NCBI RefSeq assembly: GCF_000022065.1
Contig: NC_011898.1
Location: forward strand, 1,634,001 to 1,698,000
Reading direction: 5' to 3'
DNA from: Ruminiclostridium cellulolyticum H10
GTDB taxonomy: Bacteria; Bacillota; Clostridia; Acetivibrionales; DSM-1351
DNA: 64,000 bases
Below are positions 1 through 64,000 of the stretch, piece by piece. The translations under genes and the position numbers were made by a program. The notes under the pieces were generated by a model that was given only the letters and a program-made list of their open reading frames with translations, ran no database searches and had not been told where the DNA came from. Position 1 is the stretch's first letter. Each line of letters opens with the position of its first letter.

Positions 1-36
1 TTCTGAAGAAGCAAACAAAATGTTTATATTATTCAA
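1..36 (-). CDS. glgA: Probable glycogen synthase, N-terminal tip (partial)
   Basis: Only the first 12 codons lie in the window, read on the minus strand from a TTG start at 36 and running off the left edge. An AGGAGGT ribosome binding site at 49-43 sits 6 bases before the TTG. The peptide MNNINILFASSE matches the usual N-terminus of bacterial glycogen (ADP-glucose starch) synthases, where a short strand ILF.ASE leads into the nucleotide-sugar binding fold. The identification rests on a very short stretch, so the function is tentative, but the ribosome binding site and frame strongly support a gene start here. Confidence 0.5.
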   Translation of the reverse strand, partial: MNNINILFASSE

Positions 37-246
37 CCTGTTACCTCCTATAAATACTAGTGGTATAATTTTCTTTAAGATAATTAAAGTTTATCAGAAA
101 TTGTTTCAACCTACAATAAACGGGGAATAAAGTCAGCATAACAGCAAATACTCATTGACACAGAGTTAAGGTTGGATTATCCTTGTATTAAAAAATTTAA
201 CCATGCATGAAAACCGCAGGCAATAATAATCGGAGGGCATTATAAA

Positions 247-501
247 ATGATATTTCAAACAAGGGGTACGTGCTCAAGTCAGATAAGCTTTGAGATTGAA
301 GAAGGAAAATTGAAAAATGTGCAGTTCAGCAGAGGCTGTTCCGGGAACCTTCAGGGTATCAGCTCGCTTGTTGAGGGTATGCCGATATATGAAGTAATTT
401 CAAAGTTAAAAGGTATTGATTGTCAGGGAAGAGGTACTTCGTGCCCAGATCAACTGGCAATAGCTCTCGAATCGGCATTAAAAAAACAGCAGGCAGGATA
501 A
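247..501 (+). CDS. TSCPD domain-containing small protein
   Basis: An 84-residue protein with a GGAGGG ribosome binding site 8 bases before the ATG. It carries the GTSCPDQL motif near residues 62-69 that names the TSCPD family, plus further cysteines (about positions 9, 31 and 55). TSCPD proteins are small, often stand-alone, and resemble the C-terminal tail of some class II ribonucleotide reductases; the stand-alone clostridial form has no assigned role. Clustered cysteines suggest metal or Fe-S binding, which is inference. Confidence 0.8.
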   Translation: MIFQTRGTCSSQISFEIEEGKLKNVQFSRGCSGNLQGISSLVEGMPIYEVISKLKGIDCQGRGTSCPDQLAIALESALKKQQAG

Positions 502-606
502 TGTATATGTAAATAATGGATGTACTATCTATCAATTTTTAATGGAAAGTCGTATAATGTTAATAACACTTATTTATTACTACTTTAATGAGGGAGGCGT
601 TTAACA

Positions 607-924
607 ATGGATTTAAAGGATTTACTCAAAAAGAATAAAAAGAAATCAACAAAAAAACAGACTGCTAAAAATGTTGCAATCGGTGCAGGAATAGGTACAG
701 CCGTTGGTGTAGCTGCGGGAGTACTTTTAGCTCCCAAATCAGGCAAAGAGACAAGGGAAGACATTGCCAAAGTAACAAAGGACACACTTGAAAATGTTAA
801 GGACGGCTTAAATGCTGCAAAGGAAAAGATAGAAGATATGATAAAAAAAGAAAACGACTGCTGCTGCTGTGAAAAAGAAACTGCTGAGGAATGCGTCTGC
901 ACAGAGGAAGAAAAAGCTGAGTAA
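607..924 (+). CDS. YtxH domain-containing protein
   Basis: A 105-residue protein. A lysine-rich N-terminus is followed by a glycine/alanine-rich hydrophobic segment (about residues 24-42), then the LLAPKSGKETR motif typical of YtxH/gas-vesicle-like proteins, and an amphipathic helical tail. The last 25 residues are unusual: a run of four cysteines (DCCCCE) and two more in ECVC, possibly a metal site. Ribosome binding site GAGGGAGG lies 9 bases before the ATG. The next gene follows within 33 bp and encodes a DUF948 protein, the usual partner of YtxH in Firmicutes, so the two probably form an operon ending at the hairpin at 1363. Confidence 0.8.
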   Translation: MDLKDLLKKNKKKSTKKQTAKNVAIGAGIGTAVGVAAGVLLAPKSGKETREDIAKVTKDTLENVKDGLNAAKEKIEDMIKKENDCCCCEKETAEECVCTEEEKAE

Positions 925-957
925 AAGGCTTTTTATACACGAAAGGATGTTGTACAT

Positions 958-1338
958 ATGGCCATTACTATAAACCTGAGTGTTGTTGCATGGTTCATCA
1001 TATTTTGCATAGCTGTTACAATCGGTGTCCTTTTAATAATCTTTTTGAGAAATTGCTTAAAGATTTCGGAAAAGGTCAACAAAATTTTAGATGACAATGC
1101 TAACTCAGTCGAAAAGACACTGAAGGTTTTACCCGAAGCCGTCACAAGTGTGGATGAACTTGCAAAAAGTGCAAAAGGTACTTTGGATAAGGCTACTTCG
1201 GTAGTAACAACAGTTGAAGATTCGGTTTCTGATACTATAGACTCGTTTTCTTTTAATGCTGAAAATATATTAAGCATTATAAATATTGCAAGCTCTGTAG
1301 TAAAATCTATTATCAGTGCATTTTCTTCAAAAAAATAG
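958..1338 (+). CDS. DUF948 domain-containing membrane protein (YtxG-like)
   Basis: A 126-residue protein with one N-terminal transmembrane helix (about residues 8-30) followed by a long heptad-like amphipathic region. This is the architecture of DUF948 proteins such as B. subtilis YtxG, and pairing with the YtxH-type gene upstream supports it. The biochemical role is unknown; the family is linked to general stress in Bacillus. Confidence 0.75.
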   Translation: MAITINLSVVAWFIIFCIAVTIGVLLIIFLRNCLKISEKVNKILDDNANSVEKTLKVLPEAVTSVDELAKSAKGTLDKATSVVTTVEDSVSDTIDSFSFNAENILSIINIASSVVKSIISAFSSKK

Positions 1339-1362
1339 TTTTTATTGTAATTGTATTTTTCA

Positions 1363-1397
1363 GACACTCAAAGAAAGTTCTACTTGAGTGTCTTTTT
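1363..1397 (+). terminator. Rho-independent terminator after the YtxH/DUF948 pair
   Basis: Perfect 9-bp stem GACACTCAA / TTGAGTGTC (1363-1371 with 1384-1392) followed by five T residues. Confidence 0.85.
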
Positions 1398-1525
1398 ATG
1401 TACCCCAAACAACTAATTTTATTGTAAAAGCTAGTATTGTGTGGTATTATTTACTTACAAATTCCTACCAATTAATTTTATATTTCTACTAATGATTTTT
1501 AAAATACGTTATGAGGTGAAATACT

Positions 1526-2950
1526 GTGGATGGAAACATAAGGCTAAGTGCTACAGTAATAAGTTGTATGGGCAGCAGCTCAAACAAAGACGATTTTTAT
1601 TTTAACGGCAGCTTTGCAAATTGCCACAATACTCAAAGTATTCAGTGTTCTTTTGAAAAATCCTCAAGTAACTTTGTTTTTGCTGTTTCAGATTCCCTAG
1701 GAATTGATGACGGCGAAACTGATAGTATATCTGCCGTCAGAGAAATAAAAAGATACCACGAAAATGCTAAAAAACAGCGTTTTTCTCTTGAAGGCATTAC
1801 CGAAAAAATTTATGAAGCGGTTCAGCTTTCCAGTAATCTAATATACAGTAAATCGGTGATTTCAAGTCAGAATAACCCGATACTAACTGGTTTTTCTTCA
1901 CTGATTATAGAAAATAACAGGGCTGTAATAATGAATCTGGGTAATAACGGTGCGTTTCTGTTCAGACATGGCCTTCAACAAGAGATTTTTCCAAATGGTG
2001 AAAGTAGGAAAAATGAGAAATTAAAAGCTCTTGGAATAACTCCAAACACTGCAGAGCTGTATAGCGATACCGAAAAAATACTAAAAATAGCAGAACAGGA
2101 ATCAAAAACCAAAATAAAGCTTTCTTCCAGTATAATAATTGAAGAAGGCGATATCATCCTCTTATGCAGCGATGGAGTGCTAAACAACTTAAGCAGGAGC
2201 AGGATTGAAGCGGTGATTGATTCCGGTTTGGACCCTCAGAAGATGGCCAGCGTTTTGTTTCAGGAAGCTTCCAAGAACGGAACGGATCAAAGTGTTACTC
2301 TTATGGTTATCAATGTTGAAGAGGTAAGACATATTTCGATTCCTATACAAAGAAGAACGGAACAGTTTGATTTGGATGAAGATGAGGACGAATTTCTGGA
2401 TGAACCTAAAAAAGGCCACAATGTCGTTAACTACATATTGGGATTTATATGTGTGCTTATAATATCAGGAGTTTTATTTATGGGATATCTTATAGTCAGC
2501 AACAAGGGACTATTTGGATCTGACAGTAAGCAGTCAGATCCGACCCAGGCAACCCAGACTGCATCAGATACGACAAACGTACCAACAGTATCTACAGATA
2601 CACAGAGTACCGCAACAGATTCGGACTCTCAATCGGTACCATCGAAAAGCAGTGATGGTAAAAACAGCGATACTAACGTTGATGATTTGGATAATGAAAA
2701 TTCAAGTGAACCACCATCAGATAATATAAAAAATACAGAGCCCACAAAACCTTCTAAACCTTCGGGTACACAGCAGGAAACTGCCGAATATACTGTGCAT
2801 GTGGTTCAACAAGGAGAAACCCTTAGCTCTATTAGTACCAAATACTATGGAACACCTTCAAAATATAATGAGATTCTCAAATACAACAATATGAAGAACG
2901 CAAATAGTATTAATATAGGTGACGAGTTAAAAATACCAAAAACAAAATAA
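1526..2950 (+). CDS. PP2C-type protein phosphatase with transmembrane helix and LysM domain
   Basis: A 474-residue protein starting at GTG, with GAGGTGA 8 bases upstream. Residues 1 to about 265 resemble a PP2C/Stp1-type Ser/Thr phosphatase: N-KDDFYFNG near the start, ILLCSDGV near 215 and GTDQSVTLMV near 252 correspond to family metal-binding motifs. The first D-G motif reads DSLGIDDG rather than DGxG, so catalysis may be altered. An acidic stretch, one transmembrane helix (about 303-325), a roughly 95-residue Ser/Thr/Asp-rich linker and a C-terminal LysM repeat (about 422-472) follow. This predicts a cytoplasmic phosphatase tethered to peptidoglycan outside. No partner kinase gene is adjacent. 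Confidence 0.75.
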   Translation: MDGNIRLSATVISCMGSSSNKDDFYFNGSFANCHNTQSIQCSFEKSSSNFVFAVSDSLGIDDGETDSISAVREIKRYHENAKKQRFSLEGITEKIYEAVQLSSNLIYSKSVISSQNNPILTGFSSLIIENNRAVIMNLGNNGAFLFRHGLQQEIFPNGESRKNEKLKALGITPNTAELYSDTEKILKIAEQESKTKIKLSSSIIIEEGDIILLCSDGVLNNLSRSRIEAVIDSGLDPQKMASVLFQEASKNGTDQSVTLMVINVEEVRHISIPIQRRTEQFDLDEDEDEFLDEPKKGHNVVNYILGFICVLIISGVLFMGYLIVSNKGLFGSDSKQSDPTQATQTASDTTNVPTVSTDTQSTATDSDSQSVPSKSSDGKNSDTNVDDLDNENSSEPPSDNIKNTEPTKPSKPSGTQQETAEYTVHVVQQGETLSSISTKYYGTPSKYNEILKYNNMKNANSINIGDELKIPKTK

Positions 2951-2966
2951 GGATTTTGATAAAAAA

Positions 2967-3006
2967 GGGAGTACAGCCGATTTACAGTGCTGCTCCCTTA
3001 TTTTTT
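2967..3006 (+). terminator. Probable terminator after the PP2C-LysM gene
   Basis: A stem built on GGGAGTA (2967-2973) and TGCTCCC (2991-2997) with one G-U pair, followed by a T-rich run. Confidence 0.6.
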
Positions 3007-3167
3007 ACAATTTTAAGGAAAAAGGTTACAAAGCTGTTGGTTGAAAAAATATCCATATCAAAATAAAATAGTTATATAAAATATGGAACTTTAATAGTCA
3101 TATAACGTCTAATTTTTTGGTAGGATTTACATGTAGTTAAACTAATAAAAAACAAGAGGTGATTGTA

Positions 3168-5324
3168 TTGAAAAAAATTATTTCAATGGTATTAGTGGTT
3201 GCTGTCTTAGCTGTTTTTATGATTCCTGCAATGGCAGCCGACAGCTCAACACAGGTAGACAAAGAGCTGGAAAAGGCTATTAAGTTTGTGAAATCAAAAA
3301 TTGATATTCCGAAGGAATGTACTAAATTCAACTACAATATTTATAACAGAAATGATAAAACTGTATGGAGTTTGGCTTGGATTGATGAAAATTCGCAAAA
3401 AGGTATAAATGTTCAAGTAGATGACGAGAACTTTATATCATCCTACAATACTTATGATTACGCAACTAATTTTGATAAAAAGATACCAAAATACTCCAAG
3501 GAACAGATACTAAAGATAGCAGAACAGTTTGTAAATAAGATTAACCCTAAAGTTATGGATCATTTTAAACTTGTTGATATCGACACTTATGGATATAACG
3601 GCGGGTATATAATTAACTATGTCCGAGAAGTGAATGGTATAGAATATAAAAGCAATTATATTACTGTATCCGTTAATTCCTATACCGGAAAGGTAATGAG
3701 CTATACATGCAATTACTCAAAAAACATAAAGTTTGAAGATGCTTCCAAAATTATAAGCCTTAATGAGGCACAAACGGCATTTGCCGAAAAGCTTGGACTT
3801 AAACTGGTTTACAATGTAAAATTGGAAAATGAAAAGCCTGTAACATATCTTGCTTATGTTCCGAAGACAGACAATAAATATATTGATGCTATTACTGGAG
3901 AGGTTGAAACATCAACAAATTATAGATTCTTTGAAAGTGGTTCATCTTCCGAAGCCCAAAAGTTAGCATTGATGGATGCTGCCGGAACGGTTTCAAATAT
4001 TGCACTAACTCCTGATGAACTGGATGCTGTCAGTAATATATCAAACCTTATTACAAAAGATAATGCCGACAAGAAATTGCGTTTAATAAGCAACTTTAGT
4101 CTTGACAATTCATTTAAATTGACAAATGCGTACTTGGGTAAGGATTGGAGAAACAGCAATTCACTTGCATGGACCTTGACTTATACTAAGATTCTGGACG
4201 AAAGTAAGAAGCAAACAAGAGATGTACAGATTACAGTAGATGCAAAAACAGGGGCAGTGATAGAATTCTGGACTAACTATATATCGTCTGTAGGTGCAGT
4301 TCCTCAAAAGTCTGTTGAACAGGCTAAAGCAATATGTGACGGAACTTTAAAAGCACTTATTCCTGATGTTTATGCAAAAGTTAAATACGACGATTCATAT
4401 ATTAAATATAATTCAGAACTAAAAAACAGTTATACATTTAGGTATATAAGAACTGAAAACGGACTGGAGTGTCCTAATAACTATATTTCAATATCTTATG
4501 ATAATTTGTCAGGAAATATCAACAGTTTTTATACCTATTGGGCAGAGGATTTGAAGTTTGCCGACCCTAAAAATGTTATTACAGTTAAAGAAGCAAACAA
4601 GGTTCTATTTAATAAAATAGGGTATGGAATACAGTACATACCGGATAATCAGGATTCTGCTGAAACAATGATTGAAGATTACAAGCTGGGCGTACTGGAT
4701 GTTGAAAAGGCTGTTCTCGGTTACTTTGCAGATAGCACAAAGCCATGCATTATCAGTGCTGCTAACGGTGACATTTTGGATAGTTCAGGAAAAGTATACA
4801 ATGATAATAAAATCGAAGACTACACCGATATTAATGGTATAAAAGCAGCAGATAAGGTAAAGATATTAACACAGCTTGGTATAAGATATACACAGGATGA
4901 ATTAAAGCCATCTGAGGCACTCCTTCAAAAGGACTATTTCGTTCTGCTCTGTAAGCTTAATGATTTATTTTACATGGATAAGATTACTGATTATGATAAA
5001 ATAATTGAGAATATGTATAGTCAACTGATTTCCGCGGGGATTATAACAAAGTCGGAGAAGGCTCCGCTTTCAGTAATTACACGTGAGGAAGCAGCTAAGT
5101 ATTTTATAAAATTCAAGGGCTTAAGTCAGGTTGCTGAAATAAAGGGTATCTACAAAAGCAGTTTTAAGGATGCAAATAAGATAAGTCCCGAGTTTTTGGG
5201 CTACGTATGTCTGGCATCAGGTCTGGAAGCAATGAACGGCAGCAATGGAAACTTTATGCCTAAAAATAAAATGACAAGATTGGAAGGACTTATGACTGTA
5301 TACAATTATCTGGCAGCAAGATAA
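3168..5324 (+). CDS. Secreted PepSY (YPEB-like) protein with C-terminal SLH-like region
   Basis: Read from TTG at 3168 because an upstream in-frame GTG at 3159 lies inside the ribosome binding site AGAGGTG; this gives 718 residues. A signal peptide (basic start, hydrophobic core, AMA cleavage region near residue 23) is followed by a long mature protein with two repeats of a PepSY/YPEB-like module, each containing VDAKTG or VNSYTG followed by a Tyr/Trp-rich strand. The last 170 residues resemble degenerate S-layer-homology motifs (ITREEAAKYFIKF, KMTRLEGLMTVYNYL). Such proteins are thought to sit in the cell wall and may inhibit proteases; no specific role can be assigned. Confidence 0.7.
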   Translation: MKKIISMVLVVAVLAVFMIPAMAADSSTQVDKELEKAIKFVKSKIDIPKECTKFNYNIYNRNDKTVWSLAWIDENSQKGINVQVDDENFISSYNTYDYATNFDKKIPKYSKEQILKIAEQFVNKINPKVMDHFKLVDIDTYGYNGGYIINYVREVNGIEYKSNYITVSVNSYTGKVMSYTCNYSKNIKFEDASKIISLNEAQTAFAEKLGLKLVYNVKLENEKPVTYLAYVPKTDNKYIDAITGEVETSTNYRFFESGSSSEAQKLALMDAAGTVSNIALTPDELDAVSNISNLITKDNADKKLRLISNFSLDNSFKLTNAYLGKDWRNSNSLAWTLTYTKILDESKKQTRDVQITVDAKTGAVIEFWTNYISSVGAVPQKSVEQAKAICDGTLKALIPDVYAKVKYDDSYIKYNSELKNSYTFRYIRTENGLECPNNYISISYDNLSGNINSFYTYWAEDLKFADPKNVITVKEANKVLFNKIGYGIQYIPDNQDSAETMIEDYKLGVLDVEKAVLGYFADSTKPCIISAANGDILDSSGKVYNDNKIEDYTDINGIKAADKVKILTQLGIRYTQDELKPSEALLQKDYFVLLCKLNDLFYMDKITDYDKIIENMYSQLISAGIITKSEKAPLSVITREEAAKYFIKFKGLSQVAEIKGIYKSSFKDANKISPEFLGYVCLASGLEAMNGSNGNFMPKNKMTRLEGLMTVYNYLAAR

Positions 5325-5361
5325 TTGCAGTAGAACAAATCAATAAAAATACAAAAAAAGA

Positions 5362-5386
5362 GGGACTGACAATAATTGTCAGTCCC
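5362..5386 (+). terminator. Strong hairpin terminator
   Basis: Perfect inverted repeat GGGACTGACAAT / ATTGTCAGTCCC just downstream of the PepSY gene; the downstream side is A-rich rather than a pure T run. The 310-base gap 5325-5634 holds this hairpin, an AT-rich stretch and the promoter at 5536. Confidence 0.7.
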
Positions 5387-5535
5387 TAAAATAATAGGGA
5401 TTTATCAAAAATATAGAAATAAGCACCATAATTACATGAATTAATACTCATGTATATGTATAATTATACAATATTTAAAAACATAATTCAAGAAATAATT
5501 TAATAATTTACCATAATAAATTATTAAAACTGTAT

Positions 5536-5564
5536 TTGACAAATATATACTTTGCTCTTATATT
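5536..5564 (+). promoter_or_regulatory. Sigma-A type promoter
   Basis: TTGACA at 5536-5541 and TATATT at 5559-5564 with 17-base spacing, upstream of the Dabb gene at 5635. Confidence 0.65.
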
Positions 5565-5634
5565 TGACTATATCATCTATTAAAGTTAGAATTAAGGAAA
5601 TACATAAAATAAAATTACGGAGGTATTACAAAAA

Positions 5635-5922
5635 ATGTTCACACACATTGTTTTATTCAAATTAAAAGATAAAAGTGAAGAAACCATTCAAAAAACAAAA
5701 GATTTATTACTGGGTTTGAAGGGACAAATACCTTGTTTGAAGTTTATAGAAGTAGGAATAAATGTTATTCATTCTGAAAGATCATATGATTTAGGTCTTT
5801 ATGCCAAGTTTGATTCAAGGGCAGATATGGAAGCTTATCAGGTTCATCCTGCACACCTTGAAGTTGTTGAGTATATAAAGCTTGTTAATGAATCTTCTAT
5901 TGCAGTTGACTATGAAAGCTAA
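5635..5922 (+). CDS. Dabb family (stress-responsive A/B barrel) protein
   Basis: A 95-residue protein beginning HIVLFKLKD, with the Dabb-typical D-RADMEAYQVHPAHLEV segment near residues 60-76. These small alpha+beta barrels form dimers and are found in diverse bacteria; the substrate is unknown. A GGAGG site precedes the ATG. It is followed after 27 bp by a deacetylase lipoprotein gene, probably in the same transcript from the promoter at 5536. Confidence 0.8.
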   Translation: MFTHIVLFKLKDKSEETIQKTKDLLLGLKGQIPCLKFIEVGINVIHSERSYDLGLYAKFDSRADMEAYQVHPAHLEVVEYIKLVNESSIAVDYES

Positions 5923-5949
5923 AGACTTGATATTAATTGGAGAAAATAA

Positions 5950-7089
5950 ATGAAAAAGTACATTGCAGGAGCTTTAGCATTGGCAATTACCGTGTCTGTT
6001 ACCGCAGGATGCGGAGTTAATGAGTATTACTCTGGAAATAAGACTTCTGAGGTTACAAATAGTACTTCAGCCGCAGTTACATCTGCACCTTCGCAAACAG
6101 CTGTAAACACTCAAACTCAAGGGAACTCTGCCAAGGAAGCTGATAACTCTCAAAAAACTGAACCATCGGTAATTAACTATAATGAGATTAAGCCCAACGA
6201 GGCAGGACAGATAATGGTTGTTATGTTTCACAACTTTGTTGAAACATATCCAAAAGGAAAAAACGAATACACCACTAGCTTTTCAGAATTTGAAGGCCTG
6301 CTGGATGAATTATATCAAAAGAAATACAGGCTTATAAGCCTTGAAGATATGCTAAAAAATAATATTGACGTTCCAGCAGGGTGCATACCAATGGTTTTCA
6401 CTTTTGATGATGGGACAGCTGGTCAGTTCAATCTTATTGAGCAGGACGGACAGCTGATAGCAAACCCAAAATCAGCAGTTGGCATAATGGAGAAATTTAA
6501 CAAGAAACATCCTGATTTCGGACTTAAGGGTACATTTTATGTTAATCTTGGTATAGAAACTTTTAGTGGTGTAGGAACAATTCAGGACAGGCTTGGATAT
6601 TTGGTTGATAAAGGCTTTGAAATTGGTAATCATACAAAGACACATGTATCTTTACCGGATGTAAAAACTGCAGCAAAAATGCTGGAGGAAGTAGGTGGAA
6701 ATCAGAAGTTAATGGAAGAACATATACCCGACTACAAGTTTAAGGCATTTTCATTACCATTCGGAAGTGCATCAAAGAATTTGAAGGAATATGTTATTCA
6801 AGGGAATTATCAGGGTACGGAGTACAGACATACATCAATAGTGCTTGTAGGTGCCAATCCATCGCCGTCACCTGTTTCACCTAAATTCGATCCTTTAGCT
6901 GTACCTAGGGTAAGGTCTACGGGTCAGGACAAGGTGGAATGTGACCTTGCATGGTGGCTTGATACGTTGGAAAAGGGAAGTTCACAGTATATCAGTGACG
7001 GTAATAAGGATACTGTGGTTGTACCTGCTTCAAAAAAACAAAATGTTGATACGGAAAAGTTAAACGGTAAGCAGCTCATTACCTATTAA
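5950..7089 (+). CDS. Polysaccharide deacetylase family lipoprotein
   Basis: A 379-residue protein. The N-terminus is a lipoprotein signal peptide with lipobox VTAGC (Cys about residue 21), followed by a Ser/Thr/Gln-rich linker to about residue 75. The NodB-type carbohydrate esterase 4 domain follows: VVMFHNF, FTFDDG (catalytic and metal Asp residues near 153-154), then GNHTKTH with the two metal-binding histidines. It is predicted to act outside the membrane on peptidoglycan or another N-acetylated polymer. The C-terminal 60 residues after the RVRSTG stretch look like an appended strand-rich region. Confidence 0.85.
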   Translation: MKKYIAGALALAITVSVTAGCGVNEYYSGNKTSEVTNSTSAAVTSAPSQTAVNTQTQGNSAKEADNSQKTEPSVINYNEIKPNEAGQIMVVMFHNFVETYPKGKNEYTTSFSEFEGLLDELYQKKYRLISLEDMLKNNIDVPAGCIPMVFTFDDGTAGQFNLIEQDGQLIANPKSAVGIMEKFNKKHPDFGLKGTFYVNLGIETFSGVGTIQDRLGYLVDKGFEIGNHTKTHVSLPDVKTAAKMLEEVGGNQKLMEEHIPDYKFKAFSLPFGSASKNLKEYVIQGNYQGTEYRHTSIVLVGANPSPSPVSPKFDPLAVPRVRSTGQDKVECDLAWWLDTLEKGSSQYISDGNKDTVVVPASKKQNVDTEKLNGKQLITY

Positions 7090-7118
7090 ACACAATTAAT
7101 TATCTTAATTATAAAAAG

Positions 7119-7146
7119 CTGCCGTACTTTCTGTCCGGCAGTTTTT
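7119..7146 (+). terminator. Terminator after the deacetylase gene
   Basis: Stem CTGCCG / CGGCAG (7119-7124 with 7136-7141) followed by TTTTT. Confidence 0.85.
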
Positions 7147-7382
7147 GTATTTATAAGGGGAATAAATATCTACTTATTAAAGCATACTTTATATAATTAC
7201 TTTAATCATTATTTCCCATTAAATAAAAAATTTACAGGGCAAATACCTCCGATTTCTAGCGTTATACGTCCAAACTAATTAATACAACATTTACAATAAA
7301 ATGCTAAACATAGTATAATAAATGTTAATATATGGATAATAACTGCCGGTTTGTATCATGTAGAGAAGGAGTGAATATATTA

Positions 7383-7694
7383 ATGGGTCAAAAACAGGTA
7401 AAGAAGATACAAACAGATGATGATGTTAAAAGAAAAGCTGTAAAACAAGTTGTGTTCCATATAAAGAAGAAAATTACTTCGGAATACTTGGGGATTGAAT
7501 ATATTAAGGAATGGCTTTTGCAAATTGAAGAATTACTTGCAAAAGAAGAATTTGATATAAAGGAATACATCAATGCAAGAAAGGAGTTGAATGACATAAT
7601 AGAAAGAACCCTGGATGAGCAAATGAGGTTTAAACTCCGGGATTCATGGCTAAGTATGGGTAAGGCATTGGAAAAAAAGGCAAAGATTTACTAA
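7383..7694 (+). CDS. Hypothetical protein, helical
   Basis: Start taken at ATG 7383 because AAGGAGTG lies 9 bases upstream; an ATG at 7332 in the same frame has no ribosome binding site. This gives 103 residues, highly charged and predicted mainly helical (VKQVVFHIKKKI, YIKEWLLQIEELLAKEE, LNDIIERTLDEQM), with no signal peptide or membrane segment. I do not recognise the family. A small gene follows 35 bp downstream in the same direction. Confidence 0.6.
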   Translation: MGQKQVKKIQTDDDVKRKAVKQVVFHIKKKITSEYLGIEYIKEWLLQIEELLAKEEFDIKEYINARKELNDIIERTLDEQMRFKLRDSWLSMGKALEKKAKIY

Positions 7695-7729
7695 GTAAGT
7701 TTATACGAAAGATAAAATCGGAGGGAAAG

Positions 7730-7912
7730 ATGTCTAAAAAGCAATGTAAAGTAACTACCGGCAAGGAAGTAGATATTATAGATAAAATTAAAAGGGATAT
7801 AGAATTTGAGTTTCTAAAAAAGGGAATCCGTGTATCGTGTATGAATTTAAACTTAAATTCAGATAGTATATCACTTAATATTTTACTTAGCAGCAATAGA
7901 AGGCTGGCATAG
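7730..7912 (+). CDS. Small hypothetical protein
   Basis: A 60-residue protein with GGAGGGAAAG ahead of the ATG. It has a charged N-terminal half (VDIIDKIKRDIEFEFLKKG) and a strand-like Ser/Asn-rich C-terminal half. I do not recognise the family. It sits between the preceding small gene and a shared bidirectional terminator, so it probably ends a two-gene transcript. Confidence 0.55.
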   Translation: MSKKQCKVTTGKEVDIIDKIKRDIEFEFLKKGIRVSCMNLNLNSDSISLNILLSSNRRLA

Positions 7913-7934
7913 TTTGTCTTTTACGGAAATTATT

Positions 7935-7970
7935 TAAAGGAGTATAACAGGAACTTGTTATACTCCTTTA
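7935..7970. terminator. Bidirectional terminator between the small genes and argH
   Basis: Perfect 15-bp stem (7935-7949 with 7956-7970), core AAAGGAGTATAACA, with a 6-base loop. It lies between converging genes and has A/T-rich flanks on both sides. Confidence 0.85.
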
Positions 7971-7990
7971 AAAATATATTAAAAACTTTT

Positions 7991-9370
7991 CTAATCTAAA
8001 GAACTTAAAAACGATTTTGCATTTTCAATGGCCTTTTCTTCTGTTTCACGTGCAGGGCCTCCAACCAACTTTCTGCCTGAAACACATTTTTCAAGACTTA
8101 TTTCAGTGTACACATCCTCCTGGATTTTGTCTGAAAAGCTCTTGAACTCTTCCATTGTCATGTCGTCAATAGCTTTGCTGTTTTCAATACAGTAAAGAAC
8201 CATTTTTCCGATTATTTCATGGGCAGTTCTGAAGGGAATACCTTTTTTTACAAGATAATCTGCAATATCAGTGGCATTTGTAAAGCCGCCTTGAGCTGCC
8301 TTATACATATTTTCCTTTCGTACTTTCATGGTACCAATCATATTTGAAAAAACAGGCAGACACATTTTTACGGTATCGACAGCATCAAATATTGCTTCTT
8401 TATCTTCCTGCATATCCTTGTTGTATGCTAGAGGCAGGGATTTCATTACAGTGAGGAGAGTCATAAGACTCCCGTATACCCTGCCTGTTTTGCCTCGTGC
8501 AAGCTCTGCTACATCAGGATTTTTTTTCTGAGGCATAATGCTTGAGCCTGTGCTATAGGCATCATCCAGTTCAACAAAACTAAACTCATGTGATGACCAG
8601 AGAATAACCTCTTCGCTTAGCCTGCTTAGGTGCATCATTAGTATTGACAAACAGGAAGCAAGTTCAATGGCAAAATCCCTGTCGCTGACACCATCAAGAC
8701 TATTACTGGTTACATCATCAAACCCCAGCTCCTGTGCAACCATGTACCTGTCCAGAGGATAGGTGGTTCCTGCAAGGGCACCCGATCCAAGGGGGAGGAT
8801 GTTCATTCTGGAATAGCAGTCACAAAGCCTCTGATAATCCCTTTTAAACATTTCAAAATAAGCCATCATATGATGAGCCAGTGTAATAGGCTGGGCTCTT
8901 TGCAGATGGGTATATCCGGGCATAATTGTATCAAGATTTGATTCTGACATTTTTACCAGAGTATTTAAAAGAACTGCAACCATTTCTTTTATTGAAATTA
9001 TTTCGTCTCTCAGATACATACGGATGTCCAGAGCAACCTGATCGTTTCTGCTTCTTCCTGTGTGAAGCTTCTTTCCTGTATCTCCGATCCGGGATATGAG
9101 AATTTTTTCCACATTCATATGAATATCTTCTGCATCAATTTCAAAATCAATTTTTCCTGCTTCTATATCATTTAAAATATTTTTGAGTGAACTTTGAATC
9201 AGGCTGCTTTCATCAGCTGATATAATACCGCATTTTCCAAGCATGTTTGCATGGGCGATGCTGCCCAGAATATCGTGCCTGTACATTCTGCTGTCAAAAC
9301 GTATGGAAGAATTGAAATCATCCACCAGTTTATCTGTTCCTTTTGCAAATCTACCGCCCCAGAGTTTCAT
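7991..9370 (-). CDS. argH: Argininosuccinate lyase
   Basis: Catalyses the last step of arginine synthesis, argininosuccinate to arginine plus fumarate. Start is ATG at 9370 ([13 protein letters not shown]), with GAGGTG 6 bases upstream; an in-frame GTG at 9379 lies within that site. At 459 residues it is normal for the family. Diagnostic motifs: TGRSRNDQ near residue 110, HLQRAQPI near 160, and the fumarase/lyase signature [12 protein letters not shown] near 280. It follows argG by about 120 bp on the same strand, with a branched hairpin between them. Confidence 0.97.
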
Positions 9371-9420
9371 AATATACACCTCAATTAAAGTAGGATTAAA
9401 AATCTAATATATCAAACAAG

Positions 9421-9475
9421 GGCATACCTGAATAATCAAGAGGTCTTTTGAAAACCTATGGTCTACCGGTATGCC
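9421..9475 (-). promoter_or_regulatory. Branched hairpin between argG and argH
   Basis: Outer stem GGCATACC (9421-9428) with GGTATGCC (9468-9475), enclosing a smaller stem AGGTCTTTTGAAAACCT (9441-9457). Read on the minus strand it follows argG and precedes argH. It could be a partial terminator, an RNA-processing site or a stabilising element; no strong T run follows, so its role is inference. Confidence 0.5.
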
Positions 9476-9493
9476 TTATTTTATATAAATATT

Positions 9494-10708
9494 CTATTTG
9501 ATATCCTTGTTTTGTAACATTTGAGCCCTAACCTTCATTGGGAGACCAAAAAGGTTTATAAATCCTTCTGCATCCTTTTGATTGTATACCTCGTCTTCAC
9601 TGAAGGTAGCAATTGCTTCATTATACAGAGAGTATTCAGACTTGGCACCTGCAGGCATACAGTTTCCTTTGTAAAGCTTCATTCTTACAGTACCTGTAAC
9701 GGTTTCCTGAGTCTTATCAACGAAAGCTGACAAGGATTCACGCAGAGGTGTGTACCACTGTCCGAAATATACAAGTTCTGCGAATCTTTGTGCAATAATA
9801 TCCTTGTAATGGAGAGTATCCCTGTCAAGACAGAGCAGCTCAAGTTCCCTGTGAGCAGCATATAAAACTGTTCCGGCAGGAGTTTCATATACACCTCTTG
9901 ATTTCATTCCCACAAGCCTGTTCTCAACCATATCAACTATGCCGACACCGTTTTCACCTGCCAGCTTATTGAGAACATCCATCATTTCAATAGGGCTGTA
10001 TTTAACGCCGTTAACCTTTTTAGGAACACCTTTTTCGAAATAAATCTCTACATATGTCGGTACATCCGGAGCTTTTTCCGGAGAAACCATAAGCTTTAAA
10101 AGCTTATCATACTGTGGTTCATTCCAAGGGTCTTCCAGATCGGAGCCTTCATGGCTTAAATGCCAAAGGTTCCTGTCCATGCTGTAGTTATCCTTTTTGG
10201 TTACGGGAATAGGAATATTTCTTGCTTCAGCATAATCTATAGCGTCTTCTCTTGACTTTATATCCCAGATTCTCCATGGTGCAATTATTTTAATATGGGG
10301 AGCCAAAGCTTTTACTGTCAGCTCGAATCTGACCTGGTCATTACCCTTGCCGGTAGCTCCGTGACAAATAGCTGTACAGCCTTCCTTGATAGCAATTTCA
10401 ACCATTCTTTTTGCTATAATAGGCCTTGCAAAAGATGTTCCCAGAAGGTACTTTCCTTCGTAAATCGCACCTGCTTTCAAAGTAGGATATATAAAATCGG
10501 TTATAAATTCTTCTTTTAAATCCTCTATGTAAAGTTTTGATGCACCGGTTTTAATTGCTTTCTCATTTAGCGGTTCAAGTTCTTCGCCCTGTCCTACGTC
10601 TCCAGCCATGGCAATAACTTCGTAACCGTAGTTTTCTTTAAGCCATGGAATAATTATTGAGGTATCAAGCCCACCTGAATACGCCAGTAAAACCTTTTCC
10701 TTACTCAT
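9494..10708 (-). CDS. argG: Argininosuccinate synthase
   Basis: Joins citrulline and aspartate using ATP to form argininosuccinate. Start is ATG at 10708 ([17 protein letters not shown]); AGGGTGG lies 5 bases upstream, covering an in-frame GTG at 10717. The SGGLDTS ATP-pyrophosphatase P-loop is at about residues 11-17, and [14 protein letters not shown] near 118 is the substrate-binding signature. At 404 residues it is full length. It is first in an argG-argH transcript from a promoter at 10883-10911 that overlaps a good ArgR-type box, so repression by arginine is likely. Confidence 0.97.
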
Positions 10709-10876
10709 TTCAACCACCCTTTCCGCTGATTCTACAGCAATAAAAACGAATATAAATATAGATTTACTTTCTCTCCAACAACATATATAAAAAGTATGCT
10801 AAAATATATATGATTCTAAATTAATCAGCAAAAGAACAATGTCCTAAGGAACTGCTTTCTTGCTGATCTGTAGCTT

Positions 10877-10910
10877 GGGTTTATTATACAACAAATTGTA
10901 TAAATATGCA
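10877..10910. promoter_or_regulatory. Two ArgR-like boxes over the argGH promoter
   Basis: TGTATAAATATGCA (10897-10910) fits the ARG-box pattern TGNATWWWWATNCA at every fixed position and covers the spacer and -35 region. A weaker match (8 of 10 fixed bases) lies at 10877-10890 over the -10 region, 20 bp away centre to centre, the arrangement usual for an ArgR hexamer. No argR gene is in this window. Confidence 0.65.
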
Positions 10911-10911
10911 A
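10883..10911 (-). promoter_or_regulatory. Promoter of argGH
   Basis: Read on the minus strand: TTGCAT (10911-10906), 17-base spacer, TATAAT (10888-10883). The predicted transcript has a leader of roughly 165 bases before argG. Confidence 0.75.
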
Positions 10912-10968
10912 CACTCATCTATAATTATACATAAAGATTAACAAAATTAGTTCTGTGGAGGGTTTTAC

Positions 10969-11469
10969 GTGATAATAATGGGGATTGACCCTGGATTTGC
11001 AATTACAGGCTATGGTGTTGTAAAATATGAAGGGAACAAATTTTCGGTTTTAGATTACAATGCAATTACTACAGTTGCATCCATGAAATTTTCAGATAGG
11101 CTTCTGGTACTGTACAACGAACTTGAAAAGTTGATAAATAAGTTCAGGCCTGATGCCATTTCCATTGAAGAACTGTTTTTTAATAAAAATATTAAGACTG
11201 CACTTACTGTGGGACATGGCAGAGGGGTAGCCGTTCTTGCGGCAGCAAAATCAGGAATAGATATTTTTGAGTATACACCGTTACAGGTCAAACAATCGGT
11301 TGTTGGGTACGGCAGGGCAGAAAAGGCTCAGGTACAGCAAATGGTAAAGGCAATATTGAACCTCCCGGCAATTCCAAAGCCGGATGATGTAGCGGATGCT
11401 CTAGCTGTCGCAATATGCCATGGAAATTCTCATAGAATGGGTGCATTATTGGGAAACGACAGGTTCTAG
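10969..11469 (+). CDS. ruvC: Crossover junction endodeoxyribonuclease RuvC
   Basis: Resolves Holliday junctions by paired nicks. The GTG start at 10969 has GGAGGG 8 bases upstream; an ATG three codons later is too far from it. At 166 residues it is normal length. The acidic catalytic set is visible: D7 in MGIDPG, E67 in SIEELFF, and D140/D143 in PDDVADALA. It is first of ruvC-ruvA-ruvB, which together make the branch-migration and resolution machinery. Confidence 0.97.
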
Positions 11470-11498
11470 AATTATTACTTAATTTTTGGAGAATAAAA

Positions 11499-12098
11499 AT
11501 GTTTGCATACATAAAAGGAACAGTTGAAGAAAAAAACAATGACAGTATTATAGTAGAAGCCGGAGGAATCGGATACAGGATATTTACCGCACTTTCCACA
11601 ATAAATAATATGGGACAGAATGGTACAACTGTAAAGATTTATACTCATTACTACGTCAGGGAGGATATTGCAGTCCTCTACGGCTTTGGTACAGTTGAAG
11701 AACTTACTATGTTTGAAATGCTTCTGACGGTTTCAGGGGTTGGCCCGAAGGCTGCAATATCCATGATTTCAACGCTTTCGCCCTCAAGGTTTTATTTGGC
11801 TGTTGTCTCACAGGATACAAAATCACTGACAAAAGCTCCGGGTATAGGAATGAAAATGGCTCAGCGTATTATCCTAGACCTAAAGGACAAAATATCAAAG
11901 GAACAGCTGACATCTTCAATTCCGATGACTAGTCCCGAAAACAACGAGGTTACCGGGGATTCTGTCCTGTCAGAGGCTGTGAGTGCATTGATGGTTCTGG
12001 GATACGGTTCAGCGGAAGCGTCAAGCACCATAAGCGGTATTTACGAAAAAGGAATTAGCGTGGAAGAATTAGTTAAGAAAGCACTTAAGTCGCTTTAG
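11499..12098 (+). CDS. ruvA: Holliday junction branch migration protein RuvA
   Basis: The 199-residue junction-binding subunit that recruits RuvB. N-terminal OB fold (MFAYIKGTVEEKN...), two helix-hairpin-helix motifs (LLTVSGVGPKAAISMI near residue 74 and LTKAPGIGMKMAQRII near 109), and a C-terminal RuvB-binding domain (EAVSALMVLGYGSAEA). It starts 29 bp after ruvC. Confidence 0.97.
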   Translation: MFAYIKGTVEEKNNDSIIVEAGGIGYRIFTALSTINNMGQNGTTVKIYTHYYVREDIAVLYGFGTVEELTMFEMLLTVSGVGPKAAISMISTLSPSRFYLAVVSQDTKSLTKAPGIGMKMAQRIILDLKDKISKEQLTSSIPMTSPENNEVTGDSVLSEAVSALMVLGYGSAEASSTISGIYEKGISVEELVKKALKSL

Positions 12099-12192
12099 TG
12101 CAGCTTTCTTATTAACTCCGGTGTGGCATGAATAAGAGAAGAAGTTTCAATATATTTTTGGCGGCCGTAGCTGGCAGCTCATGGAGGCAAAT

Positions 12193-13200
12193 ATGACGGA
12201 ATTAACTGATGAAAGGCTTGTTGAGGCCGGTACTCGTTCTGATGATTTGGATGAGGTAAGTTTAAGACCCAAACGATTCGGAGAGTACATAGGACAGGCC
12301 AAGGTCAAGGATAACCTGACAGTATTTATAGAGGCAGCAAAGAAAAGGAAAGAGGCACTGGATCATGTTTTGCTTTACGGACCACCGGGACTCGGCAAGA
12401 CCACCCTTGCAAGCATAATTTCATCTGAGATGGGGGTAAATCTGAGGATTACATCCGGGCCGGCGATAGAAAAGGCGGGTGACCTGGCGGCAATCCTTAC
12501 AAACCTGGGTACTCATGATGTATTGTTTATAGACGAAATACACAGACTTAACAGAAGTGTGGAAGAAATACTTTATCCCGCCATGGAGGACTACGCACTG
12601 GATATTATCATAGGTAAGGGACCAAGTGCCAGATCAATAAGGCTGGATCTTCCAAAGTTCACCTTGATAGGTGCGACAACAAGAGCCGGACTTTTGACCG
12701 CACCGTTAAGGGATAGGTTTGGTGTTATAAACAAGCTGGAAATGTATTCAGCGGAGGAACTAAAGGAAATTGTACGGCGTTCGGCGGGTATTCTTAATAT
12801 CGGTCTTGACGATGAGGGTGCTTATGAAATTGCCAGAAGATCAAGAGGAACCCCAAGAATAGCAAACAGACTGCTAAAAAGGGTGCGCGATTTTGCACAG
12901 GTAAAGGGCAGCGGAACTATAGAACTTGAACTGGCAAAACATGCACTAGATGCACTTGAGGTTGATGAGATAGGCTTGGACGGAGTTGACAGGAACATGC
13001 TGTTGAGTATAATTAACAAATTCGGAGGAGGGCCGGTAGGTCTGGACACATTGGCGGCTTCAATAGGAGAAGAAGCGGGTACTATTGAGGATGTCTACGA
13101 GCCGTATCTTATACAATTGGGATTTATAAACAAAACTCCAAGGGGCAGAATGACAACAAAAAATGCTTATGCACATTTTGGATTAGAGTATGACGGTTAA
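12193..13200 (+). CDS. ruvB: Holliday junction branch migration helicase RuvB
   Basis: AAA+ motor that pulls DNA through the RuvA-bound junction. Start chosen at ATG 12193 (MTELTDERL), with GGAGG 5 bases upstream; the in-frame ATG at 12181 overlaps that site. Walker [10 protein letters not shown] near residue 60, Walker B LFIDEIHR near 112, sensor GATTRAG near 158, and the C-terminal winged helix ([17 protein letters not shown]). It is full length at 335 residues. The 94-base gap from ruvA holds nothing recognisable. Confidence 0.97.
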
Positions 13201-13321
13201 ACAAGACTTCATTCATTTGGAGAGATTCTACTCCCATTAAATGTTAACCGAGCCCTATAATGGACTTATCTGCTTCCTCGGCTTAGTATCGGATATATAA
13301 TGAAAGAAAGAGGATAACACA

Positions 13322-13837
13322 ATGAGAGTACTATTGCATATGTGCTGCGGGCCTTGCTCCACGTACCCTGTACAGGAACTTCTGGAGGAGGGCGTTGACA
13401 TACAGGGGTATTTTTACAACCCCAATATACATCCTATAGAGGAACACAAAAGACGTAGGGAAAATGTCGAAAAGTTCAGTAAAATCAAAAACATTCCTGT
13501 TATTTATGATGATGATTTCAGACAGACTGAATGGGAAGGCATGAAGGGTATGGGAGGTTCACGGTGCCTCCACTGCTATAGCGTTAGACTTGAAAGTGCA
13601 GCAAAGCTTGCTGTTCAGAAGGGGTGTGACGCATTTACCACAACACTCCTTGTTAGCCCGTATCAGAAACATGATTTAATAAAAGAACTTGGAGAAAAAT
13701 ACGCTGCACAATACGGAACTACATTTCTGTACAGGGATTTCAGACCCGGCTTCAGACAGGGGCAGCAGATGGCAAAAGATATGGAGCTGTACCGTCAAAA
13801 ATATTGCGGATGTATATTATCACTTCCTGTAAAATAA
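13322..13837 (+). CDS. queH: Epoxyqueuosine reductase QueH
   Basis: Last step of queuosine tRNA modification by the QueH (DUF208) route, which replaces cobalamin-dependent QueG. The 171-residue protein has the family's cysteine pattern: HMCCGPC at about residues 7-12, a CLHC pair near 80-83, and QKYCGCI near 158. YFYNPNIHP near 32 is also typical. The cysteines bind a 4Fe-4S cluster and a second metal in characterised members. It stands between ruvB and a cell-wall amidase; no other queuosine gene is nearby. Confidence 0.9.
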   Translation: MRVLLHMCCGPCSTYPVQELLEEGVDIQGYFYNPNIHPIEEHKRRRENVEKFSKIKNIPVIYDDDFRQTEWEGMKGMGGSRCLHCYSVRLESAAKLAVQKGCDAFTTTLLVSPYQKHDLIKELGEKYAAQYGTTFLYRDFRPGFRQGQQMAKDMELYRQKYCGCILSLPVK

Positions 13838-13961
13838 ATATATGGATATTCTATCCATACATTTGCCATAATTTTTACATTAAGGTTACATTTGTTTTAA
13901 AATGTCTTATTTTTATTCCTTTATTATCAAAACAATATATAATAAGAGGAGATACAAATTA

Positions 13962-13985
13962 ATGGTAAACTATGAGGTGACATAA
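13962..13985 (+). other. Possible leader mini-ORF before the amidase gene
   Basis: ATG at 13962 with AGAGGAG about 9 bases upstream encodes the seven-codon peptide MVNYEVT and stops 5 bases before the amidase ATG. It overlaps the amidase ribosome binding site GAGGTGA. It could couple translation or be coincidental. Confidence 0.3.
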
Positions 13986-13990
13986 GACAA

Positions 13991-15580
13991 ATGAAGAAAA
14001 AAGTGTATTTTAAAAAAATTATGGCATGTATTTTGGGATGTTTGTTGGTATTCATAACTCAGTATTCAGCATTTGCGGCACAGTCATTGACTATGAGTTA
14101 TGACGGAAAGAAAGTGGTGTACTCTGACACCATTTATAAAGTAAAAATTGATGGCGAAGAAGTTAAAACTGACTTTCCGGGAATTATTTATAACAAAGTA
14201 GCCATGCTGCCGGTAAGTGCAGTGTTCGGAAAGCTGGGAGGCAAAGTTGTATGGAACAGTAAAAGCCAAATTGTGGACGTTACATATAACGGATCAAGTC
14301 TCCGGTTCAAGAATAACGATGTAACTGCTAAAATTGATGGTAAAAGCTATAAGCTTACAAACCAGGCAAAAAATATTAATGGCAGGATTATAATACCTGT
14401 AGACTTTATAAAAAATATAAAAGATCTTTCAGCGACAGTAGACATTAAGACAAAATCAATAAATATTAAAACAGCAAAAGTTGCTCCGCCAAAAAATGAA
14501 AATCAGAACGTTAAACCCGAAGAGCCAAAAAAACCGATAAAAGAAACTCCGTCTGATAAAGTTAAGGGAGCACCTGTCAAACAAGTAATTAATTCTCATA
14601 TTTCATACATAAGTAATCAGGACAGGATATACTTTACGTTCAAAGGAATTGCACTAACAAGTACCGGCTCTGAAATGAAAAAATACTATACTGAAAATTA
14701 TGATAAGGAAAACTGCAAATATACTATTACAATATCTGCAAAAAGTAAAATAAGCCTTGCAGAAGGAACTTTTAAAATTGATGATGATAGTATTGATTCC
14801 ATTGTTGTTTCACGGGACAAGGAAACATTGGATACCAATATTGATTTTAATGTAAAAAAAGAATATACATTTTATACATCATATAATGAAAAATTAAAAC
14901 AAACGGAAGTAAATCTTTTGATTCCTGCAAAAGAAGGCGAAAAACTGGTTGTAATTGATGCAGGGCATGGAGGAGTTGACCCGGGAGCTTTAGGAGGCTC
15001 TATCCGTGAAAAGGATGTCAATCTGAATATTGCATTAAAACTTGAAAAATTATTAAAAGCTAAAAATATAAATACTTTTATGCTAAGACAGGATGATACA
15101 TTTGTTTCTCTTTATGACAGGCCTTACATAGCAAATAATTTAAATGCCACGCTGTTTTTAAGTATACATAATAATTCTTATGATAAAAGTTCCGCAAGGG
15201 GTACAGAAACCCTGTATTACCCGGAAAAAGCCGGTGATAAGTCATTTACAGGACAAAAATTTGCAAAGTTGGTTCAAGACTCACTTATGAGCAAGCTGGA
15301 TACATTTAATAGGAAAACAATATCAAGGCCCGGGCTTGTTGTTCTAAAATATACTCATATGCCTTCAAGTCTTGCAGAAATTGGTTTTTTATCGAATCCT
15401 GGCGATCTGAAAAAGCTCATTAGCCAGGATTTCCAGCAGAAGACTGCCGAGGCATTATGCGATGCAATAGTTCAAAGCTTGGAACAAATAACTAAGGAAC
15501 AAGAAATTAAGGAACAAGAAGTTAAAGAACAAGAAATTAAAAAGCAAGAAACTCAAGAGCAAGAAACAACAGAAAAATAA
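13991..15580 (+). CDS. Secreted N-acetylmuramoyl-L-alanine amidase with stalk-like N-terminal domain
   Basis: A 529-residue exported protein. Signal peptide to about residue 32 (AFAA); a copper-amine-oxidase-like N-terminal domain (about 38-160), a wall-protein module that usually lacks oxidase activity; a lysine/proline linker; an AMIN-like strand domain (about 195-315); then an Amidase_3 domain (about 320-500) with zinc motif DAGHGG, the later SIHNNS histidine and the catalytic glutamate in LAEIGFLSN. It cuts the amide bond between MurNAc and the stem peptide. The C-terminus is an odd run of five KEQE-type pentapeptides. GAGGTGA lies 10 bases before the ATG. Confidence 0.88.
   Translation: MKKKVYFKKIMACILGCLLVFITQYSAFAAQSLTMSYDGKKVVYSDTIYKVKIDGEEVKTDFPGIIYNKVAMLPVSAVFGKLGGKVVWNSKSQIVDVTYNGSSLRFKNNDVTAKIDGKSYKLTNQAKNINGRIIIPVDFIKNIKDLSATVDIKTKSINIKTAKVAPPKNENQNVKPEEPKKPIKETPSDKVKGAPVKQVINSHISYISNQDRIYFTFKGIALTSTGSEMKKYYTENYDKENCKYTITISAKSKISLAEGTFKIDDDSIDSIVVSRDKETLDTNIDFNVKKEYTFYTSYNEKLKQTEVNLLIPAKEGEKLVVIDAGHGGVDPGALGGSIREKDVNLNIALKLEKLLKAKNINTFMLRQDDTFVSLYDRPYIANNLNATLFLSIHNNSYDKSSARGTETLYYPEKAGDKSFTGQKFAKLVQDSLMSKLDTFNRKTISRPGLVVLKYTHMPSSLAEIGFLSNPGDLKKLISQDFQQKTAEALCDAIVQSLEQITKEQEIKEQEVKEQEIKKQETQEQETTEK
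15494..15568 (+). repeat. 15-bp coding tandem repeat at the amidase C-terminus
   Basis: Five consecutive pentapeptides: KEQEI, KEQEV, KEQEI, KKQET, QEQET (residues 502-526). The DNA is A/G-rich and could change in copy number by slippage. Confidence 0.85.
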
Positions 15581-15675
15581 AACATAAGATTACCAACACT
15601 TACGGGAAATAATAATTTTTATATATATAGTCTATAATTACCATATATTTCAAATTACTCTGAGGAGGACTATGT

Positions 15676-16869
15676 ATGAAAAAAATTATTAGTATTGTGT
15701 TGGTAATTATGCTTTTATCGACAGGATGCTCTTTTATTGGTCACAAAAATGAACAAGAGCCTAGCATTCAGGCAGCAAATCAAACAGTTAATGCTTCCGC
15801 ATCAAACACCGCTCAGGATTCCAAAGCAGCGGCTTCCGCCACATCAACCAATTCAAATGGGTTAGCTATGACTTCCGGGACAACAGCAGCTCCTACTACA
15901 ACAAGCTCAATGGTAAGCGGCAATTATACCGACAGTCAGATAAAAGACCTTGTCATAGACAACGGAGCGGGGAAAGGTATGGCAGCTGCTTCTGATAAAA
16001 GCAATCTTCTCATAACTTTATATTACAAAAACCAAAAGGGATTGATTATTCCTGTTACCAGAACAGTTAAAAAACAGGAAAGCCTTGCAAAGGCAGCAAT
16101 TCTCGGGTTGGTTGATGAAGCTGTAACAAAAGAACAACTGGACTACTACGGACTTTACCCTGTACTGCCCAGAGGTACAAAGATAAAAGGAATAAATATA
16201 AAAGATAAGGTTGCTGTAATTGACTTTTCCAAGGAATTTTTAAATTTATCGGGTAAACAGGAAGAGCAGGAGGCAGTAGCTTCGATTGTGTATACTCTGA
16301 CAGGATTCTCAACAGTATCTGATGTAAGAATCAGGGTTGAAGGAAAAGAAATAACCACTCTTGAAAATGGAACGGATTTATCGATTCCCAGAAACAGAAG
16401 CAATACACTTATCAATACAAGCGACACCCAAATAAAGGATGGATGTGTGAAATGCGATTTGTATTATGTTTCAGATGACAGCAATAACCATAATTATCTT
16501 GTTCCAGTGTCTATACAGATACCCCAGACAGACCCTCGCGGTATACCCGGACTAATATTTGATGAGCTTGGTAAAAAGCCCAACGAAACAACTTATTTTA
16601 CATCTATGCCAGAAGGAACAAAATTGCTTTCTTTTAATCGACAGGGAAGTACTGCTGTTCTGGACTTTTCAAACCAGATTACCAACTATGGCGGCTCTGA
16701 AAAAGAAGATACCTTGTTAAATCAAATATATTATACAGTCAGCCAGATGAAAGGAATACAAAAAATTAAGCTGCTTATAAACGGTAAGGAAAAGACTCTG
16801 CCTGAAGGTACGGAAGTGGCATCAGCTAGAAGTGTTCCAATAACCTTTAATAAGGTAATAGAGAACTAA
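15676..16869 (+). CDS. GerMN domain lipoprotein
   Basis: A 397-residue lipoprotein: signal peptide with lipobox LLSTGCS (Cys about 17), Ser/Thr/Ala-rich linker to about residue 80, then two GerMN domains (about 95-235 and 255-390). GerMN domains occur in Bacillus GerM, a spore-germination and sporulation membrane protein, and in other wall-associated proteins. Both copies keep the family's [10 protein letters not shown] or [10 protein letters not shown] strand. GAGGAGG precedes the ATG by about 7 bases. Following a peptidoglycan amidase suggests a shared role in wall remodelling during sporulation (inference). Confidence 0.85.
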
Positions 16870-16990
16870 GAATTTATGTAAAGTATACAAAACATATAAT
16901 ATTAGTGATAATTATTTATCTAAATATGCGGATGATTTTTTAGGATATTTGGGTTATTATTATTTTGTTTTTAAGATATGGAGGGGGAAT

Positions 16991-17713
16991 ATGTTGAGGC
17001 ATGACGGAAGAAGTAACACGCAATTAAGGTCAGTAAGGATACTGAGAAATTATATCAAACATGCGGAAGGGTCAGTTCTCATAGAAGTTGGAGATACAAA
17101 AGTTATTTGCACCGCTTCTGTTGAAGAGAGAATCCCTCCTTTTAAAAAGGATTCAGGAGAAGGTTGGGTAACTGCTGAATATTCTATGCTTCCGAGAGCT
17201 ACAGCTGTAAGGAATCAAAGAGATATTTCTAAACTAAAGCTTAATGGAAGAAGTTCTGAAATTCAAAGACTAATAGGAAGGTCACTTAGAACTATAGTTG
17301 ACTTGAAACTTTTAGGTGAGAGAACCATAACCATTGACTGTGATGTAATACAGGCCGATGGAGGAACCAGAACCGCTTCCATCACTGGAAGTTATGTAGC
17401 ATTGGTGGATGCATGCAGGACACTGGTTAAAAAAGGGCTAATTTCAAAAATGCCGGTTACAGGAACTGTTGCAGCAACAAGCGTGGGAATTGTAAATGGT
17501 GAGGAGCTTTTAGACCTCTGTTATATTGAAGACAGTAATGCAGAGGTTGATATGAACGTTATAAAGACAGATAAAGGCGAATTCATTGAAATACAGGCTA
17601 CCGGTGAAAAATCAAGCTTTAGTAAAAAACAGCTGGATCAACTACTGAATTTGGCTGAATCAGGAATACATGAGCTTATAAAAGCTCAGAATGAGGTCTT
17701 ATGGAAAGATTAA
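16991..17713 (+). CDS. rph: Ribonuclease PH
   Basis: Phosphorolytic 3'-to-5' exoribonuclease that trims tRNA 3' ends. Start at ATG 16991 (MLRHDGRSN), with GGAGGGGG just upstream; the following TTG is a possible alternative, and the upstream extension lacks homology. At 240 residues it is normal. Visible motifs: [18 protein letters not shown] near 30, [17 protein letters not shown] near 98, [18 protein letters not shown] near 117 (phosphate site). It overlaps rdgB by 13 bp, a common clostridial arrangement. Confidence 0.95.
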
Positions 17714-18294
17714 TTGCTGCTACAAAAAATAAGGGAAAAATAAATGAGATAAAGCAGGTATTGTCAGGATTGCCCCTTGATATTATATCAATGAGTGAAG
17801 CAGGTATTGATATTGATGTAGTTGAGGATGGTGCAACTTTTGAAGAAAACTCTCTGAAAAAGGCCCTTGAAATATGTAAAGTGTCAAAAAGCATGGTATT
17901 GGCTGATGATTCAGGATTGGAAGTAGACTTTCTTGGAGGAGCTCCGGGAATTTATTCTGCAAGATTTGCAGGGCCTGGTGCAAGTGATACCGATAAAAAT
18001 AATAAATTGTTGAAAATGTTAAAGGATGTACCCTTTGAGAAAAGAACCGCAAGGTTTGTATGTGCAATAGCAGTAGCATTTCCTCACGGAAGGCACTTTG
18101 TAGTCAGAGGAACCTGCGAAGGGTTTATTGATTTTGAATGTAAAGGCAGTAACGGCTTTGGTTACGATCCACTTTTCTTTATACAGCAATATAATAAGAC
18201 TATGGCAGAAATAGACGCAGATTTGAAGAACCAAATAAGCCATCGTGCAAAAGCGTTGGCATTGATGCAGGGAAAATTACAAAAATATTTATAA
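17701..18294 (+). CDS. rdgB: dITP/XTP pyrophosphatase (RdgB/HAM1)
   Basis: House-cleaning enzyme that hydrolyses dITP and XTP to monophosphates, keeping deaminated purines out of DNA. 197 residues. N-terminal [15 protein letters not shown] is the substrate-binding signature, [22 protein letters not shown] near 66-87 contains the catalytic Asp, and GFGYDPLF near 150 and SHRAKAL near 180 complete the family set. Translationally coupled to rph by overlap. Confidence 0.95.
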
Positions 18295-18337
18295 CAATTG
18301 TTGAGCAGGTTTAGTTTTATGGGGGAATATTGGTAAA

Positions 18338-18817
18338 ATGAAAGTACTTGTTATGAGTGATACCCACGGGTATATTGCTAATGCGAGGAGAGCAATAGAA
18401 AAAAATCCCGATGTTGAGATGGTAATACATCTGGGTGATTATTGCAGGGATGTGGCAGAGCTTGAACAGCTATACCCTGATAAAAGGTTTGAGTATGTTT
18501 ATGGAAACAGTGACTTTGGAGTTGGAGAAACAGAGGCAGAAAAGACTCTTGAAATTGAAGGTAGGAGAATATTTTTGACTCATGGACATAAATACTCTGT
18601 AAAGTGGGATCTCAATCGTATACATGCTAAGGCAGAAACGGAGAATGCACATATTGCTCTTTATGGTCATACTCATATAGCATTGGTTGAACGGGTTTGT
18701 GACCGAATGGTTTTAAATCCGGGAAGCATAAGTGAATCCAGAAGTAATTTATCAGAGTCATATGCAATTCTGGATATATCACCTGAAAAAGTTGATGCTG
18801 AATTCTTTTATATTTAG
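18338..18817 (+). CDS. Metallophosphoesterase, YfcE/MJ0936 family
   Basis: A 159-residue phosphodiesterase with calcineurin-type metal motifs: MSDTHG at residues 6-11, HLGDYCRD near 31, YGNSD near 55, LTHGHKY near 79 and LYGHTHIA near 108. Family members hydrolyse artificial phosphodiesters and the physiological substrate is unsettled. It follows rdgB by 43 bp and completes an rph-rdgB-yfcE run often conserved in clostridia. Confidence 0.92.
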   Translation: MKVLVMSDTHGYIANARRAIEKNPDVEMVIHLGDYCRDVAELEQLYPDKRFEYVYGNSDFGVGETEAEKTLEIEGRRIFLTHGHKYSVKWDLNRIHAKAETENAHIALYGHTHIALVERVCDRMVLNPGSISESRSNLSESYAILDISPEKVDAEFFYI

Positions 18818-18856
18818 CAGTGAACATAAAAATCACTAAAATTAAGAAATAAAATG

Positions 18857-18885
18857 TTGACAAAAGATAATGTACCTTGTATAAT
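18857..18885 (+). promoter_or_regulatory. Consensus promoter of the tRNA operon
   Basis: TTGACA (18857-18862), 17-base spacer, TATAAT (18880-18885): a perfect sigma-A consensus about 50 bases before tRNA-Gly. Confidence 0.9.
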
Positions 18886-18936
18886 AGTAAAAGTCAGCTG
18901 GGGGACACGTCCTAAATGCTGAAAAAACAAGGTATT

Positions 18937-19010
18937 GCGGGTGTAGTTCAATGGTAGAACATCAGCCTTCCAAGCTGATTGCGTGGGTTCGATTCCCATC
19001 ACCCGCTCCA
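18937..19010 (+). tRNA. tRNA-Gly (anticodon TCC)
   Basis: 74 bases including encoded CCA. Acceptor GCGGGTG pairs with CACCCGC; the anticodon loop CTTCCAA gives TCC, reading GGA/GGG; the T loop is TTCGATT. Cotranscribed with tRNA-Arg 15 bases downstream. Confidence 0.97.
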
Positions 19011-19025
19011 TTAAAAACCTAATAT

Positions 19026-19102
19026 GTGCCCATAGCTCAGCTGGATAGAGCAACGGCCTTCTAAGCCGTAGGTCTTGGGTTCGAATCCCCATGGGCACGC
19101 CA
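19026..19102 (+). tRNA. tRNA-Arg (anticodon TCT)
   Basis: 77 bases including encoded CCA. Acceptor GTGCCCA pairs with TGGGCAC; the anticodon loop CTTCTAA gives TCT, reading AGA/AGG, the favoured arginine codons in this AT-rich genome. The T loop is TTCGAAT. A terminator follows directly. Confidence 0.97.
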
Positions 19103-19107
19103 GAAAT

Positions 19108-19136
19108 GCATCTACATATTTGTGGATGCTTTTTTA
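19108..19136 (+). terminator. Terminator of the tRNA operon
   Basis: 9-bp stem GCATCTACA / TGTGGATGC (one G-U pair) followed by seven T residues. Confidence 0.9.
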
Positions 19137-19138
19137 TT

Positions 19139-19933
19139 TTATTTTGAATAATTCAAATTGTCGTAAATATTGGAATGCTGCATTATAAAGTTTGTATTAT
19201 TGTTTTTGTTTATAATATCAAGAAGTCTCTGGATTTCTCTTACTTCATACTTTTTCATATGAGGAGAAGCCAATATCTCCAAAATGATTTCGGAGGGATC
19301 AACTTTAACCTTTATTCCTTCGGCAGGAAGATTCTCCAGTCGGAAATGAAATCTCCGGCTAACTTCGCCGGCAAGGACATTTTCATCTGATAAGCCTGAA
19401 ACAGTTTCTGATTCTTTTTTTTCCTTATACAGAATGACTCTGAACTCATTTTCGTAAATGAACTCTTTTCTTTTATTTTTAAATGGAAGTAACTCATTGT
19501 ATATATAATTGATATCATTTTCAGTTTCAAAATCTATATAATTCACTTCTGACATTACCATTTTATAACCATGGGGAATTACCAGCGAGTTTGTAAGCCT
19601 ATCAATAGTGGTGTTAACTGCAATCCCAAAGCCTGCTTTTGAGTACAATTCCCACATTGCCGCGGACTCAGTGTCATTTATATGCCAGCAGCTTATTGAA
19701 GCCTTTTTTCTTTTTTCATTAAAAACATTTTGAAATTCCAGTCTAATATCAGTTTCATTTTTAGCAGTACCGTAATTCTTATAAACCTCTATTAAACTTT
19801 GGAAAGTCTGCTTTGGGATTGCACCTTCATATTTGTCCTTAAAACTGTCGGCACGGGCAAAATATAATTCACCGTTAATCAATGTCAGAAATTTTATCAG
19901 GTCGTAGTATCTCCACAGTTTTTGATCTTTCAC
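19139..19933 (-). CDS. DUF2971 family protein
   Basis: Start chosen at GTG 19933 (MKDQKLWRYYDL), with GGAGG 5 bases upstream; an in-frame TTG at 19945 overlaps that site. 264 residues with the DUF2971 signature order: W-RY near 6, LYFARADSFKDKYEG near 23-37, ISCWH near 80, MWELYS near 92, GFGIAV near 99, and YENEFRVIL near 165. No enzymatic activity is established; DUF2971 genes are scattered and often in variable DNA. It lies directly after the tRNA terminator, pointing towards it. Confidence 0.8.
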   Translation of the reverse strand: MKDQKLWRYYDLIKFLTLINGELYFARADSFKDKYEGAIPKQTFQSLIEVYKNYGTAKNETDIRLEFQNVFNEKRKKASISCWHINDTESAAMWELYSKAGFGIAVNTTIDRLTNSLVIPHGYKMVMSEVNYIDFETENDINYIYNELLPFKNKRKEFIYENEFRVILYKEKKESETVSGLSDENVLAGEVSRRFHFRLENLPAEGIKVKVDPSEIILEILASPHMKKYEVREIQRLLDIINKNNNTNFIMQHSNIYDNLNYSK

Positions 19934-20005
19934 TTTACCCTCCAAAAAGCTTTATATATTTATATAATTCCAAGAACCAGTATTATAGATGCATATAAAG
20001 TAAAA

Positions 20006-20031
20006 GGTACAAATTGTAAACAATTTGTACC
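20006..20031 (-). terminator. Terminator of the cwlJ-gerQ operon
   Basis: Perfect 11-bp stem GGTACAAATTG / CAATTTGTACC with a 4-base loop; on the minus strand it is followed by TTTTAC. Confidence 0.75.
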
Positions 20032-20073
20032 CAATATTGAACTAATCAATGAAGTAGAGTGTATTAATATAAA

Positions 20074-20562
20074 TCAAAGGTAGAATGTAACAAATTTGAT
20101 TGTAAAGAAATCGCAAACAATAATGTCATCGGTTTCAGCCTGCCTCAAAACAAGATAGTTGGCGCCTACAGCCAGCAGTCTTCCGAATTTATCTACAAGA
20201 GTGCCTGTTCCGATAAGAAACTCTACCCTAACGGTTTTACCGATCTGTGTTCTTAAAAATCCGTTCATAAACTCGGTACTTTGAGTTGTCATCGGCTGGG
20301 GTTCAGTTGTAGGGGTGATCGGCGACAATGGATTCATCTGCTGATTTAAATTCTGAGACTGTGTCATTGGCTGGTTTGGAGCATTCATAAATGGTATGGC
20401 CTGACCAGCCGATGTAGAGCCGATAGGAAATGCTGTAGAACCGAAAGGGCCTCCTGTAGGTATTCCGGTAGGAAAACTTTCTGCATTAACTATATTATTA
20501 TTTTGACGGTCATCAAAATAATAATCAGGTATGTTGTAATATGGAGTATGTGAGCTTTTCAT
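20074..20562 (-). CDS. gerQ: Spore coat protein GerQ
   Basis: Start chosen at ATG 20562 (MKSSHTPYYN), preceded by GAAAGGAAAT; the upstream extension overlaps cwlJ. 162 residues: a Pro/Gln/Asn-rich N-terminal two thirds, then a conserved C-terminal domain (FLRTQIGKTVRVEFLIGTG, GRLLAVGANYLVL, DFFTIKFVTFYL) matching the GerQ (YwdL) family. In Bacillus, GerQ is a coat protein needed for localisation of the lytic enzyme CwlJ and is crosslinked by transglutaminase. The gene for a CwlJ-type enzyme lies immediately upstream, the same pairing as in Bacillus. Confidence 0.88.
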   Translation of the reverse strand: MKSSHTPYYNIPDYYFDDRQNNNIVNAESFPTGIPTGGPFGSTAFPIGSTSAGQAIPFMNAPNQPMTQSQNLNQQMNPLSPITPTTEPQPMTTQSTEFMNGFLRTQIGKTVRVEFLIGTGTLVDKFGRLLAVGANYLVLRQAETDDIIVCDFFTIKFVTFYL

Positions 20563-20596
20563 AATCTGATTTCCTTTCTTTAAGATAAATTGAAAT

Positions 20597-21040
20597 TTAG
20601 GTACTTGCATATTTTTGAGTAGGGATATAGTAACAGTGCTGTTTTACCCTGGTTAAATATGTTCCGTTTTCACCCGGCGGAAAAAAGGAGATACATGAAG
20701 GTTTAAACGGGTTGAAATACCATAATGAGTTAGCTATAGCACCAAGAGTGTTCCCTGTCATAGCCCAGTCAGCTATATCATAATGAGTTTGTAAAGGAGT
20801 CATATTATATATGTTTTGTGGGTTATACTGTCCATTTACGACTTCCATTACACAAGTAAACTGCCGGGGCTGGAATATTGCCGCTCTGATGTCACCATGA
20901 ACAAGTCTGAAAAACTCGCCATATGGAACCGTTACCCGGTTCATTACGACAGACGCAACCCCCTTCATTCCATCGTCACCTTCACCTTCGGCTTCACATC
21001 GTATTAATCTTGCAAGCAGTTCCCGATCCGTTAATGGCAT
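20597..21040 (-). CDS. cwlJ: Spore cortex-lytic hydrolase, CwlJ/SleB type
   Basis: A 147-residue Hydrolase_2 domain protein with no signal peptide or binding domain, the CwlJ rather than SleB layout. LLARLIRCEAEGE (putative catalytic glutamate near 16) and GVASVVMNRV near 27 are the hallmark segments, with SLWYFNP near 105 and the C-terminal CYYI. It degrades muramic-lactam-containing cortex during germination. Forms an operon with gerQ. Confidence 0.9.
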   Translation of the reverse strand: MPLTDRELLARLIRCEAEGEGDDGMKGVASVVMNRVTVPYGEFFRLVHGDIRAAIFQPRQFTCVMEVVNGQYNPQNIYNMTPLQTHYDIADWAMTGNTLGAIANSLWYFNPFKPSCISFFPPGENGTYLTRVKQHCYYIPTQKYAST

Positions 21041-21218
21041 ACTTAATCACCTTAAAAAATAATTTTCGTGTTCACATTAGTAGTATATTAATAAACCGGA
21101 CTTTATGTTACATAAGATTTCAAATAATTTTTAGCTCGATGATAGGTAAATACTGAGTTGTAGTCAAAAATTTAAAATATGACACTGTATTATGTAAAAT
21201 CCATAAGTTCAAAATAAA

Positions 21219-21238
21219 AAGCCGGAAATCTCCGGCTT
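21219..21238 (-). terminator. Terminator of mtnN
   Basis: AAGCCGGA / TCCGGCTT with a 4-base loop; read on the minus strand it ends in TTTTTATTTT just after the mtnN stop. Confidence 0.88.
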
Positions 21239-21242
21239 AACA

Positions 21243-22004
21243 TCATCCTATTTCTGAAACAAAGTGTTCGACAATTCCTCGGGTAAAGTGGGATGCTGCT
21301 TTTTCAATAAATCTCGGAAAATTGATATTGGCATGCTCGTCTGCTTTGTCAGAAATAACACGGAATATAATATAGTCAATACCATGCTCGTAACATACCT
21401 GTGCTACTGCCGCGCCTTCCATTTCTATACACTTAAGATTCTCGATTTCCTGAGAAAGGCTTAAAACCTTATTACTATCTGCAATAAATTGGTCACCACT
21501 TGCAACAGTACCTGTTATAATATTGGGAGTAACTATATCAAATTCTTTTAATATACTTTCCTCAACATCAGAATTCAAACAAGTAGATACATAAAACTCA
21601 GCAGATTTTTTACCCAGAGATACCATGTGGGGAGGAGCAATAAAAGTTCCGACTCCTAAAAGAGGAATTTCAAACTTGCTGAATCCCGGCAGGGAGCTAG
21701 CATCCATGTCGTGCTGCACCAGCTTGTCTGCAACTATAATATCACCTATTTTCAGGTTTTTGTCAGCCCCTCCGGCAACACCTGTAAAAATAACAACATC
21801 TACATTAAATGTTTCTATAAGCGTAGTAACGGTTGATCCTGCAGCAACCTTGCCGCACTTTGAAAATACCAGGACAACGTCTTTACCAAAGAGTTTACCG
21901 ATATAATATTCACGCATGGCAATAATTTTTGTTTCGTTTATTAGCATACTCTCTGCCAATAGCTTTATTTCCTGCTCCATAGCTCCAATTATTCCTATAA
22001 GCAT
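21243..22004 (-). CDS. mtnN: 5'-methylthioadenosine/S-adenosylhomocysteine nucleosidase
   Basis: Splits the glycosidic bond of MTA and SAH, releasing adenine, for methionine salvage and activated-methyl recycling. Start ATG 22004 (MLIGIIGAMEQEI), with GGAGG 7 bases upstream; an in-frame TTG at 22010 abuts that site. 253 residues. E12 in AMEQE is the conserved catalytic glutamate, FTGVAGG near 74 is the ribose-binding loop, ECIEMEGAAVAQ-like KCIEMEGAAVAQ near 190, and the catalytic Asp is in ISDKADEHA near 217. Confidence 0.95.
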   Translation of the reverse strand: MLIGIIGAMEQEIKLLAESMLINETKIIAMREYYIGKLFGKDVVLVFSKCGKVAAGSTVTTLIETFNVDVVIFTGVAGGADKNLKIGDIIVADKLVQHDMDASSLPGFSKFEIPLLGVGTFIAPPHMVSLGKKSAEFYVSTCLNSDVEESILKEFDIVTPNIITGTVASGDQFIADSNKVLSLSQEIENLKCIEMEGAAVAQVCYEHGIDYIIFRVISDKADEHANINFPRFIEKAASHFTRGIVEHFVSEIG

Positions 22005-22033
22005 AATCAATCCTCCGGCTTTATAAATTTAAA

Positions 22034-22063
22034 AGGTCTGCAAGCAAATTTGCCTACAGACCT
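22034..22063 (-). terminator. Terminator of the 4Fe-4S protein gene
   Basis: AGGTCTG / CAGACCT outer stem with an inner GCAAATTTGC palindrome; T-rich on the minus strand beyond it. It separates this gene from mtnN. Confidence 0.75.
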
Positions 22064-22108
22064 ATTATAATGGAAAAAATATTCAATTTAAACTACCAAT
22101 TCCATAAA

Positions 22109-22825
22109 TTAACTTTGTAACACCTCACCGTTTGTGCTTATTGTTACTATACTCCAAGGCAGCATTTTTCCCGAATTAATTAACGCAGTTTTAACAGCAT
22201 TGACAATGCCTCCGCAGCAAGGTACTTCCATTCTGACAACTTTAACACTGTTAATATTATTGTTTGCAATAATTGCAGTAAGTTTTTCGGAGTAGTCACC
22301 TTCATCGAGCTTTGGACAGCCTATGAGTGTAATTCTGTTTTTCATAAAATCCCTGTGAATGTTTGCATATGCGAATGCGGTACAATCAGCTGCAATCAGT
22401 AGATCGCAGTTGTCAAAGTACGGTGCATTAACCGGAACAAGTTTGATTTGACATGGCCATTGCATAAGCTCTGATACCGCTGACGCAGCGGGTTCCTTTG
22501 CCGGAGCTTTTCTTATAGCCATTGCTCTTGAACCGGGACATCCGCCATGGGTATTATGCTGTCCTGTCTGATTCTGTGCAGCTGCTCTCATTGCAATGTT
22601 CTTTTTTACCAGTTCTTCGTCATATGCTTCTGCTTCACGTTCTTCAATGGTTATAGCATTTGTAGGACATGCCGGGAGACAATCTCCAAGCCCGTCACAG
22701 TAACTGTCGGAAATAAGCTTTGCCTTACCGTTTTCCATAACAAGAGCACCTTCGTGGCATGCGGTCACACATAAACCGCAGCCGTTACATTTTTCTTCAT
22801 CTATACTGATAATTTTTCTCTTCAT
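22109..22825 (-). CDS. 4Fe-4S ferredoxin-type protein
   Basis: A 238-residue protein. Two 4Fe-4S motifs lie in the first 60 residues: CNGCGLCVTACHEG and CDGLGDCLPACP, the second with a longer first spacing. A linker of about 60 residues precedes a second domain with conserved-looking cysteines (LIAADCTAF, LIGCPKL, VPCCGGI), which may carry another metal site. This family is commonly found next to Crp/Fnr regulators and hybrid-cluster proteins in anaerobes; here a Crp/Fnr gene is divergently transcribed 118 bp away. A redox or nitrosative stress role is inference. Confidence 0.8.
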   Translation of the reverse strand: MKRKIISIDEEKCNGCGLCVTACHEGALVMENGKAKLISDSYCDGLGDCLPACPTNAITIEEREAEAYDEELVKKNIAMRAAAQNQTGQHNTHGGCPGSRAMAIRKAPAKEPAASAVSELMQWPCQIKLVPVNAPYFDNCDLLIAADCTAFAYANIHRDFMKNRITLIGCPKLDEGDYSEKLTAIIANNNINSVKVVRMEVPCCGGIVNAVKTALINSGKMLPWSIVTISTNGEVLQS

Positions 22826-22893
22826 GATAAACTCTCCTTAAATATTTTATTTATTTGATTTGTCGTTTAAATGATTATGTACTGATTATAAGG

Positions 22894-22927
22894 TATAATT
22901 AAATTAAAATCGGTATCTCTGGATACC
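22894..22927 (+). promoter_or_regulatory. -10 box and palindromic operator before the Crp/Fnr gene
   Basis: TATAAT at 22894-22899 (no good -35) followed by the palindrome GGTATC-N4-GATACC at 22912-22927, beginning about 6 bases after the predicted start of transcription. The 16-bp span matches Crp/Fnr-type sites, and the position suggests repression, probably by the regulator itself. Confidence 0.5.
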
Positions 22928-22943
22928 AAAAATGGAGGGAATT

Positions 22944-23651
22944 ATGCCAGGACGAGAAATTCAAAATATAACGGAAGTTCTTTTAGAGTGTGAATTATTC
23001 GAGAACTTTAACCACATACAGATAGCAGCAATACTGCAATGCTTTAGCCCTAAGCTTTATACCTATAGCAAGGGGGATTATATAGTAATGTCAGGTGAAA
23101 GGTATCACGGAATGGGGATACTTGTTGAAGGTAATGGAGTAGTAACAAAGGAAAATGCGGCAGGAAACCGTATAATGATGAACCTTATTAAACCGGGAAG
23201 CATCTTTGGTGAGGTCATTGCCTTTTCCGGTACTGAAAAATGGCCGTCAAACGTTCAGGCTCAGACAAATTGTAAGGTTATGTTTATCGAAAATGAAATG
23301 ATTTTAAATCAATGCAGTGATGCTTGTACTCATCATTCACAGCTTATAAGGAATCTTTTAAAAAGCGTTTCCACAAGGGCAATCATGCTTAACAGAAGAG
23401 TAGAATACCTTTCAATGAAAGGTATCAACTCAAAAATCGCAAGCTTTTTGCTTGAACATATGGAAAAGGCGGGCAGTAAAACTTTCCGTCTTCCCGTAAA
23501 TAGAAATGAAATGGCTGAGTTTTTGAATATTTCAAGACCTTCCATGTCCAGAGAGATGGGAGTAATGCGGGATATGGGTATTATCCAATTTCAAAAGGAA
23601 GCCATAAAAGTAATAGATACAGAAAAATTAAAAAATATGATTAAAGAATAA
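22944..23651 (+). CDS. Crp/Fnr family transcriptional regulator
   Basis: Start ATG 22944 (MPGREIQNITEV), with GGAGGG 4 bases upstream; the ATG at 22932 overlaps that site. 235 residues: cyclic-nucleotide-binding-type beta barrel (about 25-125, with GSIFGEVIAFSG), dimer helix (about 130-160), and a winged helix-turn-helix with RNEMAEFLNISRPSMSREMGVM near 190-211 as the recognition region. There is no N-terminal cysteine cluster, so it is not a classical Fe-S FNR. Divergence from the 4Fe-4S gene suggests control of redox genes, similar to HcpR-type regulators (inference). Confidence 0.85.
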   Translation: MPGREIQNITEVLLECELFENFNHIQIAAILQCFSPKLYTYSKGDYIVMSGERYHGMGILVEGNGVVTKENAAGNRIMMNLIKPGSIFGEVIAFSGTEKWPSNVQAQTNCKVMFIENEMILNQCSDACTHHSQLIRNLLKSVSTRAIMLNRRVEYLSMKGINSKIASFLLEHMEKAGSKTFRLPVNRNEMAEFLNISRPSMSREMGVMRDMGIIQFQKEAIKVIDTEKLKNMIKE

Positions 23652-23673
23652 TTTTTTATATGAAAGATATTGA

Positions 23674-23724
23674 ATAAATAATATTATTATGATATCATTT
23701 AGATATCATAATAATATTATTTAT
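23674..23724. repeat. 23-bp perfect inverted repeat before the SPFH gene
   Basis: Left arm 23674-23696 and right arm 23702-23724 are exact reverse complements, with a 5-base loop (ATTTA). It is almost entirely A/T apart from two GATATC ends. It overlaps the expected leader of the SPFH gene and could be an operator, a leader hairpin or a terminator without a T run. Confidence 0.85.
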
Positions 23725-23743
23725 ATTTGGGAGGTTGATAATT

Positions 23744-24613
23744 ATGCAAGAGGTGAAAGGAAAAACTTACTCGGGAGGCCTCACTCTTCTAATGACTATG
23801 CTTGTTCTTATTTTAAGTGTAGTGACTTTTATAGTAGGTGTAAATATGGAATTTGCTGTATTGGTTATACTTGGACTTGTATTATTCACAGGATTTATAT
23901 TTATAATTCCGGGATTTTTTACTATTCAGCCAAATCAAGCTATGGTTTTGGTGCTTTTCGGAAAATATGTCGGAACTGTTAAAAATGAAGGCTGGCATTG
24001 GGCCAATCCTTTCTATTCCAAGAAAAAGATTTCGTTAAGATCCAGAAATATTAATGGCGATAAAATAAAGGTAAACGATGAAATGGGTAATCCCATTGAA
24101 ATAGCAGCTGTAATAGTATGGAGAGTTGAAAATACCGCAGAGGCTATATTTGACGTAGATAATTATGTTGACTACGTAAATGTTCAGAGCGAGTCTGCTT
24201 TGAGACATTTGGCAGGAATGTATCCGTATGACAATACAGAAGATACACACACAATTTCTCTGAGAGGAAGCACAGATGAGGTTGCTGAAGCACTTAAAAA
24301 TGAACTTCAACAGAGGTTGGGAAAAGCAGGTGTAATTGTTGAAGAAGCAAGGCTGTCTCATTTGGCATATGCACCTGAAATAGCTGCGGCAATGCTTCAA
24401 AGACAGCAGGCGGCTGCTATAATTGCTGCAAGGCAAAAAATAGTAGAGGGTGCCGTAGGAATGGTTCAGATGGCACTAACCAAGCTCAGTGAAAATGAAA
24501 TAGTTGAACTTGACGAAGAAAGAAAGGCCGCAATGGTAAGCAACTTGTTAGTAGTTTTATGCGGTGAGAAAAATACACAGCCGGTTATAAACACTGGAAC
24601 TTTGCATAACTAA
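23744..24613 (+). CDS. SPFH/stomatin-prohibitin domain membrane protein
   Basis: Start ATG 23744 ([12 protein letters not shown]), with TTGGGAGG 9 bases upstream. 289 residues: two closely spaced N-terminal membrane helices (about 12-34 and 38-60), then an SPFH domain beginning [22 protein letters not shown], with [12 protein letters not shown] near 155 and a C-terminal helical stretch ([25 protein letters not shown]). Such proteins organise membrane microdomains or hold proteases. The adjacent small ribbon-helix-helix gene recurs with this SPFH subtype in Firmicutes as I recall it. Confidence 0.88.
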
Positions 24614-24629
24614 AAAAGGCGATGTTATT

Positions 24630-24815
24630 ATGGCAGAAAAAAAGACACTGTTACTTAGACTAAGCCCCAAACTGTGGGAAGAAATATCGAAATGGGCGGA
24701 AGATGAATTTCGCTCGGTAAACGGTCAAATAGAGTATATTATTAGCGAAGCACTTCGTAAACGAAATAAATCAGCTCACAAAATTGTTTCTGATTCGGAG
24801 GATGCGAAAGACTGA
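24630..24815 (+). CDS. Arc-like ribbon-helix-helix protein
   Basis: A 61-residue protein. LLLRLSPKLWEEISKWAEDEFRS is a strand-helix of Arc/MetJ type and SVNGQIEYIISEALRKR is the second helix, so it is probably a small dimeric DNA-binding protein. It begins 16 bp after the SPFH gene and shares its transcript. No toxin gene is adjacent, so an antitoxin role is not supported; autoregulation of the SPFH operon is possible. Confidence 0.75.
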   Translation: MAEKKTLLLRLSPKLWEEISKWAEDEFRSVNGQIEYIISEALRKRNKSAHKIVSDSEDAKD

Positions 24816-24825
24816 TTAAGCGAAG

Positions 24826-24859
24826 AAAAGACACGGCAAGGGAAAAAGCCGGGTCTTTT
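24826..24859 (+). terminator. Terminator of the SPFH operon
   Basis: AAAAGACACGGC (24826-24837) pairs with GCCGGGTCTTTT (24848-24859), with one mismatch in 12. Confidence 0.8.
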
Positions 24860-24980
24860 CCTGCTATAAGAATTTCTTGATATTTTACAATTCTTAATAA
24901 ATAGTTAAATATTTTATGCTATAATATAGCTTATATTGCAACAAAATAATAACAATATATTTATTGAAAGGGAGTTGTAA

Positions 24981-25595
24981 TTGAATAAAGGCATGAAAAT
25001 AGGTATATGCGGAGGAACCTTTGACCCTATACACCTTGGGCATCTGGCAGTAGCCGAGATGGTCAGAAGCGAAATGGGACTTGATAAGATATTATTTATA
25101 CCGTCAGGAAAGCCTCCGCACAAAGACCTTGATTCAGTAACTGACCCTATTCATAGATTGAAAATGGTACAATGTGCAGTCAGTACCAATCCAAACTTTG
25201 AGGCTGTTTCAATTGAAATTGAACGCAGGGGATATACTTATACGGTAGATACGCTTAAACAGCTGTACGGACTTTATCCGGGAAGAACAGAATTTTACTA
25301 TATAATAGGTGCTGATGTAGTAATGGATCTTCTTAAATGGAAAAGGGCAGAGGAAGTTTTTACATTAACAAAGTTTATAGCATTAATGCGACCCGGATTC
25401 AGAAATGAAGAATTCGAGTCAAATATAAATCATTTAAAGAGTAGGTATGATGCAGATATTACAAGTTTTCAAGCACCACTGATAGAAATTTCGTCAACAT
25501 TTATTAGGGACAGAATAAAAAATGGAAAATCTGTAAAATATTTTATAACTGAGTCTGTTGAAAAGTATATAAAGGAAAATAAACTGTATATTTAA
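24981..25595 (+). CDS. nadD: Nicotinate-nucleotide adenylyltransferase
   Basis: Adenylates nicotinic acid mononucleotide in NAD synthesis. TTG start at 24981 with AAAGGGAG 6 bases upstream; the alternative ATG at 24993 is too distant. 204 residues. GGTFDPIHLGHL near residue 11 is the nucleotidyltransferase HxGH-type motif, IPSGKPPHK near 40 binds substrate, and ISSTFIRDRI near 173 is the second ATP motif. First of the conserved nadD-yqeK-(LytR_C)-rsfS cluster. Confidence 0.96.
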   Translation: MNKGMKIGICGGTFDPIHLGHLAVAEMVRSEMGLDKILFIPSGKPPHKDLDSVTDPIHRLKMVQCAVSTNPNFEAVSIEIERRGYTYTVDTLKQLYGLYPGRTEFYYIIGADVVMDLLKWKRAEEVFTLTKFIALMRPGFRNEEFESNINHLKSRYDADITSFQAPLIEISSTFIRDRIKNGKSVKYFITESVEKYIKENKLYI

Positions 25596-25606
25596 GAGGA
25601 TGGGAA

Positions 25607-26179
25607 ATGAATTTAATTGAAATGGATATACTGCTAAAAAAGACCCTTAAACCGGGCAGGTACATTCATTCTGTTAATACTATGAAGGTTGCTGTAAAAT
25701 TGGCTGAACACTATGGTGAGGATGTAGAGAAAGCTAAAGTGGCAGGACTTTTGCATGATTGTGCAAAGAACCTTAACGATGGGCAAACAAAGAGGTATTG
25801 TCTTGAAAATGATATAGCACTCAGTCCTTTAGAGGAAAATCAGGTATTCCTAATGCATGGAGCAGTAGGAGCTGTATTGGCGAGACAAAAGTATGGCGTG
25901 GAGGACCCAATGGTGCTAAATGCTATTAAGTACCATACTACCGGTTTTGCTGGAATGAATACATTGGATAAAATAATATTTTTGGCTGATTATATTGAGC
26001 CGGGGAGAACTCACTGTGACGTTCAGGAAGCCAGGAGTCTGGCTTTTGTAAGTTTGGACAAAGCTTTGGTTAGTGCTTTCAATTGTGTAATAAAATACGT
26101 TATTAGCCAGAATGGCTTAATTCATCCATTTACTATTGAAGCTAGAAACAGTATATTATTAATGACAGAAAAACCGTGA
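25607..26179 (+). CDS. yqeK: HD-domain hydrolase YqeK (probable Ap4A hydrolase)
   Basis: A 190-residue HD-superfamily protein: HSVNTMKVAVKLAEHYG near 21, catalytic LLHDCAKN near 47, MHGAVGAVLARQKYGVED near 82, AIKYHTTG near 105, IIFLADYIEPGR near 120. Characterised YqeK proteins symmetrically hydrolyse diadenosine tetraphosphate. It lies 11 bp after nadD, the usual neighbour. Confidence 0.93.
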   Translation: MNLIEMDILLKKTLKPGRYIHSVNTMKVAVKLAEHYGEDVEKAKVAGLLHDCAKNLNDGQTKRYCLENDIALSPLEENQVFLMHGAVGAVLARQKYGVEDPMVLNAIKYHTTGFAGMNTLDKIIFLADYIEPGRTHCDVQEARSLAFVSLDKALVSAFNCVIKYVISQNGLIHPFTIEARNSILLMTEKP

Positions 26180-26200
26180 AATTAGTTTTGGAGATATAAA

Positions 26201-26695
26201 ATGGGAAAATTAATAAAGTTTTTATTTTATGCAGTAGGAACATTCTTATTACTGTTTTCATCAATTATAGTAGGTGCAAATTTTTATAAAGATTCAGGTG
26301 TTTTCGACAAAAAAGTTGTAGAAGTAAAAAAGCAGCCTGTAAAACCTGCACCTACATCAAAGGCACCCGGTAAAATAATAGTTGATACCAAAGAACCCGC
26401 AAAAGACACGTCAGAGACCACTAAAAAGAGCGGAAAGATAACAGTTCAGGTAATTAACTGTACCGGCATAAACGGGCTTGCGGGAGAGGTCAAAGCAATG
26501 CTTGAGGCACAGGGTTTTGAGGCAAGTGCTGAAACAGGAAATATTCAGAGTACTTCCCAATTAATTTTACGTAAAAAAGGCGTAAAAGTGAGTACGATTA
26601 GCAGTATGTTGAAGATATCCCAGATTATAGAGAATATCCAAGCTGAACCGAAATATGATATTACAGTAATGCTTGGAAATGATTATAATCCTTAA
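26201..26695 (+). CDS. Membrane-anchored LytR C-terminal domain protein
   Basis: A 164-residue protein with one N-terminal transmembrane helix (about 8-28), a lysine/proline-rich linker, and a C-terminal LytR_C domain (about 83-160; VQVINCTGINGLAGEVKAML). The domain is shared with LCP wall-polymer ligases but the catalytic LCP domain is absent, so it is a domain-only protein of unknown function. It is embedded between yqeK and rsfS. Confidence 0.85.
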   Translation: MGKLIKFLFYAVGTFLLLFSSIIVGANFYKDSGVFDKKVVEVKKQPVKPAPTSKAPGKIIVDTKEPAKDTSETTKKSGKITVQVINCTGINGLAGEVKAMLEAQGFEASAETGNIQSTSQLILRKKGVKVSTISSMLKISQIIENIQAEPKYDITVMLGNDYNP

Positions 26696-26729
26696 TATTA
26701 ATATAGTCAGAAGATGAGGTGCAAAAATA

Positions 26730-27074
26730 TTGGATTCAAAAACATTGGTTGACGAAATAGTTGCGGCTATGGAAGATAAGAAGGCAAAGGATATCAGCAT
26801 AATAGACATTCAGAACATTACTATTATTGCCGATTATTTTGTTATTTGCAGCGGTACGTCTTCAACCCATATAAAGGCAATAGTTGATGAAATTGATTTC
26901 AAATTGACTGAAGTTGGGCTGGAGGCACACCACAAAGAGGGGTACGATTCTGCAAGATGGATTCTACTGGATTATGGTGATGTTGTAGTGCATGTATTCC
27001 ATCAGGAGGAAAGAGCTTTTTATAATCTTGAAAGGCTATGGTCTGACGGAGAAATGACTAGCATTAGATATTGA
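26730..27074 (+). CDS. rsfS: Ribosome silencing factor RsfS
   Basis: Binds ribosomal protein L14 and blocks subunit joining under starvation. TTG start at 26730 with GAGGTG 9 bases upstream. 114 residues carrying the DUF143 signature: DISIIDIQNITIIADYFVICSG near 20-41, AHHKEGYDSARWILLDYGDVVVHVF near 72-96, and FYNLERLW near 103. Ends the nadD cluster. Confidence 0.95.
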   Translation: MDSKTLVDEIVAAMEDKKAKDISIIDIQNITIIADYFVICSGTSSTHIKAIVDEIDFKLTEVGLEAHHKEGYDSARWILLDYGDVVVHVFHQEERAFYNLERLWSDGEMTSIRY

Positions 27075-27107
27075 ACATTATGACAAGTTATGCTTTAATA
27101 TTATTTG

Positions 27108-27132
27108 AGAAAAGCATTAACTAGGCTTTTCT
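27108..27132 (+). terminator. Terminator after rsfS
   Basis: AGAAAAGC / GCTTTTCT stem followed by TATTTTAT. Confidence 0.7.
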
Positions 27133-27188
27133 TATTTTATGCTGTTTTGGGTTAGTATTATAATGTTTAAATTTAATATATACAATAA

Positions 27189-28847
<1,659 letters not shown>

Positions 28848-28861
28848 CATATTAACGTAAA

Positions 28862-28907
28862 ATGCCCAAAGGTAATTGTACTTCATCACCTTTGGGCATA
28901 TATTTTT
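28862..28907 (+). terminator. Terminator of the ybiT-type gene
   Basis: Perfect 12-bp stem ATGCCCAAAGGT / ACCTTTGGGCAT, then ATATTTTTTTA. Confidence 0.9.
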
Positions 28908-29002
28908 TTATAAAAAGACATTTTTAGACTTTTATGTATTGAACTGTAAAAAATAATCTATTATAATTTAATTATATTATTAATGAAAACTGGTGAAAGC
29001 AC

Positions 29003-29962
29003 ATGCGATACATAAAGGATTTGAAGCCATATAATAAATTTTGGGGGAACTGCATTATAAATATGTTCCTCTCAATACTAACCAAGGTTGATTCCAGCTT
29101 TGATCCCCTTGCATACCTGAATTATTATGAGTATTCCTATTATCCGGATAATGTTTTTCATTTGGATTATACTCAGGAGTATTACAATTATTTCGCCGAC
29201 AATATTTTTAAATACGAAACGTTTTATTTTAAGGATAAAGAGAACTTTTTAGAAGAATTTAAAGGCATTCTTATGAATAACTTATATGCAACATTAAATG
29301 TCGATTTATACTACTGGAATAGTACAGGGTATTATTATAATAAAATTCATACCTCTCATTTAGCTTTTGTTACGGGTTTTGATGAAGAAAAAGATGTTTT
29401 TTATGCATTTGAAGATGATGTAAACTTAGTTTATGATGTACGTGAAATTCCTATAAATCAAGTAATTCAAGCTTATAAATCACCAAATAAACAGTTTAAA
29501 GGGGATTACAGGATTCTTACATTTAAAAATGACTTTATTCCTTCCTATGAAATAGACATTAAACAGTTTATAAAATGTACAAAGCAGCTTATTTATAATC
29601 TGGATATGCTAATTGAAAAGAAGGAAGTTGTAAATAAAACAATGATAAGGGAAGACTCATCAAAAGTTTATTTTTACAATAATGAGTTTATTAAAATATC
29701 AAACAGGTTAAAAGGGAACAAGCTTTTACTTGGTACGTTAAAGGATAAGAAACTATTGAATGAAAGCCTTACTGATGAATTAAATGAAGTACTGGATGAT
29801 TCCTGCATGATGTGGAAAAATATACAGGGTGTTTATCTTAAAAATTGTTTAAGAAATAACTTTGCAGAACTTGATAATATAGAGAAAAAGATTTCAGCTG
29901 CTTTTATGACTGAAAAAGAAGTGTGGGAAAAAGTTATTGAAAACCTAAAAAGATCGGAATAA
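29003..29962 (+). CDS. BtrH N-terminal-like protein (orphan)
   Basis: A 319-residue soluble protein, rich in Tyr and Asn, with no signal peptide. The N-terminal half resembles the butirosin BtrH/papain-like fold: a GNCIINMFLSIL segment with Cys near residue 17 and HLAFVTGFDEEKDVFYAFED with His near 116, a Cys-His pair that could form an acyltransferase or peptidase-like site. The C-terminal half is helical and charged. BtrH-like domains usually occur in secondary-metabolite clusters, but no such cluster is here. The assignment is by eye and moderate. Confidence 0.5.
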   Translation: MRYIKDLKPYNKFWGNCIINMFLSILTKVDSSFDPLAYLNYYEYSYYPDNVFHLDYTQEYYNYFADNIFKYETFYFKDKENFLEEFKGILMNNLYATLNVDLYYWNSTGYYYNKIHTSHLAFVTGFDEEKDVFYAFEDDVNLVYDVREIPINQVIQAYKSPNKQFKGDYRILTFKNDFIPSYEIDIKQFIKCTKQLIYNLDMLIEKKEVVNKTMIREDSSKVYFYNNEFIKISNRLKGNKLLLGTLKDKKLLNESLTDELNEVLDDSCMMWKNIQGVYLKNCLRNNFAELDNIEKKISAAFMTEKEVWEKVIENLKRSE

Positions 29963-30000
29963 TAAGAATGCTTATATTTCTGTTACTCCGACCTTTTTTA
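29954..30000. terminator. Likely bidirectional terminator
   Basis: TCGGAATAA (29954-29962) with TTACTCCGA (29983-29991), one mismatch, between converging genes; T-rich after the right arm. Confidence 0.6.
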
Positions 30001-30017
30001 TTTATGTGATTAGAAAA

Positions 30018-31736
30018 CTAGCCTACGTTTTCAACATATCTTTTGATTTTCTTGGTTGTTGTTTTTGCGAACTCTTCTTCACGTATTGTAAAATCCTTTA
30101 TACGTTTATAAAGCGGCATTTGTTTATTTATTTCTTTTATTTCAGCATGTAGAATTTTGCGTATTTCATCATTGGAAACATTATTGAGACAAAGTTTTGC
30201 CTTAATTTCGTCGATATCGGGTAAAATCTGTGCATTAACTTCGGTTTCTCCGGTGTCTTCGTTAAATCTTCCCCAAACAAGGCTTTCCATGACAAACATA
30301 CTCTTTGCCAGATATGCTTCAACTTCCTCTGGAAAAATATTTTTACCGTTCTTTGTTACAATAACATTTTTCTTTCTGCCTGTTATATATATATATCCGT
30401 CATCGTCAATATATCCTAAGTCACCAGTATATAAACGACCATTTTTTAACACATTTCGGGTTGCAGAGGGGTTTTCGTAGTAACCGAGCATTACGCTGTC
30501 ACCCGATATAACAAATTCTCCAATACCGTCCTCACCGACATTTTCAAGTTGTACATCCACTCCTGCAAGAGGCTTTCCGGCAGAATCGTGTCTGAAACCA
30601 TGGTCGTTGTTTACTGCGACTATGGGTGAGAACTCTGTAAGACCATATCCCTGAACAATTCTTATACCCATAGCACAAAGATCATTTGACACATCAGGAT
30701 TTACGGCAGCAGCACCGGATATGACGAGTCTGACCCTACCTCCAAAGGTGTTCAAAACCTGCTTAAATAATTTTTTACGAATATCTATTTTTAGGAAATT
30801 ATACAATAAATTGCTTAATTCTATTGCAGTATTAAACTTAAGTTTACCTAATCGGGTTTTTGAAGCTTGCTTTACTATCTTTTTGTGCATGTTTTCCAGT
30901 ATCAGAGGAACCAGCATAAGGATCGAGGGTTTTGTTTCCTGAAGGTTCTGCACTATGTACTTGAGTCCCTCGTTAAATGACATACAACAACCGCTGTACA
31001 TCATTACCAAAAATCCTGCGGTACATTCATAGGTGTGATGAAGCGGTAAAATTGAAAGTACACTGTCTGTTTCATCTATGTACAACATGGAGACAACAGC
31101 CCTTACGTTTGAAACAATGTTCTTACTTGAAAGCATAACTCCTTTAGCTAAATCAGTTGTACCAGACGTAAAAATAAGAGCACACATTGCGTCTGCATCT
31201 ATCTCCACATCCAAATATCTTCTGTCTCCTTGCTTTACCAATTCTCTGCCTCTTTCAATCAAACATGAATAGGAGAGAAAACCGTCCAATGTTTCTTCTT
31301 CTTGATCGATATCTATATAATATTCAACTTCGGAAGTTTTGGATAATTTAATCATATTACTACGGTATTTGGATGAAAAAATAATTGCACTGACACCCGC
31401 GCGTGAAATAAGATTCTCTACCTCATTAAAAGGAAGCTCCTTGTCCAAAGGGACTACAACACCTACACCACCTGTTATTGTCAGGTATGAAGTACACCAT
31501 TCAGCTCTGTTTTGCGACAAAATGGCAATTTTTTTGCCCTCTAAGCCTAAATTTATCAATGCCGTACCAAAAGCGTCAATATCGTTTTTTAATTCAGTAT
31601 ATGTTTTTCCGTAATACTTACCATCTTTGCCCCTAATATAAAATGCGTTTCTATCTCCGAATAATTTTGCACTTTGAACCATTAGATCTTTGAGATCAGT
31701 GATTTTCCTAGTCTGGTAAATCGGTTCGGTTCTCAT
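30018..31736 (-). CDS. AMP-dependent long-chain fatty-acid-CoA ligase family protein
   Basis: A 572-residue adenylate-forming enzyme that activates a carboxylic acid with ATP and transfers it to CoA or another thiol. The AMP-binding P-loop reads FTSGTTDLAKGVM near 197 (the family norm is TSGTTGxPKG, so Gly is replaced by Asp and Pro by Ala), GYGLTEFSP near 360, YTGDLGYIDDDGYIYITGRKK near 440 and the C-terminal catalytic lysine region TTTKKIKRY. No membrane helix. Substrate not deducible; long-chain acyl or acyl-ACP are typical. Monocistronic between two convergent or divergent neighbours. Confidence 0.85.
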   Translation of the reverse strand: MRTEPIYQTRKITDLKDLMVQSAKLFGDRNAFYIRGKDGKYYGKTYTELKNDIDAFGTALINLGLEGKKIAILSQNRAEWCTSYLTITGGVGVVVPLDKELPFNEVENLISRAGVSAIIFSSKYRSNMIKLSKTSEVEYYIDIDQEEETLDGFLSYSCLIERGRELVKQGDRRYLDVEIDADAMCALIFTSGTTDLAKGVMLSSKNIVSNVRAVVSMLYIDETDSVLSILPLHHTYECTAGFLVMMYSGCCMSFNEGLKYIVQNLQETKPSILMLVPLILENMHKKIVKQASKTRLGKLKFNTAIELSNLLYNFLKIDIRKKLFKQVLNTFGGRVRLVISGAAAVNPDVSNDLCAMGIRIVQGYGLTEFSPIVAVNNDHGFRHDSAGKPLAGVDVQLENVGEDGIGEFVISGDSVMLGYYENPSATRNVLKNGRLYTGDLGYIDDDGYIYITGRKKNVIVTKNGKNIFPEEVEAYLAKSMFVMESLVWGRFNEDTGETEVNAQILPDIDEIKAKLCLNNVSNDEIRKILHAEIKEINKQMPLYKRIKDFTIREEEFAKTTTKKIKRYVENVG

Positions 31737-31877
31737 TGACTACACTCCTTTTAAAAGCTAAATAGTATTTTTCGTTTATTTGTTGCTTGTAAACATATAC
31801 TATAATATAAGTATATTTAAATTAAATCAATATATGAGGTAAAAAAAACATAAAAAGTAGTATTTCTAGTCGCATTT

Positions 31878-33200
31878 CTAATTGAAGTTTCTTAATTTGT
31901 ATTTTCTTTTTCTTGATATTTTTCTGAGTATCATTCTCGTAATCAAAAAGCAAACTATTACTATTATTCCGATTACGGCAAATTTAAAAATGTTATTATT
32001 CATTATATCGTATAAATAACCCTTGGTTTTGGATGTTAATGTTTGTTCAACGGTCCTGGATGAAACAATATCGACTTTACCCAGTAATATGCCATCTCTT
32101 GTATATTCAATGTTTCCAAGAACTGTTCCCTTTTTAACAGGTGCTTTTATATCCTGTGTGATATTGATTTTCTTATTTAGGCGCCATTCGTTTTTATCCT
32201 TAGGCAAAAGTGCCTCTATTTCCCCGTTAGTTATAAGAGCAACCTTGTCCCCGTTGGCAGCGTCCTTAACGGTGATTTCCTGTATTTTAGTGGAACGGTC
32301 AATAATCATTTGTCTGGAATAGTTTTCGTAACCTGCCGTTAGAAGTGTTTTTGTAAAATCGAATACACTTCTGTTTGGTTTATTATTTACACCAAGTACA
32401 ACAGAAATTAGTTCAAGGCCATCTTTATTCACGGCACTGGAAATAAAATTGGCACCTGCACGCAAAGTAGAACCTGTTTTTAACCCGGTTATGGTAAACT
32501 GATTTCTGTCATCACCTGTTTCAGGCCCGTATTTAAAGGATTGTCCAAGTAGTTTATTTGTAGTATTAAGTACATTCCAAGTCTTATGCTTATTTGTCGG
32601 AGGCAGCATATTAAGCTGCTTCTGTTCTACAATTTCACGAAATACAGGGTATTTTAAACACTCTTTTGCTATAAGAGCCAAATCCCTGGCAGAGGAAAAG
32701 TGGTTAGCATCTTTTTCATATTCATCAATTCCTGAGGGATTAGTGAAAGTCGTATTTTTTGCTCCCACTTCTGCTGAAACCTTGTTCATTTCTTCTAAGA
32801 ACTTAGATTTATCATTATAGAGATTTTCTGATATAATATTGGCAGTTTCGTTTGCTGAAACTATCAAAAGAGCATGAAGCAGGTCATTTAAAGACATCTG
32901 TTCCCCGGGCATAATACCTATATTCATACCTCCAACACCTATGTCGGTAACTGCCTCGTTACTGGCAGTCATTACCTGATCCATATTTCCTTCCTTAAGA
33001 GCTACTAATGCCGTTGCTATTTTGGTAGTGCTGGCCGGACGCCATTTCAGATCGGGCTTATGCTCATACAAAACACTCCCTGTTTTTGCATCCATTAATA
33101 TATATGAAGCAGCATCGATGTCTAGATTTGCAGAAAATGCAGGGGAAACTTGCAATAGTATTGTTAGTGATATAATTAATGTTGCCAGTACTTTCTTCAT
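31878..33200 (-). CDS. dacF: D-alanyl-D-alanine carboxypeptidase, DacF/PBP5-like
   Basis: Low-molecular-weight penicillin-binding protein that trims the terminal D-Ala from peptidoglycan stems. 440 residues: signal peptide (to about 24), peptidase S11 domain with S57-x-x-K60 (STTK), S115-A-N117 and K241-T-G243 active-site motifs, a PBP5 C-terminal strand domain (about 290-385), and a C-terminal transmembrane helix (about 405-427) followed by a basic tail. In spore formers this family often acts on forespore or cortex peptidoglycan. Confidence 0.93.
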   Translation of the reverse strand: MKKVLATLIISLTILLQVSPAFSANLDIDAASYILMDAKTGSVLYEHKPDLKWRPASTTKIATALVALKEGNMDQVMTASNEAVTDIGVGGMNIGIMPGEQMSLNDLLHALLIVSANETANIISENLYNDKSKFLEEMNKVSAEVGAKNTTFTNPSGIDEYEKDANHFSSARDLALIAKECLKYPVFREIVEQKQLNMLPPTNKHKTWNVLNTTNKLLGQSFKYGPETGDDRNQFTITGLKTGSTLRAGANFISSAVNKDGLELISVVLGVNNKPNRSVFDFTKTLLTAGYENYSRQMIIDRSTKIQEITVKDAANGDKVALITNGEIEALLPKDKNEWRLNKKINITQDIKAPVKKGTVLGNIEYTRDGILLGKVDIVSSRTVEQTLTSKTKGYLYDIMNNNIFKFAVIGIIVIVCFLITRMILRKISRKRKYKLRNFN

Positions 33201-33481
33201 AACTCCTCCTCTGATTATTTAAGTATATAATAAGTATAAAGCAAGATTACATTTTTTTAAACTTTTTTACTGAGTTTTGTTTAAATAATATGGTAATATT
33301 CTAAAATATGTAATATAATATCCTATAATACAATTCTATAAAATACTGTATTCTTTAACAGTATAGATTATTAGTCTTTGTTTTCAAAGTATTATTGGTT
33401 GGCAGTGGTGGAAATAAAACCCCATTCATTTCTTTTTATTTATTCAAAATGTTTTTAAATTAATATAACAGGAGGTATGCT

Positions 33482-34243
33482 ATGGAGATATCTGTCTTTG
33501 GCAAAAAAATATTTATTAATAAAATTCCGGCAATTTGTATAATTGTTGGTCTGTTATTTGGTGCTGGAATGCTGGGATTCTTTTTAAAACAGGTTTATCA
33601 TCCCCTTGAAGCAACGATAATTGAAGAGAATACCGCAATTTCTCCAAAGGAAACTGAGCCAGCAGGTGAACAAGTTGGCGAACAGACTGAGGAGGAGAAA
33701 GTCCCTGATATCCAGATATATGTTACAGGTTGTGTAAAAAACCCGGGAGTAGTAACAATAAAGAAGGGACAGATTATTGAAGATGCCATAAAAAACGCAG
33801 GTGGTGCCACCAAGGAAGCTGATCTCGAAAATATAAACCTGGCATATCCTTTAACAGAAAACACAATGTTAAGAATTAAAGCCAAGGGAACGGCAAAGGT
33901 GTCAAATACCGGCAAAACGGATAAATCTGCCCAAACAGGCAAAGTAACTGGTGAAAAGCCTTTGAAAAGCGGTGTTGACATTATAAATGACAGTTCGGGA
34001 ACCGACATGGGAGAAAAAGAGAACAAGACAGCGGACAGCTCAAAAACTAAACTTGTGAATATCAACAAAGCGTCACAAGCAGAGCTTGAAGAGCTTCCAA
34101 ATGTAGGTCCGTCAACTGCAAAAGCCATTATAGAATACAGGGAACAGAAGGGCGGTTTTACTAAGCTCACAGACATTATGAAAATAACAGGAATCAAGCA
34201 AAAGACATTTGATAAAATAAAAAGTTACATATGCATTGATTGA
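33482..34243 (+). CDS. comEA: ComEA-type DNA-binding protein
   Basis: A 253-residue protein with one N-terminal membrane helix (about 14-36), an extracytoplasmic SLBB domain (about 75-135; IYVTGCVKNPGVVTI), a Lys/Ser/Thr linker, and a C-terminal helix-hairpin-helix DNA-binding domain (VNINKASQAELEELPNVGPSTAKAIIEYR). This is the ComEA layout of natural-transformation receptors that bind incoming double-stranded DNA. No comEC or comEB follows; the next gene points the other way. The 281-base gap upstream of it shows AT-rich DNA only. Confidence 0.9.
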   Translation: MEISVFGKKIFINKIPAICIIVGLLFGAGMLGFFLKQVYHPLEATIIEENTAISPKETEPAGEQVGEQTEEEKVPDIQIYVTGCVKNPGVVTIKKGQIIEDAIKNAGGATKEADLENINLAYPLTENTMLRIKAKGTAKVSNTGKTDKSAQTGKVTGEKPLKSGVDIINDSSGTDMGEKENKTADSSKTKLVNINKASQAELEELPNVGPSTAKAIIEYREQKGGFTKLTDIMKITGIKQKTFDKIKSYICID

Positions 34244-34275
34244 AATTTGTCGACTGATGGAAAAGCAAAACAAAA

Positions 34276-34297
34276 AACCGGCCATTAGCAGCCGGTT
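34276..34297 (-). terminator. Minus-strand terminator of the small membrane-protein gene
   Basis: AACCGGC / GCCGGTT with an 8-base loop. On the minus strand a run of T residues follows (GGTTTTTTG), so it fits the gene at 34579-34430 rather than comEA, for which no T run exists. Confidence 0.75.
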
Positions 34298-34429
34298 CAA
34301 AATAATTTAAAGGAGGAAAATATAATTTAATCCATGCATTTATTATATTATTTTACTTAACTAATTCAAATAGTATAAATTTACGATTTTCTTATAATAA
34401 AAAAGAAAAATGATATGCAATATTAACAA

Positions 34430-34579
34430 TTACTTGACATATAACGGCATAATAAATATTAAAAATGAAACGTAAACTATTAATACCGATAATGTGGGTA
34501 TTACAAAACCTAAAAAAAATAACTTAAAATATTTTTTTCTCCTGTCTTTTTTACAGCGTATAACACGTTTTTTTCTCAA
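34430..34579 (-). CDS. Small basic single-span membrane protein
   Basis: A 49-codon gene below usual length cut-offs. TTG start at 34579 with AGGAGG 6 bases upstream. The product begins MRKKRVIRCKKDRRKKYF (about twelve basic residues in 18), followed by one strongly hydrophobic segment (FKLFFLGFVIPTLSVLIVY...) to near the end. The positive-inside rule predicts the N-terminus in the cytoplasm. A matching minus-strand terminator lies 132 bp beyond the stop codon. Family not recognised. Confidence 0.6.
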   Translation of the reverse strand: MRKKRVIRCKKDRRKKYFKLFFLGFVIPTLSVLIVYVSFLIFIMPLYVK

Positions 34580-34702
34580 ACCAGTCCTCCTGCTTAAACT
34601 AAAAATACAGATAATAATAGTAATATCTCTATTATTCCACCTATTTCAAAATTATTTACATTAATTACGTAATTTATATAAAATAAAACCATATATGAAG
34701 TA

Positions 34703-34732
34703 TTGACACTTAAAAACAGTAAGGAATATAAT
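34703..34732 (+). promoter_or_regulatory. Promoter of the thrS operon
   Basis: TTGACA at 34703-34708 and TATAAT at 34727-34732 with an 18-base spacer, just before the T-box leader. Confidence 0.8.
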
Positions 34733-34739
34733 AATAAAT

Positions 34740-34969
34740 AAGTATTAAAATAATGATAAAGGCGTTGACGAGAAGAGTAAGTAAAAGCTGGGGTTGCAGA
34801 GATTGGATATTATTAGCTGAAAGTATCCGAACCTTCACTTTACCGAAGACCACCTCTGAGCTGTATCGGTGATAACGTTATAATCGGCGTACCTTTGTAC
34901 GCACAGAGCAAGAAAGTAGGGTGGAACCGCGAGATAACTCTCGTCCTTATATGAGGACGGGAGTTTTTT
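34740..34969 (+). promoter_or_regulatory. Threonine T-box leader with terminator
   Basis: A tRNA-sensing riboswitch. The leader has the stem I region (GAGAAGAGTAAGT...), a specifier ACC codon candidate in GAAGACCACC at 34849-34851 (threonine; another ACC lies at 34842), the conserved T-box sequence AGGGTGGAACCGCG at 34918-34931, and an intrinsic terminator ACTCTCGTCC / GGACGGGAGT (34937-34946 with 34955-34964) plus T run. Uncharged tRNA-Thr should stabilise the antiterminator and switch on both thrS genes. With the small gene and terminator, this accounts for the 34244-35007 gap. Confidence 0.93.
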
Positions 34970-35007
34970 ATGTTTTATAAAGTATCGCAAAAGGGAGGTT
35001 TTTGTAC

Positions 35008-36915
35008 ATGATAAGTATTACCTTGAAAGACGGTACCGTAAAAGAATATCAGAAAGGTGTTACAGTCCTTGAAGTGGCAGAGAGTATAAGTGCAGGACTG
35101 GCAAGAGTATCTTTGGTTGGAGAAGTTGACGGCAAGGTAACGGAGCTTGATTTCAAACTGGAAAGGGATTGTAGCTTAAATCTTTTAACCTTTGAGGATG
35201 AAGGAGGAAGGCTTGCTTACAGACACACTGCTTCCCATGTGTTGGCTCAGGCGGTGAAAAGACTGTACCCTGATGCCAAGCTGGCAATAGGGCCGGCAAT
35301 AGATACAGGATTTTATTATGATTTTGAAAGGGAAAAGCCATTTTCAATAGAGGAACTTGATAGTATTGAAAAGGAAATGGAAAAAATAGTAAAAGAGGAC
35401 TTAAAGCTGGAGAGGTTCGTTCTCCCAAGGAATGAGGCAATAAAGCTTATGGAAGAAAAAGGAGAACCGTATAAGGCAGAACTTATAATGGACCTTCCCC
35501 AAGGAGAAGAAATATCCTTTTACAAACAAGGGGAGTTTACAGACCTTTGTGCAGGGCCACATTTGACAGGGACAGGAAGATTAAAAGCTGTAAAGTTGCT
35601 TTCTGTTGCGGGTGCTTATTGGAGAGGCAACGAGAAGAATAAAATGCTTCAGAGAATATATGGTACAGCTTTTCCCAAGAAAAGCCAGCTGGATGAATAC
35701 CTTTTCAGAATTGAAGAGGCAAAAAAGCGTGACCACAGAAAGCTGGGAAGGGAGCTGGATTTATTCGATATATTGGACGAAGGCCCGGGTTTCCCGTTCT
35801 TTATGCCAAAAGGAATGGTACTTCGCAATCTTCTTGAGGATTACTGGAGGTCGGAACATAAGAAAGCAGGCTATCAGGAGATTAAGACACCTGTTATACT
35901 GAACAAGGAACTCTGGCTGAGATCGGGGCATTGGGATAATTACAAGAATAATATGTACACAGTTGCAATAGATGAGCAGGATTGTGCAATAAAACCAATG
36001 AATTGTCCGGGCGGAATACTCGTATTCAAAAGGAAACTACATTCATACAGGGATCTGCCTCAAAGAATGGGAGAATTGGGGTTGGTGCACAGACATGAGC
36101 TTTCAGGTGCACTCCATGGGCTGATGAGAGTAAGGTGCTTTACTCAGGACGATGCACATATTTTTATGACTCCTGAACAGATTACTGATGAGGTAACCGG
36201 GGTAATAAACCTGATAGATGATTTTTATAGTGTATTTGGGTTTAAATACAATGTTGAATTATCTACAAGGCCGGAAAAGTCCATAGGATCAGATGAAATG
36301 TGGGAATTGTCTACTGCGGGGCTAAAAAAAGCACTTGACGAAAAAGGTATCAAGTATACAATCAATAAGGGAGACGGTGCTTTCTATGGGCCTAAGATAG
36401 ATTTTCATCTAGAGGATTCTATAGGTCGTACATGGCAGTGCGGTACAATTCAGCTTGACATGAACCTGCCGGAGAGATTTGACCTTAGCTATATTGGCCC
36501 AGATGGAGAAAAGCACAGGCCGGTAATGGTTCACAGGGTTGTTTTTGGAAGCATAGAGAGATTCATAGCCATATTAACCGAACATTTTGCAGGTGCTTTT
36601 CCAACATGGTTGAGTCCTGTTCAGGTTAAAATTCTTCCTCTTGTTGACAAGCACTACGATTATGCTTATGAAGTAAAAAAGCTTCTGGAGGCTGACGATA
36701 TTAGGGTAGAGGTAGATACAAGAAACGAAAAGATAGGTTACAAAATCCGTGAAGCCCAGATGGATAAGACTCCTTATATGCTTGTAATTGGTGACAAGGA
36801 GCTGGAGGGCAGGCTTGTTTCTGTCAGATCCAGAAAAGACGGTGATTTAGGGACTATTACACCGGAACAGTTTGCAGAGAAAATATCGAATGAAATAAAA
36901 AATAAACTGAGATAA
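35008..36915 (+). CDS. thrS: Threonyl-tRNA synthetase 1
   Basis: Charges tRNA-Thr. Start ATG 35008 (MISITLKDG), with AGGGAGG 9 bases upstream; an in-frame TTG at 35002 is too close. 635 residues: TGS domain (1 to about 62), editing domain with HTASH and CAGPH (about 70-220) that removes misacylated serine, class II core (about 240-530) with PMNCPGG, motif 2 HRHELSGALHGLMRVR, TQDDAH and MVHRVVFGS giving the zinc ligands Cys/His/His, then the anticodon domain (about 535-635). The core is of the ordinary bacterial kind. First of two adjacent thrS genes behind one T-box. Confidence 0.95.
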   Translation: MISITLKDGTVKEYQKGVTVLEVAESISAGLARVSLVGEVDGKVTELDFKLERDCSLNLLTFEDEGGRLAYRHTASHVLAQAVKRLYPDAKLAIGPAIDTGFYYDFEREKPFSIEELDSIEKEMEKIVKEDLKLERFVLPRNEAIKLMEEKGEPYKAELIMDLPQGEEISFYKQGEFTDLCAGPHLTGTGRLKAVKLLSVAGAYWRGNEKNKMLQRIYGTAFPKKSQLDEYLFRIEEAKKRDHRKLGRELDLFDILDEGPGFPFFMPKGMVLRNLLEDYWRSEHKKAGYQEIKTPVILNKELWLRSGHWDNYKNNMYTVAIDEQDCAIKPMNCPGGILVFKRKLHSYRDLPQRMGELGLVHRHELSGALHGLMRVRCFTQDDAHIFMTPEQITDEVTGVINLIDDFYSVFGFKYNVELSTRPEKSIGSDEMWELSTAGLKKALDEKGIKYTINKGDGAFYGPKIDFHLEDSIGRTWQCGTIQLDMNLPERFDLSYIGPDGEKHRPVMVHRVVFGSIERFIAILTEHFAGAFPTWLSPVQVKILPLVDKHYDYAYEVKKLLEADDIRVEVDTRNEKIGYKIREAQMDKTPYMLVIGDKELEGRLVSVRSRKDGDLGTITPEQFAEKISNEIKNKLR

Positions 36916-36928
36916 ACGGAGGTAAAAA

Positions 36929-38866
36929 ATGATTAAGATTACATTAAAGGATGGAAGCAATAAGGAATACCAGAGCGGTATTACTATCAAGGAAGTTGCT
37001 GAAAGCATCAGTGCAGGACTTGCAAGGGCAGCTCTCGCGGGAGAGGTTGACGGAAAGGTGAAGGAACTTGATTTCAAGCTTAATAATGACTGTTCGTTGA
37101 GTCTTTTGACATTTGCAGACGAAGGAGGAAGACTAGCCTACAGGCATACTGCATCACATGTTCTTGCACAGGCTGTTAAGAGGATGTTTCCAAATGTCAA
37201 GCTTGCAATAGGCCCGGCTATAGAAAACGGTTTCTATTATGATTTTGATACTGATAAGAACTTTGCACCCGAGGATTTGGCAAAGATTGAAAAGGAAATG
37301 GAGAAAATCATAAAAGAAGATATTTCTCTTGAAAGATTTACATTGCCCAGAGACGAGGCAATCAAATTTATGGAAGAGAAGGGTGAACCCTACAAGATAG
37401 AGCTTATAAAGGAGCTACCGGAAGGAGAAGAAATATCCTTCTACAAGCAGGGGGACTTTGTAGACCTCTGTGCGGGCCCACATCTTCTGTCAACAGGAAA
37501 ACTCAAGGCTGTAAAACTTATGAGTGCTGCCGGGGCATACTGGAGAGGAAATGAGAAAAACAAGATGCTCCAGAGAATTTATGGTACAGCCTTCCCTAAG
37601 AAAAGTGAACTGGAAGAATATGTAACAAAACTTGAAGAAGCAAAGAAGAGAGACCATAATAAACTCGGAAGAGAACTTGAACTGTTCACAACCGTTGAAG
37701 AAATAGGACAGGGACTTCCTTTGCTTATGCCAAAGGGAGCTAGAATTGTTCAGACCTTGCAAAGATTTGTTGAGGATGAAGAAGAGAGAAGGGGCTACGT
37801 GCTGACAAAGACTCCTTTGATGGCAAAAAGCGACTTGTATAAGCTATCAGGACACTGGCAGCACTACAAGGACGGAATGTTCCTTTTGGGAGATGAGGAA
37901 AAGGACGAGGAAGTGATGGCGTTAAGGCCGATGACTTGCCCTTTCCAGTTTATGATATACAACACAAAGCTTCACAGCTATCGTGACCTGCCAATAAGAT
38001 ACGGCGAAACCTCCACTTTGTTCAGAAACGAGGCTTCAGGAGAAATGCACGGACTTATACGTGTCCGTCAGTTTACAATTTCAGAGGGACATTTGGTTTG
38101 TACTCCAGAACAGCTTGAAGACGAATTCAAGGGAGTTGTTGACCTGATTAAATTTATGATGGAAACTCTGGGAATTCAGGATGACGTAACCTACAGATTC
38201 TCCAAGTGGGATCCCAAGAACAAGGAAAAATATATTGGAAACGAAGAAGACTGGGAAAACGTTCAGGACCAGATGAGAACTATTTTGGACCACTTAAAGA
38301 TAGACTATAAGGAAGCGGAAGGTGAAGCAGCCTTCTACGGACCAAAGCTCGATATACAGTGCAAGAACGTGCACGGAAAGGAAGACACTATTATTACCGT
38401 ACAGGTTGATTTTGCTCTTGCTGAGAGACTTAACATGGTTTACGTAGATAAAAACAATGAAAAGAAGCATCCTTATATAATTCACAGAACATCAATAGGT
38501 TGTTATGAAAGAACTCTTGCAATACTTATTGAGAAATATGCCGGAGCGTTCCCAACCTGGTTATGTCCTGTTCAGGCAAAGATTCTTCCTTTGGTTGACA
38601 AGCACCATGATTTTGCACAAAAGGTAGCACAAATGCTCAGGGACAAGGGTGTAAAAGTTGAAGTAGATACAAGAAATGAAAAAATAGGATACAAGATTAG
38701 AGAAGCTCAGATGGAAAAAATACCGTACATGCTTGTAATAGGAGACAAGGAAATGGAAAACAATGCTGTTTCGGTACGTTCCAGAAAAGATGGAGATCTT
38801 GGGGCTATGCCTGCGGAACAGTTTGTTGACAGAATAGTAGAAGAAATCAGAACTCGTGCAAAATAA
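36929..38866 (+). CDS. thrS: Threonyl-tRNA synthetase 2 (divergent catalytic core)
   Basis: Second ThrRS, 645 residues, starting 13 bp after the first with GGAGGT ahead of ATG. The TGS and editing domains (about 1-240) and the anticodon domain (last about 105 residues) are very similar to thrS 1, but the catalytic core differs throughout: PMTCPFQF, RNEASGEMHGLIRVR, TISEGHLV, IIHRTSIGC. The three zinc ligands and motif 2 arginines are still present, so activity is likely. It has no T-box of its own and should be co-transcribed. The mixed similarity suggests recombination or gene conversion between paralogues. Confidence 0.93.
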   Translation: MIKITLKDGSNKEYQSGITIKEVAESISAGLARAALAGEVDGKVKELDFKLNNDCSLSLLTFADEGGRLAYRHTASHVLAQAVKRMFPNVKLAIGPAIENGFYYDFDTDKNFAPEDLAKIEKEMEKIIKEDISLERFTLPRDEAIKFMEEKGEPYKIELIKELPEGEEISFYKQGDFVDLCAGPHLLSTGKLKAVKLMSAAGAYWRGNEKNKMLQRIYGTAFPKKSELEEYVTKLEEAKKRDHNKLGRELELFTTVEEIGQGLPLLMPKGARIVQTLQRFVEDEEERRGYVLTKTPLMAKSDLYKLSGHWQHYKDGMFLLGDEEKDEEVMALRPMTCPFQFMIYNTKLHSYRDLPIRYGETSTLFRNEASGEMHGLIRVRQFTISEGHLVCTPEQLEDEFKGVVDLIKFMMETLGIQDDVTYRFSKWDPKNKEKYIGNEEDWENVQDQMRTILDHLKIDYKEAEGEAAFYGPKLDIQCKNVHGKEDTIITVQVDFALAERLNMVYVDKNNEKKHPYIIHRTSIGCYERTLAILIEKYAGAFPTWLCPVQAKILPLVDKHHDFAQKVAQMLRDKGVKVEVDTRNEKIGYKIREAQMEKIPYMLVIGDKEMENNAVSVRSRKDGDLGAMPAEQFVDRIVEEIRTRAK

Positions 38867-38972
38867 ATGTAAATTTAAGTAAAATACCCATATGAATATT
38901 TACTTTTATGTATATTTGTGGTAGCCTTAGAATAAGAATTTCAAGAACTGGAAATGTATTTGAGGGGTACAC

Positions 38973-39401
38973 ATGAACGATAGCAATTACCATAATGTAA
39001 TAAGAGAAATGATAAAAGAGGAGACATCCATTGTAAACAACAGGATGAACTGGCTGATACTTTTAGAAGGCCTTTTATTTGCGGGATATACAAGCTTATC
39101 GACCAGAGGCTTTTCGTTATACATTATTGGGATACTTGGGTTTATCGTATCATTGTGCATGAGGTATTCCATTTTGTCCAGTGAAAAAGCCATATCATTC
39201 ATAATGGATAACTGGAATATATATTTAAGGAAAAACAATATGAAATATATGGATTTCCCGCCTGTATGGGCCGGAGCCAATTTACAGACAACCCGTTTCC
39301 AGGCAATTATGACTGCTCACAGATTTATACCCTTTGTTTTTATGATTGCATGGGTTTGCCTGATTATAAATACTTTACTATTAAATCTGGGTGTATTTTA
39401 A
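38973..39401 (+). CDS. Small integral membrane protein
   Basis: A 142-residue protein with three clear hydrophobic helices (about 25-45, 50-70 and 115-137) separated by a cytoplasm-like loop that contains a WNIYLRKNN segment and PPVWAGAN. GAGGGG ahead of ATG. Family not recognised; it stands alone between thrS and a convergent surface-type gene. Confidence 0.6.
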   Translation: MNDSNYHNVIREMIKEETSIVNNRMNWLILLEGLLFAGYTSLSTRGFSLYIIGILGFIVSLCMRYSILSSEKAISFIMDNWNIYLRKNNMKYMDFPPVWAGANLQTTRFQAIMTAHRFIPFVFMIAWVCLIINTLLLNLGVF

Positions 39402-39429
39402 TGGTATGCTCAAAAAGATATTGAAAAAC

Positions 39430-39466
39430 AAGGTATGAGGACCATTTTCGCAGGTGTTCATACCTT
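39430..39466. terminator. Bidirectional terminator
   Basis: AAGGTATGA / TCATACCTT (39430-39438 with 39458-39466) between converging genes, with T-rich flanks on both sides. Confidence 0.8.
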
Positions 39467-39503
39467 ATTTTATTTCTTATTTAATTTTAAGACCATTTAC
39501 AAT

Positions 39504-40103
39504 TTATCTCGGACTAAGTCTTAGTTCCATCCAGTCAAATGCTATCCAATCGCTCGGGCCGGCAGTTGACGTATTTTCTATAGTAACTCTATTGTTTCTT
39601 CTTAAATTAGGTACATTAAAGGTTAAGTCTCTCCAATTGTCAAACATTCCTCCGGCAGGTACACCATGCTGAAGAGGGACAGGTCCGGTATGGACGACAG
39701 AACCGTTTATTGTAATTCTGGCAGAATAGCGGTTAACAGGTACAGCTGAGTGGTCATCAAGAACTGACCGTATTACAATTTGAGCTCTTTGGTTTCCGGG
39801 GACAATTAAAAAAGCAGGTGAATCAAATGTCCATGTTCCCCGGTTTCCTGTATATAGAATATCTGCATTTCTGCTTGGATTTCCATAGTTCGGATAACCG
39901 GTAAGCTGTTTAAAAAGTACAATGCTTGTAGTTGCAGGGTTGTTACTTAAAACAGGCGGCGGGTCACCGGGCTGCCGGGTGACAGGGTAAAAATCTGTAT
40001 AGCCGTATGCTTCGTATTGCGGCTGTACCGGATAGTACGGTTGTTCTTGAATTAAATCCGGCTGCTGACTTACGAAAGGATATCTGATGTAAGGCAATAA
40101 CAT
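39504..40103 (-). CDS. Hypothetical Tyr/Pro-rich, strand-rich protein
   Basis: A 199-residue protein with a strong AGGAGGA ribosome binding site. The first 55 residues are rich in Tyr, Pro and Gln (QPYYPVQPQYEAYGY), and the rest alternates in a beta-sandwich-like pattern with jelly-roll-style turns (WTFDSPAFLIVPGNQRAQIVIRS, ARITINGSVVHTGPV, SDWIAFDWMELRL). No signal peptide. The style resembles spore-surface or carbohydrate-binding-like proteins, but no family is recognised. Two other strand-rich surface-style genes lie at 54.4-55.5 kb. Confidence 0.6.
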   Translation of the reverse strand: MLLPYIRYPFVSQQPDLIQEQPYYPVQPQYEAYGYTDFYPVTRQPGDPPPVLSNNPATTSIVLFKQLTGYPNYGNPSRNADILYTGNRGTWTFDSPAFLIVPGNQRAQIVIRSVLDDHSAVPVNRYSARITINGSVVHTGPVPLQHGVPAGGMFDNWRDLTFNVPNLRRNNRVTIENTSTAGPSDWIAFDWMELRLSPR

Positions 40104-40239
40104 AAAATCATCCTCCTATAACATTATATACATATAATATTCAAAAATGTAATTTTATGTTACCTAATTATGAGAGGATATATTTAAATTTACTCCGTTT
40201 TGTAAGTTGAAAGTTGTATTAATATTATGTGTAACTAAA

Positions 40240-40266
40240 TACACTAGTCAAGTTACACTAGTCAAG
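40240..40266 (+). repeat. Direct repeat before the SLH gene
   Basis: TACACTAGTCAAG occurs twice (40240-40252 and 40254-40266) with a 14-base period, each containing the palindrome ACTAGT. Possible regulator site about 60 bases upstream of the SLH gene. Confidence 0.7.
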
Positions 40267-40322
40267 GGGATATAAAGTTGGTAATATAATCATATAGGCA
40301 AAATAATAATATGAGGTGACAT

Positions 40323-42107
40323 ATGCATAAAAAAATAGCAGGTAAGCTACTTAAAACAGTATTCGCAGTTTTTATTGCAGGAAGCATGGTTTTAGGCTCA
40401 GCAACTGTTCAGGCGGCTGGGGTAAGTGATTTGAGCAAAAGTTCAGTGTATGCCAGTGAAGCTATTCAATGGATGGCAAACAATAGTATCATAAGCGGAG
40501 ATAACCAGGGAAACTTCAATCCAAGGCAGAGTATAACAAGGGCTGAACTTATAACACTATTGGTAAAGGCATTGGATATTGATACTGAAAACCTGCCTTC
40601 AACAGCTACTTTTTCGGATGTACCTGTAAGCCATTGGGCCTTCAAATATGTTGAAGCTGCCAACAGGGCGGGTATAACCAGCGGTACAGGAAGCGGTAAG
40701 TTCGGCATTAACAGCCTGACTACACGAGAACAGGTTACAACAATGCTTTTAAACTATCTTTGTGTATCAAAGGAAGCTATTGTTGCAGAGCAGGGTTTGG
40801 ATGACCTTTTAAAATTCAAAGATGCCGGAAAAATGTCTGATTGGGCAAAGGCATCAATCAAGTTTGCTGTCTCCAATAATATTATGAGCGGAGTAAGTGC
40901 TGATTCATTTTCTCCGTCGGGAAAAGCGACAAAAGAACAGATAGCTGTTATATTATACAAGTTTGTAAATTCCAAGGAGAGTATTGAGCAAAATGCGGCA
41001 GCACTAAAAAAAGTTATTGTTACGTACAATGATGACTTAATTAAACTTCAAACACCTTGCAAGGTTATTGAAAATGACATAATGATTCCGGCTGAGGTTT
41101 TTTCAAAAACAGGGGCAAAGGTTGATTTTGATAGTCAGGCAGGCATAATAGCCATTAAAAGCTCGACTGCTCAGGATAAAAATATCTATATGAGCATAGA
41201 TAATAAATCAGCTTATGTAAACTACACTGGTAGCGGCAACCCAATTTCAGACCCACCTGCTCAGGATAAACTGGTTACCCTAAATAATGCACCTGAACAA
41301 ATAAGTGGTGTAGTTCTTGTCCCTGCAAAGGCAGTAGTCGATGCTCTTGGAATTACAATGGACTGGAACGATAAAATCAATGTGTTGAAAATTAAGGATA
41401 GTACTATTCCTAAGAATCCACAGCTGTACAATGCTATGAAGAGTATGTTGGATTACAAGGGTGAATATAGTTCCGACTTAATAATAAATATGAAAGAAGA
41501 TACCTTGGATATGAATTTTGGAATGCATATGTCCATAAATGGAGCAATAAACGGGAATAATTCAACATCAAACGCCAAATTTACACTGACACTTGACGGG
41601 GAACAGGAAGATTTAATGGATTATCAAACCATAAATATCGGAGACAATATATATGTAAAAAATCCAGAGACAGATTTATGGGATACATACAATAGAAGTG
41701 AGGCGGAAGAAGAAGGTATTCTGTATACTGATTTTGAGTCTGATAGAAATGAAATGCTGAGATTATTGGATGTTTATGGGAAAATGAACATATCTAATGA
41801 GGGAAAAACTATACTCAATGGAGAGGAAGTCTCAAAGTATCAGGTGAGGCTGAACATTGAATTACTGCAGGGATTACTATCAGCAGATATGCTGGAATAT
41901 GGCTTAGGACTTAAAGATATCTACAATAATGGCCTTGACACAAGAATGTTTATATATGTCAATTCAAAAGGGCAGCTGGTAAAGCAGTCGGTTATAATAG
42001 CAGGTGCAACGGAATTTGATGGTTCAACAACGGATATTGATATGACAGTTAGTAGCATGTATACTAATATCGGAAAAGAAATAGAGATTGTAAGTCCTAT
42101 AAAATAA
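40323..42107 (+). CDS. SLH-domain surface protein with copper-amine-oxidase-like domain
   Basis: A 594-residue exported protein. Signal peptide with VQAAG cleavage region (about 31); three S-layer-homology motifs (about 40-90, 98-150 and 160-220; ITRAELITLLVKAL, TREQVTTMLLNYL, ATKEQIAVILYKF) that bind pyruvylated wall polymer; a copper-amine-oxidase-like wall domain (about 232-360); then a C-terminal domain (about 370-594) with alternating strands and repeated NMKEDTLDMNF, YIYVNSKGQLV patterns, resembling the LolA/LppX-like DUF6612 fold. ATG with GAGGTGAC upstream. Its terminator was split by the IS element 37 bp downstream. Confidence 0.85.
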   Translation: MHKKIAGKLLKTVFAVFIAGSMVLGSATVQAAGVSDLSKSSVYASEAIQWMANNSIISGDNQGNFNPRQSITRAELITLLVKALDIDTENLPSTATFSDVPVSHWAFKYVEAANRAGITSGTGSGKFGINSLTTREQVTTMLLNYLCVSKEAIVAEQGLDDLLKFKDAGKMSDWAKASIKFAVSNNIMSGVSADSFSPSGKATKEQIAVILYKFVNSKESIEQNAAALKKVIVTYNDDLIKLQTPCKVIENDIMIPAEVFSKTGAKVDFDSQAGIIAIKSSTAQDKNIYMSIDNKSAYVNYTGSGNPISDPPAQDKLVTLNNAPEQISGVVLVPAKAVVDALGITMDWNDKINVLKIKDSTIPKNPQLYNAMKSMLDYKGEYSSDLIINMKEDTLDMNFGMHMSINGAINGNNSTSNAKFTLTLDGEQEDLMDYQTINIGDNIYVKNPETDLWDTYNRSEAEEEGILYTDFESDRNEMLRLLDVYGKMNISNEGKTILNGEEVSKYQVRLNIELLQGLLSADMLEYGLGLKDIYNNGLDTRMFIYVNSKGQLVKQSVIIAGATEFDGSTTDIDMTVSSMYTNIGKEIEIVSPIK

Positions 42108-42117
42108 ACTTTTATAT

Positions 42118-42134
42118 AAAAAAGCAGAAGTCTG
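42118..42134 (+). terminator. Left arm of a terminator split by the IS
   Basis: AAAAAAGCAGAAGTCTG here pairs with CAGACTCTGCTTTTTT at 43692-43707, on the far side of the element, with one extra A in the left arm. Rejoined, they form a bidirectional terminator for the SLH gene and the convergent gene at 43729. Confidence 0.8.
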
Positions 42135-42198
42135 CGAAAAATTTGTACCGACCCCCAAAAGTTAGACCATAATCTAACGATTGGAGGTCGGTATTTTT

Positions 42199-42777
42199 AT
42201 GGCTAAATATTCTTTTGAATTTAAGAAACAAATTGTAAAAGCCTATCTAAATGGAGAAGGAGGATACGAGTATCTTGCAAAGCAGTATGATATCCCCTCG
42301 TTTAACAACATTAAGAAATGGGTCCTTAATTATAATGCTTTTGGCGACGAAGGTTTGGTGCGTTCTCGCAAACAAAAAAAATACTCTTTCGAATATAAAC
42401 TTCATGTTGTAGAATTATATTTAACAAGTGAGGTTTCATATCAAGAGTTAGCTATTCAAGAAGGAATTCGTAATCCTGCACTGATTGTTAAGTGGGTGAA
42501 CGATTTTCGGATTGCTGGTCCGGATGCTTTGAGACCTAAGAAGAAAGGTCGGAAGAAACCATTGAGCCTAAAAAGAAAAGTAACAGATACCAATGCAACT
42601 GAATCAATTATTGTTGATACTAGTGCTGAATATGTTAAACAGCTTGAAGATGAACTTTTAAAGTTACGTATAGAGAATGCCTATTTAAAAGAACTGAGGA
42701 GGCTGCGTTTAGAGGAGGAAACTCTTCTGAAAAAGCAGCGAGAATCGTCTACAGCCTCCGAGGAGATTTCAAACTAA
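42199..42777 (+). CDS. IS3-family transposase OrfA (helix-turn-helix)
   Basis: 192 residues from ATG 42199, with GGAGG 11 bases upstream; a TTG in frame at 42181 lies before that site. Two helix-turn-helix units are visible (SFEFKKQIVKAYLNG ... NIKKWVLNY and SFEYKLHVVELYL ... LIVKWVNDF), then a basic stretch and a leucine-rich coiled coil (about 150-185) used for dimerisation. It binds the IS ends. The stop at 42777 lies inside the upstream-open orfB frame. Confidence 0.93.
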   Translation: MAKYSFEFKKQIVKAYLNGEGGYEYLAKQYDIPSFNNIKKWVLNYNAFGDEGLVRSRKQKKYSFEYKLHVVELYLTSEVSYQELAIQEGIRNPALIVKWVNDFRIAGPDALRPKKKGRKKPLSLKRKVTDTNATESIIVDTSAEYVKQLEDELLKLRIENAYLKELRRLRLEEETLLKKQRESSTASEEISN

Positions 42778-42818
42778 AAGACATTCTCGCAGTAGTAGGC
42801 TTTCCTAAAGCAACATAT

Positions 42819-43619
42819 ATGTATTGGCAGAAAAGATTTGATAGAGAGAATCCAGACAAAGAACTGGAAGATAAGATATTGGAGATTCATGAGAATAATA
42901 AGAATTATGGATATCGTCGTATGTATGGTGAACTCAGGAATCAAGAATTTATAGTAAACAAGAAGAAAGTACAGCGAATTATGCAAAAGCTTAGTCTTCA
43001 AGTTACTTCTTTTACCAGAAAAAGTCGCAAGTACAGTTCTTATAAGGGAAAAGTTGGAACAGTTGCACCTAACAGAATCCGTAGACGTTTCAATACTCAT
43101 ATTCCACACCAGAAGATTACAACTGATACAACAGAGTTTAAATACTACGAAGTTGATTCCAAGGGACATATGACAATGCATAAGCTTTACCTGGATCCTT
43201 TTATGGATATGTACAATAGTGAAATAGTAAGTTTCGGTATTGATAAACATCCATCTGCAGTAAATATTATGAGTGCACTTAATAAAGCTATTGAAATCAC
43301 ATCTGATTGTCCTTATAGAAGAACATTCCATTCAGATCAAGGTTGGGCTTATCAGATGAAAGTATACTCACATCGTCTCAAAGAAGAACGGATTTTTCAA
43401 AGTATGTCTAGAAAAGGTAACTGCCATGATAATTCAGTAATGGAAAACTTCTTTGGTCTGCTAAAACAAGAGATATACTATGGAGTTGTGTACTACAGCT
43501 ACGAGGACTTAAAAAATGCAATAGAACGATACATAAAGTATTATAACGAGCAAAGAATTAAAGAGAAACTAGGATGGCTGAGTCCTGCTCAATACAGACT
43601 TAGGCTCTTGGCTGCATAA
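42819..43619 (+). CDS. IS3-family transposase OrfB (DDE integrase core)
   Basis: 266 residues from the first ATG; the frame is open upstream past the orfA stop to about 42720, and a CTG-AAA-AAG stretch at 42727-42735 could allow -1 frameshifting to make the OrfAB fusion transposase. HTH_21 segment (NNKNYGYRRMYGEL) followed by the rve core with D in TDTTEF, D in HSDQG and E in MENFFG. All catalytic residues are present. Confidence 0.92.
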   Translation: MYWQKRFDRENPDKELEDKILEIHENNKNYGYRRMYGELRNQEFIVNKKKVQRIMQKLSLQVTSFTRKSRKYSSYKGKVGTVAPNRIRRRFNTHIPHQKITTDTTEFKYYEVDSKGHMTMHKLYLDPFMDMYNSEIVSFGIDKHPSAVNIMSALNKAIEITSDCPYRRTFHSDQGWAYQMKVYSHRLKEERIFQSMSRKGNCHDNSVMENFFGLLKQEIYYGVVYYSYEDLKNAIERYIKYYNEQRIKEKLGWLSPAQYRLRLLAA

Positions 43620-43623
43620 AAAA

Positions 43624-43653
43624 TGCGTAACAAATATCAAAATCTGTTACGCA
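43624..43653 (+). terminator. Hairpin after the transposase gene
   Basis: TGCGTAACA / TGTTACGCA inside the IS, four bases after the orfB stop; no T run. Confidence 0.55.
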
Positions 43654-43691
43654 ATAAAGTCTAACTTTTTGGGGTCACATCAATTTTATGT

Positions 43692-43707
43692 CAGACTCTG
43701 CTTTTTT
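43692..43707 (-). terminator. Right arm of the terminator split by the IS
   Basis: CAGACTCTGCTTTTTT complements the left arm at 42118-42134. On the plus strand the T run is here; on the minus strand it is at the left arm. Confidence 0.8.
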
Positions 43708-43728
43708 TGGAATCCAACAATAACGGGG

Positions 43729-43944
43729 TTATTTACTTGTTTTCCAGGAGCCCTCTTCCGTACACACAGATTGCAAACCATTTTCTGTTGTGATTCTTGA
43801 TCCTACTGCGTGCCTTTTGTGATCGTAAACACAGAAAGGATCCTTTCCTGCATTCCCTGTACTTTTTTGAGGTACTTTCCTTATATCATTTTCCTGGTTT
43901 ATATCATTAACAGAAATACTGTCTTGTTGCTTTCTGTTTTGCAT
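43729..43944 (-). CDS. Small hypothetical protein
   Basis: 71 residues from ATG 43944 (MQNRKQQDS); an in-frame TTG at 43953 is possible because AAAGGA lies just upstream of it. Polar, with no membrane segment. The C-terminal half (DPFCVYDHKRHAVGSRI ... SVCTEEGSW) contains two cysteines and a strand-turn pattern seen in small clostridial proteins of unknown function. Confidence 0.5.
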   Translation of the reverse strand: MQNRKQQDSISVNDINQENDIRKVPQKSTGNAGKDPFCVYDHKRHAVGSRITTENGLQSVCTEEGSWKTSK

Positions 43945-44142
43945 AAATATCAAATCCTTTCATTTAGTATCTGCCTTGCTATAAATATGTGCAGAAGCAA
44001 ACGGAAAGATTCAATGAAATATTAACCAGTGATAGTGTAAAAGATATTTAACATTATCACCATACTTTATTAATAAATTTTCCGTACAATGTTTATGAGA
44101 GATAAAATTGTGGTATATATACTATGAAGGGAGTGTGTAGCT

Positions 44143-44394
44143 TTGTTGGATTCCAGAAAATGTTTGGAGATTTATGAGTTTTGTCAAAACCAATACAAAA
44201 AACTTGAGAAAAAGACCGGATTTTATAGTCCTAAGCATGATAAGGTTGTCATGGAACTTGCTGCAAAAGAGTTTCAGATGAGTGAGGCCATTATAAATAA
44301 TGCATTTGATTTAGCTGCACAAACTTTGAGTAAGAACAGTAAGAGTAAATCTGAAAAAATAATTCGAAACAAGCTTATTCATGGAACCTTTTAA
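44143..44394 (+). CDS. Small hypothetical helical protein
   Basis: 83 residues from TTG 44143, with AAGGGAG 9 bases upstream. Helical and basic; KCLEIYEFCQNQYKKLEKKTG, VVMELAAKEFQMSEAIINNAFDLAAQ. The C-terminus is Lys/Ser-rich. Family not recognised; possibly DNA or RNA binding from its charge, which is only an inference. Confidence 0.5.
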   Translation: MLDSRKCLEIYEFCQNQYKKLEKKTGFYSPKHDKVVMELAAKEFQMSEAIINNAFDLAAQTLSKNSKSKSEKIIRNKLIHGTF

Positions 44395-44610
44395 TCAATA
44401 GGTGAAATATATAAAAATTAAAGCATAGGCATTAAAAAGTCTGTGCTTTTTTCATATATGAAAAAACCTAATATGGAGTAAAATGGTATCTATTACAAAA
44501 TAATTTGATTATTACAATATTCTAGTCAATTATTGAGAATAATTGGTTTGTAGGATATAATTATCTATGATTAATACTTTAATGTACAATCAATGTTTGG
44601 GGGTGTATTA

Positions 44611-45285
44611 ATGTATCACTTTTATCTGGGAGTTTTTTTGGTTGGAGTTTTTTACACCATTATTTCATTAATTATAAGTGGAATATCAGGAGCTTTTCAT
44701 ACAAACGGAGACTTTGGCGGTACTCATATGCACGGACATGGGGCGGACGGCGGACATATACCGGGGGGACACGTCGATGTCGATACGGGAGGTGTTCATG
44801 GAAGTCACTCCCTTGACGGGTCTCATGGCGGAGATGTGCCTGATGCGTCAAACAGCTTTTTTTCATGGGTTGGGATAATATTTAATCCTTTAGTGGCAGT
44901 TTCCTTCCTTACTGTATTTGGGGGGATAGGAATTACCGGCACCAAATTTTTTAGTTGGAGCTGGGTTATTGTTTTGGTTATAGCTTTGGGCTCGGGCATA
45001 CTTATTTCAGCACTTTTATACAATTTGGTTGCAAAGCCCCTATACAGGAGTGAAAACACCTCTGATGTTTCAAGAGAAAGTCTCTTGGGTGTTCAGGCGG
45101 AAGTAACCACCGATATTTTGGAAAACGGATTTGGTACTATCAAGTATACTGTTAATTCAATCAGATACACCGCACCTGCAAAGCACATTGATAATAAATC
45201 CGTAAAGCAAGGTGAAAAGGTTTTTATTTGTAAGATAGAGAGTAATATTTTCTATATAAGTGAATTGTCAGAAGCATTAATTTAG
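44611..45285 (+). CDS. NfeD-like membrane protein with His/Gly-rich insert
   Basis: Start ATG 44611, with TTGGGGGTG 5 bases upstream. 224 residues: first membrane helix (about 3-25); a loop of about 50 residues extremely rich in Gly, His and Asp (about ten histidines, e.g. HMHGHGADGGH); two more helices (about 87-111 and 118-140); and a C-terminal OB-fold-like domain (about 150-224; ESLLGVQAEVTTDI). This is the NfeD/YuaF layout whose gene accompanies flotillins. The His-rich loop could bind metal on the outer face (inference). The flotillin gene follows after 83 bp. Confidence 0.8.
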   Translation: MYHFYLGVFLVGVFYTIISLIISGISGAFHTNGDFGGTHMHGHGADGGHIPGGHVDVDTGGVHGSHSLDGSHGGDVPDASNSFFSWVGIIFNPLVAVSFLTVFGGIGITGTKFFSWSWVIVLVIALGSGILISALLYNLVAKPLYRSENTSDVSRESLLGVQAEVTTDILENGFGTIKYTVNSIRYTAPAKHIDNKSVKQGEKVFICKIESNIFYISELSEALI

Positions 45286-45368
45286 AAAACAACTTTCATT
45301 TCCTAAATAGGTTAAGCTTTTATATAGGGAATTTAAGGTTGAATATAAAATAATAAAGGAGTGTTAAA

Positions 45369-46796
45369 ATGGTAGATTCAGTCTATTTTGTGCCGGCAGT
45401 AATTATAGTTGTACTATTTATATTAATTCTCAGCTTTGTTTCAATGTACAAGAAGGTACCACAGGACAAAGCATTGGTTGTAACAGGATTCAGAGGAAGA
45501 AGAGTTATAACCGGCGGCGGCGGGATAGTTATACCGATGCTTGAAAGAACAGATATCATTTCACTGGAAAACATGCAGATAGATATTAGAATTGACGGTG
45601 CATTGACTTCACAGGGAGTTGGTATAGTAGCAGATGGCGTTGCGGTTGTAAAGGTTAAATCCGATAAGGAATCAATCCTTTCGGCTGCCGAGCAATTTAA
45701 TACTTCCAAGGGCCTTGACTACATGTTGGGAATAATAGCTAGAACGACTCAACAGGTTTTGGAAGGTAAGCTTCGTGAAATAGTTTCAAGAATGACTGTT
45801 GAAGAAATTTACAAAGACAGGGAAACCTTTGCGTCACACGTTCAGGGCGTTGCTGCAACAGAATTGCAGAACATGGGTCTCGAATTAAAGGTTCTTACAA
45901 TCAAAGATATTTCAGATAAAAACGGTTATTTGGAAGCCCTTGGAAAACCTAGAATTGCAGAGGTAAAGAGAGATGCTCAAATAGCAGAAGCAAACGCTAC
46001 AAAGGAAACAAAGGTTAAAACCGCAGAGGCAAACAGAGAGGGTGAAGAGGCGAGAATCCAGGCCGAAACCCAGATAGCCGAAGCAAACAAGGACAAGGAA
46101 CTGAAGGTTCAGTCCTATAACAAGGATCAACAGACAGCAAAGGCTGAAGCTGACCTTGCATACGATATTAAAGCCAATATTGTTAAAAAGGAAGTAGCTG
46201 AAACTGCAATGCAGGTAGAAATTGTTAAGAAACAGAAGGAAATTGAACTTGCAGAGCAGGAAGCAATAAGAAGAGAAAAAGAACTTGAAGCGACTGTAAA
46301 GAAACAGGCGGATGCTGAAAACTACCAAGCTACAAAGGTAGCAGATGCCAACAAGTACAGAGAGGTTGCAGCTGCTGAGGCTAGGTCACGTGCCATAGAG
46401 ATGGAAGGTGAAGCTAAGGCTAAGGCTAAGAGGGCGGAAGGTATGGCCGAAGTTGAAATAATCAAGGCAAAAGGTGAAGCGGAAGCTTTGGCGATGGCTA
46501 AAAAAGCTGAAGCCTTCAAAATGTACAATGATGCTGCTGTTACACAGATGATTGTAGAGAAGCTGCCTGAAATAGCAAATGCAGTAGCCAGTCCGCTTTC
46601 AAAGACAGAGAAGATTGTTATAGTGGACAACGGCGGAGAAGGAAAAGGAGCTTCAAAGGTAACTGGATATGTAACAGATATAATATCTCAATTACCTGAA
46701 ACTGTAGAAGCACTTACAGGTTTGAACGTACTGGATTTCCTTAAAAAGAATACAGTTCAGACCCAAAATGAAAATGACGCAGAAGATGTAGAGTAG
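45369..46796 (+). CDS. Flotillin family protein (YqiK/FloT-like)
   Basis: 475 residues. N-terminal membrane helix (about 7-28), SPFH/PHB domain (about 30-195; YKKVPQDKALVVTGFRGRRVITGGGGIVIP), then a long coiled coil with EAEA/AEAN-type repeats (about 205-400) and a C-terminal conserved tail (IVEKLPEIANAVASPLSKTEKIVIVDNGG). Scaffold of membrane microdomains. Co-transcribed with the NfeD-like gene, its usual membrane partner. It ends 33 bp before an IS-derived hairpin that may serve as terminator. Confidence 0.93.
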   Translation: MVDSVYFVPAVIIVVLFILILSFVSMYKKVPQDKALVVTGFRGRRVITGGGGIVIPMLERTDIISLENMQIDIRIDGALTSQGVGIVADGVAVVKVKSDKESILSAAEQFNTSKGLDYMLGIIARTTQQVLEGKLREIVSRMTVEEIYKDRETFASHVQGVAATELQNMGLELKVLTIKDISDKNGYLEALGKPRIAEVKRDAQIAEANATKETKVKTAEANREGEEARIQAETQIAEANKDKELKVQSYNKDQQTAKAEADLAYDIKANIVKKEVAETAMQVEIVKKQKEIELAEQEAIRREKELEATVKKQADAENYQATKVADANKYREVAAAEARSRAIEMEGEAKAKAKRAEGMAEVEIIKAKGEAEALAMAKKAEAFKMYNDAAVTQMIVEKLPEIANAVASPLSKTEKIVIVDNGGEGKGASKVTGYVTDIISQLPETVEALTGLNVLDFLKKNTVQTQNENDAEDVE

Positions 46797-46829
46797 AATT
46801 TAACACAAACAGCCCCTGCGTTAAATCTG

Positions 46830-46888
46830 TGAACCGACCCCCAAAAGTTAGACTAAGAATCTAACGATTGGAGGTCGGTTTTTTATAA
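46830..46888 (+). mobile_element. Solo left-end copy of the IS3-family element (MITE-like remnant)
   Basis: 59 bp matching the left end of the IS at 42144-42202: TGAACCGACCCC, AAAAGTTAGAC and CTAACGATTGGAGGTCGGT are shared, with a few substitutions around 46854-46860. No right end or transposase is present. It folds as ACCGACC...GGTCGGT with an inner GTTAGA/TCTAAC stem and is followed by six T residues, so it is also shaped like a terminator for the flotillin gene. The rest of the 46797-47103 gap is AT-rich and shows nothing else. Confidence 0.85.
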
Positions 46889-47103
46889 ATAAATTTGATT
46901 GCCTTTTGTTGACATGCCTTACATTATTATATAAAATATACAAATCTTATATTGTGAAAATTGACATAATAATTAAATATAATATTCCAATATTCAGCAA
47001 ATAAGAGAAAATATTATATTTACAATAGTTTAAATTGACATAAATTGTATACGGGTTTACAATTTATATGTTTCCATAAAATATAAATTGTGAGGTATAA
47101 TGT

Positions 47104-48819
47104 ATGTTAAAAAACTTGAAGATAGTACATAAAATAATTTTTCTACCTGCTGTTTTACTTTTGCTAATACTAATTGTGGGTTTTACAGGTTACTATTATT
47201 TAAATAATTCACATTTAGAAATGGAAAGGATGTACGAAGACAGGCTGTTGCCCATAGAATGGCTAAGCGATAGTATAAGTAAAACAAATGAAAATGAAAA
47301 AAATATACTTTATTTAATATTGTATAGTAATGATGAACGCTCACAAACCCAATCGATAAAGAATATTGAGAATAGTTCAAAAATAATAGATGAAAATTGG
47401 GAAAAATATAAGAAAACAACATTGGACAAATTTGAATCAGATAATATTGCTTTATTTGAGAAAAGGAGGAATGAATTCAGAACAGCAAGAGATAAAATAA
47501 TCGCGGCATCACTTGCGGGGAATAAGGAAGAAGCCCTTGATTTACTGAATAACAATATCAGTTATTTACGTGGTGAGCAAAAAACACTTGAAGATTTGTC
47601 TGAGTATTGTAGAAAGGTTTCAAGTGATATAAATACAAAGAACAATAGGAATTATATGTATGCAATAAGAATTCTCATTTCTATAATTGCTTTTGCTTTG
47701 GTAGGTGGATTTTTGCTTAGCTTACTGATTGCAAATGGGATAATCAGACCTATTGATAAACTGAAAGAAGAACTCGGTATATTAGCCCAGGCAGGCGGAG
47801 ACCTGACTAAGGAAATTGATATCGAAAGTAAAGATGAAGTCGGACAGCTTGCAGATTCAGTTAATAAATTTTTATTTAATCTAAGAAATATTGTAAATGG
47901 CATAATTAAAGAATCAACTGTTGTGGAAAATTCTATAACCTTAGTAGATCAAAAAATGGAGGAATTAAATGCATTCGTAGAGAATGTTTCAGCTACTACG
48001 GAAGAGATTTCCGCCGGTATGGAGGAGACAGCAGCGGCAACGGAGCAGGTAAATGCATCATCACAGGAAATTGAATCCGCTATTGAAGCAATGAATGAAA
48101 AGGCTCAGAAGGGTTCGCTGGAGGCAGAAGAGATAAGCAATCGTGCTATTACATTAAGAGATAATTCAGTATTATCTCAAAAATCATCTAACGAAATTTA
48201 CGAAGAAACATCAAACAAATTAAAAATAGCACTGGAAAATTCAAAATCAGTCGACCATATCAATGTTTTATCCGGGACTATACTACAGATATCCGATCAG
48301 ACTAATCTGCTTGCATTAAATGCAGCAATTGAAGCGGCAAGAGCAGGTGAAGCAGGAAAAGGTTTTGCAGTTGTAGCCGACCAAATTCGAAAGCTGGCTG
48401 AGGAATCCAAGACAGCAGTAAACGAGATACAGAGGGTTACAAACGAAGTTATTTCTGCAGTTGTTGACCTTTCTGACGGTTCCAGAACAGTTTTGAATTT
48501 TCTTGATACCACCGTTAGGCCTGATTATACGAACATGGTGAAAACAGGTGAATCATACAATAATGATGCAGAATTTGTTTTTGAACTTGTTTCTGATTTC
48601 AGTGCAACTTCACAAGAGCTAACGGCTTCAGTTGAAGGAATAATCCGTGCAATTAGTGATGTAACCAAAACAGTAAATGAGGGTGCAGCAGGAACACAAA
48701 GCATAGCGGAGCAGAATATTGGGATTGTTGAAATGGTAAGTAAAGTTAAAAAAGAAATGGAAATCAGCAGTAGAAGTACGCATAAGTTAAAGGAAATTGT
48801 CGGAAAATTCACAGTATAG
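47104..48819 (+). CDS. Methyl-accepting chemotaxis protein
   Basis: 571 residues. Transmembrane helices at about 11-30 and 188-211 flank an extracellular four-helix-bundle sensor (4HB_MCP, about 35-185, rich in charged helices). A HAMP domain follows (about 210-265), then the long cytoplasmic signalling coiled coil, with the highly conserved hairpin tip [20 protein letters not shown] near 400. It signals to CheA/CheW and controls the flagellar motor or related behaviour. ATG with GAGGT upstream. No other chemotaxis gene is nearby; the ligand is unknown. Confidence 0.93.
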
Positions 48820-48918
48820 ATTTCTTTTATAACAAAAGCAATAGTTCCTATGGACTAAAGCCGGTGATATAAGATATACTATTTTTCAGCATAAATTTAT
48901 TTTTATCAGAGGTACAAA

Positions 48919-50475
48919 ATGAGTATATTAAATGTAGAGAATGTCAGTCACGGCTTTGGTGCCAGAAAAATATTGGAGGATGCATCTTTCAGGCTTTTGA
49001 AGGGAGAACATGTAGGGCTTGTAGGTGCCAATGGTGAAGGTAAATCCACTTTCTTAAATATCATAACCGGCAAGCTTATGCCTGACGAGGGTAAAGTAGA
49101 ATGGTGCAACAGAATAACAACGGGATATCTGGATCAGCACACGGTCCTTACTCCGGGAAAGACTATCAGAGAAGCTCTTCGAGAAGCATTTCAGTATATG
49201 TTTGATTTAGAAAAGGAAATGCTTGAGATATATGAAAAAATGGGAAATGCTTCAGAGAGTGAAATTGATTCCATGATGGAAGATGTAGGGGAAATACAGA
49301 ATGTTTTAGAGCATAACGGCTTTTATGTATTGGATTCAAAGATAGAAGAAGTGGCAAATGGTCTTGGGTTAGGTGAAATAGGTCTGGAAACGGATGTAAC
49401 AAACCTAAGCGGAGGCCAGAGGGCAAAGGTGCTTCTCACAAAGTTACTTTTGCAAAATCCTATGATCTTGATACTGGACGAGCCTACCAACTTTCTTGAT
49501 GATAACCATATTAACTGGCTTAAAAACTATTTGAAAAATTACGAAAATGCATTCATTCTTGTATCACATGACATTCCATTTTTGAATGACGTTGTAAATG
49601 TAATTTACCATGTTGAGAATGCTGTACTTACAAGGTATACAGGGAACTATGATGAGTTTCAGAGAATGTACCAACTGGCAAAACAGCAGACCCAGCAGGC
49701 ATATGAGAAACAGCAGAAGGAAATTGAGAAGCTTGAGGACTTCATAGCAAGAAACAAGGCTCGTGTAGCGACAACAAACATGGCAAAGAGCAGGCAGAAG
49801 AAGCTTGATAAGATGGACATTATAGAGAAGGTTAGGGAAAAGGTTAAACCCATATTCAAATTCAGGGAGGCAAGGTCTCCGGGAAGATACATTATTCAGA
49901 CCGAGAATCTTGTAATTGGCTATGACTCGGCTTTATCTAGTCCCTTAAATATCTCGCTGGAGAGAGGACAAAAAGTAGCTGTCAAGGGAGTAAACGGACT
50001 GGGAAAATCAACATTGATGAAAACCCTCTTAGGTGCACAAAAACCATTTTCTGGAAGAGTAAAGATTGATGATTACCTGTATCCGGGGTATTTTGAACAG
50101 GAATCGGAACGTTACAATACCAATACCGCATTGGAAGAGGTTTGGAACGATTATCCTGGTATGAGCAATGCAGAGGTGCGCGGGGCTTTGGCAAAATGCG
50201 GCTTGACTACAGAGCATATAACAAGTCAGATGATGGTCTTAAGCGGCGGCGAAAATGCAAAGGTCAGACTATGCAAACTAATGTTGAAGGATGTTAATTG
50301 GCTTATACTGGATGAGCCTACAAATCATCTGGATGTAGATGCAAAAGACGAATTAAAAAGGGCATTGAGGGAGTTTAAAGGTACAGTACTTTTGGTTTGT
50401 CATGAACCCGAATTTTATGAGGATTGGGTTACCGATGTGTGGAATGTAGAAAATTGGACAACAAAAATAGTTTAA
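48919..50475 (+). CDS. ABC-F family ATPase
   Basis: 518 residues, two ABC domains, no membrane segments. Domain 1: Walker A GANGEGKST near 36, LSGGQRAK near 157, LDEPTNFLD; domain 2: Walker A GVNGLGKST near 357, LSGGENAK and LDEPTNHLD. The linker (about 240-310) is a charged helix with TNMAKSRQKKLDKM. No C-terminal extension is present. ABC-F proteins act on the ribosome, and some give antibiotic resistance; this one has no diagnostic resistance feature I can name. Confidence 0.9.
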   Translation: MSILNVENVSHGFGARKILEDASFRLLKGEHVGLVGANGEGKSTFLNIITGKLMPDEGKVEWCNRITTGYLDQHTVLTPGKTIREALREAFQYMFDLEKEMLEIYEKMGNASESEIDSMMEDVGEIQNVLEHNGFYVLDSKIEEVANGLGLGEIGLETDVTNLSGGQRAKVLLTKLLLQNPMILILDEPTNFLDDNHINWLKNYLKNYENAFILVSHDIPFLNDVVNVIYHVENAVLTRYTGNYDEFQRMYQLAKQQTQQAYEKQQKEIEKLEDFIARNKARVATTNMAKSRQKKLDKMDIIEKVREKVKPIFKFREARSPGRYIIQTENLVIGYDSALSSPLNISLERGQKVAVKGVNGLGKSTLMKTLLGAQKPFSGRVKIDDYLYPGYFEQESERYNTNTALEEVWNDYPGMSNAEVRGALAKCGLTTEHITSQMMVLSGGENAKVRLCKLMLKDVNWLILDEPTNHLDVDAKDELKRALREFKGTVLLVCHEPEFYEDWVTDVWNVENWTTKIV

Positions 50476-50500
50476 CAATTCTCTATTAGTGTTAACGATG

Positions 50501-50536
50501 AAAGCACTTTTCTTATATGGATTAGTGCTTTTATTG
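50501..50536 (+). terminator. Terminator of the ABC-F gene
   Basis: AAAGCACT / AGTGCTTT (50501-50508 with 50524-50531) followed by TATTG. Confidence 0.7.
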
Positions 50537-50552
50537 TGGTATGGCTACAATA

Positions 50553-50581
50553 TTGACAAACATAATAGCCTAAATTACAAT
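50553..50581 (+). promoter_or_regulatory. Promoter of the ABC exporter operon
   Basis: TTGACA (50553-50558), 17-base spacer, TACAAT (50576-50581). The first MarR-like operator begins where the -10 ends and covers the transcription start. Confidence 0.8.
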
Positions 50582-50671
50582 TAGTTAGAAACCTAATAAA
50601 GTTGTTAATAGGGATATGTACAAATAGATAAGTGGTAAGTTCTTCCAATGATTAGTTAGAAGTCTAATAAA
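50581..50671 (+). promoter_or_regulatory. Two MarR-like operators
   Basis: TTAGTTAGAA-NN-CTAATAAA occurs at 50581-50600 and 50652-50671, differing only at the two N bases (AC, GT). Each contains an imperfect palindrome of the TTAG-N4-CTAA type used by MarR-family repressors. The first overlaps the start of transcription and the second lies just before the ribosome binding site. No MarR gene is in the window. Confidence 0.65.
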
Positions 50672-50685
50672 AAGGGATGAGAAAT

Positions 50686-52425
50686 ATGATAAAAAAACTA
50701 TTAAGTTATGTAAGAGAATTTAAAAGAGATTCTATCGTCACACCAGTATACATAGCATTGGAAGTGGCCATGGAAATAGCTATTCCATTATTAATGGGAT
50801 GGATTATTGATAATGGGGTAGAAAAAGGAAACATGCAATATGTACTTACTGTTGGGGCAGTAATGGTAGTAGTATCCGTTTTTGCTTTAACTTTCGGTGT
50901 TTTAGCAGGTAAATATGCTGCAAGAGCATCTTCTGGTTTTGCAAGAAACCTGAGAAAGGCAATGTATGATAAAATACAAAGCTTTTCTTTTTCAAGTATA
51001 GATAAGTTTTCAACTGCTGGGTTGGTAACCAGATTGACTACAGATATCACAAATGTACAAAATGCTTATCAAATGGCGTTAAGAATGTTTGCAAGACCTC
51101 CGCTAATGATGATTTCTGCTCTGGTAATGAGCTTTTATCTAAACGCAAGACTTGCTTTAATATTTGTTGGAGCCATTATTTTCCTTGGATTGGCATTGTA
51201 TTTTATTATGACAAGTGCACATCCTCATTTTCGTAAAGTGTTTAGAAAGTATGATGATTTAAATGCCAGCGTACAGGAAAACCTGACCGGAATTCGTGCT
51301 GTTAAGGCTTATGTAAGAGAAGGGTATGAAACAAATAAATTTTATAAAGCCTCAAAAAGCATATACGATAACTTTATTAAAGCTGAGAAGATAATTATAT
51401 TTAATTCTCCTATAATGCAGTTTACAATGAATGCGAGTATATTACTTTTGTCATGGCTTGGGGCAAAGCTGATTGTGGCAAGTTCTATGTCTACAGGAGA
51501 GCTTATGAGCTTCTTCACGTATACCACCAACATATTGATGAGTCTTATGATGTTATCTATGGTGCTTCTAATGACAATTATAGCAAGATCTTCTGCGGAT
51601 AGGATTGTAGAAGTACTTGATGAAAAGAGCGATTTATCCAACTGTGATAAGCCAATCTATGAAGTAAGGGACGGTTCTATAAGTTTTAGTGATGTTAATT
51701 TCAGTTATAGTAAAAAAGTAGACAACTTAATCCTTAAAAACATCAATATAGAAATAAAGTCAGGAGAGACCATAGGGATTATAGGGGGAACAGGAAGTGG
51801 GAAAACAACTCTTGTTCAGCTTATTCCAAGATTATATGACATAACACAAGGCTCAATAAAGGTCGGGGGTATTGATGTAAGGGAGTATGATATAGAAACT
51901 CTCAGAAATGAAGTATCTATGGTGCTTCAGAAAAATGTATTGTTTTCCGGAACAATAAAAGAGAATTTAAGATGGGGAAATAAAGATGCAACGGATGAAG
52001 AATTAATTGCTGCCTGCAAACAGGCACAAGCAGACGAGTTTATACAAAACTTCCCTGAGAAATATGATACATATATTGAACAGGGCGGAACAAATGTATC
52101 CGGGGGACAAAAACAAAGACTTTGTATTGCAAGAGCTTTGCTAAAAAAACCTAAAATCTTGATTTTAGATGATTCAACAAGTGCTGTGGACACTAAAACC
52201 GATGCCCTTATAAGAAAAGCATTTAAAGAAAGTATTCCTGATACTACTAAAATTGTAATTGCACAGCGTATATCTTCAGTTCAGGAGGCTGATAAAATAA
52301 TTGTGCTCAATGACGGTAAGATAGATGGAATTGGAACACATGAGGAACTTTTAAATTCAAATGATATATATACTGAAGTTTACGAATCTCAAGTGAAGGG
52401 GGCTGATAGTGATGGGGAAAGGTAG
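50686..52425 (+). CDS. Heterodimeric ABC exporter subunit 1 (degenerate site)
   Basis: Start ATG 50686 (MIKKLLSY), with AAGGGA 8 bases upstream. 579 residues: six-helix membrane domain (about 15-300) then an ABC domain with Walker A GGTGSGKTT and signature VSGGQKQR. The Walker B reads ILILDDSTSAVD (Asp instead of catalytic Glu) and the H-loop reads IAQRIS (Gln instead of His), as in the degenerate half of TM287/288-type exporters. Paired with the canonical subunit downstream. Multidrug or peptide export is the likely type of function; the substrate is unknown. Confidence 0.92.
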   Translation: MIKKLLSYVREFKRDSIVTPVYIALEVAMEIAIPLLMGWIIDNGVEKGNMQYVLTVGAVMVVVSVFALTFGVLAGKYAARASSGFARNLRKAMYDKIQSFSFSSIDKFSTAGLVTRLTTDITNVQNAYQMALRMFARPPLMMISALVMSFYLNARLALIFVGAIIFLGLALYFIMTSAHPHFRKVFRKYDDLNASVQENLTGIRAVKAYVREGYETNKFYKASKSIYDNFIKAEKIIIFNSPIMQFTMNASILLLSWLGAKLIVASSMSTGELMSFFTYTTNILMSLMMLSMVLLMTIIARSSADRIVEVLDEKSDLSNCDKPIYEVRDGSISFSDVNFSYSKKVDNLILKNINIEIKSGETIGIIGGTGSGKTTLVQLIPRLYDITQGSIKVGGIDVREYDIETLRNEVSMVLQKNVLFSGTIKENLRWGNKDATDEELIAACKQAQADEFIQNFPEKYDTYIEQGGTNVSGGQKQRLCIARALLKKPKILILDDSTSAVDTKTDALIRKAFKESIPDTTKIVIAQRISSVQEADKIIVLNDGKIDGIGTHEELLNSNDIYTEVYESQVKGADSDGER

Positions 52426-54301
52426 TCCAAAAGGAAGAGGTATTGAGAATCCAATAAAAGTTTTAACAAGATTACTATCCTATATTTTAAAGGAATATAA
52501 AATTTTATTTGCCATTGTTGTAATATGTATAATTATCAGCTCACTTTCTAATGTTGCAGGTACATTATTTTTAAGAAATCTTATTGATGATTATATAACC
52601 CCGCTGTTAAATGAAACCGTGGCTGATTTCGGGCCGCTGTTAAAAGCTATATTAACAATCGCCTCAATTTACCTTGTAGGAGTTTTGACTAATTACGTAT
52701 TTAATCGAATTATGATTGTAATATCTCAAGGCTCTTTAAAAAAAATAAGAGATGATATGTTTGCACATATGGAAACTTTGCCTATAAGTTATTTTGATAC
52801 TCATTCTCATGGAGAACTTATGAGTTTATATACAAACGATACTGATTCTTTAAGGCAGATGATAAGCCAAAGTATACCTCAGATGTTGTCTTCGGTTATA
52901 ACTATTGTAAGTGTGTTCTTTTCTATGATTTTTTTAAGTATACCCCTGACGATTGTACAAATGTTATCAATGGCTGTCATGCTATTGATAATTAAGGTTA
53001 TTGGCGGAAAGAGCGGTATGTATTTTGGACTTCAGCAAAGGGATATTGGTAAGATAAATGGTTTTATTGAAGAAATGATGGAAGGACAAAAGGTTGTAAA
53101 GGTATTTTGCCATGAGGATGAAGCAAAAATAAAATTTGATAAATTAAATGATAGCCTGTTTGATAGTGCAAATAATGCTAATAAATTTGCAAACATTTTA
53201 ATGCCTATACTAGGAAACATCGGATACATTACTTATGTTTTAATTTCCATTATTGGTGCAATACTTGCTATTTCAGGCTTTGGAGGTTTTACAGTCGGAG
53301 CATTGGCAGCTTTTCTTCAATTAACCAGAGGCTTTAGCCAAACTACGGGGCAGGCTTCACAGCAGTTTAATTTTATTGTTATGGCTTTAGCCGGAGCAGA
53401 GCGTATATTTAAGCTGCTTGACGAAAAGCCGGAGACGGATGAAGGGTATGTGTCTTTAGTTAATGTAAAAGAAAATGAAAAGGGAGAACTGTCAGAATCT
53501 GTAGAACGTACTGGAATATGGGCATGGAAGCACCCGCATAAGGATGGTACTGTTACTTATACCGAGCTCCTCGGTGAAGTAGTATTTGATGATGTAGATT
53601 TTGGGTATAGAGAAGATAAGATTATATTACACAATATAAGTCTTTATGCAAAACCTGGACAAAAGGTAGCTTTTGTAGGTGCTACCGGTGCCGGAAAAAC
53701 AACAATTACAAATTTAATAAACAGGTTCTACGATATTCAGGATGGAAAAATAAGATATGACAGTATTAATATCAACAAAATCAAAAAGAACGATTTAAGA
53801 AGTTCATTGGGAATAGTACTTCAGGAGGCTCACCTTTTTACAGGAACAGTTGCAGACAACATAAGATATGGTAAATTAAATGCAACGAACGAAGAGGTTA
53901 TTGCTGCAGCAAAACTAGCAAATGCTCACCAATTTATAAAACATTTACCTGATGGATATGAAACAATCATAACAGGAGATGGAGGAAATCTGTCTCAAGG
54001 ACAAAGACAGCTGCTGACAATTGCAAGAGCTGCTATTGCAGATCCGCCAGTTTTGATTCTGGATGAAGCAACTTCAAGTATAGATACAAGGACGGAGGCT
54101 ATTGTTCAAGAGGGAATGGACAGGCTTATGAAGGGGAGAACCGTATTTGTAATTGCACATAGGCTTTCCACTGTTAAAAATTCTGATGTGATTATGGTAC
54201 TAGAACAGGGGCAGATTATTGAAAGGGGAAGCCACAACGATTTAATTGAGCAAAGAGGAAAGTATTACCAATTGTATACAGGAGCGTTTGAATTGTCATA
54301 A
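52412..54301 (+). CDS. Heterodimeric ABC exporter subunit 2 (canonical site)
   Basis: Overlaps subunit 1 by 14 bp, start ATG 52412 (a GTG lies one codon before). 629 residues: six-helix domain (about 30-340), a roughly 45-residue linker with WAWKHPHKDGTVTY before the ABC domain, Walker A GATGAGKTT, Walker B LILDEATSSID with catalytic Glu, and H-loop IAHRLST. The signature reads LSQGQRQ rather than LSGGQ, matching the degenerate partner as in TM288. The two proteins therefore form one active and one degenerate ATP site. Confidence 0.93.
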   Translation: MGKGSPKGRGIENPIKVLTRLLSYILKEYKILFAIVVICIIISSLSNVAGTLFLRNLIDDYITPLLNETVADFGPLLKAILTIASIYLVGVLTNYVFNRIMIVISQGSLKKIRDDMFAHMETLPISYFDTHSHGELMSLYTNDTDSLRQMISQSIPQMLSSVITIVSVFFSMIFLSIPLTIVQMLSMAVMLLIIKVIGGKSGMYFGLQQRDIGKINGFIEEMMEGQKVVKVFCHEDEAKIKFDKLNDSLFDSANNANKFANILMPILGNIGYITYVLISIIGAILAISGFGGFTVGALAAFLQLTRGFSQTTGQASQQFNFIVMALAGAERIFKLLDEKPETDEGYVSLVNVKENEKGELSESVERTGIWAWKHPHKDGTVTYTELLGEVVFDDVDFGYREDKIILHNISLYAKPGQKVAFVGATGAGKTTITNLINRFYDIQDGKIRYDSININKIKKNDLRSSLGIVLQEAHLFTGTVADNIRYGKLNATNEEVIAAAKLANAHQFIKHLPDGYETIITGDGGNLSQGQRQLLTIARAAIADPPVLILDEATSSIDTRTEAIVQEGMDRLMKGRTVFVIAHRLSTVKNSDVIMVLEQGQIIERGSHNDLIEQRGKYYQLYTGAFELS

Positions 54302-54309
54302 GTAAGTTA

Positions 54310-54366
54310 AAACACAGATTTGTCAAGGCCGGATTATATATATAACCTTGATGGATTTGTGTTTTT
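54310..54366. terminator. Long bidirectional terminator
   Basis: AACACAGATTTGTCAAGG pairs imperfectly with CCTTGATGGATTTGTGTT across an AT-rich loop, followed by TTTT. It lies between the ABC operon and the converging paralogue pair. Confidence 0.75.
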
Positions 54367-54916
54367 ATATATTCACTTTTTCCTCCCACCAGCCGAAGGC
54401 TACTCTGGTCTGTATCTGCTCTTTACCTGGAGATAAAAAGAATAGAGCAAATGAACTTCCGGGAGGGATAATGTACATACCTTGGAAGTCATGCTTTGTA
54501 AGTGTTTCATTCGGTTCCACCCTTCTGACAAATGTATACGTACCACTAGTCGGTGTTGGTGATACCATGCTTGCATTTTTGATTTTAACCTTGGGCATTG
54601 GTGAGGGGGTTATAGATTGGTTCCCGGCAGCAAAATATGGGGATAATTTTGGTTTTCCGGGAAGCACAGAACTTAACCAGCCTTCAGCGGTTAATGGTAC
54701 ACTAGCAAAGTTAGAAATAGTATAAGCATTCAAAAACATATTTACATTTGAATTTTCGGGGTTGATCAATGCTCCCCAGCCATTATAAGAACCCCCAAAG
54801 GTTATCAAATCTGTTTGCCCCAGAAAGTACTTCCCAAGGTATGAATGATAAACAGCATCAGAGAGTACGATAACTTTTTTAGGTTGTTTTTCATTTTCCA
54901 TAAATGCTAAGTTCAT
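54365..54916 (-). CDS. Strand-rich hypothetical protein, paralogue A (DUF6143-like)
   Basis: Start ATG 54916, with GGAGGA 6 bases upstream. 183 residues, no signal peptide. Shared with its upstream neighbour: LGKYFLGQT, WGALINPENS.VN, TISNFAS, a Pro-rich SPSPMPK stretch, and a C-terminal SPGKEQIQT..FGWWEEK. The pattern of short strands and turns suggests a beta-sandwich or coat-like protein. It resembles the clostridial DUF6143 proteins as far as I recall; that label is tentative and the function unknown. Confidence 0.6.
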   Translation of the reverse strand: MNLAFMENEKQPKKVIVLSDAVYHSYLGKYFLGQTDLITFGGSYNGWGALINPENSNVNMFLNAYTISNFASVPLTAEGWLSSVLPGKPKLSPYFAAGNQSITPSPMPKVKIKNASMVSPTPTSGTYTFVRRVEPNETLTKHDFQGMYIIPPGSSFALFFLSPGKEQIQTRVAFGWWEEKVNI

Positions 54917-54947
54917 AGTTGATCCTCCAGAACACAATGAAACTGAT

Positions 54948-55487
54948 TCATTGGATTTTTTCTTCCCACCAAGTTAATACGATTGTTCCGCTGATGCTTT
55001 GCTGCCCCGGTGATTTCATAAGTATTGAAAACGAGCCTCCGGGTCCTATAATTATTGAGCCGTTGTGTGAGTCGCTTACAAGGGTGGAATTCCGGGCAAC
55101 AATTCTACCAAAAATATTTACGCCCTTCATTAGGGGTTCTGTTAAAAAATCGGCATATTCCATTATGGCTTTTGGCCGTGGAGGTGGAGACATAGCCTGA
55201 TTTGACGGGGTAACTGTAGAGGATACTGTAGCCTTTATTGGCGTGTTCGCATTAAGCCAAATTTCTGCGGTAAAGTTTTGAGATGAAAAGTTCGAAATAG
55301 TAAAAAGGTCAATATATAGATTAACTCCTGAATCATTTGGATTTATTATACCGCCCCATGCATCGTATTTATTACCAAAATTCAGTATGTTGGTTTGACC
55401 GATAAAATATCTTCCCAACATGGAATTCATTGTGGGGCTGGTGATATCTACTACCTCAATGGGTTGTTTTGTTCGTTTTTCGAACAT
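54948..55487 (-). CDS. Strand-rich hypothetical protein, paralogue B (DUF6143-like)
   Basis: Start ATG 55487, with AGGAGG 7 bases upstream; an ATG at 55511 in frame lies before that site. 179 residues. Clear paralogue of the following gene: LGRYFIGQT, WGGIINPNDSGVNLY, TISNFSS, a SPPPRPK Pro-rich stretch and C-terminal SPGQQSISG..LTWWEEK. The pair is 31 bp apart and probably an operon. Function unknown; surface or spore location is inference. Confidence 0.6.
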   Translation of the reverse strand: MFEKRTKQPIEVVDITSPTMNSMLGRYFIGQTNILNFGNKYDAWGGIINPNDSGVNLYIDLFTISNFSSQNFTAEIWLNANTPIKATVSSTVTPSNQAMSPPPRPKAIMEYADFLTEPLMKGVNIFGRIVARNSTLVSDSHNGSIIIGPGGSFSILMKSPGQQSISGTIVLTWWEEKIQ

Positions 55488-55698
55488 ATTATATCCTCCT
55501 AATTGTGACATCTTTATAGGATATGATCTTTAAGGGCATTTTGTTAATTAAAATAATAAGAAAATTAGATTTTATAACTGTTCCAACGGATAGCTCTTGG
55601 TATACCCATTTACTGACCGAAGTTATTCAAGGCTTAAGGCATTTTACAAAGTTCAATAATTGGGAATATTAGGGTTTAAGAGGATATATCATGAATTT

Positions 55699-55728
55699 TT
55701 GCGAAATCACCACGACATATGATATAAT
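55699..55728 (+). promoter_or_regulatory. Promoter of iorA
   Basis: TTGCGA (55699-55704), 18-base spacer, TATAAT (55723-55728). Confidence 0.5.
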
Positions 55729-55776
55729 TTTTCTATTACACTAGTTTTTGAGTCTGTTTGGCTCAGGGGAGGTAAA

Positions 55777-57573
55777 ATGTCTAAGAAACTACTTATGGGT
55801 AACGAGGCTATAGCCCTTGGTGCTATAAGAGCAGGGGTGAATGTAGTAACTGGGTACCCTGGAACCCCTTCTACAGAAGTGCTTGAAACGGTAGCCCGTA
55901 ATAATCCCGGTGATATATATGTTGAATGGTCTGTAAATGAAAAATCAGCCATGGAAGTAGCTGCGGGTGCGGCTTATTCCGGTGCCAGAACTATGGTTAC
56001 AATGAAGCAGGTAGGATTAAATGTTGCTTCAGATCCTCTTATGACTCTGGCATATATTGGAGTAAAGGGCGGCATGGTCGTGTTGGTCGCTGATGACCCG
56101 GGGCCTTTTTCGTCCCAGACTGAGCAAGATACGAGGCATTTTGCAAGATATTCAAATCTTCCTGTACTTGATCCGTCTTCACCGGAAGAAGCATATGAGA
56201 TGATCCAGTATGCATTTGAATTGTCAGAAATGGTAGAGCTTCCTGTATTTTTGAGGCCTACTACAAGGATATGTCATTCCTGTGCAACAATAGACGTAGA
56301 TGAAAAAAGACTTGACCATAAGATTGAGGGGTTCGTGAAAGACTCCAGATGGGTTATATTCCCAAGCCTTGCATATAAAAAACATATTCATATTGAGAAA
56401 CTTCAACATAAGCTCAGCGATATTTTTTCAGGAATCAGGTTCAACAAGGTTGAAGGAAAAGATGGAAAACTTGGTGTTGTGGCGTCAGGAGCTGCATATT
56501 CATATGTTGTAGAGGCACTGGAGAAATTAAATACTAATAATGTAAAGATATTTAAAGTGGGAACTCCTTACCCATTCCCTAAGGAGATGGCATCAGGCTT
56601 CCTTGATGGACTGGAGGAAGTTCTTGTATTTGAAGAGCTTGATCCTGTTGTTGAAGAGGAAATAGCCATGCTTTGTGCCTCAAAACAGCAGAATATCAGG
56701 ATATTAGGTAAAAAAACAGGGCATCTGCCTTTTGCAGGCGAGTATACATTTGAATTGGTTTATGAGGCACTGGCAAAATATCTGAAAATGGAAAAAGAGA
56801 ACATTGAAAAGACTGTATCTCCGGAACTTCCGGTCAGACAGCCTGTTCTTTGTGCAGGATGTCCTCACAGAGCTTCCTTCTATGCTGTCAAAATGGCAAT
56901 GAAAGGTCAAAAGGCTGTATTTACAGGTGATATCGGTTGTTATACTCTGGGAAATGCGAAACCATTGGACATGGTAGATACCTGTCTTTGTATGGGTGCA
57001 GGGGTAACTGTAGCACAGGGAATCAAGAGAGCCCAGCCGGATACCAAGCATATAGCATTTATTGGAGATTCAACGTTTTTCCATACAGGAATGCCGGGCA
57101 TTGTAAATGCGGTATATAACAATACAGATATTACAGTTGTTTTATTGGATAACAGTACCACCGCTATGACAGGCCACCAGCCTCATCCCGGAACGGGAAA
57201 AACAATGATGAACAGCATCTCGGAAAAAATTGATATATTTGGAGTTGTAAAGGCCTGCGGTGTTGGACACATTGAGAAAGGAAATCCCCTTGATTTCAGT
57301 AACGCCGTAGAGGTAATCAAAAAAGCAGTAGAATATAAAGGGCCGTCAGTAGTAATCTTTGAAGCCCCTTGTATAGCACTTTTCAAGCCAACGGTAGAAT
57401 ACAGCATAAAAGCTAACTGTAAGGATTGCAAGAAATGTATTACAGAGATTGGCTGTCCCGCTATTTCCGTAATTGAGGGCAAAGTAAGGATTGAACCGTC
57501 CCTTTGCTATGGCTGCGGGTTATGTACAAATGTATGCCCCTTTGATGCAATCGGAGGTGAGGAAAATGAGTAA
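55777..57573 (+). CDS. iorA: Indolepyruvate ferredoxin oxidoreductase, alpha subunit
   Basis: Oxidises aryl pyruvates (from Trp, Phe, Tyr) to aryl-acetyl-CoA with reduction of ferredoxin. 598 residues: N-terminal pyruvate:ferredoxin-type domain (LLMGNEAIALGAIRAGVNVVTGYPGTPSTE), mid transketolase-like pyrimidine domain, TPP-binding domain near 385-500 (GDIGCYTLG, GDSTFFHTGMPG, DNSTTAMTGHQPHPG), and a C-terminal ferredoxin tail with two 4Fe-4S clusters (CKDCKKC...GCP, CYGCGLCTNVCP). GGGGAGG before ATG. First gene of an iorA-iorB-mgsA-paaK run. Confidence 0.95.
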   Translation: MSKKLLMGNEAIALGAIRAGVNVVTGYPGTPSTEVLETVARNNPGDIYVEWSVNEKSAMEVAAGAAYSGARTMVTMKQVGLNVASDPLMTLAYIGVKGGMVVLVADDPGPFSSQTEQDTRHFARYSNLPVLDPSSPEEAYEMIQYAFELSEMVELPVFLRPTTRICHSCATIDVDEKRLDHKIEGFVKDSRWVIFPSLAYKKHIHIEKLQHKLSDIFSGIRFNKVEGKDGKLGVVASGAAYSYVVEALEKLNTNNVKIFKVGTPYPFPKEMASGFLDGLEEVLVFEELDPVVEEEIAMLCASKQQNIRILGKKTGHLPFAGEYTFELVYEALAKYLKMEKENIEKTVSPELPVRQPVLCAGCPHRASFYAVKMAMKGQKAVFTGDIGCYTLGNAKPLDMVDTCLCMGAGVTVAQGIKRAQPDTKHIAFIGDSTFFHTGMPGIVNAVYNNTDITVVLLDNSTTAMTGHQPHPGTGKTMMNSISEKIDIFGVVKACGVGHIEKGNPLDFSNAVEVIKKAVEYKGPSVVIFEAPCIALFKPTVEYSIKANCKDCKKCITEIGCPAISVIEGKVRIEPSLCYGCGLCTNVCPFDAIGGEENE

Positions 57574-58177
57574 ACAAGGTTTTGATATATTAATATCGGG
57601 AGTCGGAGGGCAGGGAACAGTTCTTGCATCCAGGCTTATAGCTGCGGCGGCTATTAATCAGGGCTGTTTTGCAAGAACTGCCGAGACTATCGGTATGTCC
57701 CAAAGAGGCGGGTGTGTCGTCAGCCATGTACGTATAGACAGCGAAAAATCTGGCTCTATAATTCCATTGGGCGGTGCAGATATGATTATAGCCTTCGAGC
57801 TTGCGGAAGCTGCACGGAGTATTCCGAGACTTTCAAGAAAAGGCTGCTGTATTGTTAATACACAGGTTATAAAGCCTGTATCAGCATCTCTTGGTAGCAC
57901 TAATTATGATATTGATGAAATAAATCAATATATAAAAGACAATTCTGCGGAAGTATATTTTGTAGACGGATATTCCCTGGCTGAAAAAGCTGGTAATGTA
58001 AAAGCAGTAAACGTAGTCTTGCTTGGAGCTGCTACAGCTGTGTCTAAAATGCCGTTTACAAAAGAAATAATGCTTAATACTATTATAGAAAATGTTCCCC
58101 AGAAATTCAGAGAGCTAAATCAGAAAGCATTTGAAATGGGATATGAAGCAGCAAAACAATTAATAAAAAAAGTCTAA
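57566..58177 (+). CDS. iorB: Indolepyruvate ferredoxin oxidoreductase, beta subunit
   Basis: Start ATG 57566 (MSKQGFDILISG), overlapping iorA by 8 bp, with GGAGGTG inside the iorA end; longer in-frame starts lie deep in iorA and lack a ribosome binding site. 203 residues of the pyruvate:ferredoxin oxidoreductase gamma type, with GVGGQGTVLASRLIA and GMSQRGG near 48. Forms the oxidoreductase complex with IorA. Confidence 0.94.
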   Translation: MSKQGFDILISGVGGQGTVLASRLIAAAAINQGCFARTAETIGMSQRGGCVVSHVRIDSEKSGSIIPLGGADMIIAFELAEAARSIPRLSRKGCCIVNTQVIKPVSASLGSTNYDIDEINQYIKDNSAEVYFVDGYSLAEKAGNVKAVNVVLLGAATAVSKMPFTKEIMLNTIIENVPQKFRELNQKAFEMGYEAAKQLIKKV

Positions 58178-58230
58178 AAAACATATAAAATATATCGCAA
58201 ATAAACTTACTATTATAGGGAGATAAGACC

Positions 58231-58692
58231 ATGAGCGGAAATAAACTCGGCAGGCAGAAACACATAGCATTGATAGCACATGACAACAGAAAGGAAGATT
58301 TGATTAATTGGGTCAAAAGCAAGTCAGATATACTTTGCAGACATTTTTTATGCGGAACGGGAACAACGGCAAAAATGATTACTGAAAACACAGGATTGCC
58401 GGTTAAGAAGTTTAAAAGCGGACCTCTTGGAGGTGACCAACAGATAGGTGCATGCATTGCCAATGGTGAAGTGGATTTTATGATATTCTTCTGGGATACG
58501 CTTACTTCACAACCCCATGATCCTGATGTAAAGGCACTGCTAAGAATTGCAGTTTTGTATGATATCCCGGTTGCAATGAATCGGTCAACTGCTGATTTTC
58601 TCCTTACGTCAAGTCTGATGGAGGACGACTATGAAAGGAATGTGGTGGATTACTACAGCCGCATAAGAAAAGAGCACTTTGGAGGTATCTGA
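58231..58692 (+). CDS. mgsA: Methylglyoxal synthase
   Basis: Converts dihydroxyacetone phosphate to methylglyoxal and phosphate, bypassing lower glycolysis. 153 residues. HDNRK near 16, GTGTTAKMI near 49, SGPLGGDQQIGACIANGEVDF near 68-88 (catalytic Asp in GGDQQ) and FFWDTLTSQPHDPDVKALLR near 91-110 are the family signature. Located between iorB and the phenylacetate ligase; a metabolic link with them is not obvious. Confidence 0.95.
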   Translation: MSGNKLGRQKHIALIAHDNRKEDLINWVKSKSDILCRHFLCGTGTTAKMITENTGLPVKKFKSGPLGGDQQIGACIANGEVDFMIFFWDTLTSQPHDPDVKALLRIAVLYDIPVAMNRSTADFLLTSSLMEDDYERNVVDYYSRIRKEHFGGI

Positions 58693-58769
58693 TTTTAATA
58701 AAATCAATAGACAATGTATGCAAAAATTTGTATAATAAAGAAAAAATATAGAGAAGAGATGAGTTTAAG

Positions 58770-60011
58770 ATGAGAATAGATCAGTTTCAACTATTGAAAA
58801 AATTGTTGGAAAACATAAGCCAGAACAGTCCCTTTTACAGGGAAAAATTTCAAAAAAACAGTGTGGATATTGATGATATCAAATCCCTTGAACAGATAAA
58901 AAATCTTCCTTTTACAGTAAAGGAAGAACTTAGAGATGCCTATCCCCTTGGATTACAGGCGGTATCCGATGAACAGGTTGTCAGAATACATTCTTCATCT
59001 GGAACAACGGGCAAACCTGTAATAATACCTTATACTGCTCAGGATGTTGCAGATTGGGCTGAAATGATGTCCAGAAGCTTTAGTATAGCCGGAATTACAT
59101 CCCTTGACAGGGTTCAAATTACACCGGGTTATGGACTCTGGACAGCCGGCATAGGATTTCAGGCAGGTGCCGAAAGACTAGGTGCAATGGCTGTTCCCAT
59201 GGGGCCCGGAAATACAGACAAACAGCTTCAAATGATGGTAGATTTGAAATCAACTGTAATTATCGGAACTTCTTCATATGCACTAGTACTTGCGGAAGAG
59301 GTTGAAAAGAGAGGGTTACGCTCCGATATCCATTTGCGGAAGGGTATTATTGGGTCAGAACGCTGGGGAGAAAAAATGAGACAGCGTATTAAAAATGAGC
59401 TTAACATTGATATCTATGATATCTACGGTCTTACAGAAATTTATGGCCCGGGTATTGCAATTGATTGTCCGAGCCATGACGGAATGCACTATTATGATGA
59501 TTACCTTTATTTTGAAATAATTGACCCTGTAACCGAGGAGGTTCTCCCGGTGGGAGAAGTTGGCGAGTTGGTAATTACTACACTTCGAAAAGAGGGAGCT
59601 CCACTTCTTAGGTACAGAACAAGAGATTTGACCAGAATTATTCCTGGAAAATGTAAGTGTGGTATGGAATATCCACGTATTGACAGAATTATAGGCCGTA
59701 CTGATGATATGGTTAAGGTAAAAGGTGTAAACATCTACCCCGGTCAGATTGATGAGATACTAAAGGATGTTGACGGAGCAAGCAGTGAGTACCAGATTGT
59801 TATTGACCATTTAAATGGAAAAGATGTTATGACTCTGAAGGTCGAATATAATTCCGATGGTGATACTGAACGTGAAGAGATTGAAACCAATATCGTTGAC
59901 TTATTCAAAAAAAGAATTGGAATACATATTATTGCCGAGGCTAGTCGCATTGGCAGCCTTCCGAGAAGTGAAAAGAAGAGCAGGAGAATTATTGACTACA
60001 GACATAATTAA
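58770..60011 (+). CDS. paaK: Phenylacetate-CoA ligase family protein
   Basis: 413 residues of the PaaK type: N-terminal QNSPFYREKFQ, AMP-binding P-loop SSSGTTGKPVIIPYT near 75, YDIYGLTEIYGPGIAIDC near 211, LRYRTRDLT near 277, DRIIGRTDDMVKVKGVNIYPGQI near 297 and a C-terminal domain with RSEKKSRRI. It joins an aryl acid to CoA with ATP. Beside iorAB, it could run in reverse or with transferase chemistry so that the aryl-acetyl-CoA made from aryl pyruvates yields ATP and an aryl acid (inference from context). Confidence 0.9.
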   Translation: MRIDQFQLLKKLLENISQNSPFYREKFQKNSVDIDDIKSLEQIKNLPFTVKEELRDAYPLGLQAVSDEQVVRIHSSSGTTGKPVIIPYTAQDVADWAEMMSRSFSIAGITSLDRVQITPGYGLWTAGIGFQAGAERLGAMAVPMGPGNTDKQLQMMVDLKSTVIIGTSSYALVLAEEVEKRGLRSDIHLRKGIIGSERWGEKMRQRIKNELNIDIYDIYGLTEIYGPGIAIDCPSHDGMHYYDDYLYFEIIDPVTEEVLPVGEVGELVITTLRKEGAPLLRYRTRDLTRIIPGKCKCGMEYPRIDRIIGRTDDMVKVKGVNIYPGQIDEILKDVDGASSEYQIVIDHLNGKDVMTLKVEYNSDGDTEREEIETNIVDLFKKRIGIHIIAEASRIGSLPRSEKKSRRIIDYRHN

Positions 60012-60028
60012 ATTATAAGAAATTGAGA

Positions 60029-60062
60029 GGCAGCTTGCTTTTTAGCAGGTTGTCTTTTTTAT
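60029..60062 (+). terminator. Terminator of the ior-paaK region
   Basis: GGCAGCTTGCT / AGCAGGTTGTC, 11 bp with three G-U pairs, then eight T. Confidence 0.85.
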
Positions 60063-60177
60063 TTATAGGTATCGAAGAATACAAGCCATCTACAAAAAAA
60101 ATTTTCCATGGAAAAATTGTATATATTTGATGATTTTACTAATAATAATAGCAACATCGGTTTTGGGAGGTGAAAAA

Positions 60178-60435
60178 ATGCATCCGGATTCAGAAACATC
60201 TGAATGGGACAAATGGAAATCAAGTCTGGGAAAGGTAGTGAATACGGCAGAGGCAGCAGGCATGTCAGAACGGGCAGTTGACAATATCGCATATAGAGTC
60301 GGTAACGTACTTAATGCTGTTGCTGATCCGAACAATGTACATCAACTTGTTTTAAAGGAACTATGGAAAGTAGGAGATGATGAGGAAAAAAAAACACTAG
60401 CCAATTTGATTGTAAAACTGGTAAAGAGCGATTAG
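60178..60435 (+). CDS. DUF3243 family protein (YmfJ-like)
   Basis: Start ATG 60178 (MHPDSETSEW), with GGGAGG 7 bases upstream; an ATG at 60127 in frame lies before that site. 85 residues: EWDKWKSSLGKVVNTAEAAGMSE, NIAYRVGNVLNAVADPNN, LKELWKVGDDEEKKTLANLIVKLV. This is the DUF3243 pattern of B. subtilis YmfJ, of unknown function. Confidence 0.85.
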   Translation: MHPDSETSEWDKWKSSLGKVVNTAEAAGMSERAVDNIAYRVGNVLNAVADPNNVHQLVLKELWKVGDDEEKKTLANLIVKLVKSD

Positions 60436-60520
60436 TAAGACTATTTTTGCATATGGATTATGATCCTATACTTAAGGATTATATATAAAATAAAAAACAA
60501 AATTCTAGGAGGAAACTTAT

Positions 60521-61114
60521 ATGAAAAAGATTTTTGCATTAGGTATAACATTGGTTTTGGTTTTGAGTATGGCAGCTTGTAACAAGGCAAATACTCCGGG
60601 ACCTTCCACAACATCACCTTCACCGACCCTGAGAACGCCGACTACTACATCACCATCAACAACAACACCTTCACCAACTTTGAAGACACCGACTACTACA
60701 TCGCCAGCTAAATCATCTCCATCACCTTCTAAAAAATCACCATCAGCATCAACGTCTACTCCATCAAAATCAGCTATGGCAGGGAGTTATAAAGATGGAA
60801 CCTATTCTGGAAAAGGTGACCCTTGGGAAAATGGGCAGGAAGAAGCTAGGGTGACTGTTAAAGATGGAAAAATTACCGATGTATCTCTTAAAAGATTAAC
60901 CAAGGATGGTAAATCTGAGGTTGATTACAGCTTGTTTGACGGTAAGGTTCATAATGGAAAACAGTATCCAAATCTAAAAGAATTTAAAGTATCAATGGAA
61001 AAGAAAATGGTTGAAAAGCAAAGTGCTAAGGTAGACACTATAGCAAGTGCAACTACAACAACAAAAAACTGGACAATTGCAGCACAGAGGGCACTTGACC
61101 AGGCTAAGAAATAA
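60521..61114 (+). CDS. FMN-binding domain lipoprotein with Ser/Thr/Pro stalk
   Basis: A 197-residue protein. Lipoprotein signal with lipobox MAACN (Cys near 20), then a Ser/Thr/Pro-rich stalk to about residue 85 with two copies of a 14-residue unit (S/T)PSPTL(R/K)TPTTTSP (residues 32-45 and 49-62), then an FMN_bind domain (about 88-195; YKDGTYSGKGDPWENGQEEARVTV, DGKITDVSLKRL, VDTIASATTTTKNW). Family members that attach FMN covalently use a Thr in a S-G-A-T-like motif; here the motif reads ASATTTT. Predicted extracytoplasmic electron carrier. Confidence 0.8.
   Translation: MKKIFALGITLVLVLSMAACNKANTPGPSTTSPSPTLRTPTTTSPSTTTPSPTLKTPTTTSPAKSSPSPSKKSPSASTSTPSKSAMAGSYKDGTYSGKGDPWENGQEEARVTVKDGKITDVSLKRLTKDGKSEVDYSLFDGKVHNGKQYPNLKEFKVSMEKKMVEKQSAKVDTIASATTTTKNWTIAAQRALDQAKK
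60614..60706 (+). repeat. Coding repeat in the lipoprotein stalk
   Basis: Two copies of a 14-residue Ser/Thr/Pro unit at residues 32-45 and 49-62. The DNA copies are close in sequence and could change copy number. Confidence 0.7.
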
Positions 61115-61121
61115 AGTTAAA

Positions 61122-61163
61122 AAATCCGGGGATATAAACTATATATATTCCCGGATTTTTTAT
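61122..61163 (+). terminator. Terminator of the FMN-binding lipoprotein gene
   Basis: AAATCCGGG / CCCGGATTT (61122-61130 with 61150-61158), then TTTTATT. Confidence 0.9.
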
Positions 61164-61230
61164 TGAATTATTGTATAATTATACATATTGCATCCAAGCA
61201 ATAAAAAGAGTTAAAATAAACACATAAAAC

Positions 61231-61340
61231 TGGCAGAGTAGATTTTTGTGCGTTAAGTGCCGGAAGGACGGGAAGTTGCCTTTCGGACGAAAAACAATAA
61301 TTTTTATTGTTTGCGGTACAAATATCGCATTCCGCTGCCA
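61231..61340 (+). promoter_or_regulatory. Tetrahydrofolate (THF) riboswitch aptamer
   Basis: Closing stem TGGCAG / CTGCCA (61231-61236 with 61335-61340). Conserved THF-family segments are present in order: GAGTAGAT, GCGTTAAGTG, GGACGGGAAGTTG, GACGAA, GCGGT and CGCATTCCGCT. This matches the folate-sensing riboswitch found upstream of folT and folE genes in clostridia and streptococci. It lies directly upstream of folT, whose role as folate transporter fits the ligand. Confidence 0.85.
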
Positions 61341-61352
61341 CTAAAAAGAGAA

Positions 61353-61423
61353 TACCTCTTTTGTGTGGCTTTTACAAATTATCAAGGGACTTTTTATTTT
61401 GTTCCCCCACATTAAAAGGAGGT
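61353..61423 (+). promoter_or_regulatory. Riboswitch expression platform sequestering the folT ribosome binding site
   Basis: TACCTCTTTTGTGTGG (61353-61368) is complementary to CCCACAT and AAAAGGAGGT (61407-61423), which contains the folT ribosome binding site, around a GGGAC/GTTCC inner hairpin. It suggests control at translation start rather than termination. Together with the aptamer and the preceding terminator it fills the 61115-61430 gap. Confidence 0.65.
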
Positions 61424-61430
61424 ATACGTT

Positions 61431-61955
61431 TTGCACAGCAATGTCAAAAAAATTGTTTTGGCAAGTCTTTTTATTGCCATTGAAATTATTGCAACAAGAT
61501 TTTTATCCATTCAGACCCCAATTATCAGAATTTCACTAGATTTTATTCCTGTTGCCTTGTCGGCAATCATACTTGGACCTTACACATCAGGTGTGGCAGC
61601 TGCTATAGCAGATATTTTCGGTATGTTGCTTTTCTCAAAAGGAGTAGCCTACTTCCCAGGCTTCACATTGAGCTCATTTGTATCCGGTTTCTTGTATGGA
61701 ATTATACTTCACAAAAAGAAAATTACTCTTAAAAGATGTTTTTTTGCAGTCGTCACAGTAATGATTATAATTTCCTTGGGGCTTAATACAATCTGGCTGC
61801 TGATTATAACAAATAATGGGGCATTTGCCATTTTAAGTGCTAGAATAGTTAAGGACATGACAATGCTGCCCATACAGACATTTTTAATATATTATGTATG
61901 GCGTGCAATTGAATCTACAGTGAAAAGTACTTCGACATTTTATAAGACTTTTTAA
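61431..61955 (+). CDS. folT: Folate ECF transporter S component FolT
   Basis: TTG start at 61431 with AAAAGGAGGT 7 bases upstream. 174 residues, about six hydrophobic helices; ATRFLSIQTPIIRISLDFIPVALSAIILGP near 23-52 and GMLLFSKGVAYFPGFTLSSFVSGFLYG near 65-91 are the folT-type ECF substrate-binding segments. It captures folate and works with a shared EcfAAT energising module located elsewhere. Control by the THF riboswitch upstream supports the substrate. Confidence 0.92.
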   Translation: MHSNVKKIVLASLFIAIEIIATRFLSIQTPIIRISLDFIPVALSAIILGPYTSGVAAAIADIFGMLLFSKGVAYFPGFTLSSFVSGFLYGIILHKKKITLKRCFFAVVTVMIIISLGLNTIWLLIITNNGAFAILSARIVKDMTMLPIQTFLIYYVWRAIESTVKSTSTFYKTF

Positions 61956-62002
61956 ATATTATTGCGTATTAATTATAAATGATATTTAGGAGTTGAGGAT
62001 TT

Positions 62003-62905
62003 TTGAATAAAAAATTTATTTCATCTATTGCAATTATATCTATAGTGAGTATGCTTTTTTTGACAGCCGGATGCGGTGTGAGAATAAACGGTAAGGATTA
62101 TACAATATTCGAGGCAAATCATCAAGAGGATAAAAAGAATGATACTGTTAGAGAAGAGACAGGAGGAGACATGGAGAGTGAGGTAGCAGAGGGCATTGAT
62201 AAAATAGCTGAGGAAATAGGAGAAGGAGAAGTTCTCAATATTGACAATAGTGCCGGAAACATTACTATTAAAGAGTCTGATGATTCCAAGCTTGTTGTCG
62301 AGATTCAAAAAAAGATAAATGGATTACCTTCTGAACAGATAAAGGATGCATTCCGCAGTATGAACTTATGTTTGGAAAGAGAGGGTAAAGACTTAAATGT
62401 AGTTTTAAAGACAAAAGATGGTAATGATTTTTGGGATTGGAATAAATTGAAATTGGGTTTATTTAAAGGCAGTGTAAATTTTACCGTATTGGTTCCTAAA
62501 GGCATTAAAGAAATAAACACAAACACAGGGGCGGGTAATATTGATATCAAGAGAATCTCTTCACAGATTTCCGCTAGCACCGGAGCTGGAAATATAGATC
62601 TTGACGACATTTCGGCTTACGGAGAAACAGTATTGGAGACGGGTACGGGTAATGTGGATTTTAACGGTGATATTGATAAAGTTACTTCTTTTAAAGCCTC
62701 CACAGGAGTTGGAAATGTAAGTTTAGAAGTGCCGGAAGAAACAAAAATGTCTCTTAATGCAGAAACTGGTCTGGGACATTTATCAGGTTTCTTTATAAGT
62801 TCAGATGACAAAGTCAAAAAGAGCTTCAATGAAGATATAAATGGCGGCGGCCCGGAGGTAAAGCTAACTACGGGTGTTGGAAATACAGAAGTAGATAAAA
62901 GGTAA
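62003..62905 (+). CDS. DUF4097-type lipoprotein with repeated TG-x-GN strands
   Basis: TTG start at 62003 with an AGGAG site about 10 bases upstream. 300 residues: lipobox LTAGCG (Cys near 24); an acidic region; then repeated strand-turn units (NTGAGNIDIK, STGAGNIDLD, ETGTGNVDFN, STGVGNVSLE, ETGLGHLSG, TTGVGNTEVD) typical of the DUF4097 putative adhesin fold, a beta-helix-like solenoid. Extracytoplasmic and of unknown role. Confidence 0.8.
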   Translation: MNKKFISSIAIISIVSMLFLTAGCGVRINGKDYTIFEANHQEDKKNDTVREETGGDMESEVAEGIDKIAEEIGEGEVLNIDNSAGNITIKESDDSKLVVEIQKKINGLPSEQIKDAFRSMNLCLEREGKDLNVVLKTKDGNDFWDWNKLKLGLFKGSVNFTVLVPKGIKEINTNTGAGNIDIKRISSQISASTGAGNIDLDDISAYGETVLETGTGNVDFNGDIDKVTSFKASTGVGNVSLEVPEETKMSLNAETGLGHLSGFFISSDDKVKKSFNEDINGGGPEVKLTTGVGNTEVDKR

Positions 62906-62910
62906 AAAAT

Positions 62911-62947
62911 GCCGTTCATACATACTAAACAGGTATGAACGGCGTTT
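62911..62947. terminator. Bidirectional terminator
   Basis: GCCGTTCATAC / GTATGAACGGC with an 11-base loop and TTTTT on the plus strand; AAAAAAT on the other side gives a T run on the minus strand. Confidence 0.9.
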
Positions 62948-62961
62948 TTATGGGAACATAC

Positions 62962-63585
62962 TTATAATACTGCCTTTAATGAAAGCCATAAAATATCACA
63001 AAGTTCGCATTTATTATTTTCATTGGAATACATTTCAGGCAAAGAATTATTGTTTCCCAAATCAAAGATTTTGTCATCAAAGGCAACTGATAATAAAAAC
63101 TCACAATCACCAAAGTTCTTCCTCTCAAGAATATCAATCATTTGCCCTATATCCAGCAGTGGCAGACAATCCTGCTTGTTAAAGGATTCAGGTCTTTGAA
63201 GCTCAAAGCTGAAATCTTCGTCAATGGAGAAATCCTCCGAAAAGTCATCATTCAGGGTATCCTCGGAATCCTCAACACTATCTTCAGTTTCCCGCGGATT
63301 TTCAGGGTAAGCTGGATATGTATCTCTGTCTGAATCGTTTTCAGATGTCAATGTGAAAAGGTTGTCAGGCAAAAATTTCATGTCATAGAGAACTATATCG
63401 TTATGTTTGGTTAAATTGAGTCCTCCAATAATAAATGTAATCTGCTTGTATTTTTCCTCAGCGGCATCTACACAGACATTGGCAACAGCGACATCATACG
63501 CTTGAGGAATCCACAAATCACAGAGATTTTGCTTTTGCTCAAGCGTCAGCTCAGCAAGATCTTTGTCAGTTATTCTAAGTTTCAT
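62962..63585 (-). CDS. Hypothetical acidic protein
   Basis: Start ATG 63585 (MKLRITDKDLAELT), with GGAGG about 8 bases upstream; the longer in-frame extension has no such site. 207 residues. A conserved-looking N-terminal domain (TLEQKQNLCDLWIPQAYDVAV, ITFIIGGLNL) is followed by an acidic low-complexity middle (about 105-140; EDSVEDSEDTLNDDF) and a C-terminal helix-rich end with CEFLLSV and CELCDILW. Family not recognised. Confidence 0.55.
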   Translation of the reverse strand: MKLRITDKDLAELTLEQKQNLCDLWIPQAYDVAVANVCVDAAEEKYKQITFIIGGLNLTKHNDIVLYDMKFLPDNLFTLTSENDSDRDTYPAYPENPRETEDSVEDSEDTLNDDFSEDFSIDEDFSFELQRPESFNKQDCLPLLDIGQMIDILERKNFGDCEFLLSVAFDDKIFDLGNNNSLPEMYSNENNKCELCDILWLSLKAVL

Positions 63586-63814
63586 ACTGTTTTCCTCCGA
63601 CTTGGATAGATTAAAAAATGTTAACGGAAAATTACACCAATTATTCCGTAAAATTATTATATTATAAAGTTTGCTTCTTGTCATAAATATTTTGTTTTTA
63701 GTCGGAATAATACATTGTACAGCTTTAAAGTTGGTTTATAACACTTGACGAGAACACAAGTTTGATAAATAATGTTTAAGTGGACGATTATACAAGTATA
63801 TGGAGGTTTTACAA

Positions 63815-64000
63815 ATGACAAAGAAAGATAGAAAGAATGAATATGGTAATGAAAGCATTTCATCACTCAAAGGGGCTGATCGGGTAAGACTACGCCCAGG
63901 TGTTATATTCGGTTCAGATGGTCTGGACGGTTGCGAACATTCTTTCTTTGAAATTTTGTCAAACTCAATAGATGAGGCCAGGGAAGGTCATGGGAATATT
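63815..64000 (+). CDS. Type IIA DNA topoisomerase B subunit, N-terminal part (gyrB/parE-like)
   Basis: Continues off the right edge. ATG 63815 with GGAGG 8 bases upstream. The first 62 residues include ISSLKGADRVRLRPGVIFGS and FFEILSNSIDEAREG, the GHKL ATPase N-box Asn (ILSNSIDE) of GyrB/ParE. The GADRVRLRPGVIFGSDGLDG form is characteristic of the clostridial ParE-like enzyme rather than canonical gyrase B. Confidence 0.9.
   Translation, partial: MTKKDRKNEYGNESISSLKGADRVRLRPGVIFGSDGLDGCEHSFFEILSNSIDEAREGHGNI

Follow-up and report, generated by a model that had tools for sequence, protein, structure and literature searches.

A solo IS end behind the flotillin gene of Ruminiclostridium cellulolyticum H10 is probably the stub of an IS150-like element that landed in a terminator loop

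The solo insertion sequence (IS) end at 46830, behind the flotillin gene of R. cellulolyticum H10, is very probably a stub left by an IS150-like IS3-family element, or by a 52-54 bp miniature of one, in the loop of the flotillin terminator and trimmed by a deletion. The likely common cause, overlooked in the initial annotation, is the preference of such ISs for the loops of terminators as insertion sites, a tendency shared by related elements in many Firmicutes, the phylum of the host. The window, that is the whole stretch of DNA analysed, comprises 64,000 nucleotides of the host genome, a single contig of 4,068,724 bases. Features are listed in Table 1.

Table 1. Features of the IS, the flotillin locus and the other solo-like places (window positions unless stated otherwise).
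Feature	Positions	Strand	Remarks
Terminator of the SLH-domain gene (40323-42107), interrupted by the full IS: left arm	42118-42136	+	
Target duplication ATT (3 bp), left copy	42141-42143	+	right copy 43683-43685
Full-length IS (IS3 family, IS150-like), 1539 bp	42144-43682	+	
Left-end hairpin of the full IS	42146-42193	+	3' arm with GGAGG (42183-42187) before the orfA ATG (42199)
orfA	42199-42777	+	HTH_28, HTH_Tnp_1
orfB, listed from the first ATG	42819-43619	+	rve integrase core
Terminator interrupted by the full IS: right arm and T run	43692-43707	+	
Flotillin-like gene	45369-46796	+	Band_7/SPFH above cut-off; Pfam Flot 27.2 against 27; match to the NCBIfam FloT model below cut-off
Ancestral flotillin terminator, putative remaining left arm, CAGCCCCTGCG	46810-46820	+	alignment with four two-armed relatives
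Solo IS left end: TG terminus, then hairpin (IS-end arm and inner GTTAGA/TCTAAC stem)	46830-46880	+	
T run (6 T) at the foot of the solo hairpin	46879-46884	+	
Other solo-like places (genome positions)	264032; 1078862; 2919963; 3948546		L061; L062; L063; L064 (right-end type)

The solo starts with the TG at 46830-46831 and is 85-88% identical to the left end of the full IS. Its 17-base core, GACCCCNAAAAGTTAGA, is found in the window with zero mismatches at 42150 (+), at 43660 (-, the right end of the IS) and at 46836 (+). With up to three mismatches there are eight window matches against a shuffle mean of 0.61; two of these are the second arms of the hairpins themselves (42173 and 46860, minus strand, 3 mismatches) and three lie distant from the solo (3951, 37385 and 38288). 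The 59-bp match originally proposed holds for the IS left end over about 46830-46880, while its final bases match mainly through the T run. As the DNA after the hairpin is host-like and not IS-like (see below), the IS-derived part is about 46830-46880. The inner stem and the T run described at the solo are both present, and the right end said to be missing is indeed missing: the only one in the window belongs to the full IS, and no decayed right end was detected nearby with up to three mismatches, except the hairpin's own second arm. The outer stem is longer than the inner one, and the fold of 46801-46900 has an energy of -27.7 kcal/mol. The solo thus has the form of an intrinsic terminator, a hairpin followed by a T run. 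It was absent from the output of a simple terminator scan of the window, probably because its stem is interrupted. Rfam gave zero matches (E up to 1) at the solo or the IS; elsewhere in the window, a terminator-like hairpin at 44365-44458 has two weak Rfam matches (SpF39 sRNA and L20 leader) far below the gathering scores.

The flotillin gene is present in all ten other genomes of the genus. Behind it, the four closest (G004-G007) carry a two-armed terminator with a T run (arm CAGCCC.. or CAGTCCC.., loop, ..GGGCTG), which aligns with the arm left in the window; in the remaining six this region is too divergent for comparison. The order in the window is left arm, IS-end hairpin, host-like DNA, and the right arm is absent. 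Counted from the T run of G004's own terminator, the DNA downstream of the stub matches that genome with a z of 4.9 against shuffles, compared with -0.06, 0.78 and 1.15 for G005, G006 and G007 and 0.5 for the interior of the local IS. Derivation of the T run from the IS interior is therefore not supported, and the match to G004 points to a hairpin joined to host DNA with the right arm gone. Since this match has its main anchor about 40 bases further along, the position of the deletion is uncertain. A left arm on its own, followed by an IS-end hairpin and host-like DNA, argues for an insertion into the terminator loop and then a deletion. An IS150-like IS3-family element, or a 52-54 bp miniature, would first have entered the loop of the intrinsic flotillin terminator. 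A deletion would then have taken the rest of the element plus the right arm, leaving the left-end hairpin fused to host DNA at the T run or close to it. After this decay the stub hairpin may have been retained as the new terminator, and flotillin transcripts are now probably terminated by it, judging from the sequence. This comparison with the relatives supports two of the first proposals made for this site: a deletion scar, and an IS end co-opted as the flotillin terminator, the latter as a prediction about termination.

The full IS carries two ORFs. OrfB has the integrase core of the IS3 family, scoring 237.9 bits with the IS3 family transposase model NF033516 (cut-off 160) and 58.0 with PF00665 (cut-off 32.6). 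The IS150-group name is a working label based on pairwise identity over orfB (41.5% to IS150; 42.3% to ISKpn8). IS1447, with 11 copies reported in C. cellulolyticum H10, was considered, but has 5'-TA ends and is probably another element (PMC6211511). A genome-wide search with the solo and the end core found ten full copies and four solo-like places besides that of the window; seven weaker matches with two mismatches were left out of this set. The ten copies are identical across all 1539 bp and therefore probably young. Three of them (L068, L069 and L070, at C1:1918780, 1926093 and 1933406) have identical flanks and follow one another at intervals of 7313 bases, suggestive of a tandem triplication of a segment with the IS in it; they were counted once, reducing the ten copies to eight independent sites. 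The TG..CA ends and 3-bp duplication typical of the IS3 family were found directly in eight of the ten copies, and these eight sit in terminator hairpins as they stand. Joining the flanks of the copies rebuilds hairpins with A and T runs, except for L067 (C1:1481039) and L072 (C1:2796906) as they stand. For these two, exchanging the flanks gives the duplications GGA and TCG and two terminators, pointing to recombination between inverted copies with an implied inversion of ~1.3 Mb. With the exchanged flanks restored, all ten copies (eight independent sites) are in terminator hairpins.

All five solo places of the genome are on the 3' side of a gene, in answer to the initial question of whether solo copies always follow genes. 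Two of the five lie within 5 kb of a full copy (46830 with 42144, and L062 at 2363 with 5364), by chance or through local movement; our data are compatible with both. L062 is a second stub: G004, G006 and G007 have a two-armed terminator there, of which only the arm beside the IS end is kept in this genome, and G005 is rearranged at this position. L061 and L063 each consist of 52 bp (TGTACC..GGTACA), with TG..CA as their two ends and no transposase. The terminators that hold them are intact in relatives, and the target duplications are TAA and TGT. L061 and L063 are thus MITEs in structure, and we infer that they moved as minis. The L063 terminator carries the mini here and a full IS at another base in G006 (loci L092 and L212), and was therefore hit twice. 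In locus L061 (~1960-1990), the left arm overlaps the 3' end of the CDS in relatives, and the duplicated TAA includes the stop codon of the gene here. Across the class, a pattern of left-end hairpin plus closing GGTWCA matched in 30 of 391 genomes, possibly with full elements among the matches; one of them (G065) is apparently unrelated. From these matches nine complete minis, with TG..CA as their ends, were read: the two of this genome and seven of 54 bp in seven other genera, for which no right end was found within 1700 bases. As a guess, minis could originate through conversion of the hairpin's inner arm into a second end.

These minis bear on the origin of the stub, since the initial annotation had also suggested a MITE-like derivative. 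It is possible, if doubtful, that the solo is a mobile MITE, a 52-54 bp palindromic mini moved by the IS transposase that has lost its far end. L061 and L063 are such elements in terminators, with 3-bp duplications, the seven 54-bp copies show that they occur in other genera, and five of the nine minis are in terminator-like hairpins. The palindromic minis therefore stand as a possible parent, but the window copy itself has only the left terminus, with no second TG..CA end and no target duplication. The right arm of the host terminator is gone, although simple insertion of a mini would leave it, and a 3-bp duplication is seen in only two of the nine minis (L061 and L063). We therefore prefer the deletion-trimmed stub, for which a full element or a mini could be the source.

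For the target choice of related elements in other genomes, GTDB species genomes were scanned with an orfB alignment, giving at least 563 related stretches, of which the best 80 were kept. Ends could be set for 55 of these 80 loci; the other 25, with an end missing or unrecognised, were left out. Together with the eight own sites and one of G006, this gave 64 sites. The first measure tried was the number of base pairs across the insertion point, counted loosely: 50 of 55 sites had at least 8 pairs, but so did 24 to 36 of 54-55 points at each offset. As this separated poorly, it was replaced by a stricter rule, under which a point is called terminator-like if it is enclosed by a stem of at least 8 pairs with a T or A run next to it. 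By this rule 44 of the 64 insertion points (69%; relatives being the best 80 of at least 563 stretches) were called, compared with 117 of 2024 control points at distances of 60-240 bases (p 2e-39) and, within 300 bases of the sites, with 1657 of 10675 points in intergenic DNA, terminators included (15.5%; p 2e-21); these p values are only rough because the points are not independent. Among intergenic points more than 25 bases from a site, 569 of 8234 were called. The insertion point lies between the arms in 38 of the 44 called sites. Twenty of the 64 sites were not called, two of them recombined own copies. When only sites with a duplication are taken, with the own pair restored (n=44), 34 were called and ten missed, and in 21 of the 34 the cut is at most 3 bases from the dyad centre.

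The base composition at the cut of these 44 sites has no clear consensus: the relative entropy reaches at most 0.11 bits (7 bases left) and 0.20 bits (7 bases right), with ~0.05 bits expected from the sample size. Further out, the left flank is rich in A and the right flank in T; this direction was read from the listed sites. Grouped by orfB identity to the window element, 17/26 sites (>=80%), 6/10 (70-80%), 9/11 (60-70%), 4/4 (55-60%) and 1/4 (<55%) were called, and by eye, an element of G005 with 48% identity has two copies located between the arms of terminators. Judged by the own copies, the left end seemed to face the upstream gene. Over the 64 sites, transcription would read into the left end only at 16, the right end only at 14, both at 27 and neither at 7, so there is no hint of coupling to transcription. 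Among eight plasmid relatives, an ISEnfa3 copy (L280) and an IS1223 copy (L286) are in terminator-like hairpins and L281, L282 and L287 are in or beside a palindrome, in each case by fold and eye; L284 has no hairpin at its site, L285 lacks a reliable right end and the ends of L283 are uncertain. The IS150-type copies L282 and L287 are on enterobacterial plasmids, where the palindrome is a short way upstream of annotated hok-type genes.

An association with terminators could in principle reflect survivorship, with random insertion and persistence at harmless gene ends, and 57 of the 64 sites indeed have at least one gene with its 3' end towards them (nearest ORF of at least 80 aa). We regard this as improbable, given that nearby intergenic points are called far less often than the sites, that the cut clusters at the dyad centre, and that the ten own copies, being identical, are probably young. 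Moreover, the habit is absent from two further multi-copy ISs of this genome, with zero of five and one of nine sites called terminator-like. These controls exclude L255, L256 and L261 (ends not found) and a third multi-copy transposase group (26 matches), and the ends of the second control IS are approximate, as its ends as set show no duplication. The transposase is predicted to recognise hairpin or dyad DNA, not a sequence. Finally, it is highly improbable that the stub is an ordinary host terminator resembling an IS end by chance or through capture by an IS: it does have a hairpin and T run like host terminators, but four relatives carry an unrelated terminator at the same place, the exact 17-base core is far above chance and IS copies of many species carry the same end, and a chance hairpin at 46830 is ruled out by the first two of these observations.

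Loop targeting in the IS3 family is known for REP palindromes. ISPsy8, IS1397 and ISKpn1 belong to the IS3 family like the window IS, and ISPsy8 also inserts at the symmetry axis of a probable hairpin and makes a 3-base repeat (PMC1525189). The targets of these elements share the REP sequence, whereas the window IS and its relatives are found in unrelated terminators. IS1272 and TnSha1 (IS1182 family) likewise use stem-loops irrespective of sequence, and three of seven TnSha1 targets are predicted terminator hairpins (PMC5678879, PMC4923244). There, however, IS1272 replaces the stem-loop and makes no duplication, while the window IS keeps both arms and duplicates 3 bp. Class C (group IIC) introns also use Rho-independent terminators as landing sites, but insert downstream of the stem-loop (PMC3522654), unlike the window IS, a DDE transposon in the loop. 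IS150 and ISKpn8 are distant enterobacterial relatives; their plasmid copies L281, L282 and L287 are associated with palindromes, and no terminator target was seen for them. ISMmy2 is an IS150-group element with 3-bp repeats, and the searched parts of its description contain nothing on terminators (PMC3053259). In a literature search in which subscription journals were thinly covered, IS3-family targeting of general terminators was not found, and as a target these look new.

On balance, a large branch of the IS3 family may well be structure-guided, with a transposase that finds hairpin or dyad DNA regardless of its sequence and an element that brings its own hairpin. Intrinsic terminators would then be a genome-wide safe landing site, split terminators would be replaced and new ones left after decay, and the REP targeting of IS1397, ISKpn1 and ISPsy8 would be one special case. 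Target choice by DDE transposons is mostly unexplained. It becomes testable, in harmless laboratory species, with a loop-landing group whose copies are identical and probably young and whose empty sites can be traced in relatives. Genomes could also acquire substitute terminators in this way, apparently twice in the present one.

All 43 distinct left ends fold into a hairpin. For the covariation analysis, 40 of these were aligned with the window IS (n=41); L147, L164 and L165, whose ends were set a few bases inward, were left out of this alignment (A2). In the 41 sequences 84.4% of cells are paired and both-side changes are found in 10 of 21 pairs, a covariation that was reached in zero of 500 shuffles and was lowered by sliding the partners. 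RNAalifold, unaided, recovered 10 of the 21 pairs (-5.4 kcal/mol, covariation term -0.2). In most rows the 3' arm includes GGAGG or GGGGG shortly before the orfA start, and the hairpin covers the likely ribosome-binding site of the transposase. IS10 and IS50 silence translation of the transposase from read-through transcripts by such a hairpin, and by analogy the left-end hairpin may do the same here. The element would thus seek dyad symmetry at gene ends, where no gene is broken; its conserved left-end hairpin would supply a terminator-like hairpin in place of the one split, and would mask the likely ribosome-binding site in read-through transcripts. In a sister species (L073; G002, C1:492957), a terminator-like hairpin starts with TGAACTGACCCCCATAAGTTAGA and may be another co-opted IS end.
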